Source: Carboxydothermus hydrogenoformans Z-2901
GTDB lineage: Bacteria; Bacillota; Z-2901; Carboxydothermales; Carboxydothermaceae
DNA: 64,000 nt
Reading direction: 5' to 3'
Assembly: GCF_000012865.1 (NCBI RefSeq)
Contig: NC_007503.1
Location: forward strand, 682,001-746,000
Notes under the pieces: model-generated
Databases searched by the model: none
What the model saw: only the letters and a program-made list of their open reading frames with translations
Told to the model about the DNA's origin: nothing
Position numbers and translations under genes: made by a program
Part shown: one piece after another, positions 1 through 64,000 of the stretch
Numbering within the stretch: position 1 is the stretch's first letter
How the letters are laid out: each line of letters begins with the position of its first letter

Positions 1-749
1 TCACAAGCTGCGAGCATTTTAGGATTAAGGCGGTAGGCGCGACGGGCAGCCTGTTTGAGGGCCTTAGCCATATTCTCAGGTGAGGCTAATTTGTTATTAC
101 CATGGGACTGGATGAACTCTGCCAGCTCTTCCAATGGCATTTCTATAAGTTCATCTGGTGTAAATTCCTGTAATACCGCCAGGGAGGCCTTACCGAAAGT
201 TTGACTAAAAGGCTTGTCCTGGTGATAATTAGAAAACTTAAGGAAGAGGAGATTTAAGGCTCGGTTCTGCTCGGCCGTCACCATTTCCACGAGGTGTAGG
301 CGCAGGCGGGTGAGCTGGCGCAAAGGTTCAGTCACTATAGTTTCCCGGCTACAAGGGGTAAGATGGCCGAAGCGCACCCGTTCTGCGATAACGTAAGCGT
401 CGAGGGCATCTGTTTTAGGGCGCTTGGTACCGAAGGCCTTCTTAAAACTGGCCACCATGACGGGGTTTATTTCATAGACCTTGGTGGAGTATGGCTTAAG
501 CTTTGGGGAGTCCAGGAGGAACTGACGGAGATGGACGCTGTAGATAGAGGTGGCCTCCAACCCTATATGAAGTTGCTGGATGTTAAACTTATGGGCGAGA
601 CCATCCAGCACCTCAACCATAGCAGAAGCGCCTTCGAGGCTGTTAGGAAAAGACTTAACTGGGGCGAGCTGTTGCCCTTGCTCATCGAGACACACCAAGT
701 CGCATTTAAGAGCGCTGACATCAATGCCTGCAAAAACGACCCGGGCCAA
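1..749 (-). CDS. IS110-family transposase, 3' end cut by the window edge
   Basis: About 249 codons are visible on the minus strand, open to the left edge. The protein begins MARVVFAGIDVSALKCDLV and carries the DEDD-type acidic residues of IS110 transposases: D in GIDVS (about residue 10), E in GLEATS, and the two Ds of KTDALDA. I chose a TTG start at 749 because AAGGAGGG (757-764) lies 7 nt upstream; no ATG gives the conserved FAGID N-terminus. The family cuts and joins a circular DNA intermediate with a RuvC-like domain; the C-terminal serine-containing domain lies outside the window. Plus-strand ORFs in this interval are shadows. GC content is higher than in the neighbouring cobalamin genes, as expected for a mobile gene. 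Confidence 0.85.
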   Translation of the reverse strand, partial: MARVVFAGIDVSALKCDLVCLDEQGQQLAPVKSFPNSLEGASAMVEVLDGLAHKFNIQQLHIGLEATSIYSVHLRQFLLDSPKLKPYSTKVYEINPVMVASFKKAFGTKRPKTDALDAYVIAERVRFGHLTPCSRETIVTEPLRQLTRLRLHLVEMVTAEQNRALNLLFLKFSNYHQDKPFSQTFGKASLAVLQEFTPDELIEMPLEELAEFIQSHGNNKLASPENMAKALKQAARRAYRLNPKMLAAC

Positions 750-1010
750 AGGGTATCCCTCCTTGGGCTGGCCCAAATTAGGGGCGTGCCCTGCGGGTAC
801 GTCGCGTAACAACCTCGCGGGGCGATGAGAGCGTGGCAGGACAGCCGGGGGTGCACCTCTGGCCTGCTGAATCCAGAAGCCGGCTGGCCTGTTGGCTCAG
901 CTCACGCGTAAGAAACATGCGCCGCACCGCAAGGGTCTCACTCTTACATGAGTAGTCACCGGGTTTACTCGGGCTACAGGAGGTATTTAAGAGTGACCCC
1001 GGACCAACCT
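750..1010 (-). ncRNA. Non-coding left end of the IS110 element, candidate bridge RNA
   Basis: About 260 nt of GC-rich, non-coding DNA lie upstream of the transposase on its own strand. They contain a 9-bp stem (938-946 with 988-996) enclosing a smaller GAGTA/TACTC hairpin. IS110 elements proper are known to encode a structured bridge RNA in the end 5' of the transposase, so this position and folding potential fit. The exact element boundary, somewhere near 1005-1040 where AT-rich DNA resumes, cannot be fixed from one copy. Loop-to-target complementarity was not tested. Confidence 0.35.
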
Positions 1011-1112
1011 ATTTTAATCTTCGCAAAGGCACGCCAAGTTATCAAGAACCCTTAACCTAATTTTTCGGCTCGGGTTCTATGGTAATTTAAATTATACGAG
1101 GAGGTTTTTTAA

Positions 1113-1586
1113 ATGAATATCCGAACCCTTACTACTTTAGCAATTTTAATTGCCTTAAGCGCCGTTGGCGCCTTTATTAAAATTCCCAGTCCTACCGGAA
1201 CCGTAGCTTTGGATAGTTTACCCGGTTATTTTGCGGCCCTTTATTTGTCCCCGGGTTTGGGAGCTTTGGTGGCTGCTCTGGGCCATTTGCTTTCCGCCGC
1301 TACTGCAGGTTTTCCCCTGACCTTACCGCTCCACCTGTTAGTTGCGCTGGAGATGGCCATTTTTGCTGCGGTATTTGGAGTTTTAGGTAAGCGCAATGTT
1401 ATTGTAGGTATTGTGGTGGCTACCTTATTAAATGGAGTCATAGCTCCCCTTTCCTTTGCCATTATGCCCAAATTTGGTATGGCCTTTTTCACCGCCATGG
1501 TTGTACCCCTTTTGGTGGCATCGTTTGTTAATATTTTGCTGGCCGGTTTAACTGCCCGGGCTCTTCGCGGGAAAACGGAGAGATGA
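1113..1586 (+). CDS. cblT: ECF transporter S component, probable alpha-ribazole transporter CblT
   Basis: A 157-aa integral membrane protein with about five hydrophobic segments and the small-residue-rich helices typical of substrate-specific (S) subunits of energy-coupling-factor transporters. An AGGAGG site lies 8 nt before the ATG. It overlaps the next gene by ATGA. That gene looks like alpha-ribazole kinase CblS, and the CblT/CblS pair is known from Firmicutes, where CblT imports alpha-ribazole, the lower-ligand nucleoside of cobalamin. The ECF energising module (EcfA/EcfT) is not in the window and must be shared. The substrate call rests mainly on gene context; another S-component specificity is possible. 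Confidence 0.7.
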   Translation: MNIRTLTTLAILIALSAVGAFIKIPSPTGTVALDSLPGYFAALYLSPGLGALVAALGHLLSAATAGFPLTLPLHLLVALEMAIFAAVFGVLGKRNVIVGIVVATLLNGVIAPLSFAIMPKFGMAFFTAMVVPLLVASFVNILLAGLTARALRGKTER

Positions 1587-2317
1587 GTATGGCCGGATTT
1601 AAATACCGGGATTTAACCATCGTACCTCTATCCCGGGAAAAGATGGTAATTGCTGCCGATAGCATTGGTGGGGTTGGTCCGAAAGCCGGGGATATAGTAA
1701 AAACTTCCGGAGAAATCGTTGGTCGTTACGGGGCTCGGGTGGTATTGATGGAGCTTTTAGCGGTAAAGGCCAGGCCGCAGGTAATTTCCTGTACCGTTTC
1801 GTGTGAATGGGAACCTACTGGTAAGGAGATTTATCAGGGGGTTTTGGCGGAAGTAAAAACCCTGCCTTTTGCCATTGATATTACCGGAAGCAGTGAAAAG
1901 AATTTTACTACAAATACCACGGGAGCCGGTTTTACGGCGGTGGGCCTGGGAGACGAGCTTTTAGTAAACAGGATTTGCGAAACTTCGGACTTATATATCG
2001 TAGGCGTACCTCTGGTAGGGGAAGAAGTGTTAAAATTTCCGGAACTGCAGGCTACACCTCATCTGGTGTATGAATTGAGCCAAAATAATGATGTACTGGA
2101 AATAATCCCCTGTGGGTCCGGCGGAGTTGGGGCGGAACTAATGTGGCTTAAAAATCAGGGATTTGAAATAGAGAACGTTATAGCCCCTCCCTTTTCCCTG
2201 GAAAAATCGGCAGGACCGGGAACTTCACTGCTGGTGGCGGTAAAAGAGGGTATTGAGCTTAAAGCGGCGATTCCGGTACATTATCTGGGTAAAGCCATAA
2301 AAGTCAAAAAAACTTAG
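1583..2317 (+). CDS. cblS: Alpha-ribazole kinase CblS
   Basis: A 244-aa protein with an AIR-synthase/ThiL-like fold signature: VIAADSIGGVGPKAGD near the N-terminus is the substrate/ATP-binding segment of that family, followed by Gly-rich IPCGSGGVGAEL around residue 176. CblS phosphorylates alpha-ribazole to alpha-ribazole phosphate so that scavenged lower ligand can enter the nucleotide loop pathway. The start ATG overlaps the cblT stop, implying translational coupling. It is followed by AGGAGG at 2316-2321, overlapping its own stop, which looks like the original ribosome site for cobA before a TnpB element intervened. CobS, which uses the phosphate product, is encoded 2.4 kb downstream. Confidence 0.75.
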   Translation: MSMAGFKYRDLTIVPLSREKMVIAADSIGGVGPKAGDIVKTSGEIVGRYGARVVLMELLAVKARPQVISCTVSCEWEPTGKEIYQGVLAEVKTLPFAIDITGSSEKNFTTNTTGAGFTAVGLGDELLVNRICETSDLYIVGVPLVGEEVLKFPELQATPHLVYELSQNNDVLEIIPCGSGGVGAELMWLKNQGFEIENVIAPPFSLEKSAGPGTSLLVAVKEGIELKAAIPVHYLGKAIKVKKT

Positions 2318-2328
2318 GAGGTAGCAAC

Positions 2329-3911
2329 AGTTAAGCCAAACAATGCAGAATAGTGCAATAATACTTACTCAGCAATGGATGAGGTTAATTTTACAAAATT
2401 GCAAGCGTGGTGAAAGCCGTGAAGCAAATCATAACAATCCAGGCAAGGTTATACCCAAAGGCGGAGGAGAAAGAGGTATTAGATAACTTAATGCGAAAGT
2501 GGAACTCCTGTAAGAGATATGCTTATAACCGCCTACTTGAAGGGAAAACCCGAAAAGAGCTCAAGAAAGAACTGCAAAGCCTATTTGGATTGAATTCCAG
2601 ATATGCAGACGATGCTATTCTTGAAGCTAACGAAATTTTGCAAAGCACCAAAGAACTTGGAGAAAACCCACGCAAGGTTATCTTTGGCGGGAAAGTATTG
2701 TTTTATAGACTAAAAAGCAAACATTTAAGCAGTGAGCAGAGGCAAAAGTACAAAAAAGAGTGGGAAGATAAGCGCAAAGGAACCCTTTTCTCCAGAGGGG
2801 ATAAAACCAAGCAGGGGAATTTAAATTTAAGAGTTATTGAAGAAAATGGCCAATTCTTTTTAAGAGTAAATGCAGGTAATAGAAAATGGCTGTTTATAGA
2901 ACTTAAAAGTTCGCATAAAAAATGGAGAAAGTTTGCAAAAACAATGCTAAATTCCTGTCCTTACAGCGTTCGTTTGCAGAGGAAAAACAATAAATACTAT
3001 GCTTACATTTCTTTTGAAGATAACCTACCTGTTGCATCAATAGATTTCAGCAATGGAGCTATCGGGATAGACTTAAATGCTTTTCCATCACACATAGCCT
3101 GGGCTGAAATAAAAAAAGACGGCAATTTAGAAAGCTTTGGAGAAATCCCCACACCACATCTCTGGGACGGGAGAAAAGAAAAAAGAGATTACTTTGCATG
3201 GGTATATGCCAACGAAATTGTAAAATTAGCCCTTGAGAAAAACAAAGGCATCGTAGTAGAAAAGTTAGCGATAAAAGACAAAGGCTACCGGGGAGATTAC
3301 AAGGGAAGAAAATCCAGAAGGGTAAAACACAGTTTTAGCTATAGAAAGCTTATTGCCAGAATAAAGACCCTTGCCCAGAGGTACGGTGTAGCCATAAGAG
3401 AAGTAAGTCCAGCTTATACAAGCGTGATAGGAATGCTAAAGTATGCACCACAATTCAACCTAACAAAAGATACAGCAGCAGCCTATGTGATAGCCCGAAG
3501 AGGATTGGCTTTAAGGGAGAAAATTCCCTTGAAGTATAGAGAGCTTTTGAAAAGCCTGCAAAGCAAGTCACGGTCGGTATCTTCATTAACCGAAGGAAGG
3601 AATGAAGGTACTGCGGTAAAGGGGAAAACCTTACCGTACAAACCGTGGCGAGTTTTGCGGGTAGCCCTCCTGACCGGAGCTCTCCTGGGCAGGCCATTAT
3701 ATCGTGACCTGTCACCGCTGAAGAGGATGCTCGTAAGCGGTATGGGAGAAGGTGGCTGAATGGCCACGGCCAGTTCCTGCTTCTTGGGGCAGGGGCTATG
3801 GCTGTCCCAAATACCGCCAGTTGGGGCTGGGGCAGTCTGAAAGGCGGACAACAAATACCCCAACCTTCTAAACTGATGCAGTTTTGCACAGTTTGGATGA
3901 CCAGGTTTGCA
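2329..3911 (+). mobile_element. TnpB-only IS200/IS605-type insertion inside the cobalamin operon
   Basis: The stretch between cblS and cobA holds only a tnpB-like gene and flanking non-coding DNA with several hairpins; there is no tnpA transposase. The boundaries are deduced, not seen as repeats: if 2329-3911 is removed, AGGAGG (2316-2321) falls 7-8 nt before the cobA ATG at 3912, an ideal spacing. TnpA-less elements of this kind (IS1341 type) are moved in trans by a Y1 transposase and make no target duplication, which matches the absence of direct repeats. Confidence 0.55.
2407..3759 (+). CDS. TnpB-like RNA-guided nuclease (IS605 OrfB family), zinc finger absent
   Basis: A 450-aa basic protein. 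Three RuvC-like acidic positions are visible: D in GIDLNAFP (about residue 218), E in IVVEKLAIKD (about 283) and D in NLTKDTAAAY (about 360). The four-cysteine zinc ribbon that normally lies between the second and third motifs is missing: the segment reads YTSVIGMLKYAP instead of TS..C..CG. The C-terminal 80 residues are an unusual low-similarity tail. TnpB proteins use an RNA from the 3' end of their own gene as guide. The start is GTG at 2407 or 2410 with no clear ribosome site. Catalytic residues look intact, so it is not obviously one of the nuclease-dead derivatives. Confidence 0.75.
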   Translation: MVKAVKQIITIQARLYPKAEEKEVLDNLMRKWNSCKRYAYNRLLEGKTRKELKKELQSLFGLNSRYADDAILEANEILQSTKELGENPRKVIFGGKVLFYRLKSKHLSSEQRQKYKKEWEDKRKGTLFSRGDKTKQGNLNLRVIEENGQFFLRVNAGNRKWLFIELKSSHKKWRKFAKTMLNSCPYSVRLQRKNNKYYAYISFEDNLPVASIDFSNGAIGIDLNAFPSHIAWAEIKKDGNLESFGEIPTPHLWDGRKEKRDYFAWVYANEIVKLALEKNKGIVVEKLAIKDKGYRGDYKGRKSRRVKHSFSYRKLIARIKTLAQRYGVAIREVSPAYTSVIGMLKYAPQFNLTKDTAAAYVIARRGLALREKIPLKYRELLKSLQSKSRSVSSLTEGRNEGTAVKGKTLPYKPWRVLRVALLTGALLGRPLYRDLSPLKRMLVSGMGEGG

Positions 3912-4670
3912 ATGAACGGCAAGGTATATTTAGTAGGGGCGGGACCGGGAGACCCGGAGCTCATTACGGTAAAAGGGATAAAACTTTTAAAAGAGGCTCA
4001 GGTGGTCGTTTACGACCGGCTGATAAGCCCCGAGCTTCTAAAATATGTAAATCCTTCTGCTGAACTTTACTATGCCGGAAAAGCTCCTGGCCGACACAGT
4101 TTAAATCAGGAGGAGATAAACGAGCTTTTAATACAAAAAGCCCGGGAAGGAAAAATGGTGGTACGGCTTAAAGGGGGAGATCCTTTTGTTTTTGGCCGGG
4201 GAGGGGAAGAAGCTTTGGCTTTAACCCGGGCCGGGATTCCCTTTGAGGTGGTTCCGGGAGTTACTTCGGCGGTAGCGGTACCGGCGTATGCGGGTATTCC
4301 GGTAACTCACCGCCGGATTGCTTCAACTTTTACGGTAGTTACCGGCAATGAAACGGAAAATAAAGAAGAGCGGGAGGTAGACTGGGAAAAAATTGCCCGG
4401 GTCGGGGGTACCATTGTCATTTTAATGGGATTAAGTAACCTTCCGTTTATAAAAGGTGAACTTTTAAAATACTTGCCTGCCACCACACCGGTGGCGGTAA
4501 TTTACCGGGGAACTACCCCCAGCCAGAAAATTGTCACCGGGACCCTGGAAGACATTGTAGAAAAGGTATTGGCGGCGGGAATCAAGCATCCGGCGGTAAT
4601 TGTGGTGGGTGATGTGGTAAAATTACAAGGGGAGCTTGGCTGGTATTCCCCATCAGCATTAACGGAGTGA
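3912..4670 (+). CDS. cobA: Uroporphyrinogen-III C-methyltransferase
   Basis: A 252-aa SUMT enzyme that transfers methyl groups from SAM to C2 and C7 of uroporphyrinogen III, giving precorrin-2, the entry step to cobalamin and sirohaem. Family motifs are clear: VYLVGAGPGDPELITVKG at the N-terminus, VRLKGGDPFVFGRGGEE around residue 80, and VVPGVTSA around 110. The length is that of the single-domain enzyme; no fused hemD is present. I chose ATG at 3912 because homologues begin directly before KVYLVGAGPGDP. Longer in-frame starts upstream lie in the TnpB element end. No ribosome site precedes 3912 now, so expression may depend on read-through or a degenerate site. Confidence 0.93.
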   Translation: MNGKVYLVGAGPGDPELITVKGIKLLKEAQVVVYDRLISPELLKYVNPSAELYYAGKAPGRHSLNQEEINELLIQKAREGKMVVRLKGGDPFVFGRGGEEALALTRAGIPFEVVPGVTSAVAVPAYAGIPVTHRRIASTFTVVTGNETENKEEREVDWEKIARVGGTIVILMGLSNLPFIKGELLKYLPATTPVAVIYRGTTPSQKIVTGTLEDIVEKVLAAGIKHPAVIVVGDVVKLQGELGWYSPSALTE

Positions 4671-4677
4671 GCTTAAA

Positions 4678-5445
4678 ATGTTAACTACCTTTCTTTTAGG
4701 CCTTACCTTTTTCACCAGGATTCCGGTGCCGGGAAAACTTAATTTTTCCGAAGAAAAATTTAACAGGGCTCCTATCTTTCTTCCCGCTTATGGTTTAGTT
4801 ACCGGTGGTATCTTAGCCTTAATAATTGAATTATTCGGAAGGTCCTTTCCAGGCTTTTTCTGGGCCGGAGTTATAATAGCCGGGCAAATCTATTTATCGG
4901 GAGCCCTGCATATCGATGGGTTACTGGATAGCCTTGATGCAATTTACTCCAACCGCGACCGGGAAAAAAGGCTGGAAATTTTAAAGGACTCCCGGGTAGG
5001 CTCGATGGCGGTGGCGTTTTTTGGAGCGTTTTTAATTCTAAAATACGGAAGTTATGCTTCCTTTACTCCGAAAGTGCAGGCCTTTACGGTGCTGATTTCC
5101 GAAATTATCCTGCGTGGAACGGGCTACCTGGTGATTTATTCCTTCCCCTATGTGGGCTCTTCCCTGGGACGGGGTTTTAAAGATAATGCTTCAACTGCCG
5201 GGTTAATCTTTACCCTGGGGCAAACCTTAATCTTTACCCTGGGAGCAGCGGCGTTTTTTAATTTTTCTCTAATTAAAATTTTAATAATTTTGCTTTTGGC
5301 TTATCTTTTTGCGTTTGTGGTGGCAGCTCGCTGGCAGCAGTTTTTTGGGGGACTAACGGGAGATAATTACGGCGGAATTATGGAATTAACCGGCCTTTTT
5401 GTGCCGGTGGCGGTTTTACTTATCAATAATATTGGGGTGGTGTGA
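4678..5445 (+). CDS. cobS: Adenosylcobinamide-GDP ribazoletransferase (cobalamin synthase)
   Basis: A 255-aa polytopic membrane protein. It joins adenosylcobinamide-GDP to alpha-ribazole (phosphate), the last assembly step of cobalamin. The family signature GALHIDGLLDSLDA (about residues 78-91, with metal-binding Asp residues), KDSRVGSMAV and the C-terminal GDNYGG segment are all present. It lies 7 nt after cobA. With CblS supplying alpha-ribazole phosphate, these genes make a lower-ligand salvage and assembly set. CobU, CobT and CobC are not in the window. Confidence 0.93.
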   Translation: MLTTFLLGLTFFTRIPVPGKLNFSEEKFNRAPIFLPAYGLVTGGILALIIELFGRSFPGFFWAGVIIAGQIYLSGALHIDGLLDSLDAIYSNRDREKRLEILKDSRVGSMAVAFFGAFLILKYGSYASFTPKVQAFTVLISEIILRGTGYLVIYSFPYVGSSLGRGFKDNASTAGLIFTLGQTLIFTLGAAAFFNFSLIKILIILLLAYLFAFVVAARWQQFFGGLTGDNYGGIMELTGLFVPVAVLLINNIGVV

Positions 5446-5458
5446 TACCACCCCTTTT
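5434..5458 (+). terminator. Intrinsic terminator of the cobalamin operon
   Basis: A perfect 8-bp stem GGGGTGGT/ACCACCCC with a 5-nt loop, followed by TTTT. It overlaps the cobS stop codon and separates it from the convergent asparaginase gene. Confidence 0.8.
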
Positions 5459-5463
5459 AGCTT

Positions 5464-6480
5464 TTAATGGATTGTTAAGGTAAAATTTGCTTTTATTTCT
5501 CCGACCATTTCTTTTTTGTGATTTTTAATAACCGGACGGTAGTGGGTAGCTAATTTTTTAAGTTCCTCGTCACCGATAAATCCAAGCTGGCGCAGGGCTT
5601 CTAAAGTAATAGCCCCCAGGGCCCGGGCGTTACCATCGGCCACTTTTACCGCTACGGCAATACCTTTGTTAAGAATACCTACGATTTGCACCGCTTCCGC
5701 CCCTATCTTTGAGACAAACCTACCGGGAAAACTTCCCATTAAATCGGTATCAAAACGGCCGGTTCCTGCGACCATTACCGGATAGGCATTCATGCTGTGT
5801 AATACTGTTTTTACCGCTTCTTTTAATTTCCCGGAAAACAGGTCGGGCCGTGAGAGTTTCGCAAAGGCTAAAGCTCCATTTTTCAGGGGTACGGCAAAAA
5901 CCGGTACCCCGCAGCCGTCAATGCCGATCTTTATATTTTCTGGAGAAACTTCGGTAAAGTCAGCAATAAACTTTAAAATTTCCTGCTGGACCGGATGGTC
6001 TATCTTTTCGTATCCCGTTAAAGGGTAGCCGGAAACTTTGGCCAAAGCTAACATACCCGCATGTTTTCCCGAACAGTTGTTATAGAGGGGTGATGGCTCT
6101 AATCCCTCCTGTTTAAGCCATAAGGCGGTTTTCCGGTCAAAAGGTTCATGGGTGCCGCAGCTTAGATAACCTTCGTCAAGCCCGATTTTTTGTAAAATTC
6201 CTGCTACCGTTTGGGTATGCTCTACGGTTCCGCTGTGGGAAGCGCACATTACAGCAATTTCTTTGGCGCTAAAATCATAGGGTAAATCTTTTACCAGAAG
6301 AGGTAAAACCTGAATAGGTTTGGCGGAAGACCTTAAGAAAGTAACGAGCTCCGGGTTTCCGGCAGAGGCTACAATCTTGCCGGTGTAATCGACCACGGCA
6401 ATGGAACCAAAGTGGACACTTTCGACGATATCACCCCGGGTAACTTCTGCCAAAAGAGTGTAATCTGTTGCAAAATTCAT
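5464..6480 (-). CDS. L-asparaginase II family protein
   Basis: A 338-aa protein of the asparaginase II (Rhizobium etli type, COG4448) family, unrelated in fold sequence to AnsA/AnsB. Characteristic segments are LRSSAKPIQVLPL, AVMCASHSGT, LYNNCSGKHAGML and IDGCGVPVFAVPL. It hydrolyses asparagine to aspartate and ammonia, probably in the cytoplasm, as no signal peptide is seen. AGGTGAG precedes the ATG. It is convergent with cobS and shows no functional link with its neighbours. Confidence 0.85.
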   Translation of the reverse strand: MNFATDYTLLAEVTRGDIVESVHFGSIAVVDYTGKIVASAGNPELVTFLRSSAKPIQVLPLLVKDLPYDFSAKEIAVMCASHSGTVEHTQTVAGILQKIGLDEGYLSCGTHEPFDRKTALWLKQEGLEPSPLYNNCSGKHAGMLALAKVSGYPLTGYEKIDHPVQQEILKFIADFTEVSPENIKIGIDGCGVPVFAVPLKNGALAFAKLSRPDLFSGKLKEAVKTVLHSMNAYPVMVAGTGRFDTDLMGSFPGRFVSKIGAEAVQIVGILNKGIAVAVKVADGNARALGAITLEALRQLGFIGDEELKKLATHYRPVIKNHKKEMVGEIKANFTLTIH

Positions 6481-6544
6481 TATCTCACCTCATTTTTCTC
6501 CTCCATCCAATTATATCATTTTCGTTAACTCCGGAGTATCTTGT

Positions 6545-7174
6545 TTAATAAACAACCCCTGGAGTTTCTTTACGAAGGCTTTCTTTAAAGTTTTGAATGT
6601 TTTCTTGAAGGAAGGTAATGTCGGCTTTCTCCCGAAGCTCTTTTACCCATTTAGCAAAGATTTCTTTTTCTTTTTGCGAAGTTTCTAGAGGTTCATGCTC
6701 TCCCGTTGGCTTATTTTTCTGAGATGAGATGACTTCAGTATATAGCTTTTGGATGATAATCCGGTTTTTCAGGATCTCTTTATACTCTTTTTCCGACATT
6801 TGTGTATAAATTTGCTGGTATAATGACGGCAAATGGTTTTTAAGCTGCTTCAGCCTTGCTTCTATTTCTTCCCTTGTGGCATCTATCTTTCGCCTCTTGG
6901 CTTCCTGCAGAATAAGTTTTTCATCTATTAGGTCGGAAAGGATTTGGTCGAGGCGGTTAGCAGCCTGGCTTCCTGCTATCCGGTAGTTTTTGATAACCTT
7001 ATTCACTTCCGAAGTAGTTAAGGCTTCGCCGTTTATAATTACCAGAACGTTAGGTTGATAGGTTTTCTGATTTACATTTAAAAAAAACTTAACCGATAGC
7101 AGCAACCCAGCTAACGCGAAAAAAATACCACATAATAATATGTTTTTATTATGTAGTTTATAAAAAGGTTTCAA
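6545..7174 (-). CDS. Membrane-anchored SurA N-terminal-like chaperone, no PPIase domain
   Basis: A 209-aa protein with an N-terminal hydrophobic segment (about residues 13-32, uncleaved signal anchor; no lipobox cysteine at a good position) and then a SurA-N-like helical region: VLVIINGEALTTSEVNKVIK, LIDEKLILQEAKRRKID and the Glu/Arg-rich helix after it. In the peptidyl-prolyl isomerase family this part binds client proteins, but the parvulin domain that usually follows is absent, so the protein is short. It lies downstream of a secreted protease gene on the same strand, behind a terminator, and could assist export folding; that role is an inference. Confidence 0.65.
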   Translation of the reverse strand: MKPFYKLHNKNILLCGIFFALAGLLLSVKFFLNVNQKTYQPNVLVIINGEALTTSEVNKVIKNYRIAGSQAANRLDQILSDLIDEKLILQEAKRRKIDATREEIEARLKQLKNHLPSLYQQIYTQMSEKEYKEILKNRIIIQKLYTEVISSQKNKPTGEHEPLETSQKEKEIFAKWVKELREKADITFLQENIQNFKESLRKETPGVVY

Positions 7175-7216
7175 GTATAATCTTCCTCCTCCGGCACTTT
7201 CTTTTCCTAAAAAAAC

Positions 7217-7245
7217 AGAGCGGGACCTGCCCCGCTCTTTAAAGT
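7217..7245 (-). terminator. Terminator of the metalloprotease gene
   Basis: An 8-bp stem AGAGCGGG/CCCGCTCT with a short loop; on the minus strand it is followed by GTTTTTTTA. It lies between the protease stop at 7258 and the SurA-like gene. Confidence 0.75.
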
Positions 7246-7257
7246 TTTTGCTTAAAT

Positions 7258-8340
7258 TTAATATCTATCCCGCTTGTTAAGCCATTCGGACCTATGGTCT
7301 GCACAGAGGGTAGTGTTTTCGGTGGGACCGTAGAGAATGGGGTACATTAAGCAGGTTGGCTGCGTGCAATGGTTATTTCCATCGGTGGGTGACCACTGGG
7401 CCAGACCGTAATTATGTCCCGTTTCGTGACGAACGATTATTCCATTCCAGCTGCTTCCGCTGTCAAAGATTAGTGAGCCAGGTTTGTTAATGTACGCTAT
7501 ACCTAAAGTATTTCCGTAAGTTTGTCCGGAAAAAGCTACCATAAGATCAGCACCGTTGGTGAGACCGACTTCTATTTTAGCTTCATCCAGTAGATCTCCA
7601 GGAGTTATATTATTGGAATTCCAGACATTTTGGGCAACGGAATAGAAATCTATACCAAATTGTTCGTATAGGTAGTCGTCCGCAACTTCAACGGCATAGT
7701 TGGCCCAGTACCTCCAATTTGTACCGTAGCGGGCCCGCCATTCTTCGTCGCACGGCTCATTTATATAAACAGGTATTGAGAAAAGACTAAAAGCTTCGTT
7801 ATTACCGAGGATGGGCGGTTTCATGTTTTTTTCGGGCAGGGAGTCCGGGTCTGGCGGTTGTGGCCCATTGGGATCCGAGGTTACGATGTCAACAAGCAGC
7901 CCGGTTTTTGGGTCAAGATATACCCCGGCCTTTGGATACGCTTCGTTATTACCGAGGATGGGCGGTTTCATGTTTTTTTCGGGCAGGGAGTCCGGGTCCG
8001 GTGGTTGTGGTCCATTGGGATCCGAGGTTACGATGTCAACAAGCAGCCCGGTTTTTGGGTCAAGATATACCCCGGCCTTTGGATACGCTTCGTTATTACC
8101 GAGGATGGGCGGTTTCATGTTTTTTTCAGGCAGGGAGTCCGGGTCCGGTGGTTGTGGTCCATTGGGATCCGAGGTTACGATGCAATAAAGCTGTCCGGTT
8201 TTGGGGTCGGTATATACACCCGGCTTAGATATAACATTCGAAGCCGCTAACGTAACCGGTACGGAAAAGAGAAGAACCCAGGAAAGAAAAGCCGTAGTCA
8301 TAATTCTTTTCAACCTTTTGGCATTTCCCTTGCGAATCAC
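7258..8340 (-). CDS. Secreted metzincin-type metalloprotease with 49-aa tandem repeats
   Basis: A 360-aa secreted protein. A signal peptide (hydrophobic core around residues 17-32, ending VTLAAS) is followed by about three copies of a 49-aa repeat of the pattern GVYxDPKTGxL...SDPNGPQPPDPDSLPEKNMKPPILGNNEA, then a catalytic domain with zinc motif HETGHNYGL (about residue 310) and a downstream CLMYP that could be the Met-turn. That combination suggests a metzincin such as the snapalysin/archaemetzincin-like secreted proteases. I moved the start to GTG at 8340 because a perfect AAGGAGGTGA site (8346-8355) precedes it; the in-frame ATG at 8415 has none. The repeats look like cell-wall or surface spacer units. 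Confidence 0.7.
   Translation of the reverse strand: MIRKGNAKRLKRIMTTAFLSWVLLFSVPVTLAASNVISKPGVYTDPKTGQLYCIVTSDPNGPQPPDPDSLPEKNMKPPILGNNEAYPKAGVYLDPKTGLLVDIVTSDPNGPQPPDPDSLPEKNMKPPILGNNEAYPKAGVYLDPKTGLLVDIVTSDPNGPQPPDPDSLPEKNMKPPILGNNEAFSLFSIPVYINEPCDEEWRARYGTNWRYWANYAVEVADDYLYEQFGIDFYSVAQNVWNSNNITPGDLLDEAKIEVGLTNGADLMVAFSGQTYGNTLGIAYINKPGSLIFDSGSSWNGIIVRHETGHNYGLAQWSPTDGNNHCTQPTCLMYPILYGPTENTTLCADHRSEWLNKRDRY
7794..8234 (-). repeat. Three in-frame 147-bp tandem repeats
   Basis: Units begin at 7794, 7941 and 8088, exactly 147 bp (49 codons) apart, and differ by only a few bases over most of their length; the third copy, which is N-terminal in the protein, diverges near its end. The low divergence points to recent duplication or gene conversion. 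All three plus-strand frames are open here only because of the repeats. Confidence 0.95.
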
Positions 8341-8479
8341 AGGTTTCACCTCCTTCCCCCAAGTTCTATAGACCATTGGGCAAGCTGCGAGTGGGTCTGC
8401 CTCAATTGACTCCATAGCATTTATCTTAATTCCGAACTTTATCTACCAATATTGCTTATTAATACTTTTTCTTAGTAAA

Positions 8480-8507
8480 ATTGTAGCAGCTAGCAAAAAA
8501 ATGTAAA
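8480..8507 (-). promoter_or_regulatory. Sigma-A-type promoter of the metalloprotease gene
   Basis: On the minus strand TTTACA (8507-8502), a 16-nt spacer and TACAAT (8485-8480). It would give a leader of about 130 nt. The rest of the 8341-8634 gap shows only a nested inverted repeat (ATCCAG/CTGGAT near 8572-8616) of unknown meaning. Confidence 0.5.
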
Positions 8508-8634
8508 GAGTATTTTTTGTAACTTTTTATCAAATTGTCGGAATAAAAGGGGTAAAAAAATTTGTACGGTATCCAGCGCGGCAAAGGGGAAATTTATGCC
8601 GGGGGTAACCTCTGGATTTTAACCACTATAAGCT

Positions 8635-8668
8635 AAAGAGGCCGTAAGCTTTTGCCTACGGCCTCTTT
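8635..8668 (-). terminator. Terminator of the pst operon
   Basis: A perfect 12-bp stem AAAGAGGCCGTA/TACGGCCTCTTT with a 10-nt loop directly after the pstA stop codon region. It indicates that the operon ends with pstA. Confidence 0.85.
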
Positions 8669-8669
8669 C

Positions 8670-9527
8670 CTAATTTAACTTTACCTTTTTTTCATAACGT
8701 TTTGTTGGAATTACCAGCAAAAGGTTAAAAATCAGTACCAAAATTAAAAGCAAAGCGGCGCTGCCATCGGCAATGCGGGTGGCATCGGGAATTAGTCCTT
8801 CGGAATTAACATACCAGAGGTGGACGGCCAGAGTTTCACCGGAAGCAAAGGGGTTTAAGTCGAACATAAAGCGGGAAACGGTGGTACCCGCAGTAAAAAT
8901 CAAAATAGCTGACTCGCCAATGGCCCTTCCAGCTACCAGAGTTACCCCGGTAATGATGCGGGGTAAGGCTGCAGGGAGTACGACCCGGAAAAGGGTTTGA
9001 CTTTTTGTTGCGCCCAGGGCCAGGCTTGCCATGCGGTACGATTTGGGAACTGCGCGTACAGCTTCTTCGGTAACCCTTATTAGTACCGGTAAATTTAAAA
9101 GGGATAAAGTTAAAGCGCCACCGATAATTGTAAATCCAAGCCCCAGGAAATTCACAAAAATGATCATGCCAAAAAGTCCAAAGACGATGGAAGGGACGGT
9201 CGCTAACATTTCAGTACTGGTTCGGATAATATTAACTACCCTACCAGGCTTAGCATATTCGGCCAGCCAGATGCCTGCTCCCAGGCCTACGGGCAAAGAA
9301 AAAGCAAGAGAAAGCACCAAAATATAAAAGGTGTTAAATAGTTCAGGCCCCACACCTCCCCCTGCTTCCATCTCGGAGGGAGGACCGAAAATAAAGGAAG
9401 GGGTTAAAACCGGCAATCCGCGTTTTAAAATGTAAAAAATAAAGGATATAAGAATACCAAGAATGGTGAGGCCCGCCAATGTTAATAAAGTAGTAGCCAG
9501 CTTATCGATAAATTTATTTTTTTTCAA
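8670..9527 (-). CDS. pstA: Phosphate ABC transporter permease PstA
   Basis: A 285-aa inner-membrane permease with six predicted helices and the ABC-permease EAA loop EEAVRAVPKSYRMASLALGATK. The N-terminal pairing region and the segment TVPSIVFGLFG are typical of PstA. It forms the high-affinity phosphate channel together with PstC. It overlaps pstC by 4 nt, so translation is coupled. The usual next gene, the ATPase pstB, is absent: a strong terminator follows at once. Confidence 0.92.
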   Translation of the reverse strand: MKKNKFIDKLATTLLTLAGLTILGILISFIFYILKRGLPVLTPSFIFGPPSEMEAGGGVGPELFNTFYILVLSLAFSLPVGLGAGIWLAEYAKPGRVVNIIRTSTEMLATVPSIVFGLFGMIIFVNFLGLGFTIIGGALTLSLLNLPVLIRVTEEAVRAVPKSYRMASLALGATKSQTLFRVVLPAALPRIITGVTLVAGRAIGESAILIFTAGTTVSRFMFDLNPFASGETLAVHLWYVNSEGLIPDATRIADGSAALLLILVLIFNLLLVIPTKRYEKKVKLN

Positions 9528-10420
9528 TGGCCTTCCTCCTTGGATGCGGTAAATTTTCGCACTAATAAAATTAAACCTAACGCAATAAGTAGCAACACAA
9601 AGGCCATTAAAAAGAGAGCATTATTCCATGTGGAATTAAAGGCCGTATTTCCCATTTCCATCACAATTTCCGAAGTCAGGGTGGCAGTAGGTTGAAACAG
9701 GGAACGGGGGAAAAGAGGTGTATTGCCAATAACCATTTGCACGGCCATTGTTTCCCCGATAGCCCTTGCCATTCCTAAAACTAATCCGGTGATAATTCCC
9801 GGCGCTGCTGCCGGCAGGAGAACATGCCAGATGGTCTGCCAGCGGGTTGCCCCCAGGGCATAAGAAGCTTCTTCTAACGACCGGGGGACCGACCGCAGAG
9901 CATCTTCGGCAAGGGATAAAACCGTGGGTAAAATCATTATAGCTAAAATAATTCCGGCTGCCAGCAACCCAAAGCCGTTTTGGTTGGGTGAGATTTGGCG
10001 AATTGCTGGAACAATAATTGTAAGGCCAACCCAACCGTAGACTACTGAAGGAATACCTGCCAGTAAATCTACTACTGTGCGCAAATATCCCGTCAGCCAG
10101 GAAGGAACTATTTTCGCCGAAAACATAGCACCGGCTATACCTAAAGGCCCACCCAGCAGAAGAGCTAAGAGGGTTACGAAAAAGGAACTGCTGATAAACG
10201 TAAGAGCTCCAAACTGGTTTTGGTCGGGAGCCCATTTTGTACTGCCGAAAAACTCCAAAGGACTGACGGCTAAAAAAGTTTTTAACCCCTGTTTACCTAC
10301 AAAAACAACAATAGCTGCTATGGTAAAACAAACTACCATAGCAGTTAGAAAAAAGATATATTGAATTAAAAGCTCTTGCTTTTTTCTAAGCACTACTATA
10401 AACCGCCTTTCTATGTTCAT
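9524..10420 (-). CDS. pstC: Phosphate ABC transporter permease PstC
   Basis: A 298-aa permease with six hydrophobic segments. PstC hallmarks are LLAGIPSVVYGWVGL and the EAA loop EDALRSVPRSLEEASYALGATRWQ. The annotated ATG at 10420 has no ribosome site; GTG at 10393, preceded by AAAGGCGG, gives a start closer to typical PstC proteins and is an alternative. It lies 5 nt after pstS. Confidence 0.92.
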   Translation of the reverse strand: MNIERRFIVVLRKKQELLIQYIFFLTAMVVCFTIAAIVVFVGKQGLKTFLAVSPLEFFGSTKWAPDQNQFGALTFISSSFFVTLLALLLGGPLGIAGAMFSAKIVPSWLTGYLRTVVDLLAGIPSVVYGWVGLTIIVPAIRQISPNQNGFGLLAAGIILAIMILPTVLSLAEDALRSVPRSLEEASYALGATRWQTIWHVLLPAAAPGIITGLVLGMARAIGETMAVQMVIGNTPLFPRSLFQPTATLTSEIVMEMGNTAFNSTWNNALFLMAFVLLLIALGLILLVRKFTASKEEGH

Positions 10421-10425
10421 ACGGT

Positions 10426-11289
10426 TTATTTCATTTTACTTATCGATAAGAAGCCCAATTTTTCCACGTAGTTATTTTGAAATTCATCGCTTAAAACAAA
10501 GTCCAGGAAATCTTTTACCACACCGGTAGGCTCACCTTTCGTATACATGTGTTCATAGGCGTATAAGGTATACTTTTTGTTATAAACGTTTTCGGGAGTG
10601 TACTCTACCCCATTATATTTTAACACTTTTACCGAATTATCGATATATGCTGCATCAATATAGCCAATTGAACCGGGGGTTTGAGAAATTGCTTTTCGCA
10701 CCGCTCCGTTGGAGTCCTGAATTATTGCTTTATCGGTAAATTCTTTGCCATCTAAGACGAGGTCGGTGATTACTTTGCGCGAACCGGAAGATTTTGCCCG
10801 GTGAATAATGGTGATTTTGGCGTCATTGCCGCCAACTTCTTTCCAGTTGGTAATTTTACCGGTAAAGATATCTGCTAACTGTTCTTTAGAAAGGTTATCC
10901 ACCTTAACATCAGGATTGACGATGATCACGAAAGGAGCAACCGCAACTTGATGGTCAACTAAACCTTTACCCGCAGTTTCAGGGTCTTTTTCGGCATCGA
11001 CATCGCTATTGCCGATATCTACCGCACCTGCAATTACCTGTCTGAGTCCTGTAAAAGAGCCTCCTCCAGAAACATTCACGGTAACTTTGGGATTTTTCTC
11101 CATGTACAAGGTAGCTGCTTGTTTGGCTAAAGGCAAAAGGGCGGTAGAACCGGCAAGGGTGATCTTACCTTCCTTGGTAGTTTGCCCGTTTTGCGGGGTA
11201 GCTTGCTCATTTTTTTTAGCACAACCTCCAGCAAAAAGCAAAGCCACCACCAGGATGCTGATAATCGCTACAATTCCATACTTTTTCAT
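10426..11289 (-). CDS. pstS: Phosphate-binding lipoprotein PstS
   Basis: A 287-aa extracytoplasmic phosphate-binding protein. A lipoprotein signal peptide ends in the lipobox LFAGGC (Cys about residue 23). Binding-site segments ITLAGSTALLPLAK, GGGSFTGLRQV and HRAKSSGSRKV (which supplies the Ser/Arg ligands of phosphate) are clear. It captures phosphate at the cell surface and delivers it to PstCA. AGGGAGG lies upstream of the start. Confidence 0.93.
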   Translation of the reverse strand: MKKYGIVAIISILVVALLFAGGCAKKNEQATPQNGQTTKEGKITLAGSTALLPLAKQAATLYMEKNPKVTVNVSGGGSFTGLRQVIAGAVDIGNSDVDAEKDPETAGKGLVDHQVAVAPFVIIVNPDVKVDNLSKEQLADIFTGKITNWKEVGGNDAKITIIHRAKSSGSRKVITDLVLDGKEFTDKAIIQDSNGAVRKAISQTPGSIGYIDAAYIDNSVKVLKYNGVEYTPENVYNKKYTLYAYEHMYTKGEPTGVVKDFLDFVLSDEFQNNYVEKLGFLSISKMK

Positions 11290-11366
11290 CTTTTTTCCTC
11301 CCTGGTTTTAAAATTTTCTTGTCTTTAATATAACCGGTAAATGTTATTTTTTTTCGAGCAGGAAAG

Positions 11367-11393
11367 TTAACAAAAGTTAAAAAAAGGTTAAAG
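11367..11393 (-). promoter_or_regulatory. Candidate Pho box upstream of pstS
   Basis: Three TTAACA-like hexamers (11367, 11377, 11388) repeat every 10-11 bp about 80 bp before pstS. They resemble the direct repeats bound by PhoP in Bacillus, although here they read on the strand opposite to pstS. Phosphate-starvation control is therefore plausible but unproven. Confidence 0.4.
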
Positions 11394-11525
11394 GTATGTT
11401 TAGCGGTCCAGAGTAATTTCCTGAAGCCATAGATTTAGAGCTTTTTCTTTAATGATACATAATTTTTAACCCATTACATAATATAAGCTTGGTATAAAAA
11501 TTAAATTGGGAAAGGGGAAGAAAAA

Positions 11526-12194
11526 ATGTTTAAACACGAAAAAGCTTTATTACATGAAGTGGGAGTTGAAAGACCAAACCCCAATTATGCGGCCATGCTT
11601 CAAGAACAATTAGGGGGTCCTCACGGGGAACTAAAAGCGGCCATGCAATACCTTTCTCAAAGCTTCAGGATCAAAGATCCGGCCCTGAAAGATCTATTCT
11701 TAGACATCGCTGCTGAGGAGTTAAGTCACATGGAAATGGTGGCAGCTACCATTAATCTTTTAAATGGTCATGAGTTAAATGCCAGTAATGCTACCGTTGG
11801 CACGATTGAAGCCCACGTTTTATCAGGGTTAAATCCTGTACTAACTAACGCTTCGGGTGAGCTTTGGACAGCGGCGTATGTTGATGTAACTGGCGACCTT
11901 GCTGCTGATATTCTTTCAAATATTGCCGCTGAACAGCGGGCAAAGGTAGTGTATGAGTACCTGTATCGACAGATAAACGATAAAAAGGTGCGGGAAACGA
12001 TTGATTTTCTCCTGAATCGCGAGGAAGCCCATAATACCCTTTTTCGGGAAGCCTTTAATAAATTACAGGAAACCGGCTCTTTAAAAGACTGGGGCGTCAC
12101 CCAGGATTCAAAATTATACTTTGATTTATCGACACCCGGAAAATACTTTTCACTAAATGCGGCAAATCCGCCGAAATTTGAAAGCCCCCAATAA
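11526..12194 (+). CDS. Manganese catalase / CotJC-like ferritin-fold protein
   Basis: A 222-aa four-helix-bundle protein of the non-haem catalase family. Metal ligands expected for the di-manganese site are visible: E in HGELKAAMQY (about 35), E and H in EELSHMEM (about 66/69), E in AAEQRAKVVYEY (about 137) and E/H in NREEAHN. At 222 aa it is shorter than typical Mn catalases and close to spore-coat CotJC proteins. It should detoxify hydrogen peroxide in this anaerobe. A good ribosome site precedes the ATG. It stands alone, with its own terminator. Confidence 0.85.
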   Translation: MFKHEKALLHEVGVERPNPNYAAMLQEQLGGPHGELKAAMQYLSQSFRIKDPALKDLFLDIAAEELSHMEMVAATINLLNGHELNASNATVGTIEAHVLSGLNPVLTNASGELWTAAYVDVTGDLAADILSNIAAEQRAKVVYEYLYRQINDKKVRETIDFLLNREEAHNTLFREAFNKLQETGSLKDWGVTQDSKLYFDLSTPGKYFSLNAANPPKFESPQ

Positions 12195-12201
12195 TTCAAT
12201 G

Positions 12202-12236
12202 AAACTACTCTCCCTGTAATAGGGGGGAGTAGTTTT
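12202..12236 (+). terminator. Terminator of the Mn-catalase gene
   Basis: A long stem AAACTACTC.../...GAGTAGTTT with a TTTT tail, 8 nt after the stop codon; it can work in both directions. Confidence 0.75.
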
Positions 12237-12278
12237 ATAAAAATGAAATATTAAACAAAATAATATGAAAATTTAGAC

Positions 12279-12361
12279 TTTACAAACAATTTCTCGTGTT
12301 TTATAATTAGAGAAAAGCAATTAAGCTAAACATTTTACCGGGAGAAAATCCCGGTTTTTTT
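12279..12361 (+). promoter_or_regulatory. Strong promoter closely followed by an intrinsic terminator (attenuator or small RNA)
   Basis: TTTACA (12279) - 17 nt - TATAAT (12302) is a near-consensus promoter. Only about 25 nt beyond the predicted start lies a 7-bp stem ACCGGGA/TCCCGGT with a 5-nt loop and a run of seven T (12337-12361). A transcript from here would be about 50 nt unless it reads through into glpX at 12445. A second weaker -10 (TACAAT near 12387) lies closer to glpX. Confidence 0.5.
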
Positions 12362-12444
12362 ATTTCTAAAAGCAGTAAATATGATACAATAATTAATGTG
12401 TGATGCCGAAAAAAGTTACATAATTTTTAAAGGAGGACTTTTAA

Positions 12445-13428
12445 ATGGAGATGGAGAGAAAGCTATCCTTGGAATTTGCCCGGGTAACGGAAGCGGCGGC
12501 GGTAGCTTCTGCCCGCTGGATGGGCCGGGGGGATAAGCATAAGGCTGACCAGGCCGCTACTGAAGCAATGCGGGCGGTTTTTGATACCATAGATATTCGC
12601 GGTGAAGTGGTTATCGGCGAAGGGGAAATGGATGAAGCGCCGATGCTTTACATCGGGGAAAAATTAGGTACCGGTTATGGCCCGGCTTTAGATATTGCCG
12701 TTGATCCTCTGGAAGGGACCAATCTTGTCGCCAAAGGTTTAAATGGCGCCATTGCGGTGGTGGCTGCTGCTCCCAAGGGGTGTCTTTTAAACGCTCCCGA
12801 TATGTACATGGAAAAAATTGCCGTTGGTCCGGCAGCAGCGGGTAAAATCCACCTTGATGCTCCCGTTAAAGATAACCTGAGGATAGTTGCCGAAAGTCTG
12901 AAAAAATCGGTAGCCGATTTAACGGTGGTGATTTTGGATCGCCCCCGCCACGAAAAAATAATTAAAGAAGTGCGGGAGGCGGGAGCCAGAATAATGCTGA
13001 TCTCCGATGGAGATGTTTCACCGGCTATAGCCTGTGCTTTTGAGGATTCCGGGGTGGATATGATGATTGGTATTGGTGGAGCCCCGGAGGGAGTTTTAGC
13101 TGCCGCTGCTTTAAAATGTCTGGGCGGAGAGCTGATGGGGAGGCTTGTGCCGGAAGATGATGAGCAGATGGAACGGTGCCGGAAAATGGGTCTTGCTGAT
13201 CCCCGGCAAATTTTAACGTTAGATGATTTGGTAAAGAGCGATGATGTCATTTTTGCGGCTACCGGAATCACCAACAGTAACCTTTTAAAAGGCGTGCGGT
13301 TTACGGCCAATGGAGCGGCCACTCATACGTTAGTTGTTCGGGGGAAAACCGGTACCGTTAGGTTTATTGAAGCCTTGCACCGTTTCGATAAGAAGCCAAT
13401 ATATAATTTAATAGGTTTGAATGTTTAA
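12445..13428 (+). CDS. glpX: Class II fructose-1,6-bisphosphatase
   Basis: A 327-aa GlpX-type phosphatase, which converts fructose 1,6-bisphosphate to fructose 6-phosphate in gluconeogenesis. Key segments are [33 protein letters not shown] (metal-binding Glu), [11 protein letters not shown] (the DPLEGT lithium-sensitive phosphatase motif) and [15 protein letters not shown]. The length matches the family. AAAGGAGGA precedes the ATG. Confidence 0.95.
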
Positions 13429-13503
13429 AGAATAAAAAATAAAATTTTAAATTTTAAAAGTAGCTTTCTTGAATAAGCTTTATAAGGTTTACACCGAGCA
13501 AAT

Positions 13504-13540
13504 AAAAGCAGGGGCTTTTTAAGCGAAGTCCCTGCTTTTT
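13504..13540 (+). terminator. Terminator between glpX and the sigma-54 regulator
   Basis: A 10-bp stem AAAAGCAGGG/CCCTGCTTTT with an inner GCTT/AAGC pair and a T run. A near-copy of the stem lies after the AOR gene at 17525. Confidence 0.75.
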
Positions 13541-13584
13541 GTAAAGGAGAGTAAAAAATATTACAAGCGGGGGAGTATGGAAGA

Positions 13585-15426
13585 ATGAATGAGCAATGGC
13601 GGCGTTTTATTTCAGGGGAAGACCCTGTAAGCAGCGTAGATCCGCTAATCTTGCGTTCCTGGAAGAGGTGTAGAGAAAAAGTAGTTGATTACCAAAGAGT
13701 TATTAATAACGATATACTTCCTGCACCGCTTTTACGAGAACGCTGGCAAAAGCAGGAAGAATTACTGAAAGCAGCAGAACAGGTATTGCCCCATATCTAC
13801 CGCTTACTGCAGGGCCAAAACTATATGGTTATACTTTGCGATTCTGAGGGATATATTTTAAAAGCAATAGGCGATCCCCCGTTTCTGAATAAAGCTCAGA
13901 AAGTGTACTTATCGCCTGGGGCTAACTGGCGGGAAGATATTAAAGGAACCAACGCCATTGGTACTTCTATTTCTGAAGGTACGGCTGTTAAAGTTTTAGG
14001 CTGGGAACATTATGTCCAGGAAAACCATTTTTTAAATTGCTGGGCTGCACCGGTGTACAATTCTGAAGGAAAGATGGTAGGGGTGTTGGACATATCCGGG
14101 GAAAACGGAAGGAGTGACAACCGTCTTTTAGAAATTGCCCTCATGGGGGCCAAAATAATTGAGCAAAATCTCTTATTGCAAGAATTGCAGAAAAAGGTTG
14201 TTATTAGCCAGCAAGGGCTTCAACTGGCAGGTAAGATGCTGCAGGAAGGGGTTATTGTTATTGATAACCAAGGGATAATTACCGAGATAAACCAAAAGGG
14301 CGCCCAGATTTTGGGCAAACGGCGAGAGGAAGTTATAGGTAATTTGATAAGTGATGTTTTGGGTAGTGCTAAAAGCTTCTCGCTTAGCCCAAAGGAAGAA
14401 AAGTTCCAAATTAATGCAGGGCTTGGGGAGAAAATTGGTGACAAGAGGTTTGATACCGTTTATGCACTGAACCGGGCTGGGCAAAATGTGATTGAACAAC
14501 ATAGATGGGTCGGCAACAGTACCAAATCGAAACAGGTGTTAGAAATAGTAGCAAAAGCAGCTGCAGTTAATTTGTCGGTGCTGCTACAGGGAGAGAGCGG
14601 TACGGGAAAAGAGGTAATTGCCCGCTATATTCATCAGCTCAGCGACCGGAAGAATGGTCCGTTTATTGCCATAAATTGTGCTGCTTTGCCGCCTAATTTA
14701 ATTGAAAGCGAGCTTTTCGGTTACGTTGAAGGAGCTTTTACAGGTGCTAAAAAAGGTGGACAGCCCGGGAAGTTTGAACTTGCTAATGGTGGTACGATCT
14801 TTTTAGACGAAATCAGCGATATGCCATTGAATGTTCAAGCAGCGTTATTACGTGTACTTCAGGAACGGGAAGTTTGTCGTATCGGAGATAATAAAGTTAG
14901 AAAAATTGATGTTAGGGTCATTGCCGCAACTCAAAAAGATTTGCAGCAGTTAGTCAATGATGGGTTATTTCGTTTAGATTTATATTACCGCTTAAAAGTC
15001 ATTACCATAAACTTACCGCCACTGCGTGAACGGAAGGAAGATTTGTATGAGCTGGTACCCTATTTTGTTAACAAAGCTTGTCAAAGTATGGGTAAACCGC
15101 TTTTGAGTGTGGACCGAGAAATTTACTCTTATTTCCTTGCATACCACTGGCCGGGAAATGTGAGAGAGCTCGAAAACTGTATTTACAGTATGGTGGCATT
15201 AGCTACCGGTTCGCAGCTCACAGTTGCCGATTTGCCGGTAGAATTGCGCCAGAATTTGGAATCTGTTCAAGCTGATAGTAGTTCACTTTTGGAGCAAAAG
15301 ACCAAGCTTGCGATACTGGAAGCGTTAAAACAAACAAATGGGAAAATTGCTCCGGCTGCTCGATTGTTGGGAATGGGGCGGACCACACTGTACCGCAAGC
15401 TGAAAAAATATAACCTGCTCAAATAG
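13585..15426 (+). CDS. Sigma-54-dependent transcriptional activator (GAF-PAS-AAA+-Fis HTH)
   Basis: A 613-aa enhancer-binding protein of the AcoR type. It has an N-terminal GAF-like sensor (about 60-190, with the segment [15 protein letters not shown]), a PAS domain (about 215-290), an AAA+ domain with Walker A GESGTGKE, the sigma-54 contact loop GAFTGAKK and Walker [10 protein letters not shown], and a C-terminal Fis-type helix-turn-helix ([20 protein letters not shown]). It activates RNA polymerase-sigma54 by ATP hydrolysis. It lies directly upstream of a sigma-54 promoter and enhancer palindrome for the AOR gene, so it probably controls that gene in response to a small ligand, perhaps an aldehyde or its precursor; the ligand is unknown. 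Confidence 0.93.
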
Positions 15427-15443
15427 AAACAGTTTGTTGGGAC

Positions 15444-15468
15444 AAAATGTTTCAGAAAGGAACATTTT
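15444..15468 (+). promoter_or_regulatory. Enhancer palindrome (upstream activator site) for the AOR gene
   Basis: Inverted repeat AAAATGTTTC - AGAAA - GGAACATTTT, 80 bp upstream of the -24/-12 promoter. Distance and symmetry are typical of a binding site for the adjacent sigma-54 activator. Confidence 0.65.
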
Positions 15469-15523
15469 ATTTTGTATTTTTCGGAAAGCTGTAAATTTTT
15501 ATACTTTATAAATATCTGAAAAT

Positions 15524-15539
15524 TGGCATAGATTTTGCA
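15524..15539 (+). promoter_or_regulatory. Sigma-54 (-24/-12) promoter of the AOR gene
   Basis: TGGCA - 6 nt - TTGCA, the exact geometry of sigma-54 promoters. Transcription would start near 15551, leaving a leader of about 170 nt before the AOR start. Confidence 0.8.
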
Positions 15540-15586
15540 ATTATACTAAGTTGCTAACACAACCACAAAAATTTAGGAGAGGAGGA

Positions 15587-15649
15587 ATGAGAGTCTCGGG
15601 AGAAACTCCTCAAATTAGTAATAATTTTTTTAAAAAATCTTTTTTTTAA
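15587..15649 (+). CDS. Possible 20-aa leader peptide in the AOR 5' region
   Basis: ATG at 15587 follows a strong GGAGAGGAGG site and opens a 20-codon frame (MRVSGETPQISNNFFKKSFF) that ends in the A/T-rich stretch. A GAGGAG/CTCCTC hairpin could fold over its start. It lies between the sigma-54 promoter and the AOR gene. It may be a regulatory leader or a chance ORF after an extra ribosome site; nothing in the sequence decides this. Confidence 0.3.
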   Translation: MRVSGETPQISNNFFKKSFF

Positions 15650-15723
15650 AAAAATCTTGAACTTAACTTTATGGTCAATTATAGTTAGAGTAGAAAGTAT
15701 TTTATTTTACAAGGAGGGTTTTT

Positions 15724-17517
15724 ATGGCCGGCTATTGCGGGAAAGTATTGAGGGTTAACCTCTCCACCGGTGAAATTAAAAAGGAACCGCTGGATTTGGA
15801 GGTGGCCAAGAAGTTTTTAGGCGGTCGGGGTTTGGGAAGTTATATTTTATCCAAAGAAATCGACCCTGCTGTGGATCCGCTATCTCCGGAAAACAAAATT
15901 ATTTTTGCTACCGGTCCATTGACCGGATCATCGGCGCCGACCTCCGGACGCTACATGGTGGTAACTAAATCTCCGCTTACCGGTACTATTGCCAGTTCCA
16001 ACTCCGGAGGCTTTTGGGGGGCTGAATTAAAATTTGCCGGCTATGATTTAATCATTGTAGAAGGAAAAGCGGCAAAACCAAGCTACATATATATTAATGA
16101 TGACACCGTTGAAATCCGGGATGCGCAGAATTACTGGGGGAAATTAGTATCTGAAACCACCGAGCTTTTACAAAAAGAAGTGGGAGATCCCAAAGCCCGG
16201 GTCTTGACCATTGGTCCTGCCGGGGAAAGGCTTTCGCCCATAGCTGCCGTTATGAACGAAAAATACCGGGCTGCAGGTCGTTCCGGTGTAGGAGCGGTAA
16301 TGGGCAGCAAAAACTTAAAAGCAATTGTGGTAAGAGGGTCCGGAAAAATTGAACCGGCGGAGCCGGAAAAAACCAAGGAGCTCTTATCCAGACTTTTAAA
16401 GAAAATTCGAGAAGATGGGGTTACCGGTCAGGGCTTGCCCAATTATGGTACCGCGGTTCTGGTAAATATTATCAATGAAAACGGTATTTTACCCACTAAC
16501 AACTTCCAAAAATCTTACTTCCCAACTGCCGATGCTATTTCCGGGGAAACTTTATCCGAAAAATATTTAGTGAAAAAAGACCCCTGCTACCGTTGTCCGA
16601 TTGCGTGCGGTCGTTACTGCAAAGTTGATGATGAAGAAGGCGGCGGGCCGGAGTACGAAACTATCTGGGCCTTTGGTGCCGATTGCGGCGTTGACGATTT
16701 AGCTGCCATAATTAAAGCCAATAACCTGTGCAACGAATACGGCTTAGATACGATTTCCGCAGGAGCAACCATTGCCTGCGCTATGGAGCTTTACGAAAAA
16801 GGCCACATTAAGAAAGAAGAATTAGACGGTCCGGAGTTAAAGTTTGGTTCTGCCGAAGCTGTCATTGAATGGACCAGGAAGATGGGGGCGGGCGAAGGTT
16901 TTGGAGCCAAACTGGCCCTTGGGTCGTATCGGTTAGCCGAATCTTACGGTGTTCCGGAACTTTCGATGTCGGTGAAGAAACAGGAATTACCGGCTTATGA
17001 CCCCCGTGGTGTTCAGGGCCATGGTCTGCAGTATGCTACTTCCAACCGGGGAGGCTGTCACGTCCGGGGTTACCTGATTTCTCCGGAAATTCTCGGCTCT
17101 CCGGAAAAAATTGACCGCTTTGCTTTAGAAGGAAAAGCCAACTGGGCCAAGCTCTTCCAGGACTTAACGGCGGTCATTGACTCCCTTGGTCTTTGCCTCT
17201 TCACCTCCTTTGCCTTAAATGCCGATGACTACCGGGAACTCTTTAACTATATCGTTGGGGAAAATTACACTACGGAAGATATTTTAACTGCCGGCGAACG
17301 AATCTGGAATTTAGAGCGGGTCTTTAACTTAAAAGCGGGAATCGATGCTAAAGAGGATACCTTACCCAAGCGGCTTTTAGAAGAACCTGTACCCGATGGA
17401 CCGTCCAAAGGACATAAACACCGCCTGGCAGAACTTTTACCGGAGTATTACAAGGTACGGGGTTGGGACGAAAAAGGGGTACCAACCGCCGAAAAGTTGC
17501 AAGCTTTAGGTTTATAA
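15724..17517 (+). CDS. aor: Aldehyde:ferredoxin oxidoreductase (tungsten-pterin enzyme)
   Basis: A 597-aa protein matching the length of the archaeal and clostridial AOR family. It oxidises aldehydes to acids with ferredoxin as acceptor, or reduces acids in the reverse direction, using a bis-tungstopterin and a [4Fe-4S] cluster. The cluster cysteines are [12 protein letters not shown] (about residues 289-300) and the later C in DSLGLCLF (about 494). Pterin-binding segments such as [13 protein letters not shown] and [19 protein letters not shown] are present. AAGGAGGG precedes the ATG. The downstream maturase, MoaD-like and ThiF-like genes are a standard tungsten-enzyme context. Expression should be sigma-54 dependent. 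Confidence 0.95.
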
Positions 17518-17524
17518 ACAACTA

Positions 17525-17560
17525 AAAGCAGGGACTTCCCAAACGGAGTCCCTGCTTTCT
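17525..17560 (+). terminator. Hairpin between AOR and its maturase
   Basis: A perfect 12-bp stem AAAGCAGGGACT/AGTCCCTGCTTT with a 10-nt loop and a short T run. It probably reduces but need not abolish transcription into the maturase genes, giving more AOR than accessory proteins. Confidence 0.6.
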
Positions 17561-17584
17561 TAATAAAGGAGAGAACAAAAAAAT

Positions 17585-18682
17585 ATGATTTTACAATTTA
17601 AGGACTACCAGATAGTTCTCGAACCCCAGCCGGATATCCAGGAAATATATCTTGAATTATCAGGTTTGTGTAATTTAAACTGCCGCCACTGCTATCGCAA
17701 TAGCTGGAGTTACAAAGGTGGACTGATGGAAAGGAAAACCTGGGAGAAAGTTTTGGAAGATGCAAAAGCTTTACCTTTACTTTCGCGGATTGTTTTAGGG
17801 GGTATTGGCGAACCGCTACTTCATCCGGAAATTAAGGAAATAATTACTAATATAAAAGCAATGGGGCTTAAAGTAAGTATTACTACGAACGGCTTTCTTC
17901 TTACTGAAGCTATGGCCCGTGATTTTGTGAATTTAGGGGTTGACGAAATCATTGTTTCCATTGATGGGTTTTTGCCGGAAACTTTTGCGGAAAACCGGGG
18001 GGCAGATATAGGTAACTTATGGAGTAATTTAAAGCAACTTAATTTAATAAAGCAGCAAAATAAAAGCAGCCAGCCGGAAATATTAGCGGAGATGGTGGTA
18101 AATAAGAGAAACTCCCAGGAGATTTTTAAACTTATTCCCAGGCTTTTAGAGTATAATATTAAAGTTTTGTATGTTAGCCAGCTTATGCCGGTAGTAAAAG
18201 AAAAAATAGAAGACATTTTTTACCAGAAGTATCCCGATGAGAAGCTTTTAGAGTGGCGAACATTGGTAGCCCGGGCTTCCATGTATTCCGGGGTAAAAGT
18301 CCTCTTACCGGAGATGGGGCTTAATACCCACCGTTCCTGCCGGTTTGTGGAAGGAAAAAAAGTAGTGGTGCGGTTTGACGGTGAAGTATCTCCTTGCTAC
18401 CGGTTTTTACACGATTCCCGGGAATACGTTTTTGGACGGGAAAAGGAAATTCGGGCAGTAAGTTTTGGGAATGTTAATAAAGAGAGCCTGGCGGAGATCT
18501 GGACGAAAGAGGCTTTTGTTAAATTTCGTTTTTTGGAACATATGAACCACTACCCTTCCTGTCCTGATTGCGAATGGGTTGACGGCTGTGATATGGTCTG
18601 GAATATTGAAGAAGACTGCTGGGGTAATAAACCGTCCTGTGCCGATTGCCTTTGGGCCAGGGGATTAATTTTTTGCCCGTAA
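17585..18682 (+). CDS. Radical SAM protein, probable tungsten-oxidoreductase maturase
   Basis: A 365-aa radical SAM enzyme. The [4Fe-4S]-SAM motif is CNLNCRHC (about residues 32-39), followed by GGIGEPLLHPE. A SPASM-like C-terminus has many cysteines (SPCYRF, CPDCEWVDGCDMVW, CADCLW). This architecture beside an AOR gene matches the family described as tungsten-cofactor oxidoreductase maturases. The reaction is not established. It probably acts in the cytoplasm on AOR or its cofactor. Confidence 0.8.
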   Translation: MILQFKDYQIVLEPQPDIQEIYLELSGLCNLNCRHCYRNSWSYKGGLMERKTWEKVLEDAKALPLLSRIVLGGIGEPLLHPEIKEIITNIKAMGLKVSITTNGFLLTEAMARDFVNLGVDEIIVSIDGFLPETFAENRGADIGNLWSNLKQLNLIKQQNKSSQPEILAEMVVNKRNSQEIFKLIPRLLEYNIKVLYVSQLMPVVKEKIEDIFYQKYPDEKLLEWRTLVARASMYSGVKVLLPEMGLNTHRSCRFVEGKKVVVRFDGEVSPCYRFLHDSREYVFGREKEIRAVSFGNVNKESLAEIWTKEAFVKFRFLEHMNHYPSCPDCEWVDGCDMVWNIEEDCWGNKPSCADCLWARGLIFCP

Positions 18683-18698
18683 AGAGGAGGTGAAGCGA

Positions 18699-18923
18699 AT
18701 GAAAATTGAGATCCGGCTTTTTGCAACTTTCCGGGAAGGACGCTTTAAAAAAGAAGTTTGGGACCTTCCCGAAGGAACAAAAGTAATCGATGTTTTAAAC
18801 CGTTTAGGGATTAAACCGGAAGAAATAGCCATCCTTTTAGTTAATGGTTTGGATGCCGAGCCTGACCGCGTATTAAAAGACGGTGACTATATTTCCCTGT
18901 TCCCACCGGTGGGAGGTGGTTAA
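18699..18923 (+). CDS. moaD: MoaD-like sulfur carrier protein
   Basis: A 74-aa ubiquitin-fold protein ending in PPVGGG, the C-terminal di-glycine that is adenylated and thiocarboxylated to give sulfur to molybdopterin. I chose ATG at 18699 because GAGGAGGTGA lies directly upstream; the in-frame GTG at 18690 is inside that site. It is followed after one stop codon by its likely activating enzyme. It may serve molybdo/tungstopterin made for AOR. Confidence 0.85.
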   Translation: MKIEIRLFATFREGRFKKEVWDLPEGTKVIDVLNRLGIKPEEIAILLVNGLDAEPDRVLKDGDYISLFPPVGGG

Positions 18924-19745
18924 GTGTTAAGTAAAGGAGAAAAAAATCTCCTGGGTAATATTTTTCGCCGGGAAGGTATTAAGGAATTATCCCTGGAAAC
19001 AACCGAGAGAATTTCCCGGGAAACCGGTATTGCTCTACGCGCTATTGAATATTTTGCCCTCGAAAACGGGGTTGTGCCCCGGAAGTATGCCCGTAATATC
19101 GGAAGTTTTACTTTAGCTGGGCAGAAAAAACTTTTAGCTTCCAAAGTAATGGTTGTGGGCTTGGGCGGACTTGGTGGCTATGTTTTGGAAGAACTGTGTC
19201 GAGCAGGCGTGGGAGAAATAGTGGGGGTTGATGGCGATGCCTTTGAGGAATCCAATTTAAACCGCCAGCTTTTGGCTACAGAAAAAAATCTTGGGCAGAA
19301 AAAAGCCAATAAAGCCAGAAAAAGGGCGGCGGAGATCAATCAAACGGTGGTGGTAAGCGGTTTTGTAACCAAGGTCGAAAATCTTCCGGAAACTGCCTGG
19401 CAGGGAGTAGAGCTTGTCTTTGATTGTTTAGATAATATAGAAAGTCGTTTTTACCTCGAAGAAAAAACAAATAACCTTGGACTGCCCCTGGTGCACGGAG
19501 CAATAGGAGGCTGGTACGGCCAGGTCGGGATTGTTTGGCCCGGAAGTAACCTTTTAACCAAGATTTACCGGGAACGGAAAAAAGGTATAGAACAAACCCT
19601 GGGGAACCCTCCTTTTACTCCGGCGGTGGCGGCAAGTTTAATGGTAGCTTTGGGGATTAATTTGCTTCTGGGAACGTTGGAAAAAGAAAGCGTATTTTAC
19701 TTTTTTGATTTAAAAAATATGGAGTTTGAGAAAATAAGCTTTTAA
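18924..19745 (+). CDS. moeB: ThiF/MoeB/HesA-family adenylyltransferase
   Basis: A 273-aa E1-like enzyme. ATP-binding GLGGLGGYVLEELCRAGVG and the SNLNRQLL segment are intact, as is the acidic FDCLDNIESRFYLEE stretch. It should adenylate the C-terminus of the preceding MoaD-like protein. The CxxC zinc pairs of classical MoeB are not seen, so it belongs to the HesA-like branch, and an N-terminal extension of about 60 residues is present. The GTG start abuts the moaD stop codon. Symbol by function in context. Confidence 0.75.
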   Translation: MLSKGEKNLLGNIFRREGIKELSLETTERISRETGIALRAIEYFALENGVVPRKYARNIGSFTLAGQKKLLASKVMVVGLGGLGGYVLEELCRAGVGEIVGVDGDAFEESNLNRQLLATEKNLGQKKANKARKRAAEINQTVVVSGFVTKVENLPETAWQGVELVFDCLDNIESRFYLEEKTNNLGLPLVHGAIGGWYGQVGIVWPGSNLLTKIYRERKKGIEQTLGNPPFTPAVAASLMVALGINLLLGTLEKESVFYFFDLKNMEFEKISF

Positions 19746-19895
19746 AATTGTATTACCAATCACAAAGACTGCTTAATTTACCTTTTTCTTTTTTTCCTGA
19801 AAAACCAGTGTGTAAACAAATGTTTACAGATTGACAAGTTGATTTAAGCAGGAGATGCAAGGCGTTTCAATGATTTTTGCTGGTTTTTATAATTG

Positions 19896-19926
19896 GGAGT
19901 GTCTAAAAAATAGACACTCCTTTTTT
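19896..19926 (+). terminator. Terminator containing the TGTCTA-N5-TAGACA palindrome
   Basis: A 10-bp stem GGAGTGTCTA/TAGACACTCC with five A in the loop and a six-T tail, ending the AOR-maturation operon. Its 17-bp core (19900-19916) is identical to the palindrome at 19991, so it may double as an upstream activator site for fdh. Confidence 0.75.
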
Positions 19927-19990
19927 GTTGTCTGAAATTGTTGATATTTGTCGGATTTAAGCGATTTGTGATTATAATAATTTATTATAC

Positions 19991-20007
19991 TGTCTAAAAA
20001 ATAGACA
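19991..20007 (+). promoter_or_regulatory. Second copy of the TGTCTA-N5-TAGACA palindrome (candidate enhancer)
   Basis: Same 17 bp as inside the terminator at 19900, 91 bp further on, without the flanking GC pairs or T run. It lies about 60 bp before the sigma-54 promoter, a usual distance for an activator site. Its sequence differs from the AOR palindrome, so a different activator is expected. The remaining part of the 19746-20106 gap is AT-rich without other features. Confidence 0.6.
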
Positions 20008-20048
20008 ATATTGTAAAAAAATATTATAATATTCTATAATATTTACAC

Positions 20049-20064
20049 TGGCAAGAATTTTGCA
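20049..20064 (+). promoter_or_regulatory. Sigma-54 promoter of the formate dehydrogenase operon
   Basis: TGGCA - 6 nt - TTGCA, the same geometry as the AOR promoter at 15524. Predicted start near 20076, giving a leader of about 40 nt. Confidence 0.8.
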
Positions 20065-20112
20065 AAAAATAGTTCAGAGCAATTATGCCCATTATAAAGG
20101 AGGGAATTGGAC

Positions 20113-23100
20113 TTGGCCATTACCCGAAGAGAATTCTTAAAACTATCAGCTTTATCCACTGCTATATTAATGACTGCCGAGCTTGGCTTAGATAATAGTA
20201 AAGCTTATGCGCAGGCCCAAAAGTACCGGATCAAAACTGCCAAAAAAACTCCAACCTTGTGTCCTTTTTGCAGTGCCGGCTGCGGTATGCTTGCCTATAC
20301 CGATACCAAAACGGGAGAATTACTTTATGTGGTCGGGGATCCGGACCATCCGGTAAACCGCGGCGGTGCGTGCAGTAAAGGAGCTTCAATATACCAGATT
20401 AGGAACATTGCGCCCGGTAAACCCAATCCCAAAAGACTTACCAAGCCTCTTTATCGGGCTCCGGGGAGCAAAGAGTTTAAAGAGGTTACCTGGGAATGGG
20501 CAATTTCGGAAATTGCCAAACGAATTAAAGATACGAGGGATCGGACTTTTATAAAAGAGGAAGACGGAATAACCGTCATGCGTACCGACCATATTGCTTG
20601 TTTGGGCGGTGCAGCTCTGGATAACGAAGAAACCTATCTTTTACAGAAATTGATGCGCGGACTTGGGGTAGTATATATTGAACATCAGGCCCGGCTCTGA
20701 CACAGTTCTACGGTTGCCGGTCTGGCACCAACCTTTGGTCGTGGAGCTATGACCAATCACTGGATAGATTTAAAAAATACCGACTGTGCCTTAATTATTG
20801 GCGCTAACCCCTTTGAAAACCACCCGGTTTCAGCCAAGTGGTTAATGGAAGCAAAATTAAAACGGGGAGCTAAAATCATAAGTGTTGACCCCAGATTTAC
20901 CAGAACTTCTTCGAAGGCAGATATTTATGCTCCTTTGCGAGCGGGGACCGACATTGCCTTTATTGGCGGCATGATTAACTATATCTTAGAAAATGAGCTG
21001 TACGACCACGATTATGTCGCAAATTATACCAACGCTTCGTTTATAGTTCACGATGACTATAAATTTACCGATGGCTTATTTAGCGGGTACGACCCCAGGG
21101 AGCGTAAGTATGATTTTTCCACCTGGGAGTATAAGAAAAATGAAAAGGGGGAAATTGAAAAAGACCCTACCTTAAAACATCCGCGGACGGTATTTCAACT
21201 TTTAAAGCAACATTTTTCCCGCTACACTATCGACAAAGTATGCGAAATTACCGGGACACCCAGAGAAATTTACCTTGAAGTCATCAAAACCTTTGCCGAA
21301 ACTTCCCAGAAGGGTAAGTCCGGTACGATTATGTATGCTATGGGAGGAACTCAGCACAGTTGCGGTTCCCAAATAGTTAGAAGCTATGCCATCTTACAGC
21401 TTTTATTGGGCAACGTGGGTGTTCCCGGAGGCGGAGTAAATGCTCTTAGAGGGGAATCTAACGTTCAAGGTTCTACTGACTTTGGCTTATTAAGTAATAA
21501 TATTACAGGTTATATTAATAGTCCTATTGCTCAGCCAGAACATAAGGACTTAAAAGCTTACTTGGAGAGTGAAACTCCGAAAACCGGCTTTTGGAGCAAT
21601 AAGCCGAAATTTTTTATAAGCTATTTAAAAGCAATGTATTATGATAAAGCTACCAAAGAAAACGAATTTGGTTATCAGTGGTTCCCCAAAAGACATCCGA
21701 AGAAAAACTACACTTATATCGGCTTATTTGAAAACCTGGCTAAAGGCGAAATAGAGGGTATGTTACTTTTTGGTCAAAACCCCATTGTGGGCGGGCCGAA
21801 CTCCAACCGGGAAAGGGAAGCTTTAAAAAATCTTAAATGGATGGTAGCGGTAGACCTTTTTATGACGGAAACAATGCGGTTCTGGACAAAGGAAGCGGGA
21901 AGTAACCCTGAGGAAGTCCAAACCGAAGTTTTTGTTTTGCCGGCTGCTGCGTCCTTTGAAAAGCAGGGCAGCATCACTTCTTCCGGCCGGTGGATTCAGT
22001 GGCGCTGGAAAGCGGTCGAACCGCTTGGGGAGTCAAAGGCTGACCTTGATATTATTCACATGCTCGCTTTGGAATTAAAGAAACTTTATGCCAGTAGTCA
22101 AAGACCGGAAGATGAGCCTATTAAAAATCTTTACTGGAATTACGGTAACACTAACGAATGTGATATCGACCGTGTAGCCCGGGAGATTAATGGCATAGAT
22201 CTTACCACCGGAAAACAGGTGGAAAACTTTTTAAAGCTTGCTGATGACGGCAGTACCCTTTGCGGAAACTGGATCTTCTCGGGCTTTTATCCAGAAGCCG
22301 GAAACCTGGCCCAAAGAAGGGAGTTGGAGGATCCCAGCGGCCTTGGCCTTTACCCCAATTGGACCTATGCCTGGCCGTTAAACCGGAGAATACTCTACAA
22401 CCGGGCTTCGGCGGACCCATCGGGCAAGCCGTGGCATCCGGATAAGGCGGTTATCTGGTGGGATGAAAGCCAGAAAAAGTGGGTTGGTTATGATGTTCCC
22501 GATTTTAAAGCAACAATAGGTCCCGATGATCCGGCTTTTGTCAATCCCTTTATTATGCAAACCGATGGCAAAGGCTGGTTATTCGTCCCTCAGGGCAAAT
22601 TAAAAGACGGACCGTTCCCGGAACACTACGAACCCTGGGAAAGCCCGGTGCAAAACTTGCTTTCCTCGGTCCAAAACAACCCGGTAATTAAAATTTGGCG
22701 GCCGGAAGAACAAAGTGATGCTCAAAATTATCCCTATATAGCCACAACCTACAGGGTATCCGAACACTGGCAGGCAGGGGCGATGACCAGGAACCTGCCC
22801 TGGCAGGCAGAATTAGTTCCGGAAATGTTTGTGGAAATTGGGGAAGAACTGGCCCGGGAACTGGGGGTAAAATCCGGGGACGAAGTAATCGTTGAAAATA
22901 AACGGGGCTCTATCAAGGTAAAAGCTTATGTTACCAAACGGATGAAACCGTTAATGGTAAATGGCATAAAGCGGCATCAGGTAGGTTTGCCCTGGCACTT
23001 TGGTTTTGAAGGTTTAGTTACCGGAGAAATTGCCAATAAACTTACTCCTTATCTGGGGGATGCCAATACCATGATTCCCGAATACAAGGGGTTCCTGGTC

Positions 23101-23121
23101 AACGTAAGGAGGGCTAAATAA
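20113..23121 (+). CDS. fdhA: Formate dehydrogenase-N-type catalytic subunit, selenocysteine-containing
   Basis: One gene of 1002 codons with an internal UGA (20698-20700) read as selenocysteine at residue 196. The flanking protein, EHQARL-Sec-HSSTVAGLAPTFGRG, is the active-site signature of FdnG-type enzymes. Tat signal TRREFLK lies at residues 4-10, so the folded enzyme is exported. [4Fe-4S] cysteines are CPFCSAGCGM plus GGACSKG. It oxidises formate to CO2 with a bis-pterin Mo or W cofactor. I chose TTG at 20113 because AGGAGGG sits 8-9 nt upstream; TTG at 20107 is too close. The C-terminal domain (about 870-1000) is the usual molydopterin-dinucleotide binding barrel. Without recoding it would be called as two broken genes. 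Confidence 0.95.
20698..20733 (+). promoter_or_regulatory. Bacterial SECIS element of fdhA
   Basis: UGA followed after 11 nt by the stem-loop GGTTG-CC / GG-...-CAACC (20712-20733) with apical loop GGTCT, the loop sequence known from enterobacterial formate dehydrogenase SECIS elements. It would bind SelB with Sec-tRNA. Confidence 0.85.
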
Positions 23122-23903
23122 TGAACGGCATGTTTATTGATACATCCCTTTGTGTTGGCTGCCGGGGCTGCATGACTGCCTGCAAAAGCTGGAACGAATT
23201 ACCCGGAGAAAAAACGACTTTTACCGGAAGTTTACAGAGTATGCCCGATACTACCCCTAAAACTTATACATTGATTAAATTTTATGAACGTGAAGAAAAC
23301 GGGCGGATTCGTTTTGACTTTTTTAAACAGCAGTGTTTTCACTGCGGTGATGCGGCTTGTGAAAAAGCTTGTCCGGAAGATGCAATCTATCATACCAAAG
23401 AAGGGGCGGTAGTGCGGGATTACGACCGGTGTATAGGCTGTGATTACTGCCAGAGGGCGTGCCCCTTTAATATCCCGCGGATTGACACTCAAAACAAGAA
23501 AATGCATAAATGCACCTTGTGTTTTGACCGGTTAGAAAACGGAGAAATTCCGGCTTGTGCCCTGACTTGTTCTCCGGGAGCTATTAAATACGGCAACCGG
23601 GATGAGCTGTGGGAGGCAGCCCAAAAGCGGCTGGCGGAGGTTAAAAAAGAGTATCCCAAGGCTAATCTTTATCCTTCCGATAAAAATGCTTTGGGAGGAA
23701 CCGGGGTATTTTATCTTTTAATTAACGAGCCGGAGTTCTACGGTCTTCCGGCCGAGGCAAAATTAAAAACTACCTTTTCCCTCTGGCATGACGTGGTGAG
23801 ACCTTTAGGGAAAATTGTGCCAGGGATAGCGCTTGGGGCTACTGTTATAGCGGCGGTAGCTAATTCGGTAAAAAAACAACGGGAGGAGGGACACGGTGAG
23901 TAA
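23121..23903 (+). CDS. fdhB: Formate dehydrogenase iron-sulfur subunit
   Basis: A 260-aa ferredoxin-like protein with four [4Fe-4S] cysteine sets: CVGCRGCMTAC, CFHCGDAACEKAC, CIGCDYCQRAC and CTLCF...CALTC. It carries electrons from FdhA to the cytochrome b subunit. A C-terminal hydrophobic segment (IVPGIALGATVIAAVANS) anchors it in the membrane as in FdnH. Start ATG overlaps the fdhA stop by one base. Confidence 0.93.
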   Translation: MNGMFIDTSLCVGCRGCMTACKSWNELPGEKTTFTGSLQSMPDTTPKTYTLIKFYEREENGRIRFDFFKQQCFHCGDAACEKACPEDAIYHTKEGAVVRDYDRCIGCDYCQRACPFNIPRIDTQNKKMHKCTLCFDRLENGEIPACALTCSPGAIKYGNRDELWEAAQKRLAEVKKEYPKANLYPSDKNALGGTGVFYLLINEPEFYGLPAEAKLKTTFSLWHDVVRPLGKIVPGIALGATVIAAVANSVKKQREEGHGE

Positions 23904-24591
23904 TAAAGTTTTCCGGTTTAATAAAACAATGCGTTTTTTTCACTGGTCGTATATTACCTTTTATTTTCTTTTAGCTATTACCGGAGCTTTTTTATACTTT
24001 GATTTTCTTGATTGGTTAAGACCCCTTTTTGGCGGAGCTCAGGGGGCCAGAATTGTTCACCGGGTAGCAGCGGTGGGGCTGATCCTTTCGCCGATTATTT
24101 CTTTCCTTTTAAATCCCAAAGAAATTTGGGAAACTTTAAAATACGCCTACTCCTGGAAAGCATCGGATCTAAAGTTTTTTGGCGAGTTTATCAAAGAGTT
24201 CTTTGGGGGTCATGCCCATTATGAACCCCAGGGTAAATACAATCAGGGAGAAAAATTAAACATTGTTTTACAAAGTTTGGGATGGCTTTTATTTATCGTC
24301 AGTGGTATAGTACTATGGCGTTTTGAAAGCTTTTCACCCGAAGTGGGTATGATCGCCTTAATCGGCCATGATATAGCGTTTATCTTTACCCTGGCTTATG
24401 TTATTGGCCATGTCTACCTGTCCCTCTTCCATCCGGTTACCAGACCGGCTCTTAAAGGGATGCTTACTGGTTACGTGGATGAAGAATATGCTAAAAATCA
24501 CCATCCTTTGTGGTATAATGAGGTAAAACAGGAAAAACAGGTTAGGGGAAAAGAAAAAACTAAAACCAAAGCGCTTTCTCTTGAAAAATGA
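23896..24591 (+). CDS. fdhC: Formate dehydrogenase cytochrome b subunit
   Basis: A 231-aa membrane protein with four to five hydrophobic segments and haem-ligand histidines in FFHWSYI, IVHRVAAVG, IGHDIAF and IGHVYLSLFHP. It resembles the FdnI/cytochrome b561 family and passes electrons to the quinone pool or to another membrane acceptor. It overlaps fdhB by 8 nt. Together the three subunits form a formate dehydrogenase facing the outside of the membrane. Confidence 0.88.
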   Translation: MSNKVFRFNKTMRFFHWSYITFYFLLAITGAFLYFDFLDWLRPLFGGAQGARIVHRVAAVGLILSPIISFLLNPKEIWETLKYAYSWKASDLKFFGEFIKEFFGGHAHYEPQGKYNQGEKLNIVLQSLGWLLFIVSGIVLWRFESFSPEVGMIALIGHDIAFIFTLAYVIGHVYLSLFHPVTRPALKGMLTGYVDEEYAKNHHPLWYNEVKQEKQVRGKEKTKTKALSLEK

Positions 24592-24595
24592 TAAG

Positions 24596-24624
24596 CGGGG
24601 GCATTTACTGCCCCCGGTTTTATC
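24596..24624 (+). terminator. Hairpin after fdhC
   Basis: A 7-bp stem CGGGGGC/GCCCCCG with a 7-nt loop followed by GGTTTTATCTTTT; a partial or complete terminator before fdhE. Confidence 0.7.
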
Positions 24625-24648
24625 TTTTTAGAAAATGGGGGAGAAAAT

Positions 24649-25383
24649 ATGGATGCTAAAAAACTTGTAAGCACTATGGAAAAGTTAATTGCCGGGTTTG
24701 ATGAAAAACTCTTATTAAATATTTCGTGGAATGGAAAGTTGCCAGTAACGGATAATGTAGAAGTGGAGTTTAATGAAGAAAAGATAATGGAATTTTTAAA
24801 GAGGGTAAACTTAGAATTAATTTCTTTGGAGCTTATTAACCGGAAAATTAATTTTCCAGGCTTAATTACGAATTTTAAAGATAAAGGAAGTTTTCTAAAG
24901 CTTTTAAAGGATAATTTGGAGGAAGGGTTTTGGGAGCAATTTGCCTTAAAGCAAAAGGTAAAAAAAGAAATTCTGGCCTTACATTTTTTGATTTTAAGAA
25001 GAAAAATGTTAAGGGAGTTAAGTAACGCAATACAAAATAACCAATCAAATCACCAAACCTGTCCTACCTGTGGTACTTTACCGGGTTTTGCTGCGATTAC
25101 ACCTACCGGAGAAAGAATTCTTTTTTGTTTAGAGTGTCAGACTCAGTGGCGTTATTATCGCTTAGGCTGCCCAAAATGTGGCAATAAGTTCCATGAGGAT
25201 TTCATCGAAATTCATCCCGAAGGCAAAGAAGAAACCCCTTACTTTGGTGAAGTTTGCAAAAAATGCGGAAGCTATTTAAAAACCAAAAAACTAAAAAGTA
25301 ATGAAGAAAAAATTAATCCCAATCTTGAGGATGTGGAAAGCCTTTTTCTCGATTATCTTATCCCAAAGAAAATAAATTATTAA
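24649..25383 (+). CDS. fdhE: Formate dehydrogenase accessory protein FdhE-like
   Basis: A 244-aa protein whose C-terminal half has four CxxC pairs (CPTCGTLPG, CLECQTQW, CPKCGNKF, CKKCGSYL), the rubredoxin-like double zinc-ribbon pattern of FdhE. FdhE proteins are needed for assembly of membrane formate dehydrogenases after cofactor insertion. The N-terminal helical region is poorly conserved, as is usual. Position after fdhABC supports the call. Confidence 0.85.
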   Translation: MDAKKLVSTMEKLIAGFDEKLLLNISWNGKLPVTDNVEVEFNEEKIMEFLKRVNLELISLELINRKINFPGLITNFKDKGSFLKLLKDNLEEGFWEQFALKQKVKKEILALHFLILRRKMLRELSNAIQNNQSNHQTCPTCGTLPGFAAITPTGERILFCLECQTQWRYYRLGCPKCGNKFHEDFIEIHPEGKEETPYFGEVCKKCGSYLKTKKLKSNEEKINPNLEDVESLFLDYLIPKKINY

Positions 25384-25431
25384 AAAAATTTAGGAAGTTT
25401 GTTAAAATAAAAGAGTAAAGGGGGTTTTGGT

Positions 25432-25605
25432 ATGGAAGAAGAAATCAAAAATGAAGTAATCAGGGCGGCTAAAGACGGAAAGCTTCCCTGCAAAGTAGCT
25501 TTGGAGTTAGCCAACCGCTTAAATGTTCCGCCCAAAAAAATTGGTGATGCTGCTAATGAACTAAAAATAAAAATTTCAGCCTGTCAGTTAGGCTGTTTTA
25601 AATAA
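25432..25605 (+). CDS. Small winged-helix-like protein of unknown function (57 aa)
   Basis: A 57-codon gene opened by ATG at 25432 after AAAGGGGG. The protein is MEEEIKNEVIRAAKDGKLPC..., ends in ISACQLGCFK, and its LPCKVALELANRLNVPPKKIGDAAN core looks like a helix-turn-helix. Cysteines lie at residue 20 and in the CQLGC end. It lies between fdhE and moeA with 13 nt to moeA, so it is probably co-transcribed. It could be a DNA-binding or metal-responsive factor for the molybdenum genes; the function is not known. Confidence 0.7.
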   Translation: MEEEIKNEVIRAAKDGKLPCKVALELANRLNVPPKKIGDAANELKIKISACQLGCFK

Positions 25606-25618
25606 ACGGTGACATCTT

Positions 25619-26848
25619 ATGAAAGAACTTTTAAATTTAATTACTCCAGAAGAAGCATTAAAGCTCTTAAAAAGTAATTTTAAAGTGTCGTTAAAAGCTA
25701 CTGAAATAGAACTTTCCCAGGCTTTTGGCAAAATTTTAGCAGAGCCGGTAAAAGCCCTGGAAAATATACCTCCATTTTCTCGCTCTACGGTTGATGGTTA
25801 TGCGGTTTTTGCGGAAGACACTTTTGGCGCAACGGAAACTTTTCCTGTACTATTAAAGCTAAAAGGCGAAATAGGAATGGGGGAGGTTCCGGAATTTGCT
25901 CTGGGACCCGGGGAAGCGGTGCGAATTTTTACCGGTGGGGCCCTGCCGGAAGGTGCCGATAGTGTAGTGATGGTCGAGCATACCGAACTGTTTGACTCCG
26001 AAACTGTTTCGGTTTTAAAACCGGTGGCACCGGGAGAAAATGTTATTGCCGCGGGAGAGGATTTTAAAGAAGGGGAAGTGGTTTTGGAAAAGGGGACGAG
26101 AATTCGTCCTCAGGAACTTGGGGTTTTGGCTGCGCTGGGTTACAGCAAGGTTACCGTTTATAATTCTTTAAAAGTAGGAATTATTTCTACCGGTGATGAA
26201 CTGGTTCCGGTGGAAACCAAGTTAAAACCGGGACAAATTCGGGATACCAATGCCTATCTTTTGGTGGGACGAATTCTTGATTTAGGGATGCAACCGGTGT
26301 ATTTTGGCATAGTTCCCGATAGATTTGAAGAGCTAATTAAAGCAATTAAGAAAGCCCTCCTGGAAACCGATATCGTTCTTTTATCCGGCGGCACTTCCAT
26401 GGGGGTAAAGGATATGGTAGTGGATGCTATAAATAGCCTGGGGACTCCCGGGGTTTTATTCCATGGTCTTGCCATAAAGCCCGGAAAACCCACCATAGGC
26501 GGAGGTATCAACGGCAAACCTATTCTCGGTCTTCCCGGCCATCCCGCTTCTGCTTTAATGGTTTTTGAGCGAATTGGTGTACCCTTTTTGCGCTATCTTT
26601 CCGGGTTAAAAAGTAGCTATCAGCCCCGGGTAAAAGCCACCTTAACTTTAAATCTTCCTTCCAAAACCGGTCAGGAAGATTTATACCGGGTAATGTTAAC
26701 CCAGAAAGAACAGGGCTATTTAGCCACTCCAATTTTAGGCAAGTCGGGATTAATAAATACCTTAACCCGGGCTGATGGTTATGTAATGGTGCCGTTAGAT
26801 ATTGAAGGGCTGCATGCCGGGGAAGAAGTGGAAGTTATTTTGTTTTAG
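25619..26848 (+). CDS. moeA: Molybdopterin molybdenumtransferase MoeA
   Basis: A 409-aa MoeA. It inserts molybdate (or tungstate) into adenylylated molybdopterin. Signature segments are PPFSRSTVDGYAV, IFTGGALPEGADSVVMVE, ISTGDELV, GQIRDTNAY, LSGGTSMGVKDM and GLPGHPASALM. Length and domain order (domain I-IV) match E. coli MoeA. A second, fused paralogue follows after 14 nt. Confidence 0.95.
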   Translation: MKELLNLITPEEALKLLKSNFKVSLKATEIELSQAFGKILAEPVKALENIPPFSRSTVDGYAVFAEDTFGATETFPVLLKLKGEIGMGEVPEFALGPGEAVRIFTGGALPEGADSVVMVEHTELFDSETVSVLKPVAPGENVIAAGEDFKEGEVVLEKGTRIRPQELGVLAALGYSKVTVYNSLKVGIISTGDELVPVETKLKPGQIRDTNAYLLVGRILDLGMQPVYFGIVPDRFEELIKAIKKALLETDIVLLSGGTSMGVKDMVVDAINSLGTPGVLFHGLAIKPGKPTIGGGINGKPILGLPGHPASALMVFERIGVPFLRYLSGLKSSYQPRVKATLTLNLPSKTGQEDLYRVMLTQKEQGYLATPILGKSGLINTLTRADGYVMVPLDIEGLHAGEEVEVILF

Positions 26849-26862
26849 GGGGTTTAGAGAAA

Positions 26863-28767
26863 TTGGCCTTTTATTTAAACCAGGTACCTTTTGAAGAGGC
26901 ATGGGAAAATTTCGAAAGCGAACTTTTAAATGTTAATTTTTTTCATCCCCGGGAAGAAGAAATTGAAACCGTTTTGGCGGTGGGACGGATAACTTGTGAG
27001 CCGGTTCTGGCCAAGCGTTCCAATCCTCATTTCAATGCCTCGGCGGTGGATGGTTTTGCCGTCAAGGCTAAAGACACCTTTTATGCCCGGGAGACAAGTC
27101 CAATTTTATTAAAAATCGGTGAGTCATGTATAAGGGTTGATACCGGAGACCTTATCCCCGAAGGATTTGATGCGGTAATTATGGTGGAAGATGTCCTTTA
27201 TCCAGAACCTGGAGTGATTTCGGTAATTAAACCGGTAACTCCCGGAACAAATATCCGTTTTCTTGGGGAAGACTTTAATGAGGAGGAAGTTTTGCTACCG
27301 GCTTTTGCCAAGGTGAAGCCTGCTGACATTGGGGCCCTTCTGGCGGGCGGAGTAAAGACGCTTAAAGTGTTAAAAAAATTAAAAGCTCTTTTTATTCCTA
27401 CCGGCGATGAAATAATCCCGTTTACAGAAACGCCAGAGCCCGGGCAAATTCCCGATACCAACTCTTCCTTTATTAAAGCTGTTCTTGCCGAATACGGGTA
27501 CGAAACTTCCATTCATCCTATTGTCAAAGATGATCCGGAGCTTTTGTATAAGACGGTAAAGGATAATTTAGAGAAATACGACGTAATAATTATTAATGCC
27601 GGCTCTTCGGCCGGACGGGACGATTATGCTGCTAAAGTGATTGAACGTTTGGGGCGGGTTTTAGTCCATGGCCTTGCTACCAAACCCGGTAAGCCAACCG
27701 TTTTAGGAATTGCCGGAAATAAACCGGTAATCGGACTTCCTGGTTTTCCCTTATCGGCTTATTTGGTCTGTGAAATAATCTTAAAACCTCTGGCGGAAAA
27801 GTATTACAAAAATAAGTTTCACGACTATGGCAAAATTAAAGCAACCTTAACTAAAACTTTGATATCTACCACCGGAGTAGATGATTTTGTCTGGGGAAAA
27901 GTGAGCCGGGTAGCCGGCAGGTATTGTTTTACACCCTTATCGCGCGGAGCCAGTGTCAGCTCCACTCTTTTAAAAGCCAATGCTTTACTCAGGATTCCTC
28001 GCTTTTCCGAAGGGTATAAAGAGGGAATGGAAATCGAAGTAACCCTTAAAGAACCACCGGCGGAAGTGGACCAATACCTGACCGTTACCGGAAGTCATGA
28101 TCTTTTACTGGACCTTATAGATTCTTTCTTACGGGAAAAATACGGAATTAAACTTAGTTCTTCACATGTTGGAAGCTTAAACGGTATTGTGGCAATTGAA
28201 AAAAATTACGCTAAGCTTGCCGGAGTGCATTTATTAGATCCGGCAACGGGGGATTATAATCAAAGTTATGTGGAAAAAAGGCTAAAAGGTTATGTTCTTA
28301 TAAATTTAAGTTTGCGGGAACAGGGTTTAATCGTTGCCCGGGGAAACCCCAGGAAAATTTCCGGTCTTGCCGATTTAGTAAAACCCGGGGTTACCTTTGT
28401 CAACCGGCAAAAAGGCTCCGGAACCCGGGTGTTTTTGGATTACCTGTTAAATAAAGAAAACATCAACCCCCGTCAGATTTCCGGATATGACCGGGAAGAA
28501 TACACCCATCTGGCGGTAGCGGCGAAAGTAAAAAATGGTCTTGCCGATTGCGGGATGGGAATTTTTGCTGCTGCTAAAATCTTTGACCTGGATTTTATTC
28601 CGTTAGGAGAAGAACGGTATGACCTTTTGCTGCGGGAAGATACTTTGGAAGATCCGCAGGTTAAGAAATTGTTAGAGGTAATAACCAGTGAAGAATTTAA
28701 AAAAGAAGTAGAAAGAATAGGCGGATATAAAACTACGTTAACAGGACAAATTGTGGGGAAAGGATAG
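26863..28767 (+). CDS. MoeA fused to a C-terminal periplasmic-binding-like domain
   Basis: A 634-aa protein. Residues 1 to about 400 are a MoeA paralogue (NASAVDGFAV, PTGDEI, GQIPDTNSS, NAGSSAGRDDYA, GLPGFPLSAYLV). Residues about 410-630 form a PBP-like domain (VTGSHDLLLDLIDSFL, NRQKGSGTRVFLDYLL, TSEEFKKEVERIGGY) related to molybdate-responsive ligand-binding domains. The fusion is known in many anaerobes. The PBP-like domain may sense molybdate/tungstate or the cofactor; one MoeA may favour Mo and the other W, as proposed for other anaerobes. TTG start at 26863 follows AGGGGG. Confidence 0.88.
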   Translation: MAFYLNQVPFEEAWENFESELLNVNFFHPREEEIETVLAVGRITCEPVLAKRSNPHFNASAVDGFAVKAKDTFYARETSPILLKIGESCIRVDTGDLIPEGFDAVIMVEDVLYPEPGVISVIKPVTPGTNIRFLGEDFNEEEVLLPAFAKVKPADIGALLAGGVKTLKVLKKLKALFIPTGDEIIPFTETPEPGQIPDTNSSFIKAVLAEYGYETSIHPIVKDDPELLYKTVKDNLEKYDVIIINAGSSAGRDDYAAKVIERLGRVLVHGLATKPGKPTVLGIAGNKPVIGLPGFPLSAYLVCEIILKPLAEKYYKNKFHDYGKIKATLTKTLISTTGVDDFVWGKVSRVAGRYCFTPLSRGASVSSTLLKANALLRIPRFSEGYKEGMEIEVTLKEPPAEVDQYLTVTGSHDLLLDLIDSFLREKYGIKLSSSHVGSLNGIVAIEKNYAKLAGVHLLDPATGDYNQSYVEKRLKGYVLINLSLREQGLIVARGNPRKISGLADLVKPGVTFVNRQKGSGTRVFLDYLLNKENINPRQISGYDREEYTHLAVAAKVKNGLADCGMGIFAAAKIFDLDFIPLGEERYDLLLREDTLEDPQVKKLLEVITSEEFKKEVERIGGYKTTLTGQIVGKG

Positions 28768-28771
28768 GATT

Positions 28772-29551
28772 ATGGAGATAGTAAATAAAAGAAACATTAT
28801 TCGTTATTTTGACGGACGCCTGGAAGAAAAAGAAGATTTACTGGTGGATGAAGCGCCTCTTACCATTTATTTTAACGGGGAAGAACTGGTAACCCTGCTC
28901 TGTACCCCGGAATACCAGGATGAATTGGCCGTAGGTTTTTTAGCGGCGGAAGGATTAATCAATCGCCGGGAAAACTTGGAGAAAATTACCGTTGACCGGG
29001 AGCAGGGGCTGGTGTACGTGGAGTATAAGGGAAATGCCCGGCGGGGGGAACTATTTTTAAAACGGTACATTACTACCGGTTGCGGTAAGGGAACTACTTT
29101 TTACAATGCTTTGGACCCGGTGTCTTTAAAACCGTACCGGGGAAACGTGCGGGTTTCTGCAGAAAGACTTTTTGCTTTAATGAAAGAAATGCAGCGCCGT
29201 TCCGAACTGTACCTTACTACCGGTGGGGTGCACAGTGCGGCGTTGTGCGATGCTGAAAAAATTTTATTGTTCCGGGAAGATGTAGGTCGCCACAATGCTG
29301 CCGATAAAATTATGGGATATGCCTTTTTAAACGGCATTAATTTAGAAGATAAAATCTTTCTTACCTCCGGCCGCATTTCTTCGGAGATAATTTTAAAAGT
29401 TGCCAAAATGGGCATCGGGATGATTGTTTCCCGCTCGGCCCCAACGGAACTGGCTCTTAAGCATGCCGAAGAATTAAATTTAACCGTGGTGGGTTTTGTC
29501 CGGGCGGGCCGCTTAAATATTTATACCGGCAGGGAAAGAATTTTATTATAA
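28772..29551 (+). CDS. fdhD: Formate dehydrogenase sulfurtransferase FdhD
   Basis: A 259-aa FdhD. It transfers sulfur from a cysteine desulfurase to the Mo/W-pterin of formate dehydrogenase. Motifs include LCTPEYQDELAVGFLAAEG, TTGCGKG (mobile cysteine loop), TGGVHSAALCD and REDVGRHNAADKI. ATG at 28772 was chosen over the in-frame TTG at 28751, which lies inside the upstream gene and lacks homology. It belongs with fdhABC and fdhE. Confidence 0.93.
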   Translation: MEIVNKRNIIRYFDGRLEEKEDLLVDEAPLTIYFNGEELVTLLCTPEYQDELAVGFLAAEGLINRRENLEKITVDREQGLVYVEYKGNARRGELFLKRYITTGCGKGTTFYNALDPVSLKPYRGNVRVSAERLFALMKEMQRRSELYLTTGGVHSAALCDAEKILLFREDVGRHNAADKIMGYAFLNGINLEDKIFLTSGRISSEIILKVAKMGIGMIVSRSAPTELALKHAEELNLTVVGFVRAGRLNIYTGRERILL

Positions 29552-29589
29552 AAAGAGGAAATTTGGGGTCTTTGGTCGAATTATTATTA

Positions 29590-29735
29590 CAAAAAAATAA
29601 GCTGCTCCGAGTATTTTCACCTAAAGCTTTAGGCCATGGTGAAAATACCAAAGGGTACTACCGGGAAACCGGGGTGCCTCCCGTTTTGGAAAGGAGTTAT
29701 CAAAGCGCCTTTTTAAAACGGGGCGCTTTTAATTT
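29590..29735 (+). promoter_or_regulatory. Probable Moco/Tuco riboswitch upstream of moaA
   Basis: The fdhD-moaA gap holds a compact RNA-like structure: an 11-bp stem GTATTTTCACC/GGTGAAAATAC (29611-29621 with 29638-29648), then GGTAC-TA-CCGG-GAAA-CCGG-G-GTGCC with a GNRA tetraloop, then CTCCC...GGAAAGGAG. GGAAAGGAG after a GAAA-capped stem resembles the Moco RNA motif. A hairpin AAGCGCC.../GGGCGCTTTT (29704-29730) just before the moaA ribosome site could be the expression platform. The assignment is from memory of the motif and not from a covariance model. Confidence 0.6.
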
Positions 29736-29750
29736 TAGGAGGCTAAAGAA

Positions 29751-30716
29751 ATGCTTGATTCTTTTAACCGGGAAATAAACTATTTGCGGATTTCGGTTAC
29801 CGACAAATGTAACCTTAACTGTTTTTACTGTAAACCCGGAAATTTTCAAGAATTTTCGCCGGGAGATATTTTAACCTTTGAGGAAATTTTAGAAGTAGTC
29901 CGGGCCTTTTTACCCTTGGGTTTAAAAAAAGTACGGATTACCGGCGGCGAGCCATTGGTTAGAAAAAATCTTTTATATTTAATTGAAAATATTGCAGCTT
30001 TACCGGGTATTGATGATTTAGCCCTCACTACCAACGGTATCTTGTTTCCCCGCTACGCTCGAGATTTAAAAAGTGCTGGGCTTTCGCGGGTAAACTTTAG
30101 CCTTGATAGCTTGAATCCGGACAAATTTCGCTCGATTACCGGCGGCGGCGAGTTAAAAAATGTGCTGGAAGCCATTAATCTTGCCCTGGAATTGGACCTT
30201 ACTCCGGTAAAAATAAATACGGTTTTATTACGAGGTATTAATTTAGACGAAATCGATGCTTTCGTGGATTTTATCTTTCGGTATCCGGTGCACTGGCGGT
30301 TTATTGAGCTTATGCCATTAAATGACCGGGAAAAGTGGCAGCGGCAATTTGTTTCGGTGAAAGAAATTGTGGAAATCATCTCAGCCAAGTACAAACTAAT
30401 TCCGGGGAAAACGGTGGGTGGCGCAGGGCCGGCCCGCTATTATGAAGTGCCGGAAGCATTGGGAACGATTGGGGTAATTTCTCCCCTGTCCAATCATTTT
30501 TGCGAATACTGTAATCGCCTCAGGCTTACCTCTACCGGTAAGTTAAGGCTTTGTTTGGCCAAAAACCAGGAAGTTGATATAAAAAGCCTTTTACGGTCCG
30601 GGATTTCGCAAGAGGAGTTGACCGGAGTTTTGCGGGAGGCAATTTTAAGAAAACCCAGGGCCCATGAGTTTGGCGATAAGGACTTTTTAGGAACAATGGC
30701 CAACATAGGAGGTTAA
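29751..30716 (+). CDS. moaA: GTP 3',8-cyclase MoaA
   Basis: A 321-aa radical SAM enzyme that starts molybdopterin synthesis by rearranging GTP. The N-terminal cluster motif is CNLNCFYC, the C-terminal substrate-binding cluster is [10 protein letters not shown]...LRLC, and the protein ends in a conserved di-glycine (ANIGG). TGGEP-type segment ITGGEPLVR is present. AGGAGG precedes the ATG. Confidence 0.95.
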
Positions 30717-30720
30717 TGCG

Positions 30721-31194
30721 ATGGAGCTTACCCACTTTAATGAAGAAGGACGGGCGCGAATGGTAGAGGTGACCGAAAAGCAAGAAACGGTACGGACAGC
30801 GGTAGCTGCCGGAGAAATCACCATGCGCCCGGAAACTTTAGAATTGATTTTAGATAAAAAGGTCGCTAAAGGGGACGTGCTGGCGGTAGCGCAGGTGGCC
30901 GGGATAATGGCGGCCAAAAAAACCGGTGATTTAATTCCGATGTGCCACCCTTTAAACTTAACCGGAGTGGACATAAGTTTTACTATTAAAGTGCCCGATA
31001 CCATTGAAGCAAAAGCTAAAGTTACCTGTGTGGGCAAAACCGGGGTTGAGATGGAAGCGTTAACTGCCGTTTCCGTGACCCTTCTTACTATCTATGATAT
31101 GGTGAAAGCCGTAGAAAAAGGCATGGTGATAAAAAATATCCGGCTTTTAGAGAAAACCGGTGGTAAGAGCGGCGATTACAGAAGGGAGGAATAA
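30721..31194 (+). CDS. moaC: Cyclic pyranopterin monophosphate synthase MoaC
   Basis: A 157-aa MoaC, acting directly after MoaA to make cyclic pyranopterin monophosphate. Diagnostic segments are [29 protein letters not shown] and [23 protein letters not shown] with GKSG near the end. It begins 4 nt after moaA. Confidence 0.96.
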
Positions 31195-31196
31195 AA

Positions 31197-31634
31197 ATGG
31201 GCAAGGTAGTAGCGGTAAATATCAGCGAAAAAAAAGGAATGCGCAAAAAAAATATTGAGCGGGCATATTTAAGGGAAAACCACGGCATTGAAGGGGATGC
31301 CCATGCCGGGGATTGGCACCGGCAGGTGAGTTTGCTGGCCGTCGAAAGCATTCAAAAAATGCGGGATTTAGGCCTTAAGGTTAATCCCGGGGATTTTGCC
31401 GAAAATATCACTACCGAAGGGGTGGATTTATTAAGCCTATCAATTGGGACTAAAGTGAAAATTGGCGAGGCCTTAACGGAAGTTACGCAAATAGGTAAAG
31501 TCTGTCACACCCGCTGTGCTATCTACTATCAGGCCGGGGACTGTGTCATGCCCCGGGAAGGTATTTTTGTTAAAGTATTAAAAGGCGGGGAAGTTAAGGT
31601 TGGGGATCCGGTGGAGGTAATAAGCCATGATTAA
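31197..31634 (+). CDS. MOSC domain protein
   Basis: A 145-aa stand-alone MOSC domain (HGIEGDAHAG, RQVSLLAVESI, PGDFAENITTEG, KVCHTRCAIYYQAGDC). MOSC proteins carry out sulfur or cofactor handling with a conserved cysteine, here in the HTRCAIY segment. Its place between moaC and mogA points to Moco/Tuco maturation or sulfuration, but the exact role is unknown. Confidence 0.88.
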   Translation: MGKVVAVNISEKKGMRKKNIERAYLRENHGIEGDAHAGDWHRQVSLLAVESIQKMRDLGLKVNPGDFAENITTEGVDLLSLSIGTKVKIGEALTEVTQIGKVCHTRCAIYYQAGDCVMPREGIFVKVLKGGEVKVGDPVEVISHD

Positions 31635-32118
31635 AGTGGGCGTTCTTACTTTAAGCGATAAGGGTTCTCGGGGAGAGCGTGAGGATAAAAGCGGCCAGGT
31701 AATCAAGGAAATGGTCCGGGAGATTGATGGGGTGGTGGTGAAGTATGAAGTTATCCCCGATGAGTACGAATTAATTGTTAAAACTTTAATTTCCTGGTGC
31801 GATGAAGAAAAGTTAGATTTAATCCTTACCACCGGTGGCACCGGCTTATCTCCCCGGGATGTGACTCCAGAAGCTACTAAAGACGTAATTACCCGGGAAG
31901 TGCCGGGAATTCCCGAAGCGATGCGCATGGCTTCTCTGGCCAAAACCAACCGGGCCATGCTCAGCCGGGCGGTAGCGGGTACCCGGGGTGGCACGTTAAT
32001 CATCAACCTTCCCGGTAGTCCCAAAGGAGTGCGGGAAAACCTGGAAGTAGTCTTACCGGTAATCCCCCATGCCCTGGAAATCCTGCAGGCCCGGGGCGGC
32101 GAATGCGGCCAACCCTGA
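31627..32118 (+). CDS. mogA: Molybdopterin adenylyltransferase MogA/MoaB
   Basis: A 163-aa MogA-type enzyme, which adenylylates molybdopterin before metal insertion by MoeA. Signature segments TLSDKGSRGEREDKSG, LTTGGTGLSPRDVTPEAT and INLPGSPKGVRENL are present. It overlaps the MOSC gene by 8 nt. Confidence 0.93.
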   Translation: MIKVGVLTLSDKGSRGEREDKSGQVIKEMVREIDGVVVKYEVIPDEYELIVKTLISWCDEEKLDLILTTGGTGLSPRDVTPEATKDVITREVPGIPEAMRMASLAKTNRAMLSRAVAGTRGGTLIINLPGSPKGVRENLEVVLPVIPHALEILQARGGECGQP

Positions 32119-32129
32119 ACACCGATTGC

Positions 32130-32180
32130 AGGGACGGTTCTTTTTTTAGGCGTTTAGACGCAAATATCGGAACCGTCCCT
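32130..32180 (+). repeat. Inverted repeat of the AGGGACGGTTC family
   Basis: AGGGACGGTTC (32130-32140) faces GAACCGTCCCT (32170-32180) with T-rich DNA between and after. It acts as a terminator for the moa operon and resembles a dispersed repeat often seen in Firmicute intergenic DNA. The rest of the 32181-32426 gap has a perfect hairpin AAGGAATAT/ATATTCCTT near 32352-32376 and no gene. Confidence 0.6.
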
Positions 32181-32426
32181 GTTTTTGCTGTTTGGACGTT
32201 TAAAATTGGGACCGGCATTGTGTATAAAACAGGTAATCCTGGGAAAAGATTTATTAATGGATTGACGTAAGGATATACGGTTGAAAAAGCAGGTATAAGG
32301 AATAAAAAACGAAAGATTGGAAAAAATAATCCAGAAAAATTGGCATAAATCAAGGAATATGCCCAAAATATTCCTTAATTAAAAATTTGCTTTTCTCCGG
32401 TTCTCTTTATATTATAATACTTGGTA

Positions 32427-32453
32427 TTAGCACTCTATCGAAGTGAGTGCTAA
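32427..32453 (+). promoter_or_regulatory. CIRCE operator (HrcA site)
   Basis: TTAGCACTC - 9 nt - GAGTGCTAA, a perfect CIRCE element 41 bp before groES. HrcA binding here represses groESL and is released on heat shock. TATTATAAT-like -10 sequence lies just upstream (32410-32418). Confidence 0.97.
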
Positions 32454-32493
32454 CAATACATAAGAAAAAAATTAATCTAAAGGAGGGGTTATC

Positions 32494-32778
32494 GTGTTCA
32501 GACCGCTTCATGACAGGGTTTTGGTGAAACCACTTCCCACCGAAGAGGTGACCAAGAGCGGGATTGTAATTCCTGACACTGCCAAAGAAAAACCCCAGCA
32601 AGGGGAAGTAAAAGCCGTGGGTTCCGGCCGGATTTTAGAAAACGGCGAGCGGGTACCCATGGAAGTAAAAGTTGGTGACCGGGTATTTTACAGCAAGTAT
32701 GCCGGTACCGAAGTGAAAATTGATGGTGAAGAGTATTTAATCTTACGGGAAAGCGATATCCTCGGGATTTTAGAATAA
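32494..32778 (+). CDS. groES: Co-chaperonin GroES
   Basis: A 94-aa GroES starting at GTG 32494 behind AAAGGAGGGG ([17 protein letters not shown]; mobile loop [42 protein letters not shown]). It forms the lid of the GroEL folding chamber. Confidence 0.97.
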
Positions 32779-32804
32779 AAAACACAAAAAAAGGAGGGGT
32801 ATAA

Positions 32805-34427
<1,623 letters not shown>

Positions 34428-34435
34428 AACCTTAT

Positions 34436-34463
34436 AACCGGAGCGTAAAGGCTCCGGTTTTTT
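34436..34463 (+). terminator. Terminator of groESL
   Basis: A 9-bp stem AACCGGAGC/GCTCCGGTT with a 6-nt loop and a T run, 9 nt after groEL. Confidence 0.9.
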
Positions 34464-34550
34464 TATGGATTAAAAACATAATAGTTGACAGGATTAGTAG
34501 GAATTAATATAATGGGTTTAGAAGGACAATACTAAAATGAGGTGATTTTA

Positions 34551-35471
34551 ATGCGAATTTATGAGGATATTACCCAGCTTATCGGCAAGACCCCGTTATT
34601 GAAATTAAAAAGAGTTACCAGAGGTGTGAAAGCAACAGTTGTGGCCAAGCTTGAGTATTTTAACCCGGGAGGTAGTGTTAAGGACCGTATCGCGTTTAAC
34701 ATGATTAAAGCTGCTGAAGAACAGGGGCTTTTAGATAAGGATACCGTCATTATTGAGCCTACTTCTGGCAATACCGGGATTGGCCTTGCGATGGTGGCCG
34801 CAGCCCGGGGTTATCGTTTAATTATTACCATGCCCGAAACCATGAGTGTGGAGCGGCGAATGCTTTTAAAAGCATACGGGGCGGAAATAGTTCTGACTCC
34901 CGGAGAGCTTGGGATGACCGGTGCGGTAAACAAAGCTCTGGAACTGGCTAAAGAATTTCCCAAAGCTTTTATTCCGCAACAGTTTGAAAACCCGGCTAAT
35001 CCGGAAATCCACCGGAAAACAACGGCAATAGAAATCTGGGAAGATACTGATGGTCAGGTGGATATTGTGGTTGGTGGTGTTGGGACCGGAGGTACCATTA
35101 CCGGAGTAGGAGAGGTTCTTAAAGCCAAAAAACCGGAAGTAAAAATTATAGCGGTGGAGCCGGCAGATTCACCGGTATTATCGGGAGGAAAACCCGGCCC
35201 TCATAAAATTCAGGGAATTGGTGCGGGTTTTGTACCTAAAGTATTTAACAGGGACGTGGTGGATGAGATTATTCAGGTAGAAAGTGATGATGCTTTTGCT
35301 ATGGCTAAAAAAATTGCAAAAGAAGAAGGGGTACTGGTGGGGATTTCTTCCGGTGCGGCTCTCTGGGCAGCGTTAGAAGTGGCCAAAAGACCGGAAAATG
35401 AAGGGAAACTTATCGTGGTTGTCTTACCCGATACCGGCGAACGTTACCTGTCCACACCCCTGTTTAGCTAA
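34551..35471 (+). CDS. cysK: Cysteine synthase A
   Basis: A 306-aa PLP-dependent O-acetylserine sulfhydrylase. The PLP lysine lies in [14 protein letters not shown]; the phosphate-binding loop is [21 protein letters not shown] and [10 protein letters not shown] are present. It makes cysteine from O-acetylserine and sulfide. I chose ATG at 34551 because GAGGTGA lies 5 nt upstream; the in-frame GTG at 34542 is within that site. Confidence 0.95.
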
Positions 35472-35501
35472 CCCTCAAGCTTTCAAAGAGGGGGCTCTAA
35501 G

Positions 35502-35993
35502 ATGGAGTGTGATATCATTACTACTGATTACGGTTATGTAGCCATTGCAGTTTCGGAGAAGGGGGTTTATGCCGTTTCCCTTCCTAAAGCTACTCCGAAA
35601 GCTGCCTTAGAGGAAATCGGCGTAGAGGTAAATCCTGTAAAATCCGAATTATTTTGTCGAACTGCCGAATTATTAAAGCGCTATTATGCCGGGGAGAAAG
35701 TGGATTTTTCTTCCTTGCCCCTTGATATAAGCTGGGCTTCGCCTTTTGCCCGCAAAGTCTATGAAAAGCTTCGAAAAATTCCCTACGGGGCAACCGTTTC
35801 CTATGGTGAATTAGCAGGTCTTTCGGGAAACCCGAAAGCGGCCCGGGCGGTAGGACGGGCCATGGCCACCAACAAAATTCCGGTAATAATCCCCTGACAT
35901 CGAGTCCTGGCTGCCGGCGGCGGCCTGGGAGGATTTGCCGGGGGACTATCTTTAAAAGAAAAAATGCTTAAAATGGAAAAGCAGGCGTTATAA
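35502..35993 (+). CDS. ogt: O6-alkylguanine-DNA alkyltransferase with selenocysteine in the active site
   Basis: A 163-aa alkyltransferase if UGA at 35895-35897 is read as selenocysteine (residue 132). The family active site IPCHR appears as IIP-Sec-HRV, followed in frame by a normal C-terminus (GGGLGGFAGGLSLKEKMLKME) and TAA at 35991. Upstream the DNA-binding helix region (PYGATVSYGELAGLSGNPKAARAVGRAM) is also normal. The enzyme moves the alkyl group from O6-alkylguanine to its own Cys/Sec and is used once per repair. A stem-loop follows the UGA at the same 11-nt distance as in fdhA. A premature stop would remove the catalytic centre, so recoding is the simplest reading. Sec-containing forms may already be known from selenoproteome surveys; I cannot confirm this here. 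Confidence 0.88.
35895..35925 (+). promoter_or_regulatory. Candidate SECIS element of ogt
   Basis: After UGA and 11 nt comes GGCTGCC-GGC-GGCGGCC (35909-35925), a 7-bp stem (one G-U) with a G-rich apex. The spacing equals that of the fdhA element; the loop is not the same, which is usual for Gram-positive SECIS elements. Confidence 0.65.
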
Positions 35994-36005
35994 CCTGCTT
36001 TTTAT
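35978..36005 (+). terminator. Terminator of ogt
   Basis: Stem AAAAGCAGG/CCTGCTTTT around the TAA stop of the read-through ogt frame, followed by T-rich DNA. Its location at the downstream TAA, not at the UGA, supports read-through as the real gene end. Confidence 0.75.
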
Positions 36006-36194
36006 CTTTCTTTTTCTAAATTTAGCTGGTTATATTTTTGCAAGTCGGCAACTCTAATTTTGTAATCAACAATAGTGGGCTTAAAAATGGGGAATGGTAA
36101 TACTCCATCCACTAAATTTCTCATAAACGTAGCGGTTCCAACAAGAAACCAGATAAAAATAAACTCTCCTGATATCCCAGCCGGAATTTGACAT
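36002..36194 (-). pseudogene. Frameshifted small membrane protein gene
   Basis: ATG at 36194 follows an ideal AAGGAGG site and encodes MSNSGWDIRRVYFYLV; the frame then stops early. In the next frame the sequence continues LVGTATFMRNLVDGVLPFPIFK...LEKER to TAA at 36002. Removing one T near the end of the hydrophobic segment (about 36146) would join them into a protein of about 64 aa with one or two membrane helices. It is either a recent frameshift or a sequencing error. Function unknown. Confidence 0.5.
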
Positions 36195-36326
36195 TCCTTT
36201 GCCTCCTTTGGCTCTTTTTTTAAATATTCGACAAAAAGATAAATTTACCAAGAAAATCCGCTGCTGAAGGGCCCGACTTTTAAGTCTGGGAATGAAAGCG
36301 GCTTTAGATTTTGCTATAATGGAAGC

Positions 36327-37625
36327 ATGAAACGCACCAACGTCGTCCGGGTTCTTCCAGATAAACTGCAGAAGCAAGTTCTGGAGACCATTGGGGACCG
36401 CTGTGCTGCCCTCTGGAACGCCGTCCAGTACAGGTGCAGGCAAGCGTTCTTCAAGGGAGAATCTGTGCCCTCCTATGCCGCCTTATGCTCCGAGTTCAAG
36501 GAGCACCCAGCATATAAAGCCCTGCCCGCTCACATGGGGCAGGAGATCATCAAAAAAGCAAGGAAGGCGTGGGACTCCTACTTTGCCTGCCTGCGGTTGT
36601 ACCGGAAAGGCGAACTGGAGAAGCCGCCGCACATACCCCGCTACTGGAAGGACCGCCGCACGGGAAAGCGCATATTCCGCGTCATTCCCGTCAAGGCACC
36701 TACGTCCTACTCCCTGGATGCTCGTTATCTCTCCCTCACACTGCCGCAGGACCTCCGGAAGGGGCGGGGAGATCGCTTGGTCCTGCGCACGAAGGGTGTC
36801 CTGCGCTTCCACGGCAGACCTAAAACCCTGGAGCTTAAATATGACCCGGTAAAAATCCGCTGGTATGCCCATCAGGTAGTGGAGGTGCCGGAGCCAGCAA
36901 GAAAAGCCCGGCCCGAAAAGCATGCCGCCATCGACCTGGGTGTGAGGGTCCTGGTCGCCTTAGCCGTCGAAGGACTCAACCGCCAATTCCTTTTCTCCGC
37001 CCGCGAAGTCATCAAGGACTTCCTCTACTGGACCAATCAGATTGCAGGGGAGCAGTCGAGGCTCAACCGGGCAGGAAGGAAGACCTCCAGGAGGCTGAAG
37101 AGGCTTTATCAGCTCCGTGCCCGCAGGCTCAGGCACGCCTTTGTTGCTTTGGCTGCAAAAATTGTCCGCATTCTTAAACGGCTTCGTGTAACCACGCTAT
37201 TTCTCGAAGACCTGAGAGGCATTCGGGAGACCATGGACTTCGGGCCGAAGAACCTTCTGGTGCACAACTTCTGGGCCTTCCGCATGTTGAGGAACCTTAT
37301 CGAAGCTGCCTGCACTCGGACCGGGATAAGGGTAGTGCCGATGGAGCCGCGAGGGACCTCTTCCCGGTGTGCCGTCTGCGGTTCTTCTGTCAGGCGACCT
37401 GTGCGGCATAAAGCGGTGTGCGAGAAATGCGGTCGCGTCTGGCACGCCGATGCCAACGCGGCATTAAACATAATCCTTCAGGGCTCCTCGAAGGAGCACG
37501 GGGCGGAGGCTACGCCCTTAAAGCCGCTTGCCTTCCGGTGGAACCGCCACCGGTGGGTAAGCCGCTTCGAATCTGCCGCCGGTACGCCCTCTGGGGCGAC
37601 GAGCGGCAGCCGGATGGCGGCGTAA
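36327..37625 (+). CDS. tnpB: TnpB RNA-guided nuclease (IS605 OrfB family), complete
   Basis: A 432-aa TnpB with the full set of features: D in AAIDLGVRV (about 200), E in LFLEDLRGI (about 292), zinc ribbon CAVCG...CEKCG (about 351-372) and D in WHADANAALNI (about 380). The N-terminal helix-turn-helix and basic regions are typical. It cuts DNA next to a short transposon-adjacent motif when guided by its omega RNA. GC content is much higher than that of neighbouring genes. A TATAAT box lies 10 nt before the ATG. No tnpA accompanies it. Confidence 0.92.
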   Translation: MKRTNVVRVLPDKLQKQVLETIGDRCAALWNAVQYRCRQAFFKGESVPSYAALCSEFKEHPAYKALPAHMGQEIIKKARKAWDSYFACLRLYRKGELEKPPHIPRYWKDRRTGKRIFRVIPVKAPTSYSLDARYLSLTLPQDLRKGRGDRLVLRTKGVLRFHGRPKTLELKYDPVKIRWYAHQVVEVPEPARKARPEKHAAIDLGVRVLVALAVEGLNRQFLFSAREVIKDFLYWTNQIAGEQSRLNRAGRKTSRRLKRLYQLRARRLRHAFVALAAKIVRILKRLRVTTLFLEDLRGIRETMDFGPKNLLVHNFWAFRMLRNLIEAACTRTGIRVVPMEPRGTSSRCAVCGSSVRRPVRHKAVCEKCGRVWHADANAALNIILQGSSKEHGAEATPLKPLAFRWNRHRWVSRFESAAGTPSGATSGSRMAA

Positions 37626-37672
37626 GCCGCCTGAAGGAATCCCCGGGCTTTAGCCCTGGGGTGGAAGTCAAC
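37540..37672 (+). ncRNA. Candidate omega RNA 3' scaffold of the TnpB element
   Basis: The end of tnpB and the right end of the element can fold; the last hairpin is CCCCGGGCTTTAGCCCTGGGG (stem CCCC.GGGCT/AGCCC.GGGG), followed by TGGAAGTCAAC, a common 3' end of IS605-type elements. The 20 nt beyond 37672 would be the guide. The 5' limit of the RNA is a guess. Confidence 0.55.
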
Positions 37673-37694
37673 TTGTGGTAAAATAAAAATATCT

Positions 37695-37745
37695 GGATTG
37701 ATTGAGCTTGCCGACCAGCGACTTTATCAAGCCCAAAATACTTGA
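37695..37745 (+). pseudogene. C-terminal scrap of a GGDEF domain
   Basis: Just right of the TnpB element the sequence reads GLIELADQRLYQAQNT then stop. The pattern ELADQRLYQAK is the last helix of diguanylate cyclase GGDEF domains. Nothing of the rest of such a gene is seen to the left of the element, so a deletion must have accompanied or followed insertion. Confidence 0.4.
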
Positions 37746-37783
37746 AGAAATCAGTTATATGTTAATTCAGGAGGCATCCTAAA

Positions 37784-38191
37784 ATGAATTGTCCGAAGTG
37801 TGGAACTGAAGGTATTAAAGTTTTTGCCGAAACGGTGTTTAATCTTTTAAAAGATGAGGAAAAAGAACGGTTTCAGGATGGCTTATACTTTGCCTGTACC
37901 AATCCTTCTTGTCCGGTAGCTTACTTCGGGGAAAAAACTTTTGAGGTAGATTTAATAAAAACTACTCTCTGGTATAAAGATGAGGGCGATGACGTTTATC
38001 TATGCTACTGCAATAAAGTTTCCCGCGGGGAAATCAAGAAAGCTTTCAGGCAGGTTGGTCCGGACTTAAAGGCAATTCTGGCCCTAACGGGAGCCTGTGG
38101 CGGTGGAAAATGCCGCACCGAAAACCCCCTTGGCCGTTGTTGTCATTCGGTAATAGAGCAATATGTGGAAGAATTAAAAACCTTTTCTTAA
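37784..38191 (+). CDS. CopZ-like Fe-S/zinc protein (BFD-type [2Fe-2S] domain)
   Basis: A 135-aa cysteine-rich protein. The N-terminal half has CPKCG and CTNPSCP, a zinc ribbon; the C-terminal half (CYCNKVSRGEIKKAF ... GACGGGKCRTENPLGRCC) resembles bacterioferritin-associated ferredoxin and the N-terminal part of archaeal CopZ. The heavy-metal-associated domain of CopZ is missing. It may move electrons or metal; the function is not established. It has a good ribosome site (GGAGG) and stands alone. Confidence 0.65.
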   Translation: MNCPKCGTEGIKVFAETVFNLLKDEEKERFQDGLYFACTNPSCPVAYFGEKTFEVDLIKTTLWYKDEGDDVYLCYCNKVSRGEIKKAFRQVGPDLKAILALTGACGGGKCRTENPLGRCCHSVIEQYVEELKTFS

Positions 38192-38228
38192 CGTAAATCT
38201 TTTTGCCCGGTTTTTAGTGGGTAAAAGC

Positions 38229-38257
38229 TTGACATAAAAATTTATTTAGTAAATAAT
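38229..38257 (+). promoter_or_regulatory. Promoter with overlapping palindromic operator for marR-exporter operon
   Basis: TTGACA at 38229 with an AATAAT/TATAAC -10 near 38252-38264. The perfect palindrome TTATTTA-G-TAAATAA (38242-38256) fills the spacer, a position suited to autorepression by the following MarR protein. Confidence 0.6.
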
Positions 38258-38295
38258 TTATAACGTAAAATATTTATAAACTAAAAAAGGAGTTG

Positions 38296-38754
38296 ATGAA
38301 TATTAACGAAGAACTAAAACAAAAGCTTACCGAAGAGCTGGTGCGTACGGTGATTCAGTTTAAAAAAGGGGACGGATTTCACGGGCAACGTTTTGGGATT
38401 AAAAAAAGTGAATTAATCTTACTTGCCACCATGCGGGAGATGTGCGGTGAAGGCATTGATGGAGTAAAAGTTTCAGATCTAAGCCAGCGGCTTAATATCA
38501 CTCCGGCAGCGGTAACCCATATGTTAAATTCCCTGGAAGAAGGGGGATATATTGAACGCCTTCGCGACGCAAAAGACCGGCGCATAGTCATTGTAAGACC
38601 CTCGGCAAAAGGGAAGGAAATTTTAGAACAGGGGAAAAAAGAGATTCTAAAAAGATTTTCTGGCTTGGTGGAATATTTAGGAGAAAAGGACACCAGCGAG
38701 TTAATCAGGCTTTTAAATAAAGCAAGCTATTACTTTAGAGAGGTGGCAAGATAA
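38296..38754 (+). CDS. MarR-family transcriptional regulator
   Basis: A 152-aa winged-helix protein; recognition region VSDLSQRLNITPAAVTHMLNSLEEGGYIERLRDAKDRRIVIV is typical of MarR, including the DxRxxxV wing. It is encoded 1 nt before a drug exporter, so it probably represses that operon until a toxic compound binds. ATG at 38296 was preferred over TTG 38293, which abuts the AAGGAG site. Confidence 0.9.
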   Translation: MNINEELKQKLTEELVRTVIQFKKGDGFHGQRFGIKKSELILLATMREMCGEGIDGVKVSDLSQRLNITPAAVTHMLNSLEEGGYIERLRDAKDRRIVIVRPSAKGKEILEQGKKEILKRFSGLVEYLGEKDTSELIRLLNKASYYFREVAR

Positions 38755-38755
38755 A

Positions 38756-40357
38756 ATGGACCAGAATTCCAGAAGAAACATTTTACTAATTGGTTTAATC
38801 CTCGGGATGTTTTTTTCAGCACTGGACCAAACGGTGGTCGGCACTGCAATGCCGCGGATTATAGGAGAGCTCGGGGGGCTTGATATTTTATCCTGGGTTA
38901 CTACTGCATACATGTTAAGTTCTACCACCTTTGTGCCTATAGCTGGAAAACTTGCCGATATCTACGGCCGGCGGATAATGTATGTATCTGGCCTTGGCCT
39001 TTTTATGCTGGGCTCCGCACTCTGTGGAACCAGTGAAAATATGACCCAGCTTATTATTTACCGCGGTCTTCAGGGCATTGGTGGAGGAATCTTGATGCCC
39101 ATGGCTATGACGATTGTAGGCGACGTTTTTCCTCCGGATAAACGGGGCAAATGGCAGGGGGTAATGGGGGCTTTATTTGGATTGTCATCAATTGTAGGTC
39201 CCTCCCTTGGGGGCTGGATTGTTGACCATACCTCCTGGCGCTGGGTATTTTATATTAACTTACCTGTAGGCATTTTAGCAGCAATTACCGTATTTATTGG
39301 CTTAAGTGGGGAAAAACGGCTTAAAGCAGAAGCTCCTATTGACTTTGCCGGGGCTTTAACCATGATTATTGCGGTGGCATCTCTTTTACTTGGCTTAAGT
39401 TTGGGAGGTAAAGAATATCCCTGGAATTCCTGGCAAATTATCGGTCTGTTTGCTACTTCCCTGGTATTTTTATTGATTTTCTTTAGAGTGGAGAAGACTG
39501 CCAGGGAGCCGATTTTAAGCCTGGACCTTTTTAAAAACCGGATTTTTACCGTAGCCAACCTGGTAGGTTTTTTAATGGGTTTTGGCATGTTTGGGGCAAT
39601 TATGTTTTTACCGTTATTCATGCAGGGGGTTCTGGGGATTTCCGCTACCAATTCGGGCAATACAATGATTCCCATGATGTTTGCTATGGTCTTTACCAGT
39701 ATTTTGGGCGGACAATTGGTTTCGAAAGTCGGTTTCAGGAATTTATTGATTACCGGAATGGCTTTAATGACATTAGGCTTTTATTTGCTAAGTACTATGA
39801 CCGTTGACACCACCCGGTTAGTGGTAACTTTGTACATTATAGTTCTGGGATTAGGAATGGGACTGGTGATGCCGACCCTGACTATTGCCGTTCAGTACGC
39901 TTTCCCCTTAGAACAGCGGGGAGTTGCAACGTCGGCGACCCAGTTTTTTAGAAGTATCGGCGGGACTTTTGGTGTAACCATTTTTGGGGTAGTTTTAAAT
40001 CACCGCTCCATCGAACTTTTAAAGAAAGACTTTTTGCCGGTAGTGCAAAAAATCCCGGGGCTTGCAACGGGGCCCTTTGCTAATTTTTTGGAAAAAGCCA
40101 AAACCGATCCCCAGGGTTTGTTCAATACCTTACTTCGGCCGGAAGTACTGGAAAAAATACCACCTCAGCTCAAAGAAATTATCGTACCACCTTTAAAGCA
40201 TGCTTTAGCTGAATCCATCCATTATGTATTTTGGGTGGCAATGTTTATAATTGTTTTTGGCATTTTTCTCAGCTTTTTCATGGAAAATATTAAGGTTGAA
40301 AAGCAACCAGGAGGAATTATCTCTAAAGAAAAACCGGTGGAAAGTGGAGCAAAATAA
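38756..40357 (+). CDS. MFS multidrug exporter, DHA2 (EmrB/QacA) family
   Basis: A 533-aa permease with about 14 hydrophobic segments. DHA2 motifs are seen: LDQTVVGTAMPRI in TM1, LADIYGRR in loop 2-3 and GPSLGGWIVDHTSWRWVFYINLPVG in TM5. It should export drugs or other hydrophobic compounds by proton antiport. Co-transcribed with marR. Substrate unknown. Confidence 0.92.
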   Translation: MDQNSRRNILLIGLILGMFFSALDQTVVGTAMPRIIGELGGLDILSWVTTAYMLSSTTFVPIAGKLADIYGRRIMYVSGLGLFMLGSALCGTSENMTQLIIYRGLQGIGGGILMPMAMTIVGDVFPPDKRGKWQGVMGALFGLSSIVGPSLGGWIVDHTSWRWVFYINLPVGILAAITVFIGLSGEKRLKAEAPIDFAGALTMIIAVASLLLGLSLGGKEYPWNSWQIIGLFATSLVFLLIFFRVEKTAREPILSLDLFKNRIFTVANLVGFLMGFGMFGAIMFLPLFMQGVLGISATNSGNTMIPMMFAMVFTSILGGQLVSKVGFRNLLITGMALMTLGFYLLSTMTVDTTRLVVTLYIIVLGLGMGLVMPTLTIAVQYAFPLEQRGVATSATQFFRSIGGTFGVTIFGVVLNHRSIELLKKDFLPVVQKIPGLATGPFANFLEKAKTDPQGLFNTLLRPEVLEKIPPQLKEIIVPPLKHALAESIHYVFWVAMFIIVFGIFLSFFMENIKVEKQPGGIISKEKPVESGAK

Positions 40358-40371
40358 CTGGAAATGATTAA

Positions 40372-40397
40372 AAGCCTCCCGCAAAACCGGGGGGCTT
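40372..40397 (+). terminator. Hairpin after the DHA2 exporter
   Basis: A 10-bp stem AAGCCTCCCG/CGGGGGGCTT (one G-U) but without a T run; a possible weak terminator. Confidence 0.5.
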
Positions 40398-40426
40398 ATT
40401 AACATCTAATGGGGGAGGTTATACTG

Positions 40427-41653
40427 TTGGAAAAAGCGGTAAAATCGGCGAAACCAAATTTAGGCGTGCTTTTACTCTTATCTATGGGACATTTGGTTAC
40501 CGATATGGCTCAGGGAGCTTTACCGGCTTTATTACCAATATTAAAACAGGCTTTTGCTTTAAACTATGCTAAAACCAGTCTTTTAGTATTAATGTCAAAT
40601 ATAGCATCGTCCGTTATTCAACCTTTTTTTGGTTACATTGCCGATAGGCGTCCCGCCCGGTGGTTATTGCCTTTAGGGTGTTTGCTGGCCGGAGTTGGTG
40701 TAGCGGTCACCGGCCGTATGCCCTGGTTTTCTTTACTGTTAATTGTAGTTACAATTGCAAGCGTTGGTGTTGCGGCTTATCACCCTGAAGGCTCCCGCGT
40801 AGCCAACCTGGCCAGCGGTGTGCGCAAGGGAAGGGGAATGGCTGTATTTTCGGTGGGTGGCAATTTAGGTTTTGGTTTGGGTTCGATATATATGGCCTGG
40901 CTTTTAAGCAAAGGGGGCTTAAAGGCAACGGTTTTCTTCCTTCTGCCAAGCCTTTTAATAGCGGTCCTGTTTTTGTTTTCCTGGCCTCGCCTTACTTCTC
41001 TTCGGGACGAAGTGGTGGAGAAAAAAGCAAAAGGAAATGGTCAGGGATCCGGGCAGGAGATAAAGGCTGAAAGTAAAAAAAGAACCATTGCTGCTTTTTT
41101 CCTTCTTCTTTTATACATTGTTTTTCGTACCTGGATGCATGCGGGTCTTTATACGTACGTGCCATTGTATTATACCGATTATTTAAAAGGGGATCCCCAT
41201 TTAGCAGGTTACATTGTTTCGGTATTTTTACTTGCTGGTGCCGTTGGTACATTGCTGGGAGGACCACTTACGGATATTTTAGGGGCGCCGAAGGTAATGG
41301 CCGGTTCTATGGCATTACTAATTCCGCTAATTTTCTTCTTTTCCCGTACTAACAACGGTTTTGTCTACTTTGTTTTACTTGCCTTGGTTGGGGCAACTTT
41401 AATCAGTACCTTTTCGACCACGGTGGTGCTCGGGCAGCAACTTATACCCCACAGAAAAGGACTTGCCAGCGGCTTTACAATGGGTTTTGGTGTAGGCATG
41501 GGAGGAGTGGGAGTAACTTTACTTGGGGTGCTTGCTGACCACCTGGGAGTGCCGGCGGTATTTCATGTTTTAAACATCCTGGCCGTAGGAGGATTTGTCC
41601 TGGCCTTAATACTTATACGGTATTTTCCCTGGAGTTCGAAAACTATGGAGTAG
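40427..41653 (+). CDS. MFS transporter, fosmidomycin-resistance (Fsr) type
   Basis: A 408-aa 12-TM permease. GHLVTDMAQGALPALLPIL in TM1 and YHPEGSRVA after TM4 are hallmarks of the Fsr group. It may export fosmidomycin-like or other small molecules. TTG at 40427 is chosen because GGGGGAGG (40411-40418) lies 8 nt before it; ATG at 40409 would start within the site's upstream edge and has no site of its own. Confidence 0.85.
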   Translation: MEKAVKSAKPNLGVLLLLSMGHLVTDMAQGALPALLPILKQAFALNYAKTSLLVLMSNIASSVIQPFFGYIADRRPARWLLPLGCLLAGVGVAVTGRMPWFSLLLIVVTIASVGVAAYHPEGSRVANLASGVRKGRGMAVFSVGGNLGFGLGSIYMAWLLSKGGLKATVFFLLPSLLIAVLFLFSWPRLTSLRDEVVEKKAKGNGQGSGQEIKAESKKRTIAAFFLLLLYIVFRTWMHAGLYTYVPLYYTDYLKGDPHLAGYIVSVFLLAGAVGTLLGGPLTDILGAPKVMAGSMALLIPLIFFFSRTNNGFVYFVLLALVGATLISTFSTTVVLGQQLIPHRKGLASGFTMGFGVGMGGVGVTLLGVLADHLGVPAVFHVLNILAVGGFVLALILIRYFPWSSKTME

Positions 41654-41699
41654 TTATTTATTTGAATGATTCGTAACAGCAGGAAGGTGAAGCCGTTAG

Positions 41700-42458
41700 A
41701 TGAATTCTAATATCTTTGAGCTTGAATACCGAATTCCTTATTACGATGTAGACTATCAAAAGAGAACCCTAATCACCAGCCTCATCAATTATTTTAACGA
41801 TATAGCCTTTGTCCAAAGCGAAAACTTAGGAGGAATTGCTTATTTAACGCAAAATAATCTCGGATGGGTTCTGATGAACTGGGATATAAAAGTAGATAGA
41901 TATCCAAGGTTTAATGAAAGAGTATTAGTAAGAACAGCCCCGCATTCTTTCAATAAATTTTTTGCCTATAGATGGTTTGAAATATATGATAAAAATGGAA
42001 TCAAAATTGCCAAGGCCAATTCCCGGTGGCTTCTAATTAATACCGAAAAAAGAAGGCCGGTAAAAATTAACGACTATCTGTACGGGATATATGGCGTGAG
42101 TTATGAAAATAATAATATTCTGCCGATTGAAGAACCACAAAAGCTTTTGAGTATTGATATTGAAAAGCAGTTTGAGGTAAGGTACAGTGACCTGGACTCT
42201 AATGGTCATGTCAATAATGTAAAATATGTGGTATGGGCCTTAGATACTGTGCCTCTGGAAATTATCTCAAATTATAGTCTCCAAAGGCTTAAAGTTAAAT
42301 ACGAGAAAGAAGTAACATATGGTAAAACTGTAAGAGTATTAACCGGAATTCTTTCTGAACAGAAAACCATTGTAAGTCTCCATAAGATTGTAGATGAAGA
42401 TGAAACGGAACTATGCTTTTTGGAAAGTGTCTGGTTTTTAAATGAGAAATTGAGCTAA
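41700..42458 (+). CDS. Acyl-ACP thioesterase
   Basis: A 252-aa double hot-dog protein of the bacterial FatA/FatB-like family. The first domain has the N-terminal YRIPYYDVDYQKRTLITSLINYF; the second has VRYSDLDSNGHVNNVKYVVWALD, with the catalytic Asn/His-type residues (NGHVNN). It releases free fatty acids from acyl-ACP in the cytoplasm. AAGGTGA precedes the ATG. Base composition is AT-richer than the flanking exporter. Confidence 0.88.
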   Translation: MNSNIFELEYRIPYYDVDYQKRTLITSLINYFNDIAFVQSENLGGIAYLTQNNLGWVLMNWDIKVDRYPRFNERVLVRTAPHSFNKFFAYRWFEIYDKNGIKIAKANSRWLLINTEKRRPVKINDYLYGIYGVSYENNNILPIEEPQKLLSIDIEKQFEVRYSDLDSNGHVNNVKYVVWALDTVPLEIISNYSLQRLKVKYEKEVTYGKTVRVLTGILSEQKTIVSLHKIVDEDETELCFLESVWFLNEKLS

Positions 42459-42493
42459 CGAACTTCAAGCTTGATAAACCTTTCTTCGGACAT
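42455..42493 (-). pseudogene. 5' scrap of a paralogue of the coiled-coil gene at 59516-60043
   Basis: On the minus strand GTGATTTTATGTCCGAAGAA opens MSEERFIKLEVR then stops. The first six codons and the upstream 10 nt are nearly identical to the start of the 175-aa heptad-repeat gene at 60043. The remainder is absent. Confidence 0.55.
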
Positions 42494-42559
42494 AAAATCA
42501 CCTGCTTTTTAATAAAAAATTAAAACTATAAAATTATTTGTCAGGAAAAGTGGAATCAA

Positions 42560-42596
42560 ACCACCTCCTTTTGGGCAGGATAAGCCCGGAGGTGGT
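42560..42596 (+). promoter_or_regulatory. Hairpin that buries the ribosome site of the Spo0E-like gene
   Basis: ACCACCTCC (42560-42568) pairs perfectly with GGAGGTGGT (42588-42596), with an inner GGGC/GCCC stem. GGAGGTGG is the Shine-Dalgarno sequence of the TTG start at 42601. The stem is followed by ATTTTTG, so it may also act as a terminator for the upstream thioesterase gene. Confidence 0.65.
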
Positions 42597-42600
42597 ATTT

Positions 42601-42786
42601 TTGCAAAATAAAAAAATTGAAATTTTACTAAAAACAATTGAGTTATTAAAGGCAGAACTGGCTCAATTAATAGATGAGGTAGCGGAATTAACCAATCCCG
42701 AAGTGGTAAAGAAAAGTCAGGAGTTAGACAGGATTTTAATAGAATATTATAAGCTTCTAAAAAGTACGAATAAAGAAAATACTTAA
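42601..42786 (+). CDS. Spo0E-like aspartyl-phosphate phosphatase family protein
   Basis: A 61-aa helical protein. The hallmark SQELDRILIEYYK (about residues 40-52) matches the SQELDxLIxxY motif of Spo0E/YnzD proteins, which dephosphorylate Spo0A~P and so delay sporulation. I chose TTG 42601 since GGAGGTGG lies 5 nt upstream; a longer frame from 42538 crosses the hairpin and is unlikely. Its ribosome site is inside a stable hairpin, suggesting translational control. Confidence 0.78.
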   Translation: MQNKKIEILLKTIELLKAELAQLIDEVAELTNPEVVKKSQELDRILIEYYKLLKSTNKENT

Positions 42787-42791
42787 AAGAT

Positions 42792-42815
42792 AAGCCCGGT
42801 TTTACGGGCTTTTTA
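42792..42815 (+). terminator. Terminator of the Spo0E-like gene
   Basis: Stem AAGCCCG/CGGGCTT with a 6-nt loop and a T run. Confidence 0.85.
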
Positions 42816-42970
42816 AGATTATCCTTTGCGGGGTAGCTGGAAAAGATGAGATTAGCTTTTTTGAATTAGTTGTACTAACAAGATATTGTTAGATTTTAGG
42901 ACTGCTGGCTATGGCATTTTTATTATTACTTTTTCTGCACTTTTACCTTGCCAAACTTTGTACTTTTATT

Positions 42971-43048
42971 TTGCCATAAACACAATGGAAATTTATAATG
43001 TTACTAACTCATGAGTTACTAACTTTTAATTTAGTAACTCATAAGTTA
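42971..43048 (+). promoter_or_regulatory. Orphan promoter with two operator-like palindromes
   Basis: TTGCCA (42971) - 17 nt - TATAAT (42994) is followed by TAACTCATGAGTTA (43005-43018) and TAACTCATAAGTTA (43035-43048), two palindromes 30 bp apart at the expected start site. No gene follows before transposon-end debris at 43075. The rest of the 42816-43454 gap contains that debris, a terminator-like stem (43240-43268) and no gene. Confidence 0.5.
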
Positions 43049-43074
43049 GCAGAGATGAATTTAATGATAATTTT

Positions 43075-43200
43075 GTGAACTTGCAAATAAGTCTGGCACC
43101 TATTTTTCTAAATAACTTAGCATAGAAGACAGTTGCAGAGTATTTTAGGGAAGTCAAAAAATTTTTTGCAATATATCACTGTATTTTAGCAAAGAAAAAA
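43075..43200. repeat. Decayed transposon end, related to 50715-50850
   Basis: GAACTTGCAAATAAGTCTGG, TAGCATAGAAG, TATTTTAG and TTTTTTGCAA appear in the same order and spacing as in the DNA after the ATPase pseudogene at 50805. The two stretches are therefore homologous and mark ends of the same type of element. Only non-coding debris remains here. Confidence 0.55.
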
Positions 43201-43454
43201 ATAAATTTAAACTGGTCGTTATAAATCGGTGAAAGAGCAAAGCCTCCAGTTAATGCTCTGGGGGCTTTTGTGTGTATATGGTATGTTTGCCGTCGAAAGG
43301 TTGAAAGTTTCGAAACCGGTTTGGTTGAAAAAACTCAAATATTTGGGTCAAAATGAAGGTAAATAACACATAGACGGCGAAATATTTAACTCTACCCTTC
43401 GAGTTTAAAGCCTCCAATTTAAATTAACTCAGTAAAGAGAAAAGGAGAATAAAG

Positions 43455-44165
43455 ATGATACCTTTAAGAGATGTAAACCCGAGCCGAAAATTTCCGGTGA
43501 TGACAATTTTAATAATCCTGGCCAATGTGCTTGTATTTATTTTTCAAATTTCACTTCCCCGGGAGACGAGCGAGCTTTTTTTGCATACCTTTGGTTTTAC
43601 TCCCCTGCGCCTGACCGAAGGATTAAGACAAGGCCTATTGTCAGAGATAATCTGGAGTGGAGTAACCCTCTTTACCAGTATGTTTTTACATGGAAGCTTT
43701 ATACATCTTATTAGCAATATGTGGGCTCTCTGGCTTTTTGGGGATAATGTGGAAGAACGCATGGGGCACTTAAAATTTTTATTGTTTTATTTTTTAAGCG
43801 GGATTGTAGCAATGACAGCGCATTACGTATTTAATTTTGCTTCGGACATTGTTGCAGTTGGGGCTTCGGGAGCAATTGCCGGAGTGATGGGGGCTTACTT
43901 TGTCCTTTTTCCCTTGGCTAAAATTGTGACTTTATTTTTTTTAATTTTTATCCCAATTTTTATTGACGTTCCGGCTTTCATTTATATTGGCTTGTGGTAT
44001 ATCTCGCAGCTTTCCAATGGCATCTTAACTTTATTTGGCCCAGTTTTTGGGTTTGGGATAGCATGGTGGGCCCATATCGGAGGTTTTTTATTTGGGATAT
44101 TAGTTGGTCCAAGGTATAAACGGCGAAAAAGAACTATTTATTTCGACAATTATTTTATTGTTTAG
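43455..44165 (+). CDS. Rhomboid-family intramembrane serine protease
   Basis: A 236-aa membrane protein with six hydrophobic segments. The catalytic serine is in GASGAIAGVMGAY (about residue 138) and the histidine in AHIGGFLFG (about 214); HGSFIHLISNMWALWLFG is the conserved TM2 part. It cleaves transmembrane substrates; its target is unknown. AAAGGAG lies before the ATG. Confidence 0.92.
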   Translation: MIPLRDVNPSRKFPVMTILIILANVLVFIFQISLPRETSELFLHTFGFTPLRLTEGLRQGLLSEIIWSGVTLFTSMFLHGSFIHLISNMWALWLFGDNVEERMGHLKFLLFYFLSGIVAMTAHYVFNFASDIVAVGASGAIAGVMGAYFVLFPLAKIVTLFFLIFIPIFIDVPAFIYIGLWYISQLSNGILTLFGPVFGFGIAWWAHIGGFLFGILVGPRYKRRKRTIYFDNYFIV

Positions 44166-44229
44166 GAAATTATTCTTTGATTCTTACTGTGGAACTGCAG
44201 TAAAATTTGAGGAAGTGCTTATAAAGTAT

Positions 44230-44247
44230 TTGGCGTAAATACGCCAA
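44230..44247 (+). promoter_or_regulatory. 18-bp palindrome upstream of hsp20
   Basis: TTGGCGTA-AA-TACGCCAA, a perfect inverted repeat, 200 bp before hsp20 and 65 bp after the rhomboid gene. It resembles a dimer operator, but the regulator and the controlled gene are not known. Confidence 0.4.
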
Positions 44248-44452
44248 TAAGAGGAAAGAAATAAAATACCAAGAAATATTTAGCAAATTATTGATATATA
44301 ATTTTAATCAGCAATAGACAGCAATAACGTATATTTTTTAAAAATAACTACTCTTGCACAAAAGTCAGAGAAGGTCAATAATTATAAGTGGAAGGTCAAG
44401 GAAAGTTAAAATAAAAATAAAACCTAAAAATCTATGACAGGGGGTGGTAGCC

Positions 44453-44869
44453 ATGCTCATGAGAAAATTTGATCCGTTCAGAGAAGTGTTAGATTTAAAT
44501 CGCCTGTTTGCCGAAGCCTTTGCACCGATTAGTAGAGGTGTATCAATCCCAAGGGTAGATATTCTTGATGAAGGCGATGAAATATTAGTTAAGGCAGAAC
44601 TCCCTGGCATAGAAGATAAGAACCAGATTGAGCTGTATGTCCAAAACGATCATCTAATTATTAAAGGACAGGTTAAAGATGAAATAGAAGCAAGAAACGA
44701 TAAATTCTATCGCAAGGAAATATTTACAGGCAGCTTTGAGCGAGTAGTGTACTTGCCGGTAGAAGTAGAACCTGCCAAAGCAACTGCTGAATATAAAAAC
44801 GGCATTTTAAACATCAGGCTCAAGAAGGCACAGGATAATCTGCGAGGATTTAAAGTGGATATCCAATAA
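44453..44869 (+). CDS. hsp20: Small heat-shock protein Hsp20 (alpha-crystallin domain)
   Basis: A 138-aa chaperone. The alpha-crystallin domain spans about residues 35-130 (VDILDEGDEILVKAELPGIEDKNQIEL; LIIKGQV; GSFERVVYLPVEVE; A-x-x-x-n-GvL-like YKNGILNIRLKKA). It holds unfolding proteins during heat stress. ATG 44453 follows GGGGGTGGT. Confidence 0.93.
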   Translation: MLMRKFDPFREVLDLNRLFAEAFAPISRGVSIPRVDILDEGDEILVKAELPGIEDKNQIELYVQNDHLIIKGQVKDEIEARNDKFYRKEIFTGSFERVVYLPVEVEPAKATAEYKNGILNIRLKKAQDNLRGFKVDIQ

Positions 44870-44878
44870 TCCTCCTCT

Positions 44879-44910
44879 CCCCGAAGTTTTAAGGCTTCGG
44901 GGTTTTTTTT
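44879..44910 (+). terminator. Terminator of hsp20
   Basis: Stem CCCCGAAG/CTTCGGGG with an 8-nt loop and eight T. Confidence 0.9.
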
Positions 44911-45036
44911 ACTTATTTAGTTTTTGTAGCTTAAAAATTAGAAGAATAAGTATTACTTTTTGTGTAATTTTATAAGATTACCAAGCTAGTTAATCTCCAA
45001 TTGAGGTAGTAAATCGGTGATTTTTTTGTTCTTAAT

Positions 45037-45450
45037 TTGAATCCGAACTTAAAACTGGCAGAAATCATGGAGTTTGATAACCACTTTTATGCAGAAGTCC
45101 AGGAAGTAGACAGCAAAAAATACGCTATGGAGTTAATAGTGGATAAAATTACTGGAGCAGTTTCTCCGGAAATGGGCCCTAATATGATGTGGAACACTAA
45201 ATATGGTCATATGGGGCGAATGATGGGCTGGGCTTATAACACATCCACAAAAAATCGTATCACCGCTGAACAAGCTTTGCAGCTTGCCCAGCAATACCTG
45301 GACAAAAACTTACCCGGCGTCAAAGCAGTAGAACCTCATGAATTTTACGGTTATTATACGCTTCATACTGAAAAAGATGGGAAAATTACTGGTATGTTAA
45401 GTGTCAACGGTGTTAACGGAAGTATCTGGTATCACTCGTGGCATGGGTAG
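45037..45450 (+). CDS. PepSY-domain-like protein, N-terminally truncated
   Basis: A 137-aa frame from TTG 45037. The second half ITAEQALQLAQQYLDKNLPG...HTEKDGKITGMLSVNGVNGSIWYHSWHG looks like a PepSY-like unit; the first half (NPNLKLAEIMEFDNHFYAEVQE) reads like the middle of another such unit. Relatives usually start with a signal peptide and a Met/Gly-rich segment, which are missing here, and no ribosome site precedes the TTG. I regard it as a 5'-deleted gene that may no longer be expressed. Confidence 0.55.
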   Translation: MNPNLKLAEIMEFDNHFYAEVQEVDSKKYAMELIVDKITGAVSPEMGPNMMWNTKYGHMGRMMGWAYNTSTKNRITAEQALQLAQQYLDKNLPGVKAVEPHEFYGYYTLHTEKDGKITGMLSVNGVNGSIWYHSWHG

Positions 45451-45484
45451 TTTTTGGGTATGGAAGAAAATGAGTAGGTAGAAA

Positions 45485-45538
45485 AAAGGGATAAGTAGCA
45501 TAAGTCCTTCATTTTCAGGGCTTTGCACTTATCCCTTT
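45485..45538 (+). terminator. Long inverted repeat after the PepSY gene
   Basis: AAAGGGATAAGT (45485-45496) pairs perfectly with ACTTATCCCTTT (45527-45538), with an inner AAGTCCT/AGGGCTT stem. A terminator or a small mobile-repeat remnant. Confidence 0.55.
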
Positions 45539-45623
45539 ACTATTAAACCAGACAAAGCCTGGATTACTTTGAACAGGTTTGCATGGTATAGGAAAACAGG
45601 TTAGTTTTAGTTCGTATTATTTC

Positions 45624-45803
45624 CTACACTTCCCCTTTTAGCCCATAACATCTACTAACCAATTCCATTCCCTGCATTCTGGCTCCTTCTTCAATACCCT
45701 TTCTAATTACTTCTGCGGCAAAGCTTTTGCTTCCATTTTTTACCGATTTTATCAGATTCAGAATGCTTTTACTTGGGCGGATAAAGGCAGTAGTTGTAAT
45801 CAA
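45624..45803 (-). pseudogene. C-terminal fragment of an unrecognised protein
   Basis: An open minus-strand frame of about 60 codons ends SFAAEVIRKGIEEGARMQG and then a short tail to TAG. It has coding-like composition but no ribosome site or proper start (only TTG at 45803), and a stop codon lies just upstream. It looks like the tail of a longer gene. Function unknown. Confidence 0.3.
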
Positions 45804-45898
45804 TCTCTGTTAATTCGCCAATTTACAAAAAGTGTGTAGTTCTTAGCAATAGTTATCTTTTATGCGGCATATTTTTTAAGCTCACCGGCAATCTTAGA

Positions 45899-46037
45899 TG
45901 CTCTGCCTTCAGAGCATAAAGGAAAATTATTTATTTTTTATTACTTTAGTTTACTTTTCTGGAGGTTATATTTTATGGAAAAAGCATCGTTAGTAGCTAA
46001 GTTTGTTGTAGCGTTCAAGCTGATTAACCTAATTTAG
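45899..46037 (+). other. Debris region: hairpin and 20-codon mini-ORF
   Basis: Within the gene-poor 45451-46564 stretch. A perfect hairpin ATGCTCTG-CCTT-CAGAGCAT lies at 45899-45918. ATG at 45975 with a GGAGG site opens MEKASLVAKFVVAFKLINLI then TAG (45975-46037), perhaps the first codons of a deleted gene. The minus strand around 45862-45915 reads RASKIAGELKKYAA-stop, another gene tail. Confidence 0.3.
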
Positions 46038-46147
46038 CTTGTGGTTAGTTTACTTCAAGTTAATACAAAATCCCTGTCACTAGTGACACTGCAAATAAAA
46101 AATAAAAGAGGCTTCGGAAAACGCAGAACCCTTTTTTTAATGTTAAT

Positions 46148-46324
46148 TTATTGTTTTGTTAATAACGTTTTGGTGTTACAAATGCAGTAGGCTGCTTGTC
46201 CCCGACCCTGGCCTTTAAACTGGCTTTGGCCTTGTCCTTCACTTTTTCCAGCATTATTATCATTGCCGTAAGCATTGCCACCGACAGTGGTTTTGTTGAT
46301 GTTAGCTGTTACTCGTACGGTCAT
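46148..46324 (-). CDS. Possible 58-aa protein or gene remnant
   Basis: MTVRVTANINKTTVGGNAYG... is rich in Gly, Asn and Gln and ends in CICNTKTLLTKQ. No ribosome site precedes the ATG. The periodic G/Q/N composition looks protein-like, but nothing similar is recognised. Confidence 0.25.
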   Translation of the reverse strand: MTVRVTANINKTTVGGNAYGNDNNAGKSEGQGQSQFKGQGRGQAAYCICNTKTLLTKQ

Positions 46325-46379
46325 CTGGGAATAAATTAGGTACTAATTATTTTGATCGAAAGGTGTCAACAACTTCGTA

Positions 46380-46459
46380 TAAGCTCATGAACCGCCGTAT
46401 ACCGAACGGTACGTACGGTTTGTAAGAGGACGGGGGTTAATCACCTCCTCTTACTCGAT
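46380..46459 (+). ncRNA. 3' end of a group II intron (domains V and VI)
   Basis: GAACCGCCGTATACCGAACG and GTACGTACGGTTT form the 34-nt domain V hairpin, with a CGC at the catalytic-triad position; next comes the domain VI-like stem GTAAGAGGA/TCCTCTTAC and the 3' terminus CTCGAT. The pattern is typical of bacterial group II introns. No intron-encoded reverse transcriptase is found upstream, so this is a 5'-truncated remnant. Confidence 0.75.
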
Positions 46460-46564
46460 TTATGCGTTCATACCTTCAAACTCTTTGTTCTTCATTAATG
46501 GAAATGGTATAATTTTCATAAAGAATATTCTGAAAATAAAAATAATGGTTCAAGGAGGGTCCAA

Positions 46565-49500
46565 ATGTTTATTACCGAAAACCAACTTGATGAATGGGTG
46601 CGGAGCAATAAGGGTGAAGCGCAAGGCACCATCGTTGAACTGATAGGGCGTCTTGTCGCTGCGTCATGTCCTAGGCCTCGAGAGCGCCGCTTTCATTGGA
46701 AGGACAGTATCGGCCAGCATGGCCCGGATGGGGTGTTGGATACTGATCTTGACTTTGAGCCGTTTGTCCCCAAAGGAAAATCATTTTGGGAAATTGGAAC
46801 CGGCTTAGGGACCCGCGATAAAGCCACTTCTGACTATAAAAAACTCACTGAAAATGTGCCTGAAAACATTCGGCGCGAAAGCACCTTCATCTTTGTGACG
46901 CCACTTTCCGGACAGAGAGAGTGGGAATATACATGGAAAAAGGACGCTCAGGCAGCCTGGCTTGAGGACCGCCGCACGAAAGGTGAATGGAAAGATGTTC
47001 GTGTCATTGATGGAACGAAACTGATCGATTGGTTGCGTCAGTTCCCGGCTATAGAACGGTGGCTTGCGCGCAAAATGGGTCTACCGGCACAGCAAATCGA
47101 CACACCCGAAGAGCGGTGGGAAGTGCTCCGAACATTCGGTGGACTTCCACTCACGCCCCAAGTTTTTCTTCTAAACAGAGAAGACGCTTACAATAAACTC
47201 AAAGAGGTATTTACTGGGAAAATTCAACGGCTTAAACTACAAACACACTTCCCTGACCAAATAGTCGACTTCGTTGCCGCTTGCGTGGCGACTCTTGACG
47301 AGGAGACACGCACAGATGTTGCCGGTCGGTGTTTGGTAATCTCGGGCATAGAAGCCTGGAATGCAATATGTGAGCAATATAGAAACCACATCTTGATAGC
47401 CGCACCTACTATCGATTTATCCGGGCATGAGGGTGTGATACTGCTTGAGAAAGCTCGGAGAGCCGGTCATTCTGTCATATATGGTGGTCTCTCTGGGGGC
47501 ATCCCGGAGGAGGATGCTGTTTTCCTTCCTCAGCCAAAGGTCTATCAGCTCAGTAAGGCGCTTGAGGAGGCCGGTTACAACGAAGAACGGGCTAGGCTCC
47601 TTGCTCAGAAAAGCGGTGGCAATCTCAGTACATTCCTGAAGCTTCTTCAAAACCTTTCTTTGACGCCAGAATGGGCTCAATGGCCCGACGCTGCAGATCT
47701 GGTTATCGCTGTGTTACTCGGAGCGTGGAACGAAAAGTACGAAGCTGATCGCAGGGTTGCGGAGACCCTATCTGGAAAACCCTATGAGCAATGGATAGCA
47801 AAGATACGTGAACTTGCGCTTCGTCCAAACACTCCTTTAACATATCAAGATGGTATATGGAAGTTTATTGCTCGTTATGAAGGATGGTATGCGCTGGGAC
47901 CTCGGGTTTTTGACGAGCACTTGGATCGCTTGCGAAGTGCAATGGTGACTGTTCTGCGTGAGAAGGATCCTAAGTTTGATTTGCCTACCGACAAGCGATA
48001 TGCTGCACAAATCTATGGAAAAGTCCTTGCTCACTCTCAATTGCTGCGTAATGGCTTGGCAGAGTCTTTGGCCCTTCTTGGTAATCACCCTGGGGCGCTG
48101 ACTTCTGCTTCGTTTGGAAAAGCTGAGGCAACGGCAATTCTCGCGGCCCGCGAGATCTTGAGTGACGCGGACTGGGTGCTGTGGGCGAGCTTGAACGATG
48201 TGCTGCCATTGCTGGCAGAGGCTGCACCTAATGAATTTTTGGATGCGGTTGAAGCAGCTTTACGTAAAACTCCGTGTCCGTTTGACGAGCTGTTTGCCCA
48301 AGAAACCTCTGGAATAACCAGTGCCAACTACATGACAGGGGTACTGTGGGCGCTGGAGACCCTGGCTTGGGATCCCGACCACCTTATCCGGGTGGTATGC
48401 ATCCTAGGGGCACTTGCCGCACGCGATCCAGGGGGTACCTGGGCGAACCGACCAGCCAATTCTCTCACTACGATTTTCTTACCCTGGCTACCCCAGACCT
48501 GCGCATCTGTTGCAAAACGTCGTACGGCTGTTGCTACTCTGTTCAATGAAAATTCAGATGTTGCATGGAAAGTTTTGTTGAGTCTACTCCCGGAGTCGCA
48601 CTCAGTATCGTTCGGTACACGAAAGCCTACGTGGAGGAAAACGATCCCTGATAATTGGCCAAAAGGCGTTACATACGCCGAGTACTGGGAACAGGTTAAG
48701 GGTTACGCAGAGATGGCTGTCAAAGTTGCCGAGGGTAATGTCCAAAGGCTTGTTGAACTGATAGCGCGGCTGCCGGATTTGCCGCCCTCTGCTTGTGATC
48801 AGCTTTTGACGCACCTTGAATCGGAGGCTATTCTGGCGCTCCCAGAAACCGACCGACTGCACTTATGGAATGCGCTTGCTGATCTGGTTACTAAACACAG
48901 AAAGTTTGCCGATACTGACTGGGCGATGGAATCTCGTCAGGTTGATAGAATTGAGGCCATTGCTAAACGACTTGCCCCGAAATCACCTGCTCTTCTTCAC
49001 AAACGGCTGTTCAGCGAGCGTGATTTCGATCTATACGAAGAGAAGGGCGATTTTGAACAGCAGGTAGAGCAGTTGGAGAGGCGCCGTCAGCAAGCAGTGC
49101 AAGAGATCGCTGAAACAGGTGGCTCACAGGCGGTCATTGATTTTGCCGCGTCGGTTCAGTCGCCTTGGCGTGTAGGGTTTTCATTCGGATGCGTTGCAAC
49201 TGTTGACGCTGACAGCGCAATATTGCCTGATATGCTCCATACTGAACGGAGGGATCTTGCGCAGTTTGTAGGCGGGTTTGTACGAGGTAGATTGCACAGC
49301 CAAGGTTGGGCGTGGGTTGACAAAATAGATACCAGCAATTGGACGCCTGACCAGATTGGGCAATTTCTCTCCAACTTACCGTTTGTCCCAGAGACTTGGA
49401 AACGTTCGGCGTGTCTTCTTGGCGACGACGAATTGCCATATTGGAAGAAAACAGTTGCGAACCCGTATGAGACACAGACTGGACTTGAACTTGCCGTTGA

Positions 49501-50362
49501 TAAGCTGATTGAGTATGACAGGCCGTTTGCCGCGATTCGATGCTTATACAGAATGCTGGTGGACAAGCAGCCTCTTGATAGCACAAGGGCTCTTTCCGCC
49601 TTGTTTGCGGCGCTAGATTCATCTGAAAGCGCGAGCGCAAACGACACTTACAAGATCGTAGAGATCATAAAGGCTTTGCAAAACGACCCAAAGACGAATC
49701 AGGACGATCTCTTCCGAGTCGAATGGGCCTATCTGCCTTTGTTAGAGCACAACCAGGATGCCTCGCCTAAATTGTTGGAACGCCGATTGGCAAGCGATCC
49801 TGATTTCTTCTGCGAAGTGATTCGCTTGGTTTTTCCGTCAAAAAATGAAGATTGCTCAACTCATGAACCAACGGAGCAAAACAAAAACATTTCAGCCAAT
49901 GCCTTGCGTCTCCTGTGGAATTGGAAAACGCCTCCTGGTACTCGTGCAGACGGTTCTTACGATGGTGATGCGCTAATTGCTTGGCTGGATGTGGTGAAAA
50001 GAAAATGTTCTGAAACTGGGCACTTGGAGATTGCATTAAAAAAGGTCGGACACGTGCTCGTGTATGCGCCTCCTGATCCTGACGGGTTGTGGATTCATCG
50101 GTCTGCTGCTGCGGTTCTTAATTCGGAAGATTCAGAAGAGATGCGTGTTGGATTTAGAATCGAGCTGTTTAACTCTCGGGGGATGCATTGGGTGGACCCA
50201 TCAGGAAAATCCGAGAGGAAACTGGCAGCCAAATATCGCAAGCAGGCTGAGGAAATTGAGGCGGCAGGTTACTACCGTCTTGCGAGCACACTAAAGGAAC
50301 TAGCAAAAGAGTACGACCGTGAAGCAGAACGCATTTTATCCCGACAACTTTCTGAAGAGTGA
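46565..50362 (+). CDS. Large protein with nuclease-like N-terminus, candidate anti-phage defence protein
   Basis: A 1265-aa protein of no family I can name. The first ~170 residues contain GPDGVLD (D55), GKSFWEIGTG (E76) and RDKATSDYKK (K86), a spacing compatible with a PD-(D/E)xK-type nuclease, then TFIFVTPL and a helix ending AIERWLARKMG. Residues ~200-370 resemble an NTPase-like module without a Walker A loop (VDFVAACVATLDEETR, GRCLVISGIEAWNAI). The remaining ~850 residues are helical, without known motifs. AAGGAGGG precedes the ATG. Higher GC and different codon use from its neighbours indicate transfer. It sits between a group II intron scrap and an hsdR scrap, beside a type I restriction operon. 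Function unproven. Confidence 0.55.
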   Translation: MFITENQLDEWVRSNKGEAQGTIVELIGRLVAASCPRPRERRFHWKDSIGQHGPDGVLDTDLDFEPFVPKGKSFWEIGTGLGTRDKATSDYKKLTENVPENIRRESTFIFVTPLSGQREWEYTWKKDAQAAWLEDRRTKGEWKDVRVIDGTKLIDWLRQFPAIERWLARKMGLPAQQIDTPEERWEVLRTFGGLPLTPQVFLLNREDAYNKLKEVFTGKIQRLKLQTHFPDQIVDFVAACVATLDEETRTDVAGRCLVISGIEAWNAICEQYRNHILIAAPTIDLSGHEGVILLEKARRAGHSVIYGGLSGGIPEEDAVFLPQPKVYQLSKALEEAGYNEERARLLAQKSGGNLSTFLKLLQNLSLTPEWAQWPDAADLVIAVLLGAWNEKYEADRRVAETLSGKPYEQWIAKIRELALRPNTPLTYQDGIWKFIARYEGWYALGPRVFDEHLDRLRSAMVTVLREKDPKFDLPTDKRYAAQIYGKVLAHSQLLRNGLAESLALLGNHPGALTSASFGKAEATAILAAREILSDADWVLWASLNDVLPLLAEAAPNEFLDAVEAALRKTPCPFDELFAQETSGITSANYMTGVLWALETLAWDPDHLIRVVCILGALAARDPGGTWANRPANSLTTIFLPWLPQTCASVAKRRTAVATLFNENSDVAWKVLLSLLPESHSVSFGTRKPTWRKTIPDNWPKGVTYAEYWEQVKGYAEMAVKVAEGNVQRLVELIARLPDLPPSACDQLLTHLESEAILALPETDRLHLWNALADLVTKHRKFADTDWAMESRQVDRIEAIAKRLAPKSPALLHKRLFSERDFDLYEEKGDFEQQVEQLERRRQQAVQEIAETGGSQAVIDFAASVQSPWRVGFSFGCVATVDADSAILPDMLHTERRDLAQFVGGFVRGRLHSQGWAWVDKIDTSNWTPDQIGQFLSNLPFVPETWKRSACLLGDDELPYWKKTVANPYETQTGLELAVDKLIEYDRPFAAIRCLYRMLVDKQPLDSTRALSALFAALDSSESASANDTYKIVEIIKALQNDPKTNQDDLFRVEWAYLPLLEHNQDASPKLLERRLASDPDFFCEVIRLVFPSKNEDCSTHEPTEQNKNISANALRLLWNWKTPPGTRADGSYDGDALIAWLDVVKRKCSETGHLEIALKKVGHVLVYAPPDPDGLWIHRSAAAVLNSEDSEEMRVGFRIELFNSRGMHWVDPSGKSERKLAAKYRKQAEEIEAAGYYRLASTLKELAKEYDREAERILSRQLSEE

Positions 50363-50372
50363 GGTATAGCCT

Positions 50373-50474
50373 GTGCATCCATTCACCCAATCAGTTGTTG
50401 AAGACGCCGCTTTCGCCTTTTTTTGCTCCTTAAATGGAATGGACAAAAATGTACGACATGATAACGTTAACTAG
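50373..50474 (+). pseudogene. N-terminal scrap of a type I restriction subunit (hsdR-like)
   Basis: GTG at 50373, with GTGAGG upstream, opens VHPFTQSVVEDAAFAFF, very like the first residues of some HsdR proteins (TESVVEDAALAWLE). After about 20 codons the similarity ends and the frame stops at 50472. It begins 10 nt after the 1265-aa gene, so both probably belonged to one operon before an insertion sequence cut it. Confidence 0.5.
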
Positions 50475-50489
50475 ATAGGGCAGAGTGAG

Positions 50490-50689
50490 GTGGCAGCAAG
50501 GAAAAATTTTAGTACCGAAGAGACACTGGCTATCATAGCAGAAGCCGAAAAGCTCTTTTGTTACCAAAATTGCAGTGTGCCGCAAATATGGGACTGTCAA
50601 AAGCACCATTGAGTACTGGAAGAAGCATTTTCTTGAATTAATAACGGTAATGATTTATCATCGGAACTGGCTAACTTGAGAATAGAGAA
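50490..50689 (+). pseudogene. Frameshifted IS3-type orfA transposase remnant
   Basis: GTG 50490 opens VAARKNFSTEETLAIIAEAEK; after a one-base shift the sequence continues VTKIAVCRKYGTVKSTIEYWKKHF, the helix-turn-helix of IS3-like OrfA proteins (K(R/K)xFSxExKxxIvxEae). No orfB remains. Confidence 0.6.
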
Positions 50690-50804
50690 AGTAATGCTTT
50701 GCTCCATCATAGTGCTATGAACTTACAAATTAATTTGGCATCCATTTTTCAGAATAAAATAGCATAGAAGTAGGCCATATAATCTGCAAAAATTGCAAAA
50801 TATT

Positions 50805-51164
50805 TTAGGAAAGCACAAAAACTTTTTGCAAAATATCATGTTCTATGGTCAAAGGCTCAACTTTATAGCTCTGGGTAATTTGGACCAGAGGCTTATTCTG
50901 GTTTAAGGTAAGTTTATCTAAAAGATGCGGAAGGCCAGAGAGAATTAAGATAAATGGATTTTTCGAATCCATGCTAAAGTTAAAGAGAATAATTGTATCT
51001 CAAAGGAAAAGGTCTTTAGCCATTTGTATCTCGTCTAAGATAAAAACTGGAGTAATCATTCTTTCCCGAAAAAAACCTGAGGGGAAAACATTCTTTCTAT
51101 CCCGGCGGGCATATTCACGATGGGCATATTCACGGACTGATATCTTAAAATCGTAAAAAATCAT
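50805..51164 (-). pseudogene. AAA+ ATPase of a transposition module (ExeA/TniB-like), with in-frame stop
   Basis: A 120-codon minus-strand frame with one internal TGA (51002-51000). It reads MITPVFILDEIQMAKDLFL-stop-DTIILFNFSMDSKNPFILIL-SGLPHLLDKLTLNQNKPLVQI. VFILDEIQ is a Walker B and LSGLPHLLDKL the sensor/Arg region of transposition ATPases related to ExeA and TniB. The Walker A part is missing, so the gene is both truncated and interrupted. A tandem REYAHREYARRD lies near the N-terminus. Confidence 0.6.
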
Positions 51165-51320
51165 CAGAACAAATCATCCCAAACATTTTGCAAAATTTAT
51201 AGCAATTTGTTTGGGGTTTAAAAATTTTTTTGACTGTTCTATTTTGAAAAATTTTATGAGGATTTGGTAAAGGTAATTTGATAAAGAACAGCAATAAGTC
51301 GTGCTAAGAAAAAAATATAT

Positions 51321-51848
51321 GTGGTAACTTCTATAGAACCGGAAGACTTAAATGTAGAAAATAGCAAAAATAATGGTCCAAAATTGCTGAAAAAATATCT
51401 ACAGTATGTAAGAGAAATTTCCAATGGCAATAGAGATGCAGCAAATGATATATTAAAGAGCTTACTTGATACAAATGTATTACGAGACAAGATTAAGCCA
51501 TTTGATAGCGGATTTGAAGAAGAAGTATATAATGCCTTGGTGAAGAGAGGTTATATTGTTGACAATCAGGTGGGGGTTGCAGGCTACAAAATTGATTTAG
51601 CAATCTATGATCCTATCCAGTCTAAATATGTTTTGGGTATAGAGTGTGATGGTGCGGCTTATCATAGTTCAAAAAATGCTCGAGAAAGAGATATACATCG
51701 GCAGAGATTTTTAGAATCAAAAGGTTGGAAGATATATAGAATCTGGAGTAGAGATTGGTGGGAAAATCCGCAAAATGAAATAGAGAAAATTGAGAAGTAT
51801 TTAAATGCTCTTGGTTTTAATAAACCAGCTAAAATGAATTGGGCTTAA
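51321..51848 (+). CDS. C-terminal fragment of a superfamily I helicase with a Vsr-like endonuclease domain
   Basis: A 175-aa frame. The nuclease part (about 60-165) has [48 protein letters not shown] and [16 protein letters not shown], the MTES_1575/DUF559-like endonuclease at the end of large DUF4011-type defence helicases. Upstream codons in the same frame read [19 protein letters not shown], the last helicase motif, but a stop lies just before. It is therefore the tail of a deleted ~1500-aa protein. If expressed from GTG 51321 it would be a free nuclease domain. Confidence 0.65.
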
Positions 51849-51922
51849 AAATTAACGCACAGCAGGTAAAGATATATTTTTGGCGAATAACAGTATTGAT
51901 TCTAAAATTAAGGGTGAGGTTA

Positions 51923-54367
51923 ATGGCAGTGGCAACTGAAAAAATAACTTTAGCGCAGTTAGAGACCCATCTTTTTAAAGCAGCAGATATTTTGCGGGGA
52001 AAAATGGATGCTTCCGAATACAAGGAATACATCTTTGGTATGCTTTTTTTAAAATATACCTCAGATGTTTTTGCTGCCAAGAAATTAGAGCTGGAAAACA
52101 TGTATAAAAACTTAGGCTTTTCTGATGAACAAATTAAAGAATTAACGGAAGACCCCAATTCATACGATATTTTTTATGTACCTCCAAAAGCCCGCTGGGA
52201 GTACATACTTAACTTAAAAGAGGACGTAGGAAACCAGTTGAATAAAGCGCTTTCTGCTTTAGAGGAAGCAAATCCTGAGTTAGATGGGGTTTTAAAGCAT
52301 ATTGATTTCAACGCTACCAAAGGAAAAATAAAGCTTAAAGACCAGCAGTTAATTGACCTTATCCATCACTTCAATAAATACACTCTGACTCCGGAAAGCT
52401 TTGAGTTTCCAGATTTGTTGGGTGCAGCATATGAGTATCTTTTAAAAGAATTTGCTGATTCGGCCGGGAAAAAAGGCGGCGAGTTTTATACTCCTGCCGG
52501 TGTCAAAAAACTGATGGTAAGGCTGGTTAAACCCGGCGAGAACATGACCGTTTACGACCCGACGGTTGGTTCGGGAGGCTTTTTGATTGAAGCTTTTCAC
52601 TATGTAGAAGAGAAAGGGCAGGATCGTTATAACTTAGGACTTTATGGGCAGGAGTTAAATGGACTCACTTGGTCGATTTGTAAAATGAACATGATTTTAC
52701 ACGGTATCTCAGATGCCCATATTGAAAATGAAGATGTTTTAACCACTCCGATGTTTTTAGAAAACGGGTATATCAAGCGCTTTGACCGGGTTCTGGCCAA
52801 TCCTCCTTTTTCCGAAAATTATACCCGGGCAAACATGCAGTATCCAGAGCGGTTTAAATACGGTTTTACTCCCGAAACCGGCAAAAAAGCAGACTTAATG
52901 TTTTTACAGCATATGATTGCCAGCTTAAAAGATGATGGGATTATGGCCACGGTCATGCCTCACGGCGTTTTGTTCCGGGGCGGACAGGAAAAGGTAATCC
53001 GGGAAGGGATTGTTAAAGAAGGTATAATTGAAGCAATCATTGGGCTTCCGCCTAAGCTTTTTTACAATACCGGCATCCCGGCCTGTATTATAGTGATTAA
53101 TAAAAATAAACCCGAACATTTAAAAAATAAAATTTTATTTATCAATGCCGACCGGGAATATGGCGAAGGAAGAAATCAAAACTTCTTACGCCCTGAAGAT
53201 ATCGAAAAAATTGTAAATGTTTTTGATGAGAAAAAGGAAATACCTGGCTATTCAAGACTGGTGGATATAAAAGAAATTGAAGAAAATGACTTTAATCTTA
53301 ACATCAGAAGATATGTAGATAATTCTCCAGAGCCAGAGATAGAAGATGTGCGGGCCCATCTTACCGGTGGGGTACCTTTACGGGAAGTAAGAAGGTATGA
53401 AGAGCAGTTTAAAAAATTTGGGATTTCTTACGCTATTCTTTTAGAAAAAAAAGATGAGCATTATTTAGAGTTTAATGATTTAATAACAGAAAAAAGTCAA
53501 ATAAGAGAAGTCCTTGAAAATGCTAATGAAGTGAAAAATACCATAGCAAAACATAAGGAAATGCTTTTAAACTGGTGGCAGGAAGTAGAACAGGAGATTT
53601 TAGAGTTTTACGGAAGAAATAACCTCTGGAGTTTTAGAAACGCTGCCCTGAATAAATTAAAGGAAAAGCTTTTGCCTCTTGGAACTCTTGATGAATTTAA
53701 AATTGCCGGCGTTTTCGTGAACTGGTGGGAAGAACTTCTTTATGATTTTAAGAGTATAGCTGCTACCGGCTGGAATAAAAACCTGGTGAATGATGAAAGG
53801 ATTAAGGAAAAATATTTCGGGAAGGAAATCGAAGAAATAGAAGAACTGGAAAGTAAAATTGCGGAAGTAGAAGGCGAACTAAATGAACTTTTAGATGAAG
53901 TTGAAGAATGGGATGAAGAAGAGCAGGGAGAGAAAACGGCGAGCAAAGTAAAAAATCATCTAAAAGAGCTGGTAAAAGAATTAAAAGAAAATAAGAGCGA
54001 ATCGGCAATTAAAGAAGCTAAAAGATGGGAGGAGTTATTGGCTAAAATAGCTGAAAAAGAAAAAGAAATTAAAAATGCCCGAAGCAAAAAAACGCAAAAA
54101 GAAAAAAATCTTGAAAATGAAGTTTCCAGAAGAAAAGAAAACTTAACCGAGGAAGAAGTTAAAGAACTACTTTTGGGAAAATTCTATGAACTTATCGATA
54201 AACAGCTTGAAAAGTATCTAAATGCGGAAAAGAAAGAAATCGTCAAAGTCTTTGAAAATCTTTGGGACAAGTATAATGTATCGCTTTCTGAACTCACAAA
54301 AGCAAGAGATGAAGAAGTAAATAAGCTAAATGAGTTTTTGCAAAAGCTGGGGTGTTACTATGAATGA
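51923..54367 (+). CDS. hsdM: Type I restriction-modification N6-adenine methyltransferase subunit
   Basis: An 814-aa HsdM. An N-terminal HsdM helical domain precedes the methyltransferase core with SAM motif [13 protein letters not shown] (about residue 215) and catalytic NPPFS (about 295). A long coiled-coil C-terminal part (about 600-800, rich in Glu/Lys) makes it longer than classical HsdM (about 530 aa). It methylates adenine at the target sequence set by HsdS. ATG 51923 was chosen over the upstream in-frame TTG since GTGAGGT precedes it and [14 protein letters not shown] is the usual start. Confidence 0.93.
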
Positions 54368-55571
54368 GGATAAAAAAATTCCAGAAGGATGGCAATGGGT
54401 AAAATTGGGGGATATATTAAAATATGAGCAGCCTTATAAATATATTGTAAAAAGTACTGAATATAAGGATAGCAATAGTATTCCTGTATTAACTGCAGGT
54501 AAATCCTTTATTTTAGGATATACAGATGAAAAAGATGGAATTTATACAAATTTGCCTGTAATTATTTTTGATGATTTTACAACTGAAAGTAAATTCATAA
54601 AATTTCCATTTAAAGTAAAATCTTCTGCACTGAAATTTTTAAAGGAAAAAAGTGATAACTTTGTTTTGAAATTTATTTTTGAAAGTATGCAATTAATAAA
54701 GTTTAATAATGTAGGTGGTGAGCATAAAAGACGCTGGATTTCGGAGTTTCAATTATTTAAAATTCCACTCCCCCCTCTTCCGGAACAACGAAAAATCGCC
54801 GAAATCCTTGAAACTGTAGATAATGCCATCGAAAAAACTGACGCTATTATTGAAAAATATAAACGCTTAAAACAGGGGTTAATGCAGGATTTATTGACAA
54901 AAGGTATTGACGAAAACTGGCAGATAAGAGATGAAAAAACCCATAAATTTAAGGATTCGCCGCTGGGGAGAATTCCGGAAGAGTGGGAAGTGATAATGTT
55001 GGAAAAGTGTGGTAAGATTGTAACTGGAAGTACTCCTTCCACAGAAATTCCGCAGTATTATGGTGATGAATTTCAATTTATTTCTCCTGAAGATATACAA
55101 GATAATAAGTATATACTTGAAACAAAGAAAATGCTTTCAAAACAAGGTTTTAATCTTCAAAGAAAATTACCGCCTAAGTCTGTATGTGTTGTATGTATAG
55201 GTTCAACCATTGGAAAAGTAGCTTTAACTTCTACTTTCTCTTCTACTAACCAACAAATAAATACGATAGTTCCTAGGCCTGAGTTATGGGAACCTGAGGC
55301 ACTTTATTATTTTGTTAGCTTTTATATTCAAAATCCTTTGAGAATGGAAGCTGGCATGCAAGCAGTTCCTATTGTAAATAAAGGTAAATTTTCAAAGATT
55401 CTTATTCCCCTTCCCCCTCTTCCCGAACAGCAACGCATTGCTGCAGTTTTATCTCAAATCGACGAAGCGATCGAAAAAGAACAGGCTTACAAGGAAAAGC
55501 TTGAAAGAATTAAAAAAGGCCTGATGGAAGATTTATTGACCGGGCGGGTCAGGGTGAATTCCCTGCTTTAA
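54360..55571 (+). CDS. hsdS: Type I restriction-modification specificity subunit
   Basis: A 403-aa HsdS with two target-recognition domains: [12 protein letters not shown] (about 10-150) and [21 protein letters not shown] (about 215-370), each followed by a conserved coiled coil with PLPPLPEQ(R/Q)(K/R)IA and a [25 protein letters not shown] end. The duplicated layout indicates a bipartite recognition sequence. ATG 54360 overlaps the hsdM stop by 8 nt. The first recognition domain is AT-rich, as often seen where such domains are exchanged. Confidence 0.93.
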
Positions 55572-55597
55572 GTATTTGGTTTGGGAGGCTTTTCTAA

Positions 55598-58500
55598 ATG
55601 TACAGTAAGCTTGATGAGGAGCATTATGTGGAAAATCCCTTCTTAGCCCAGCTTCTAAGGCTGGGCTGGAAGGTATACCGGCAGAATAAAGATAACCCCG
55701 AAGAGATAAAAGAGATTGCTTCATTTAATTCAGCTTTTGAACCGTCATTTGGTGAGTCGGTTAAGTTCAGAGAAAGCTTTAAAGAAGTAGTTTTAGAAAG
55801 CGTTTTAAAAGAAAGCCTGAAAAAAATTAATCCTTGGCTTATGGAGGACCAGATAAATGAAGTAATGCGGAAGATTACCACTCCTCAGGCCAATTCATTT
55901 TTGGAAATCAACCGGGAGATTCATGATTTACTTTTAGAAAACACCTCTGTATCCGAAAACCGCAGGACCGGTGAAAAAAGCCCCACGGTCAGATTTATTG
56001 ACTTTAGAAATCCGGAAAACAATACTTTTTTAGCTGTATCGCAGTATAAAGTAAACATTCCGGGAACAGAAAAACATATTATTCCCGATATCGTTCTCTT
56101 TGTAAACGGCTTACCTCTGGTGGTAGTGGAGTGCAAATCCCCGGCCATTGCCGATCCCCTAACCGAAGCTATAACTCAGCTCATGCGCTACTCCAACCGG
56201 CGGGGAGTAAAAGAAGGAAACGAAAAACTCTTCTGGTACAATGTTTTTATGATTGCCACTTCAAATCAGGTAGCCAAATACGGCACCATTACCTCGGACT
56301 TTGAACATTTTGTAGAGTGGAAAGACCCCTATCCTTATGCCCTGTCCGAAGTAAATCCTGACGGTGTTGTTACCAGTCAGCAGCTTTTAATTCACGGAAT
56401 GCTTTCAAAACAGAATTTCCTCGACTTACTGCACACCTTTACCATTTTTAAAGAAGACTCCAAAGGCGGTGTAATCAAAGTAGTTGCCCGCTACCAGCAG
56501 TTTAGAGCTGTAAAAAAGATGGTTAAACGGTTAAAAGAGGGGAAAACTCCGATTGAGCGGGGCGGGATTGTCTGGCACACCCAGGGGTCGGGAAAGTCGC
56601 TGACCATGATGTACATGGTCCGGGAAATGTACCACCAGCCGGAATTTGGTAGTTTCAAGATAGTTTTTATAACCGACCGGAAAGAATTAGAACAGCAGTT
56701 AAGAGACACCTCAAAAAGCGTTGGCTTTACTGTAAATCTTGCGGGAAGCATCGAAGAACTTAAACAGCTTTTAAAAACCAAAACTCCCGACCTGGTTATG
56801 GCCATGGTGCATAAGTTTCAGGAACGGGATTTAAAACGGGAGTTTCCCGTATTAAATACATCGCCCAATATCCTGGTAATGATTGATGAAGCGCACCGCA
56901 CTCAGTACAAGCTTTTAGGAGCCAATTTAAGAAAAGCCCTTCCCAATGCGGTTAGAATAGCTTTTACCGGAACTCCGATTGATAAGACTGAACAAGAATT
57001 TGGCCAGTACATAGACAAATACAGCATCCGGCAGGCAGTAGACGATGGGGTTACGGTAGAAATAGTTTATGAAGGCCGGGTTCACAGTGCCGAACTTTCC
57101 GATGAAGAAGCGGCCAATGCCAGGTTTGAGGATGTCTTTCGGGATGCTGATCAGGAGACAAAACGCCAAATCTTAGGCAAATATACCTGGAAGGCCTATC
57201 TTGAAGCAGAAGAAGTAATCAGGGATAAAGCAAAAGACATGATCGACCATTATGTGACGCATATCTTTCCCAATGGCTTTAAAGCCCAGGTGGTTACCGT
57301 TTCCCGTTTAGCAGCGGTAAGATATAAAAAGGCCTTAGAAGACGCCTTGAAAGAAAAAATTGCTGAGCTGGAAAAGAGCCAGAACCAGAAAGTAGACCTA
57401 AAGACGCTGAAAAAGTTAAAAGTAGGAGTCGTAATCTCCGGTAAGCAGAACGATGAAGCTATCTATCAGCCCTATACCAATCCGGTGGAGCACGAAAAAA
57501 TAATCCAGAGTTTTCGCCTTCCCTTTGGTAAAGTTAACGAGAGTGGCATATCGGGGGATGTAGGCATTTTAGTAGTTCAGAGCATGCTGATTACCGGCTT
57601 TGATGCTCCGATAGAACAGGTTATGTATCTTGATAATGTAATAAAAGGCCATAACTTACTGCAGGCTATAGCCCGGGTAAACCGGGTTTACAAAAACAAA
57701 TCCTGCGGCTATGTGGTGGATTATGTTGGCGTTTTAAAACATTTGGAAGAAGCACTGGCAATTTATGCTGATGAAGATTTAGCCGAAATCTCTAAGGTTG
57801 TTATTAATAAGGCAAAAAGTATTGCTAATTTGCATTATACCCATAGACAGATCGAAGAATTTTTTGCCAAAAAAGGCCTTAAAGACTGGCGGTCTCAGGT
57901 TGATGACTGCATTGACCTTTTAGTTGACGAACAAATCAGAAATGAATTTATCATGCTGGTTCGAAACTTCAATCGGGCAATGGATGCGGTTCTTCCTGAT
58001 GCTGAGGCCTTAAAATATCTAACAGATTTAAAGATATTAAGCTTTATCAAAGAAGCAGCCCGGAATCGGTATCGTGACAGTAAATTGAGTATAAGTGATG
58101 CCAGCCGGAAAATAAGGGAGATCGTAGAAGAGTACATTGTAGCCAAAGGAATCGACCCCAAAATTCCGCCAACCCCGCTTTTAGATGATAAATTTTTAAA
58201 TAAATTAAAAGGAAAGCCAGCTAAAGTTAAAGCTCAGGAATTGATAACAGCTATTAAAGAACATATTGTTGATCATTTTGAAGAAGACCCGGAGCTATAT
58301 GAAAGATTTTCCGATAGATTAAAAAGATTGCTGGAAGAATATCACGAAAAGTGGGAAATACTTGCCGAAGAGTTAGAAAGATTTAGGGAGGAAATTCAAA
58401 AGGGCCGGGAAGTAGAAAATACTTTTGGGTTTGAACCTAAGAAAGAAATGCCGTTTTTTGGCCTGCTGAAAAAGGAGTTATTTGGGCAGAAAGCCTTTAA

Positions 58501-58801
58501 TGAGCTGAGTGAGGAAGAAGTTAATTTCCTTGTTGATTTAACCAGAGACGTAATTGAAATAATTAAGAGAGAGACCAAAGCGGTTGACTTCTGGGAAAGC
58601 TACACCAAGCAAAAGCGGTTAAAAACCTATGTAGGAAACCACCTGCTGCAGAAATTAGTTCCAAAAGCTTCTGCCGGTAAGGGTGTTGCTGAAAATCCTG
58701 CTCCCTATCATGCCGATAGCTTAGCAAAAGTAATATTTAATAAAAGAAACGAAATAACGCAAAAACTCCTGGAACTTGCCTATTATCATTACGGGAAGTG
58801 A
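55598..58801 (+). CDS. hsdR: Type I restriction enzyme R subunit
   Basis: A 1067-aa HsdR. The N-terminal nuclease has PDIVLFVNGLPLVVVECKS (D and ExK, about residues 165-185). The helicase motor has Walker A HTQGSGKS (about 325), DEAHR (about 430), TGTP and motif VI QAIARVNRVY. It translocates DNA and cuts unmethylated DNA far from the site. It follows hsdS by 26 nt; the operon is complete and shows no frameshift. Confidence 0.95.
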   Translation: MYSKLDEEHYVENPFLAQLLRLGWKVYRQNKDNPEEIKEIASFNSAFEPSFGESVKFRESFKEVVLESVLKESLKKINPWLMEDQINEVMRKITTPQANSFLEINREIHDLLLENTSVSENRRTGEKSPTVRFIDFRNPENNTFLAVSQYKVNIPGTEKHIIPDIVLFVNGLPLVVVECKSPAIADPLTEAITQLMRYSNRRGVKEGNEKLFWYNVFMIATSNQVAKYGTITSDFEHFVEWKDPYPYALSEVNPDGVVTSQQLLIHGMLSKQNFLDLLHTFTIFKEDSKGGVIKVVARYQQFRAVKKMVKRLKEGKTPIERGGIVWHTQGSGKSLTMMYMVREMYHQPEFGSFKIVFITDRKELEQQLRDTSKSVGFTVNLAGSIEELKQLLKTKTPDLVMAMVHKFQERDLKREFPVLNTSPNILVMIDEAHRTQYKLLGANLRKALPNAVRIAFTGTPIDKTEQEFGQYIDKYSIRQAVDDGVTVEIVYEGRVHSAELSDEEAANARFEDVFRDADQETKRQILGKYTWKAYLEAEEVIRDKAKDMIDHYVTHIFPNGFKAQVVTVSRLAAVRYKKALEDALKEKIAELEKSQNQKVDLKTLKKLKVGVVISGKQNDEAIYQPYTNPVEHEKIIQSFRLPFGKVNESGISGDVGILVVQSMLITGFDAPIEQVMYLDNVIKGHNLLQAIARVNRVYKNKSCGYVVDYVGVLKHLEEALAIYADEDLAEISKVVINKAKSIANLHYTHRQIEEFFAKKGLKDWRSQVDDCIDLLVDEQIRNEFIMLVRNFNRAMDAVLPDAEALKYLTDLKILSFIKEAARNRYRDSKLSISDASRKIREIVEEYIVAKGIDPKIPPTPLLDDKFLNKLKGKPAKVKAQELITAIKEHIVDHFEEDPELYERFSDRLKRLLEEYHEKWEILAEELERFREEIQKGREVENTFGFEPKKEMPFFGLLKKELFGQKAFNELSEEEVNFLVDLTRDVIEIIKRETKAVDFWESYTKQKRLKTYVGNHLLQKLVPKASAGKGVAENPAPYHADSLAKVIFNKRNEITQKLLELAYYHYGK

Positions 58802-58806
58802 AAAAC

Positions 58807-59478
58807 ATGGATATAAAAATTGAAAAAATAATTCGCACCAAAAGAAAGACCATTGCTCTGGAAGTAACCGATAACGCTACTTTAATAGTTCGAGCGCCTT
58901 ACAGAGTAAGTGAAAGCACCATTCAGGCGGTTATTCGAAAGCACTACAACTGGATTATTAAAAAGAAAAAAGAAGTAGAAGCCCGAGACCCAAAAGTTAG
59001 AGCTAAAGAGTTTGTTAACGGTGAAGGCTTTTTATATCTTGGAAAGTATTATAAACTTCAGATAGTGGAAGACCAGATCGAGCCTCTTAAATTTGCAAAT
59101 GCTTTTTATCTTTCAAAGAAAGCACTGCCGCATGCTAAAAAGGTATTTACCGAATGGTATAAGAAGGCAGCTTTAGAAAAGATAACTGAACGGGTACAGT
59201 TTTATGCGAAGATGGGCGGTTATAAATATTCCCGAATAAATATAACCAGTGCTCAAAGAAGATGGGGTTCCTGCTCAAGCAAAGGCAACTTAAATTTTAG
59301 CTGGCGGTTAATTATGGCCCCCTTGCCGGTTATTGATTATGTAGTAGTGCATGAACTTGTGCATTTAGAGGAGAAAAATCATGGTAAAGTTTTCTGGACT
59401 AAAGTTAAGATTTTAATGCCTGACTACCAAAAACACGAAAAATGGCTAAAAGAAAACGGGTATGTTTTAAAAATTTAA
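58807..59478 (+). CDS. DUF45 (YgjP/SprT-like) metallopeptidase
   Basis: A 223-aa protein with the zinc motif HELVHLEEKNHGKVFW (HExxH) and RWGSCSSKGNLNFSWRL, diagnostic of the M48-like DUF45 family. Genes of this family frequently end type I restriction operons, but their part in them is unclear. It overlaps or abuts hsdR; ATG 58807 is preceded by GGGAAGTGA, while GTG 58798 overlaps the hsdR end and is an alternative. Confidence 0.88.
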   Translation: MDIKIEKIIRTKRKTIALEVTDNATLIVRAPYRVSESTIQAVIRKHYNWIIKKKKEVEARDPKVRAKEFVNGEGFLYLGKYYKLQIVEDQIEPLKFANAFYLSKKALPHAKKVFTEWYKKAALEKITERVQFYAKMGGYKYSRINITSAQRRWGSCSSKGNLNFSWRLIMAPLPVIDYVVVHELVHLEEKNHGKVFWTKVKILMPDYQKHEKWLKENGYVLKI

Positions 59479-59515
59479 CAGTTTGAGGGTTAAAAACGAT
59501 GTTTAATTTTAGTAA

Positions 59516-60043
59516 TTAAGGTTGAACAATTTTAAGATTGTGAAGTTTTACATCGTGATTTATTAATTTTAAAAGGGCGTAATCAAGCTTTTCTCCATGT
59601 TCCTTTAGCGTCATTTTAATTTCCGCAATTTCCTCTTTGATTTGCTGGTTGGAAATTTTAAGTTCGTTAACGTCACTTTTAAGTTCGTTAACGTCACTTT
59701 TTAAGTTGCTCACATCACTTTTAAGTTCGTTAACGTCACTTTTTAAGTTGCTCACATCACTTTTAAGTTCGTTAACGTCACTTTTTAAGTTGCTCACATC
59801 ACTTTTAAGTTCGTTAATGTCACTTTTTAAGTTGCTCACATCACTTTTAAGTTCGTTAATGTCACTTTTTAAGTTGCTCACATCACTTTTAATTCCGTTA
59901 ACGTCACTTTTAAGTCCGTTAACATCACTTCGTAATTCTTCGACAGCTGCATTAGTATTTCCTACAATCCGAATTAATTCGGTAATCATTCTTGCCATAT
60001 GGTCTAATTGTGTTTCAAGCCTATTAAATCTTTCTTCGGACAT
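59516..60043 (-). CDS. Heptad-repeat coiled-coil protein
   Basis: A 175-aa soluble protein made mainly of alternating heptads SDVNELK and SDVSNLK (about residues 45-130), which predicts a long, regular coiled coil; the ends MSEERFNRLETQLDHMARMI and EEIAEIKMTLKEHGEKLDYALLKL are also helical. ATG 60043 is preceded by GGGTGAT; a 5' extension to 60085 lacks a site. Related proteins are found in pairs beside restriction endonuclease genes or alone; its function is not known. A scrap of a paralogue lies at 42455. Confidence 0.7.
   Translation of the reverse strand: MSEERFNRLETQLDHMARMITELIRIVGNTNAAVEELRSDVNGLKSDVNGIKSDVSNLKSDINELKSDVSNLKSDINELKSDVSNLKSDVNELKSDVSNLKSDVNELKSDVSNLKSDVNELKSDVNELKISNQQIKEEIAEIKMTLKEHGEKLDYALLKLINHDVKLHNLKIVQP
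59660..59925 (-). repeat. 42-bp tandem repeats (two heptads each) within the coiled-coil gene
   Basis: About six units of 42 bp, nearly identical, coding for SDV(N/I)ELK-SDVSNLK. Copy number is likely to vary between strains through slippage. Confidence 0.9.
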
Positions 60044-60147
60044 AAAATCACCCGCTCTATATTTCTTATAAAAGAATAATACCATATTTTAAAAAAATTA
60101 AAAACAAAAAATTTTTACTGCGAAGTTATGGTTTAATAAAAAATTAA

Positions 60148-60170
60148 GCCTCCAGGCGAACCCTGGAGGC
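60148..60170 (-). terminator. Terminator between the coiled-coil gene and the tRNA fragment
   Basis: A perfect 9-bp stem GCCTCCAGG/CCTGGAGGC with a 5-nt loop; on the minus strand it is followed by TTAATTTTTTATT. It probably was the terminator of the intact tRNA gene. Confidence 0.7.
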
Positions 60171-60180
60171 GTTGATTTTC

Positions 60181-60220
60181 TGGAGCCGATGGTGGGATTC
60201 GAACCCACGACCTACGCATT
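60181..60220 (-). tRNA. 3' part of a tRNA-Thr(CGT) gene: probable attachment site
   Basis: Minus strand: anticodon arm with loop CTCGTAA, extra arm, TTCGAATCC T-arm and ATCGGCTCCA with encoded CCA. The 5' half (GCCGAT...D-arm) is absent: the sequence diverges beyond 60220. This is the duplicate made when an element integrates into a tRNA 3' end. A spurious plus-strand ORF reading SRWWDSNPRPTHYECG confirms a tRNA on the other strand. Confidence 0.8.
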
Positions 60221-60368
60221 ACGAGTGCGGAGTTTTTACGCCTTTTTCTCATCCCACCAAAGCCTTGAGTTTCAAAGCCTTCCGCCACCGGAAAGCCTCA
60301 CTTTTTCAGGAACTACGCATTAACCCCTTTTGTTGTTTTATATTCGATACTTCTTATTAAATTCCTGC

Positions 60369-61298
60369 TCAAGTGGAGGAGTTTTTTAAAAGTCTTTTCT
60401 TTTCTGCATAAACCTTCTGTTTTGCGTTTTTACTTCTGCACGTTGGGCAGTAATTTTTTCGCCCCTTCTGAGGCTTTCGGTCATAGCGAACATATAACTG
60501 ATTGCATTTATCGCAAACACACAACTGTCTTACCCCCGCAAGACATTGAGCAAGCTCAACCCACATCTTTTGAAAACATCCCCATCCCGTGTCTATATTC
60601 ATTCTTGGACGTTGTTCTTTGTCCCATTTCAACCATAGAGTTACATCCGACCCCGATAACCAACCATTCACACTTGAAGCTAAAAAGAAGCGTTGAATTG
60701 TAACATCAAACTTGCTTTCTTCTTCACACCATCCCGCCATTTTCCAAAGTGATGGTGGAGCAGGTTTTCCTTCCAGTAAATAAGAAGCAATATCGAGTAT
60801 TGCCTTTACTAATCGGGCATAGTGTCGATAAAAGTATAATGGCTCTGCAGGAAACCAAAGACAGGAGTCTGTTCCACCCTCCCATTTAAGTTGTATTCTA
60901 TTCGGAGTCCATATACAATCCCTATGTTTTACGCACAACCACAAAGGCCCCCATTTTTTTGCAAAGGATAGTATATCTTCGTCCGTCCCTTCCGCTAATT
61001 TCACAAAGTCATTAAGTACCCCCTCCGTCTCTTCTTTTTTTGTCCATCCAATGCTTTCCAATATATTTTCCCCCTCGTCTGCTGACAAAACAAAAGGGTC
61101 TGCCCGTAAAGGTAAGTTTTTTTGCCATTCTGGAGGTATAGGATACATTACACACTCCACCAATTTATCACTTGAATCTGGCCATTTTCCCAATTTCACA
61201 TCAGGAGGAACCCATATAGCAGAATACCCTTCAAGGTAAGCCTGAAGCCTTGAGTTTTCGTCCGTAAACCCTGCTATATCCCAATTGGCCCAATTCAT
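60369..61298 (-). CDS. Uncharacterised protein with C-terminal zinc ribbon (CGNR-like)
   Basis: A 309-aa protein starting at ATG 61298 after AAAGGAGGGA. The C-terminus CDKCNQLYVRYDRKPQKGRK followed by YCPTCRSKN is a four-cysteine zinc ribbon similar to those of CGNR and phage-encoded proteins. The remainder has many Trp residues and no known motif. It is divergent from the XRE regulator gene, so both may share a control region at 61299-61399. Function unknown. Confidence 0.6.
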   Translation of the reverse strand: MNWANWDIAGFTDENSRLQAYLEGYSAIWVPPDVKLGKWPDSSDKLVECVMYPIPPEWQKNLPLRADPFVLSADEGENILESIGWTKKEETEGVLNDFVKLAEGTDEDILSFAKKWGPLWLCVKHRDCIWTPNRIQLKWEGGTDSCLWFPAEPLYFYRHYARLVKAILDIASYLLEGKPAPPSLWKMAGWCEEESKFDVTIQRFFLASSVNGWLSGSDVTLWLKWDKEQRPRMNIDTGWGCFQKMWVELAQCLAGVRQLCVCDKCNQLYVRYDRKPQKGRKNYCPTCRSKNAKQKVYAEKKRLLKNSST

Positions 61299-61399
61299 AA
61301 AAAAATCCCTCCTTTTACCTGAAATTTTACCTGAAAATATTTTTTTAAGCAAGGTTTTTTGCAAAAATTAACTTAGAAAAAACGGAGGTGAGAAAGAAA

Positions 61400-61645
61400 A
61401 TGGTTACAGCCTTGCGTGTTTTGAGAGTTAAAACTGGGAAAACCTTACGGCAAATCGCAAATGAATTGAGGATTTCTGAAATTCAACTTTGCAGAATTGA
61501 AAGGGGGCAGTCCTACATTCCACCGCACTTGCGACAAAAATTAGCCGACTTCTTCAGCGTCTCAGTCTCCGAAATTTGCGATGAAGCTACTGGTTGGCCC
61601 ATCTTGGTGGACATGGAAATGCCCAAACTGGTGCGGAAAGCGTAA
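61400..61645 (+). CDS. XRE-family helix-turn-helix regulator
   Basis: An 81-aa protein. LRVLRVKTGKTLRQIANELRISEIQLCRIERGQSYIPPHLRQKLADFF is a complete Cro/CI-type helix-turn-helix. It probably represses element genes. ATG 61400 follows CGGAGGTGA; the in-frame GTG at 61388 lies in that site. Confidence 0.85.
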   Translation: MVTALRVLRVKTGKTLRQIANELRISEIQLCRIERGQSYIPPHLRQKLADFFSVSVSEICDEATGWPILVDMEMPKLVRKA

Positions 61646-61726
61646 TGAACCGATACAACAGAATACCCCGGACGTCCTGCAGGCTGTTTCACCTGCGGAA
61701 GGGCGTCGGAAGAAGGAGGGAAGCGA

Positions 61727-61951
61727 GTGGAACTGCGGAAAATGCTTGAGGCTTTCGCTAACGAGCAAACTCCTGAATTGCTACTGGCCATTCGCAAAAA
61801 GTATGGCAAATACGGCTTTTCTCTCGCTTGCAAGGTTGCGGGGATAAGCCGAGGGCAGGGTAAGCGTATGTTAGGCCTGTATGACGACACAAAAGCTATC
61901 AGGCAATTGGCTAATCGGTTATGCGGAATGAAAACTTCAAGGTGGCAATAA
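61727..61951 (+). CDS. Small unknown protein of the integrative element (74 aa)
   Basis: GTG 61727 follows AAGGAGGGA. The sequence MELRKMLEAFANEQTPELLL continues into a basic helix ISRGQGKRMLGLYDD that may be a helix-turn-helix. No family is recognised. It lies between the regulator and the replication genes. Confidence 0.55.
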   Translation: MELRKMLEAFANEQTPELLLAIRKKYGKYGFSLACKVAGISRGQGKRMLGLYDDTKAIRQLANRLCGMKTSRWQ

Positions 61952-61999
61952 GGAGGCCGGGGGTATGACCCGGCCTTAAAACTTTAGGAGGTGTGTTTC

Positions 62000-62353
62000 A
62001 TGGAAAAGAATAGACGAGGCAGTATCCCGCTTTACGTGGACTACCAAGGGAAACGTGTGGTCTCTGGCATTCTCGGCCCGGACAAGGTTTTCCGTAAATC
62101 GGTTGAACTGCGGCAAAAACTGGTAGTCATGGACGCTTACGGCATCGACGAGGAGAACTTCCGGGAACTCAACGCCTTCGGCTGCAAAGTTATCGAGTTG
62201 CGGGAGCGAGACACCGGGAGGAAATACCTCATAGATTTCGACACCTTCAAAGCCAAAGCAGTACCTCGGCAAATCGGTAAGTTTGGCTTGCGGTACTATC
62301 TTCCGCTTCGCTATTGGCGAACCCTTGAACCGGCAGTAGGCGATACGCCATAA
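62000..62353 (+). CDS. Small unknown protein of the integrative element (117 aa)
   Basis: ATG 62000 follows TAGGAGGTG. The protein begins MEKNRRGSIPLYVDYQGKRV and contains alternating beta-like stretches; DxGRKYLIDFDTFKAKAVPR may be a nucleic-acid-binding segment. No family is recognised. It precedes the replication gene by 32 nt. Confidence 0.6.
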   Translation: MEKNRRGSIPLYVDYQGKRVVSGILGPDKVFRKSVELRQKLVVMDAYGIDEENFRELNAFGCKVIELRERDTGRKYLIDFDTFKAKAVPRQIGKFGLRYYLPLRYWRTLEPAVGDTP

Positions 62354-62385
62354 GAACCGCCTAACTTTTCAAAAGGAGGGATTAC

Positions 62386-64000
62386 ATGAACACTGTTTCT
62401 ATTCCCAGTTTAGCCGTTTTTCAAGCCGCAAACAAGTACCTCCAGCGAGGCTGGCAGGTCATCCCGGTGCCTTTCAAACAGAAAAGTCCAGTCATCAAGA
62501 ACTGGCAAAACCTGCGTTTGACCCAAGAAGATATTCGACGTGTTTTCGCAAAACCCTCCAATGTGGGTATACTCTTAGGCGAACCCTCTGGCGGACTTGT
62601 GGACATCGACCTTGACGACCCATTAGCGGTAAAACTCGCCCCCTATTTCCTTCCATCTACCGAAGCTATTTTTGGCCGAACTTCGAAGCCTGCAAGTCAT
62701 TGGCTGTATCTCTGCTTTGGGGCAAAAACGACCAAATGGCAAGGCATTGATGGAGAAATGCTCGTTGAACTCCGTTCAACCGGTTGCCAAACGGTATTTC
62801 CGCCTTCGATACACCCATCGGGAGAAGCTATCACATGGCACAAAGAAGGGCAACCTACGCAAGTAAGTAAAGCAGAGCTTGAAAAAGCCTGCTCAAAACT
62901 TGCAAGTGCTGTCCTTATCGCAAAACATTGGCCTTCTCAAGGCACTAGGCAGGATACCGCTCTGGCCCTTGCAGGCGGGTTAATTCGCCTTGGATTCGGT
63001 GAAGAAGAAGCGGAAAGATTCATTGAGGCTGTAACCGTAGGAGCAGGAGACGAAGAAAGCAGGGACAGGGTGAAAACAGTCGTTTATACCGCACGCAAAA
63101 CAGGAAATTCACCAACCACCGGATGGAAACGATTGAGCGAACTCATTAGTGAGGAAGTGGTTAATAAGGTCTTGCAATGGCTTGGAGTGGAGAAACGAGA
63201 GGAAGAAAAGCAATCAAGGCCCAACGTTGAAATTAAACTTTGGACTGCTACGGAACTCATGGAAACAGACTTCCCCGAACCTTCGTGGCTTATTCCGGGA
63301 ATCCTACCCGAAGGCGGTTTGGTGCTATTGGCCGGAAAACCAAAAGTAGGAAAAAGCTGGCTTGCGTTAAATATGGCTTGCGGTTTAAGCAATGGCGGTG
63401 CTGTCTGCGGTATTCCTGCGGAAAAGGCTGTTAAGACCTTATACCTTGCGTTGGAAGATACTACCCGGAGACTGAAAACACGAATCCAACAGGCAGGATT
63501 AACGCCAAATGAAAATTCCCTCATTTCAACGACATGGCCCAAACTCAATGAAAAAGGCCTTACTCTGTTAGAAGAAACGATAAAGCAGGCTGGTATTCAA
63601 GTCGTAATCATTGACACATTGGCGAAGGTAAAACCTTCTTCTAAATCGAAGGTAGTTTCCTTGTATGACAATGATTATGAAATGCTCGGTAGTCTCAAAG
63701 AACTTGCGGACAGACTGGGAATCACCGTTGTAATCGTTCATCATTTGCGGAAAAGCGAAAGTGAAGATCCATTGGAAGAAGTTTCAGGAACTACTGGAAT
63801 CACCGGTGCGGTTGATACGATTTTGGTGTTGAAGCGTGCAAGGACTGAGGCGGACGGAACATTGTTCATAACCGGACGGGATTGCGAGGAACAGGAGTTA
63901 GCCCTTCGATTCAATGCAGGACGTTGGGAGGTGCTTGGAGAGGCGAAACTATACGAAATTTCGAAGGAGCGGAGAGAGATTCTCGAAGCAATCGAAAAAC
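62386..64000 (+). CDS. Bifunctional primase-polymerase and RepA-like helicase, 3' end cut by the window
   Basis: 538 codons visible. The N-terminal prim-pol domain (about 10-170) has GWQVIPVPFKQKSPVIKNWQ, the catalytic GGLVDIDLDD and KPASHWLYL. From about 290 a RecA-like AAA_25/RepA helicase has Walker A LAGKPKVGKSWLAL, Walker B VVIIDTLAK and VIVHHLRK. It would start and drive replication of the excised element. AAAGGAGGG precedes the ATG. The polypeptide runs past the right edge. Confidence 0.88.
   Translation, partial: MNTVSIPSLAVFQAANKYLQRGWQVIPVPFKQKSPVIKNWQNLRLTQEDIRRVFAKPSNVGILLGEPSGGLVDIDLDDPLAVKLAPYFLPSTEAIFGRTSKPASHWLYLCFGAKTTKWQGIDGEMLVELRSTGCQTVFPPSIHPSGEAITWHKEGQPTQVSKAELEKACSKLASAVLIAKHWPSQGTRQDTALALAGGLIRLGFGEEEAERFIEAVTVGAGDEESRDRVKTVVYTARKTGNSPTTGWKRLSELISEEVVNKVLQWLGVEKREEEKQSRPNVEIKLWTATELMETDFPEPSWLIPGILPEGGLVLLAGKPKVGKSWLALNMACGLSNGGAVCGIPAEKAVKTLYLALEDTTRRLKTRIQQAGLTPNENSLISTTWPKLNEKGLTLLEETIKQAGIQVVIIDTLAKVKPSSKSKVVSLYDNDYEMLGSLKELADRLGITVVIVHHLRKSESEDPLEEVSGTTGITGAVDTILVLKRARTEADGTLFITGRDCEEQELALRFNAGRWEVLGEAKLYEISKERREILEAIEK

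Follow-up and report, generated by a model that had tools for sequence, protein, structure and literature searches.

Does the UGA that interrupts the alkyltransferase gene ogt of Carboxydothermus hydrogenoformans specify selenocysteine (Sec), and if so, why would a repair enzyme that is used only once carry selenium at its acceptor site? The gene lies within the 64-kb stretch of genomic DNA analysed here (the window), and a sequence-only reading of that stretch had proposed that Sec takes the place of the suicide cysteine. Our comparisons support this proposal through the sel genes of the organism, purifying selection past the UGA, recurrence of the UGA form across families and a loop-and-helix element that is absent from Cys homologues. 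We consider it highly probable that the gene encodes a true selenoprotein form of Ogt, in which a SelB-inserted Sec132 would take up the alkyl group in a single step and the protein would then be spent.

The ogt frame and its genomic setting

When the UGA is read through, ogt (Table 1) is translated as MECD...VIIP-U132-HRVLAAGGGLGGF...KQAL-TAA, or, in fuller form, as MECDIITT...VIIP-U-HRVLAAGGGLGGFAGGLSLKEKMLKMEKQAL, then TAA. The sequence-only reading had seen a normal C-terminus continuing to the TAA, and this is borne out by the translation and by matches of the read-through protein to PF01035 (residues 81–160, E 4e-32, 110.3 bits against a cut-off of 27) and to TIGR00589 ogt (101.5 bits, cut-off 46.4); the N-terminal domain PF02870 is also matched above its cut-off. 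It had further placed the UGA exactly on the catalytic Cys of PCHR and advised alignment with Cys-type Ogt; in alignments to Mycobacterium tuberculosis Ogt (4wxc) and human AGT (1qnt) the UGA indeed occupies the alkyl-acceptor Cys column. Where a canonical Ogt has its acceptor Cys in PCHR, this gene has UGA, for which we propose Sec, the chalcogen analogue of Cys, and we propose that the gene is a Sec variant of Ogt, distinct from the canonical Cys enzyme. Membership of the alkyltransferase-like (ATL) group, in which Trp, Ala or another non-nucleophilic residue replaces the acceptor Cys, was considered and rejected, the codon being UGA and a Trp or Ala codon being found in 0/7 of the Sec genes described below. 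All seven Sec forms retain the active-site Asn at –8 from the acceptor, the His at +1 and the Glu near the C-terminus, which by alignment to 1qnt are equivalent to N137, H146 and E172 of human AGT.

Table 1. Features of the window that bear on the reading of ogt
Feature	Position	Strand	Remarks
fdhA, comparison element	20107..23121	+	UGA 20698-20700; Rfam SECIS_3 at 20695-20753
cysK (cysteine synthase A)	34542..35471	+	30 nt upstream of ogt, same strand
ogt (O6-alkylguanine-DNA alkyltransferase)	35502..35993	+	163 residues with UGA read as Sec132
Proposed Sec132 codon, in-frame UGA at alkyl-acceptor site (P-U-H-R)	35895..35897	+	also TGA in 6 other genomes
SECIS-like hairpin	35910..35924	+	6-bp helix 35910-35915/35919-35924, loop GGC 35916-35918
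Intrinsic terminator	35976..36003	+	stem overlaps TAA stop of ogt

No other PF01035 gene is present in the C. hydrogenoformans genome, so that a second, Cys-type Ogt can be rejected. The upstream gene, cysK, is probably co-transcribed with ogt and precedes the Sec-ogt of the congener G002 as well; at the other end of the gene the terminator is found at the TAA, where the sequence-only reading had put it. That reading had also named the sel genes as worth looking for, and all four are in the genome: selA and selB are adjacent, selC is a tRNA-Sec with anticodon UCA (TCA in DNA), and selD carries one TGA of its own in the context SCAG-U-AAKMSP. A read-through listing of the window yielded only fdhA and ogt as UGA-Sec candidates.

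Several further features were observed in the same DNA. Downstream of ogt, at a distance of about 330 nt, is a gene for a TnpB-family RNA-guided endonuclease (36327–37625, plus strand; NF040570, PF01385). Two TnpB-related ORFs, one in the window (2407–3759, plus strand) and one at L045 8594–9964, are 94% identical to each other, neither having a Pfam match at E 1e-8, and the L045 copy is about 200 nt from selC. A moaA-like radical-SAM gene (29751–30716) is closely preceded by a Moco (molybdenum/tungsten cofactor) riboswitch (29593–29712, plus strand, 77 bits).

Conservation and distribution of the UGA form

The Ogt of G002 is 79% identical to that of the window and has TGA at the same codon. 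Downstream of the UGA the two genes differ at 2, 0 and 14 sites in codon positions 1, 2 and 3, respectively (14 of the 16 differences being in the third position), with 2 of 30 amino acids changed, dN 0.03 and dS 1.25. The UGA stands in frame at the Cys of the homologues and the frame beyond it is conserved, and since the UGA is kept in the congener and the sequence after it is under purifying selection, sequencing error and pseudogene status are both rejected. In G001, the third species of the genus examined (94% complete genome), no Ogt was found, so that ogt is there either dispensable or hidden in an assembly gap.

We searched 399 genomes from the phylum with a DNA pattern combining P-UGA-H-R with the G...GF signature; it matched in 7 genomes of 5 families, against no match of a reversed-pattern control in the same genomes. 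On these counts a chance TGA at the acceptor codon is rejected, and chance is excluded also because the UGA is conserved in the congener and in four other families. All seven genes encode a full-length Ogt with a single UGA, and selB and tRNA-Sec are above cut-off in each of the seven genomes; six of these have no Ogt besides the Sec form, and G026 has an extra Cys copy elsewhere. A protein scan of further genome contigs gave as its sole match a Cys homologue from Leptotrichiaceae, and a pattern match on a viral contig (L056) was rejected as Ogt, being a short unrelated frame.

No additional Sec form came from searches of the families and orders to which G198 and G102 belong, and within its own family G198 is the only genome with the Sec form, the Ogt matches of other members lacking an in-frame TGA. 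The G198 gene (C91:4443, L049) clusters in the tree with the Sec-ogt of another family, which suggests horizontal transfer, or contamination. Three changes of the Sec label are needed on the tree of 37 Ogt proteins, which is unrooted and has long branches, and a topology that unites all Sec forms in one clade is rejected (p-AU 0.0046). Considering this rejection, recurrent conversion of Cys to Sec, or transfer, is likely. Sec-ogt apparently has more than one origin, the exact number being uncertain because of the long branches and the missing root.

The neighbourhoods of the Sec genes differ between lineages. In G026 (L047) a tag-like gene for methyladenine DNA glycosylase (10815–11327) comes directly after Sec-ogt (10196–10735), which fits alkylation repair; the two would form an alkylation-repair pair with one selenoprotein. 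Genes of the methionine gamma-lyase family occur near upstream of Sec-ogt in G102 and G374 (L075 3869–5068, L077 1315–2511). The presence of sulfur amino-acid PLP enzymes beside Sec-ogt in two lineages (cysK in one, methionine gamma-lyase in the other) is possibly due to chance.

The hairpin downstream of the UGA

With the U of UGA taken as 1, positions 16–21 pair with 25–30 around a three-base loop starting with GG in all seven Sec genes, the helix having six pairs in six of them and five in G026. The helix of the window's ogt starts 12 nt after the UGA, or 11 if a flanking G-C pair is counted, in agreement with the 11 nt given by the sequence-only reading. Within the element our search pattern had fixed only the G at 25–26. 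At least five pairs together with a GG loop are found in 7/7 Sec genes versus 0/36 Cys homologues, in which the helix alone occurs once and the loop alone five times (Fisher 9.7e-8, calculated with the first 30 Cys genes and ignoring relatedness). Two of the six helix pairs vary on both sides, one of them passing from C-G to G-C between lineages by way of amino-acid changes, and the covariation score was reached by 3 of 500 shuffles. Against a synonymous null the signal is weak: synonymous shuffles give equal pairing in about 12% of draws per gene (30% for G026), which makes the hairpin no more than moderately improbable for the encoded peptide. The best RNAfold structure contains the helix in four of the seven Sec sequences, with z = –1.56 for the window's copy. 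We regard the hairpin as good comparative support for a putative SECIS, not as proof of one.

The sequence-only reading had likened this stem-loop to that of fdhA, and the likeness holds in part. Like bacterial SECIS elements of the fdhA/fdhF type, the ogt hairpin is short and lies just past the UGA, and its loop residues G22–G23 are in register with those of fdhA in the same genome, a register that is presumably also that of Escherichia coli fdhF. The motif as a whole does not correspond: in contrast to fdhA, ogt has no bulged U17, its loop has three bases, and the Rfam SECIS models gave no match to it.

Proposed mechanism, alternatives and known systems

We suggest that SelB with Sec-tRNA-Sec, directed by the hairpin just past the UGA, would put Sec at residue 132, and that its selenolate, ionised already at neutral pH, would attack the alkyl group of an O6-alkylguanine flipped from the DNA. 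The alkyl group would be taken up in one step, as by the Cys of other Ogt proteins, and the protein would be spent thereafter. We infer each of these elements, from the insertion of Sec and the transfer of the alkyl group by selenium to the single turnover; single-step transfer to selenium appears to be the mechanism with the best support, because the Asn, His and Glu are kept, a glycosylase gene adjoins the G026 gene and the engineered human AGT variant C145U is active. By analogy with that variant, Sec-Ogt is predicted to repair O6-alkylguanine in DNA. Our guess is that Sec is favoured as a faster and less Asn-dependent nucleophile in anaerobes that already make several selenoproteins.

Alternatively, Sec-Ogt might turn over, passing its Se-alkyl group to a thiol or corrinoid, or might act on another substrate. 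A multi-turnover role would abolish the cost of one selenium lost per repair, the hosts of Sec-ogt are presumably anaerobes, and the C. hydrogenoformans genome is, we believe, rich in corrinoid methyl chemistry. However, the residues of the single-turnover enzyme have all been retained, neither an acceptor-protein gene nor a methyl-transfer gene is a common neighbour of Sec-ogt, and the neighbour in G026 is an alkyl-base glycosylase gene, so that we hold this reading to be highly unlikely. In its particular form, in which a thiol or corrinoid methyl acceptor strips the alkyl-selenide and Sec-Ogt is thereby recycled for multi-turnover O6-alkylguanine repair, we give the idea a slim chance; if true, it would account for the swap of Cys for Sec in more than one bacterial lineage.

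Another possibility is that the UGA is read as Cys or some other residue, for instance as Cys loaded by the Sec machinery under selenium shortage, and that the cell has an ordinary Cys Ogt as its working enzyme. Other organisms are known in which the Sec machinery places Cys at UGA, Cys is the residue of nearly all homologues and the neighbouring gene makes cysteine synthase, yet this reading still requires both the Sec machinery and a SECIS, and if Cys were wanted there would be no reason for the repeated retention of UGA over TGC or TGT; we consider it very improbable. That the UGA is a real stop, through nonsense mutation or sequencing error, and leaves a pseudogene or a truncated 131-residue protein seems to us scarcely credible: TGA is an ordinary stop here, ending 8 of the 36 long ORFs of the window (for which reason TGA as a general sense codon is also rejected), but the reading is largely refuted by the conservation of the same TGA in the congener and four other families and by the purifying selection downstream, and a truncated product would end one residue short of the nucleophile, without the acceptor and the C-terminal helix.

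The Sec-for-Cys reading of this family has a precedent in prediction. Accession ABB14497.1, which belongs to the C. hydrogenoformans genome, is very likely the ogt of the window, because that genome has one Ogt. It was supposed in the sequence-only reading that similar genes might be known from selenoprotein surveys, and such entries do occur in PMC9312934, PMC13188914 and PMC2398784. The first two give 'methylated-DNA-protein-cysteine methyltransferase' (AdaB/COG0350, PF01035) as a predicted prokaryotic selenoprotein, ABB14497.1, and credit the prediction to Zhang and Gladyshev 2007 (NAR 35:4952); the third counts one Sec versus 2,879 Cys sequences of the family in the GOS survey. As far as these entries go, the predicted family is that of the window's ogt, and the Sec-for-Cys site is the same by implication. 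The 2006 list of C. hydrogenoformans selenoproteins was still without Ogt (PMC1794560), and our literature searches found no test of any native Sec-Ogt. Sec-Ogt is therefore already known as a prediction, to which we add its multi-family distribution, its apparently multiple origins and a comparison of the SECIS region between Sec and Cys genes; the recurrence in five families, the origins, the neighbours and the SECIS comparison are all absent from the published table rows.

Selenoproteins are, with few exceptions, catalysts, chiefly of redox reactions, and a single selenium atom in them takes part in many turnovers; a stoichiometric repair protein that uses up one selenium per lesion would depart from this pattern. 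The apparently repeated conversion, usually in a genome that has no other Ogt, points to a genuine benefit. With natural Cys and Sec forms to compare within one family, the question 'why selenium?' can be put to a direct test for alkyl transfer, and self-labelling tags might usefully be developed from natural Sec-Ogts.

Finally, in comparison with known systems, Sec-Ogt shares with the Cys-type Ogt/Ada-C/MGMT proteins (TIGR00589; PDB 4wxc, 1qnt, 1sfe) the fold family, the DNA-binding domain and the active-site Asn, His and Glu, and differs from them in having Sec for Cys and, at the gene level, a GGN-loop hairpin after the acceptor codon, found in 0/36 of the Cys type. Its closest engineered counterpart, human AGT C145U, has Sec at the same alkyl-acceptor position and functions in DNA repair when produced in E. 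coli, which it protects from MNNG (PMC4150793). In that construct Sec is specified by a UAG codon with EF-Tu and without a SECIS (PMC4150793), whereas native Sec-ogt has UGA and a SECIS-like hairpin. Moreover, Sec at position 145 of human AGT makes Asn137 dispensable (PMC4150793), yet the corresponding Asn is kept in the natural Sec-Ogts.

Follow-up and report, generated by a model that had tools for sequence, protein, structure and literature searches.

The gene at positions 46565..50362 (+ strand) of the analysed stretch of Carboxydothermus hydrogenoformans Z-2901 DNA (64,000 nucleotides, hereafter the window) probably encodes, on its own, an antiviral effector-sensor descended from a STAND protein of the Avs/PD-lambda-4 type. 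Its 1265-aa product had been predicted from the sequence, and the prediction is borne out by an intact ORF with an ATG start, a good ribosome-binding site (AGGAGG, 46553..46558, + strand, by reading of the sequence) and full-length homologues in many phyla. The layout of the protein fits an effector-sensor, as do its conserved nuclease residues and the way in which effectors are exchanged while the solenoid stays constant. Support for both this reading and the assignment to defence made in the original prediction comes from homology, fold, neighbourhood and domain swapping.

Residues 1-170 (46565..47074, + strand) form a nuclease-like domain, recognised by conservation, by its AlphaFold model and by weak Foldseek matches to nucleases. 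It is modelled as helix-strand-strand-strand-helix-strand, the strand and helix order of the PD-(D/E)XK core, and the D55/E76/K86 arrangement first read from the letters alone is upheld by alignment: D55 (codon 46727..46729, + strand) lies just before strand 2 and E76 (46790..46792, + strand) within strand 3, both predicted to be catalytic and both found in 60/60 aligned class-A sequences, and K86 (46820..46822, + strand), the predicted catalytic lysine, lies near the start of the following helix and is found in 59/60. D149 and W156 are invariant as well (60/60). Judged as a PD-(D/E)XK fold, the domain has conserved D, E and K residues and the right strand order, but its lysine is shifted and its Foldseek matches are weak, reaching the modification-dependent nuclease MspJI with the N-terminal model and endonucleases in the viral library. 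E76 aligns with the Q of the F-Q-x-K motif of PD-lambda-4A, which would mean a shift of the lysine to the helix, and because the usual E-x-K spacing is missing, the predicted nuclease activity could have been lost or altered.

The following alpha/beta module (residues ~181-366, 47105..47662, + strand) has a STAND/AAA+ fold, as seen in the Foldseek list of the N-terminal model, which is headed by Avs4 and continues with RFC, ORC, p97 and Apaf-1, and it aligns to the P-loop region of PD-lambda-4A. A motif scan found no full Walker A in this region among the family members examined, in agreement with the NTPase-like module without Walker A that had been proposed for the window protein. The short GK[ST] present in five relatives lies outside any full Walker A, and a GxxxxGKT in the relative L106 falls within the nuclease motif and was set aside as chance. 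With the P-loop gone, the switch would work without ATP hydrolysis. Modules of this kind are known as iSTAND, in which the Walker motifs have been lost, from BrxB, PglW and the vWA-MoxR ternary systems (PMC12839542, PMC7159879). The likeness is that of a STAND domain without Walker motifs within a defence or conflict system; however, iSTAND modules belong to multi-gene systems, whereas the dead module of the window protein lies within one effector-sensor chain, and it is missing altogether from the sister classes of that protein.

The remainder of the protein (residues 366-1265) is modelled as nearly all helical with a pLDDT of 91, the other of our two AlphaFold models having a pLDDT of 88, and the very long helical region that had been noted corresponds to a HEAT-like solenoid. 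It starts with a winged-helix-like element (residues ~370-447, 47672..47905, + strand), identified from the secondary structure of the model and from partial matches of relatives, many of which align only from residue ~340-376 onward, and it continues as the solenoid proper (residues 448-1265, 47906..50359, + strand), the presumed sensor, whose Foldseek matches are HEAT proteins such as karyopherins and CAND1.

Avs4 (AVAST type 4) has the layout nuclease-STAND-helical sensor. It is the top PDB Foldseek match of residues 1-480 (E 1.2e-5), at a low global TM-score (0.29 of the query) and without a sequence match; PDB sequence searches with the family profiles returned chance matches only. Unlike Avs4, the window protein has no functional P-loop. 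According to its entry title, the Avs4 structure 8dgf was solved with a phage portal protein bound. A second parallel is DSR2, an effector fused to a long helical sensor that works without any NTPase and is switched by a phage tail protein (PMC11087589). DSR2 shares with the window protein the N-terminal effector and the long helical sensor (PMC11087589), but its effector is SIR2 rather than a nuclease, the best Foldseek matches of the solenoid do not include it, and there is no sign of common descent.

The nearest named relative is PD-lambda-4, a system that came out of a phage-defence selection in E. coli (PMC9519451). In a PADLOC scan the best defence model for the window protein was PD-Lambda-4_A, matched weakly and in colinear order (E 1.2e-4, residues 546-686 against model positions 557-693). 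The match covers 140/1283 model positions, well short of full length, and true members score 1000-2500 bits. In a comparison of whole profiles, hhalign aligned our family with PD-lambda-4A at a probability of 98.8 (E 8.8e-17) over 970 columns, from the nuclease into the solenoid, with 94.5% for the C-terminal and 69.3% for the N-terminal sub-profile, compared with 0.2% for an unrelated HsdR of similar length as control. By profile comparison the family is therefore an orphan no longer but a relative of PD-lambda-4A, and the alignment supports shared descent of the whole chain. The two have a similar length, the same nuclease-NTPase-helical order and a common D-x-x-x-L-x-x-W-L motif after the nuclease core. 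They differ in the Walker A, which PD-lambda-4A has in all ten full-length copies examined and the window family lacks; in the nuclease motif, which is D...F-Q-x-K in PD-lambda-4A, whereas the lysine of the window family sits in the next helix; and in the PD-Lambda-4_B gene, which adjoins PD-lambda-4A in the copy examined (L114) but not the window gene, whose immediate neighbours are limited to short ORFs, the remnant of an hsdR and a fragment with an MTES_1575 domain. Because three defining features of PD-lambda-4 are missing, the window protein is not a member of that system but a distant relative, one that probably acts like PD-lambda-4, Avs and DSR2. The earlier statement that no named system has this layout has to be narrowed accordingly, since PD-lambda-4A has the same layout over 970 columns and Avs4 is the best structural match; what remains of it is a separate family set apart by a lost P-loop and a shifted catalytic lysine.

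Across bacteria and archaea, the C-terminal winged-helix/solenoid module follows at least six N-terminal arrangements: the window nuclease, a Q-x-K nuclease, a calcineurin phosphoesterase, a PNP (purine nucleoside phosphorylase), a probable HEPN domain and a separate HetE-N adaptor gene. In most of these swaps the NTPase region is wholly gone. The Q-x-K nuclease defines class B (~25 loci), and homology between the N-terminal parts of classes A and B was tested for and not detected. The PNP, phosphoesterase and HEPN fusions were each found on one contig. In the phosphoesterase form (L040) only the nuclease is replaced; the NTPase-like module is kept and the match runs from residue 161. The PNP domain (L090, E 6.5e-15) begins in an upstream ORF of the same frame (L090:9191-9442), split off by one in-frame stop that may reflect a pseudogene, an assembly error or readthrough. 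The N-terminal domain of L084 has weak DUF4145 similarity and an R-N-x-x-H pattern from which it is probably HEPN-like. This form adjoins, within L084:4533-16877, a GmrSD-like (DUF262-type) protein and a large methylase, and the locus also holds a possible PglZ, as in BREX loci, all named by eye. Finally, two sensor proteins (L006, L104) are almost without an N-terminal domain and are preceded by a separate HetE-N gene of 106-107 residues (L006:7570-7890 and L104:9564-9887; E 1.5e-40 and 5.6e-33, in the order given), both the HetE-N protein and the large protein carrying a similar glycine-rich motif of the H-S/T-G-x-G-x-N type. A tree built from the C-terminal part shows class A to be paraphyletic and class B to be derived; nested within the tree, mostly with strong support, are the forms with phosphoesterase, PNP, HEPN and HetE-N. 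The tree mixes hosts of different phyla, as expected for horizontal transfer.

These exchanges bear directly on whether the protein is instead a type IV-like restriction enzyme that recognises foreign or modified DNA itself, the solenoid doing no more than position the nuclease on the DNA. The weak resemblance to MspJI, the N-terminal HTH of distant class-A relatives and the precedent of TgvAB, type IV defence genes inserted within type I RM operons (PMC11411939), all speak for such an enzyme. But the HTH domains fall into several kinds with no relation to one another (XRE, MerR-like), and the window class has none; moreover PNP and HEPN, for which DNA is an improbable target, are joined to the same C-terminal module, which is hence not tied to DNA cutting. 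We therefore consider a type IV-like enzyme unlikely, and favour a solenoid that senses a phage product.

The survey of gene neighbourhoods called for at the outset found them rich in defence genes, with type I RM prominent. Among 150 genes within 3 positions of 25 relatives, 227 PADLOC models matched at E 1e-15, mainly from type I RM, against 8 models among 150 control genes from family-carrying genomes; this control is small, and because RM models overlap, the model count overstates the difference. HMMs built from the HsdM, HsdS and HsdR of the window nevertheless agree with it, with matches in 20/99 loci and in 0/954 control ORFs (212 kb). At four loci (L033, L037, L041, L045) hsdR follows immediately after the gene, about -8 to 29 bp away; at two others (L021, L093) hsdS is on one side of the gene and hsdR, further off, on the other. 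The site is already known to receive defence genes, examples being TgvAB (PMC11411939) and DarTG2 (PMC12255303). A trace of the same arrangement is left in the window, where the frame VHPFTQSVVEDAAFAFFCSLNG begins 10 bases past the stop codon of the gene and ends soon after. These 22 codons (50373..50438, + strand, open frame to 50474) match the HsdR starts found downstream of relatives, and they are the best of the 127,864 six-frame 22-mers of the window compared with HsdR starts, the second best being the window's own intact HsdR. The gene has therefore probably come in with a type I RM operon that subsequently lost its hsdR.

Such proximity could mean that the protein guards type I RM in the manner of PrrC, watching HsdR or HsdM and firing when phage anti-restriction proteins disable them; the positions before hsdR or between hsdS and hsdR, and the remnant just described, speak for it. 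Yet about four fifths of the loci examined, plasmid copies included, have no recognised Hsd gene nearby, and the hsdS-hsdR gap is also home to unrelated systems, among them the defence system DarTG2 (PMC12255303), and we judge a guard to be a little less likely still than a type IV-like enzyme. Clustering of 1093 neighbours revealed no dedicated partner, only RM genes and a DUF1016-like nuclease (by eye) recurring. Of the single-gene or two-gene system first envisaged, the single gene is what the window holds, and for the window class we reject the two-gene form.

Further downstream the window contains an intact type I RM system (hsdM, hsdS and hsdR, 51839..58801, + strand; Pfam, PADLOC and NCBIfam), which is a neighbouring system. 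Between this and the remnant, a fragment with an MTES_1575 nuclease domain (51321-51848) resembles ProA and Hhe, two antiphage proteins, in their C-terminal part and is probably what is left of a further defence gene. What looked like transposase debris after the remnant had no Pfam match, and calling it such is a guess. An ORF with a primase-polymerase and an AAA_25 helicase (62386-63999) runs off the window end and suggests a mobile element nearby. The picture of a gene surrounded by restriction systems thus applies to its downstream side; no restriction genes were found upstream, where the genes include what we take by eye to be a rhomboid-like and an Hsp20-like protein. The GC content of the gene (50.3%) exceeds that of its immediate flanks (31-43%) but is only 1.25 SD above the other long ORFs of the window, the sole reference used, and the foreign composition that had been claimed is weak evidence. 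The highest GC among the long window ORFs measured, 59.3%, belongs to 36327-37625, by eye a TnpB-type transposon protein.

The gene is single-copy in its 2,401,520-base genome, was absent from the two congeners whose genomes were searched, and was detected in 5 of a sample of 299 further genomes of the phylum, with a weak match in one of the five. An alignment query of genome contigs confirmed 557 loci encoding relatives in one scan, of which 80 were retained, spread over many bacterial phyla and archaea; the C-terminal module occurs in 11/399 Pseudomonadota genomes, counting the centre genome, a known carrier. The alignment query also found 11 relatives in viral contigs, unlike a single-sequence scan of these contigs, which found none. 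By tblastn, 22 plasmid records hold relatives, mostly full length and at 25-44% identity. Because of these plasmid copies, some of which lie near par genes while others are fused to a HigA-like HTH, we also considered a maintenance protein of plasmids or mobile elements, acting in addiction or incompatibility rather than against viruses. This is very improbable: many copies reside on non-plasmid genome contigs, no conserved antitoxin partner recurs, and PD-lambda-4, the nearest named relative, was recovered by selection for phage defence (PMC9519451). We found no published description of the family in the literature searched, which covers few subscription journals and preprints. The 1265-aa protein has no match above cut-off in Pfam or NCBIfam, a DUF6630 match (E 0.048) having been discarded as chance, and since none of the Pfam, NCBIfam and full PADLOC models searched represents the family, it will probably escape annotation tools that depend on such models.

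Taken together, the portal-bound Avs4 structure, DSR2 and dead STAND modules elsewhere favour an antiviral effector-sensor whose solenoid senses a phage protein and releases the nuclease without ATP hydrolysis. In the resting state the HEAT-like solenoid would keep the N-terminal nuclease inactive; binding of a phage product by the solenoid would reshape the protein, probably by way of oligomerisation, and the released nuclease would cut DNA, so that the infection is stopped or the cell killed. In such a switch, which would not hydrolyse ATP, the part left to the NTPase-like module would be that of a scaffold.

Avs-type and NLR-type immunity are usually explained by an ATP-driven switch. More tentatively than the antiviral role itself, we suggest that the family may be a large, cross-domain, NLR-like immune family from which the nucleotide switch has been lost stepwise, the window class retaining a dead module and the sister classes none, with exchangeable effectors placed directly on a winged-helix/solenoid sensor. 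If this is true, stepwise loss of the switch would have led to immunity of the Avs kind that runs without ATP. A widespread switchless family in which sensor and effectors are kept would make the need for the switch directly testable, and six N-terminal arrangements on one sensor would offer a natural set for testing how a sensor controls its effectors.
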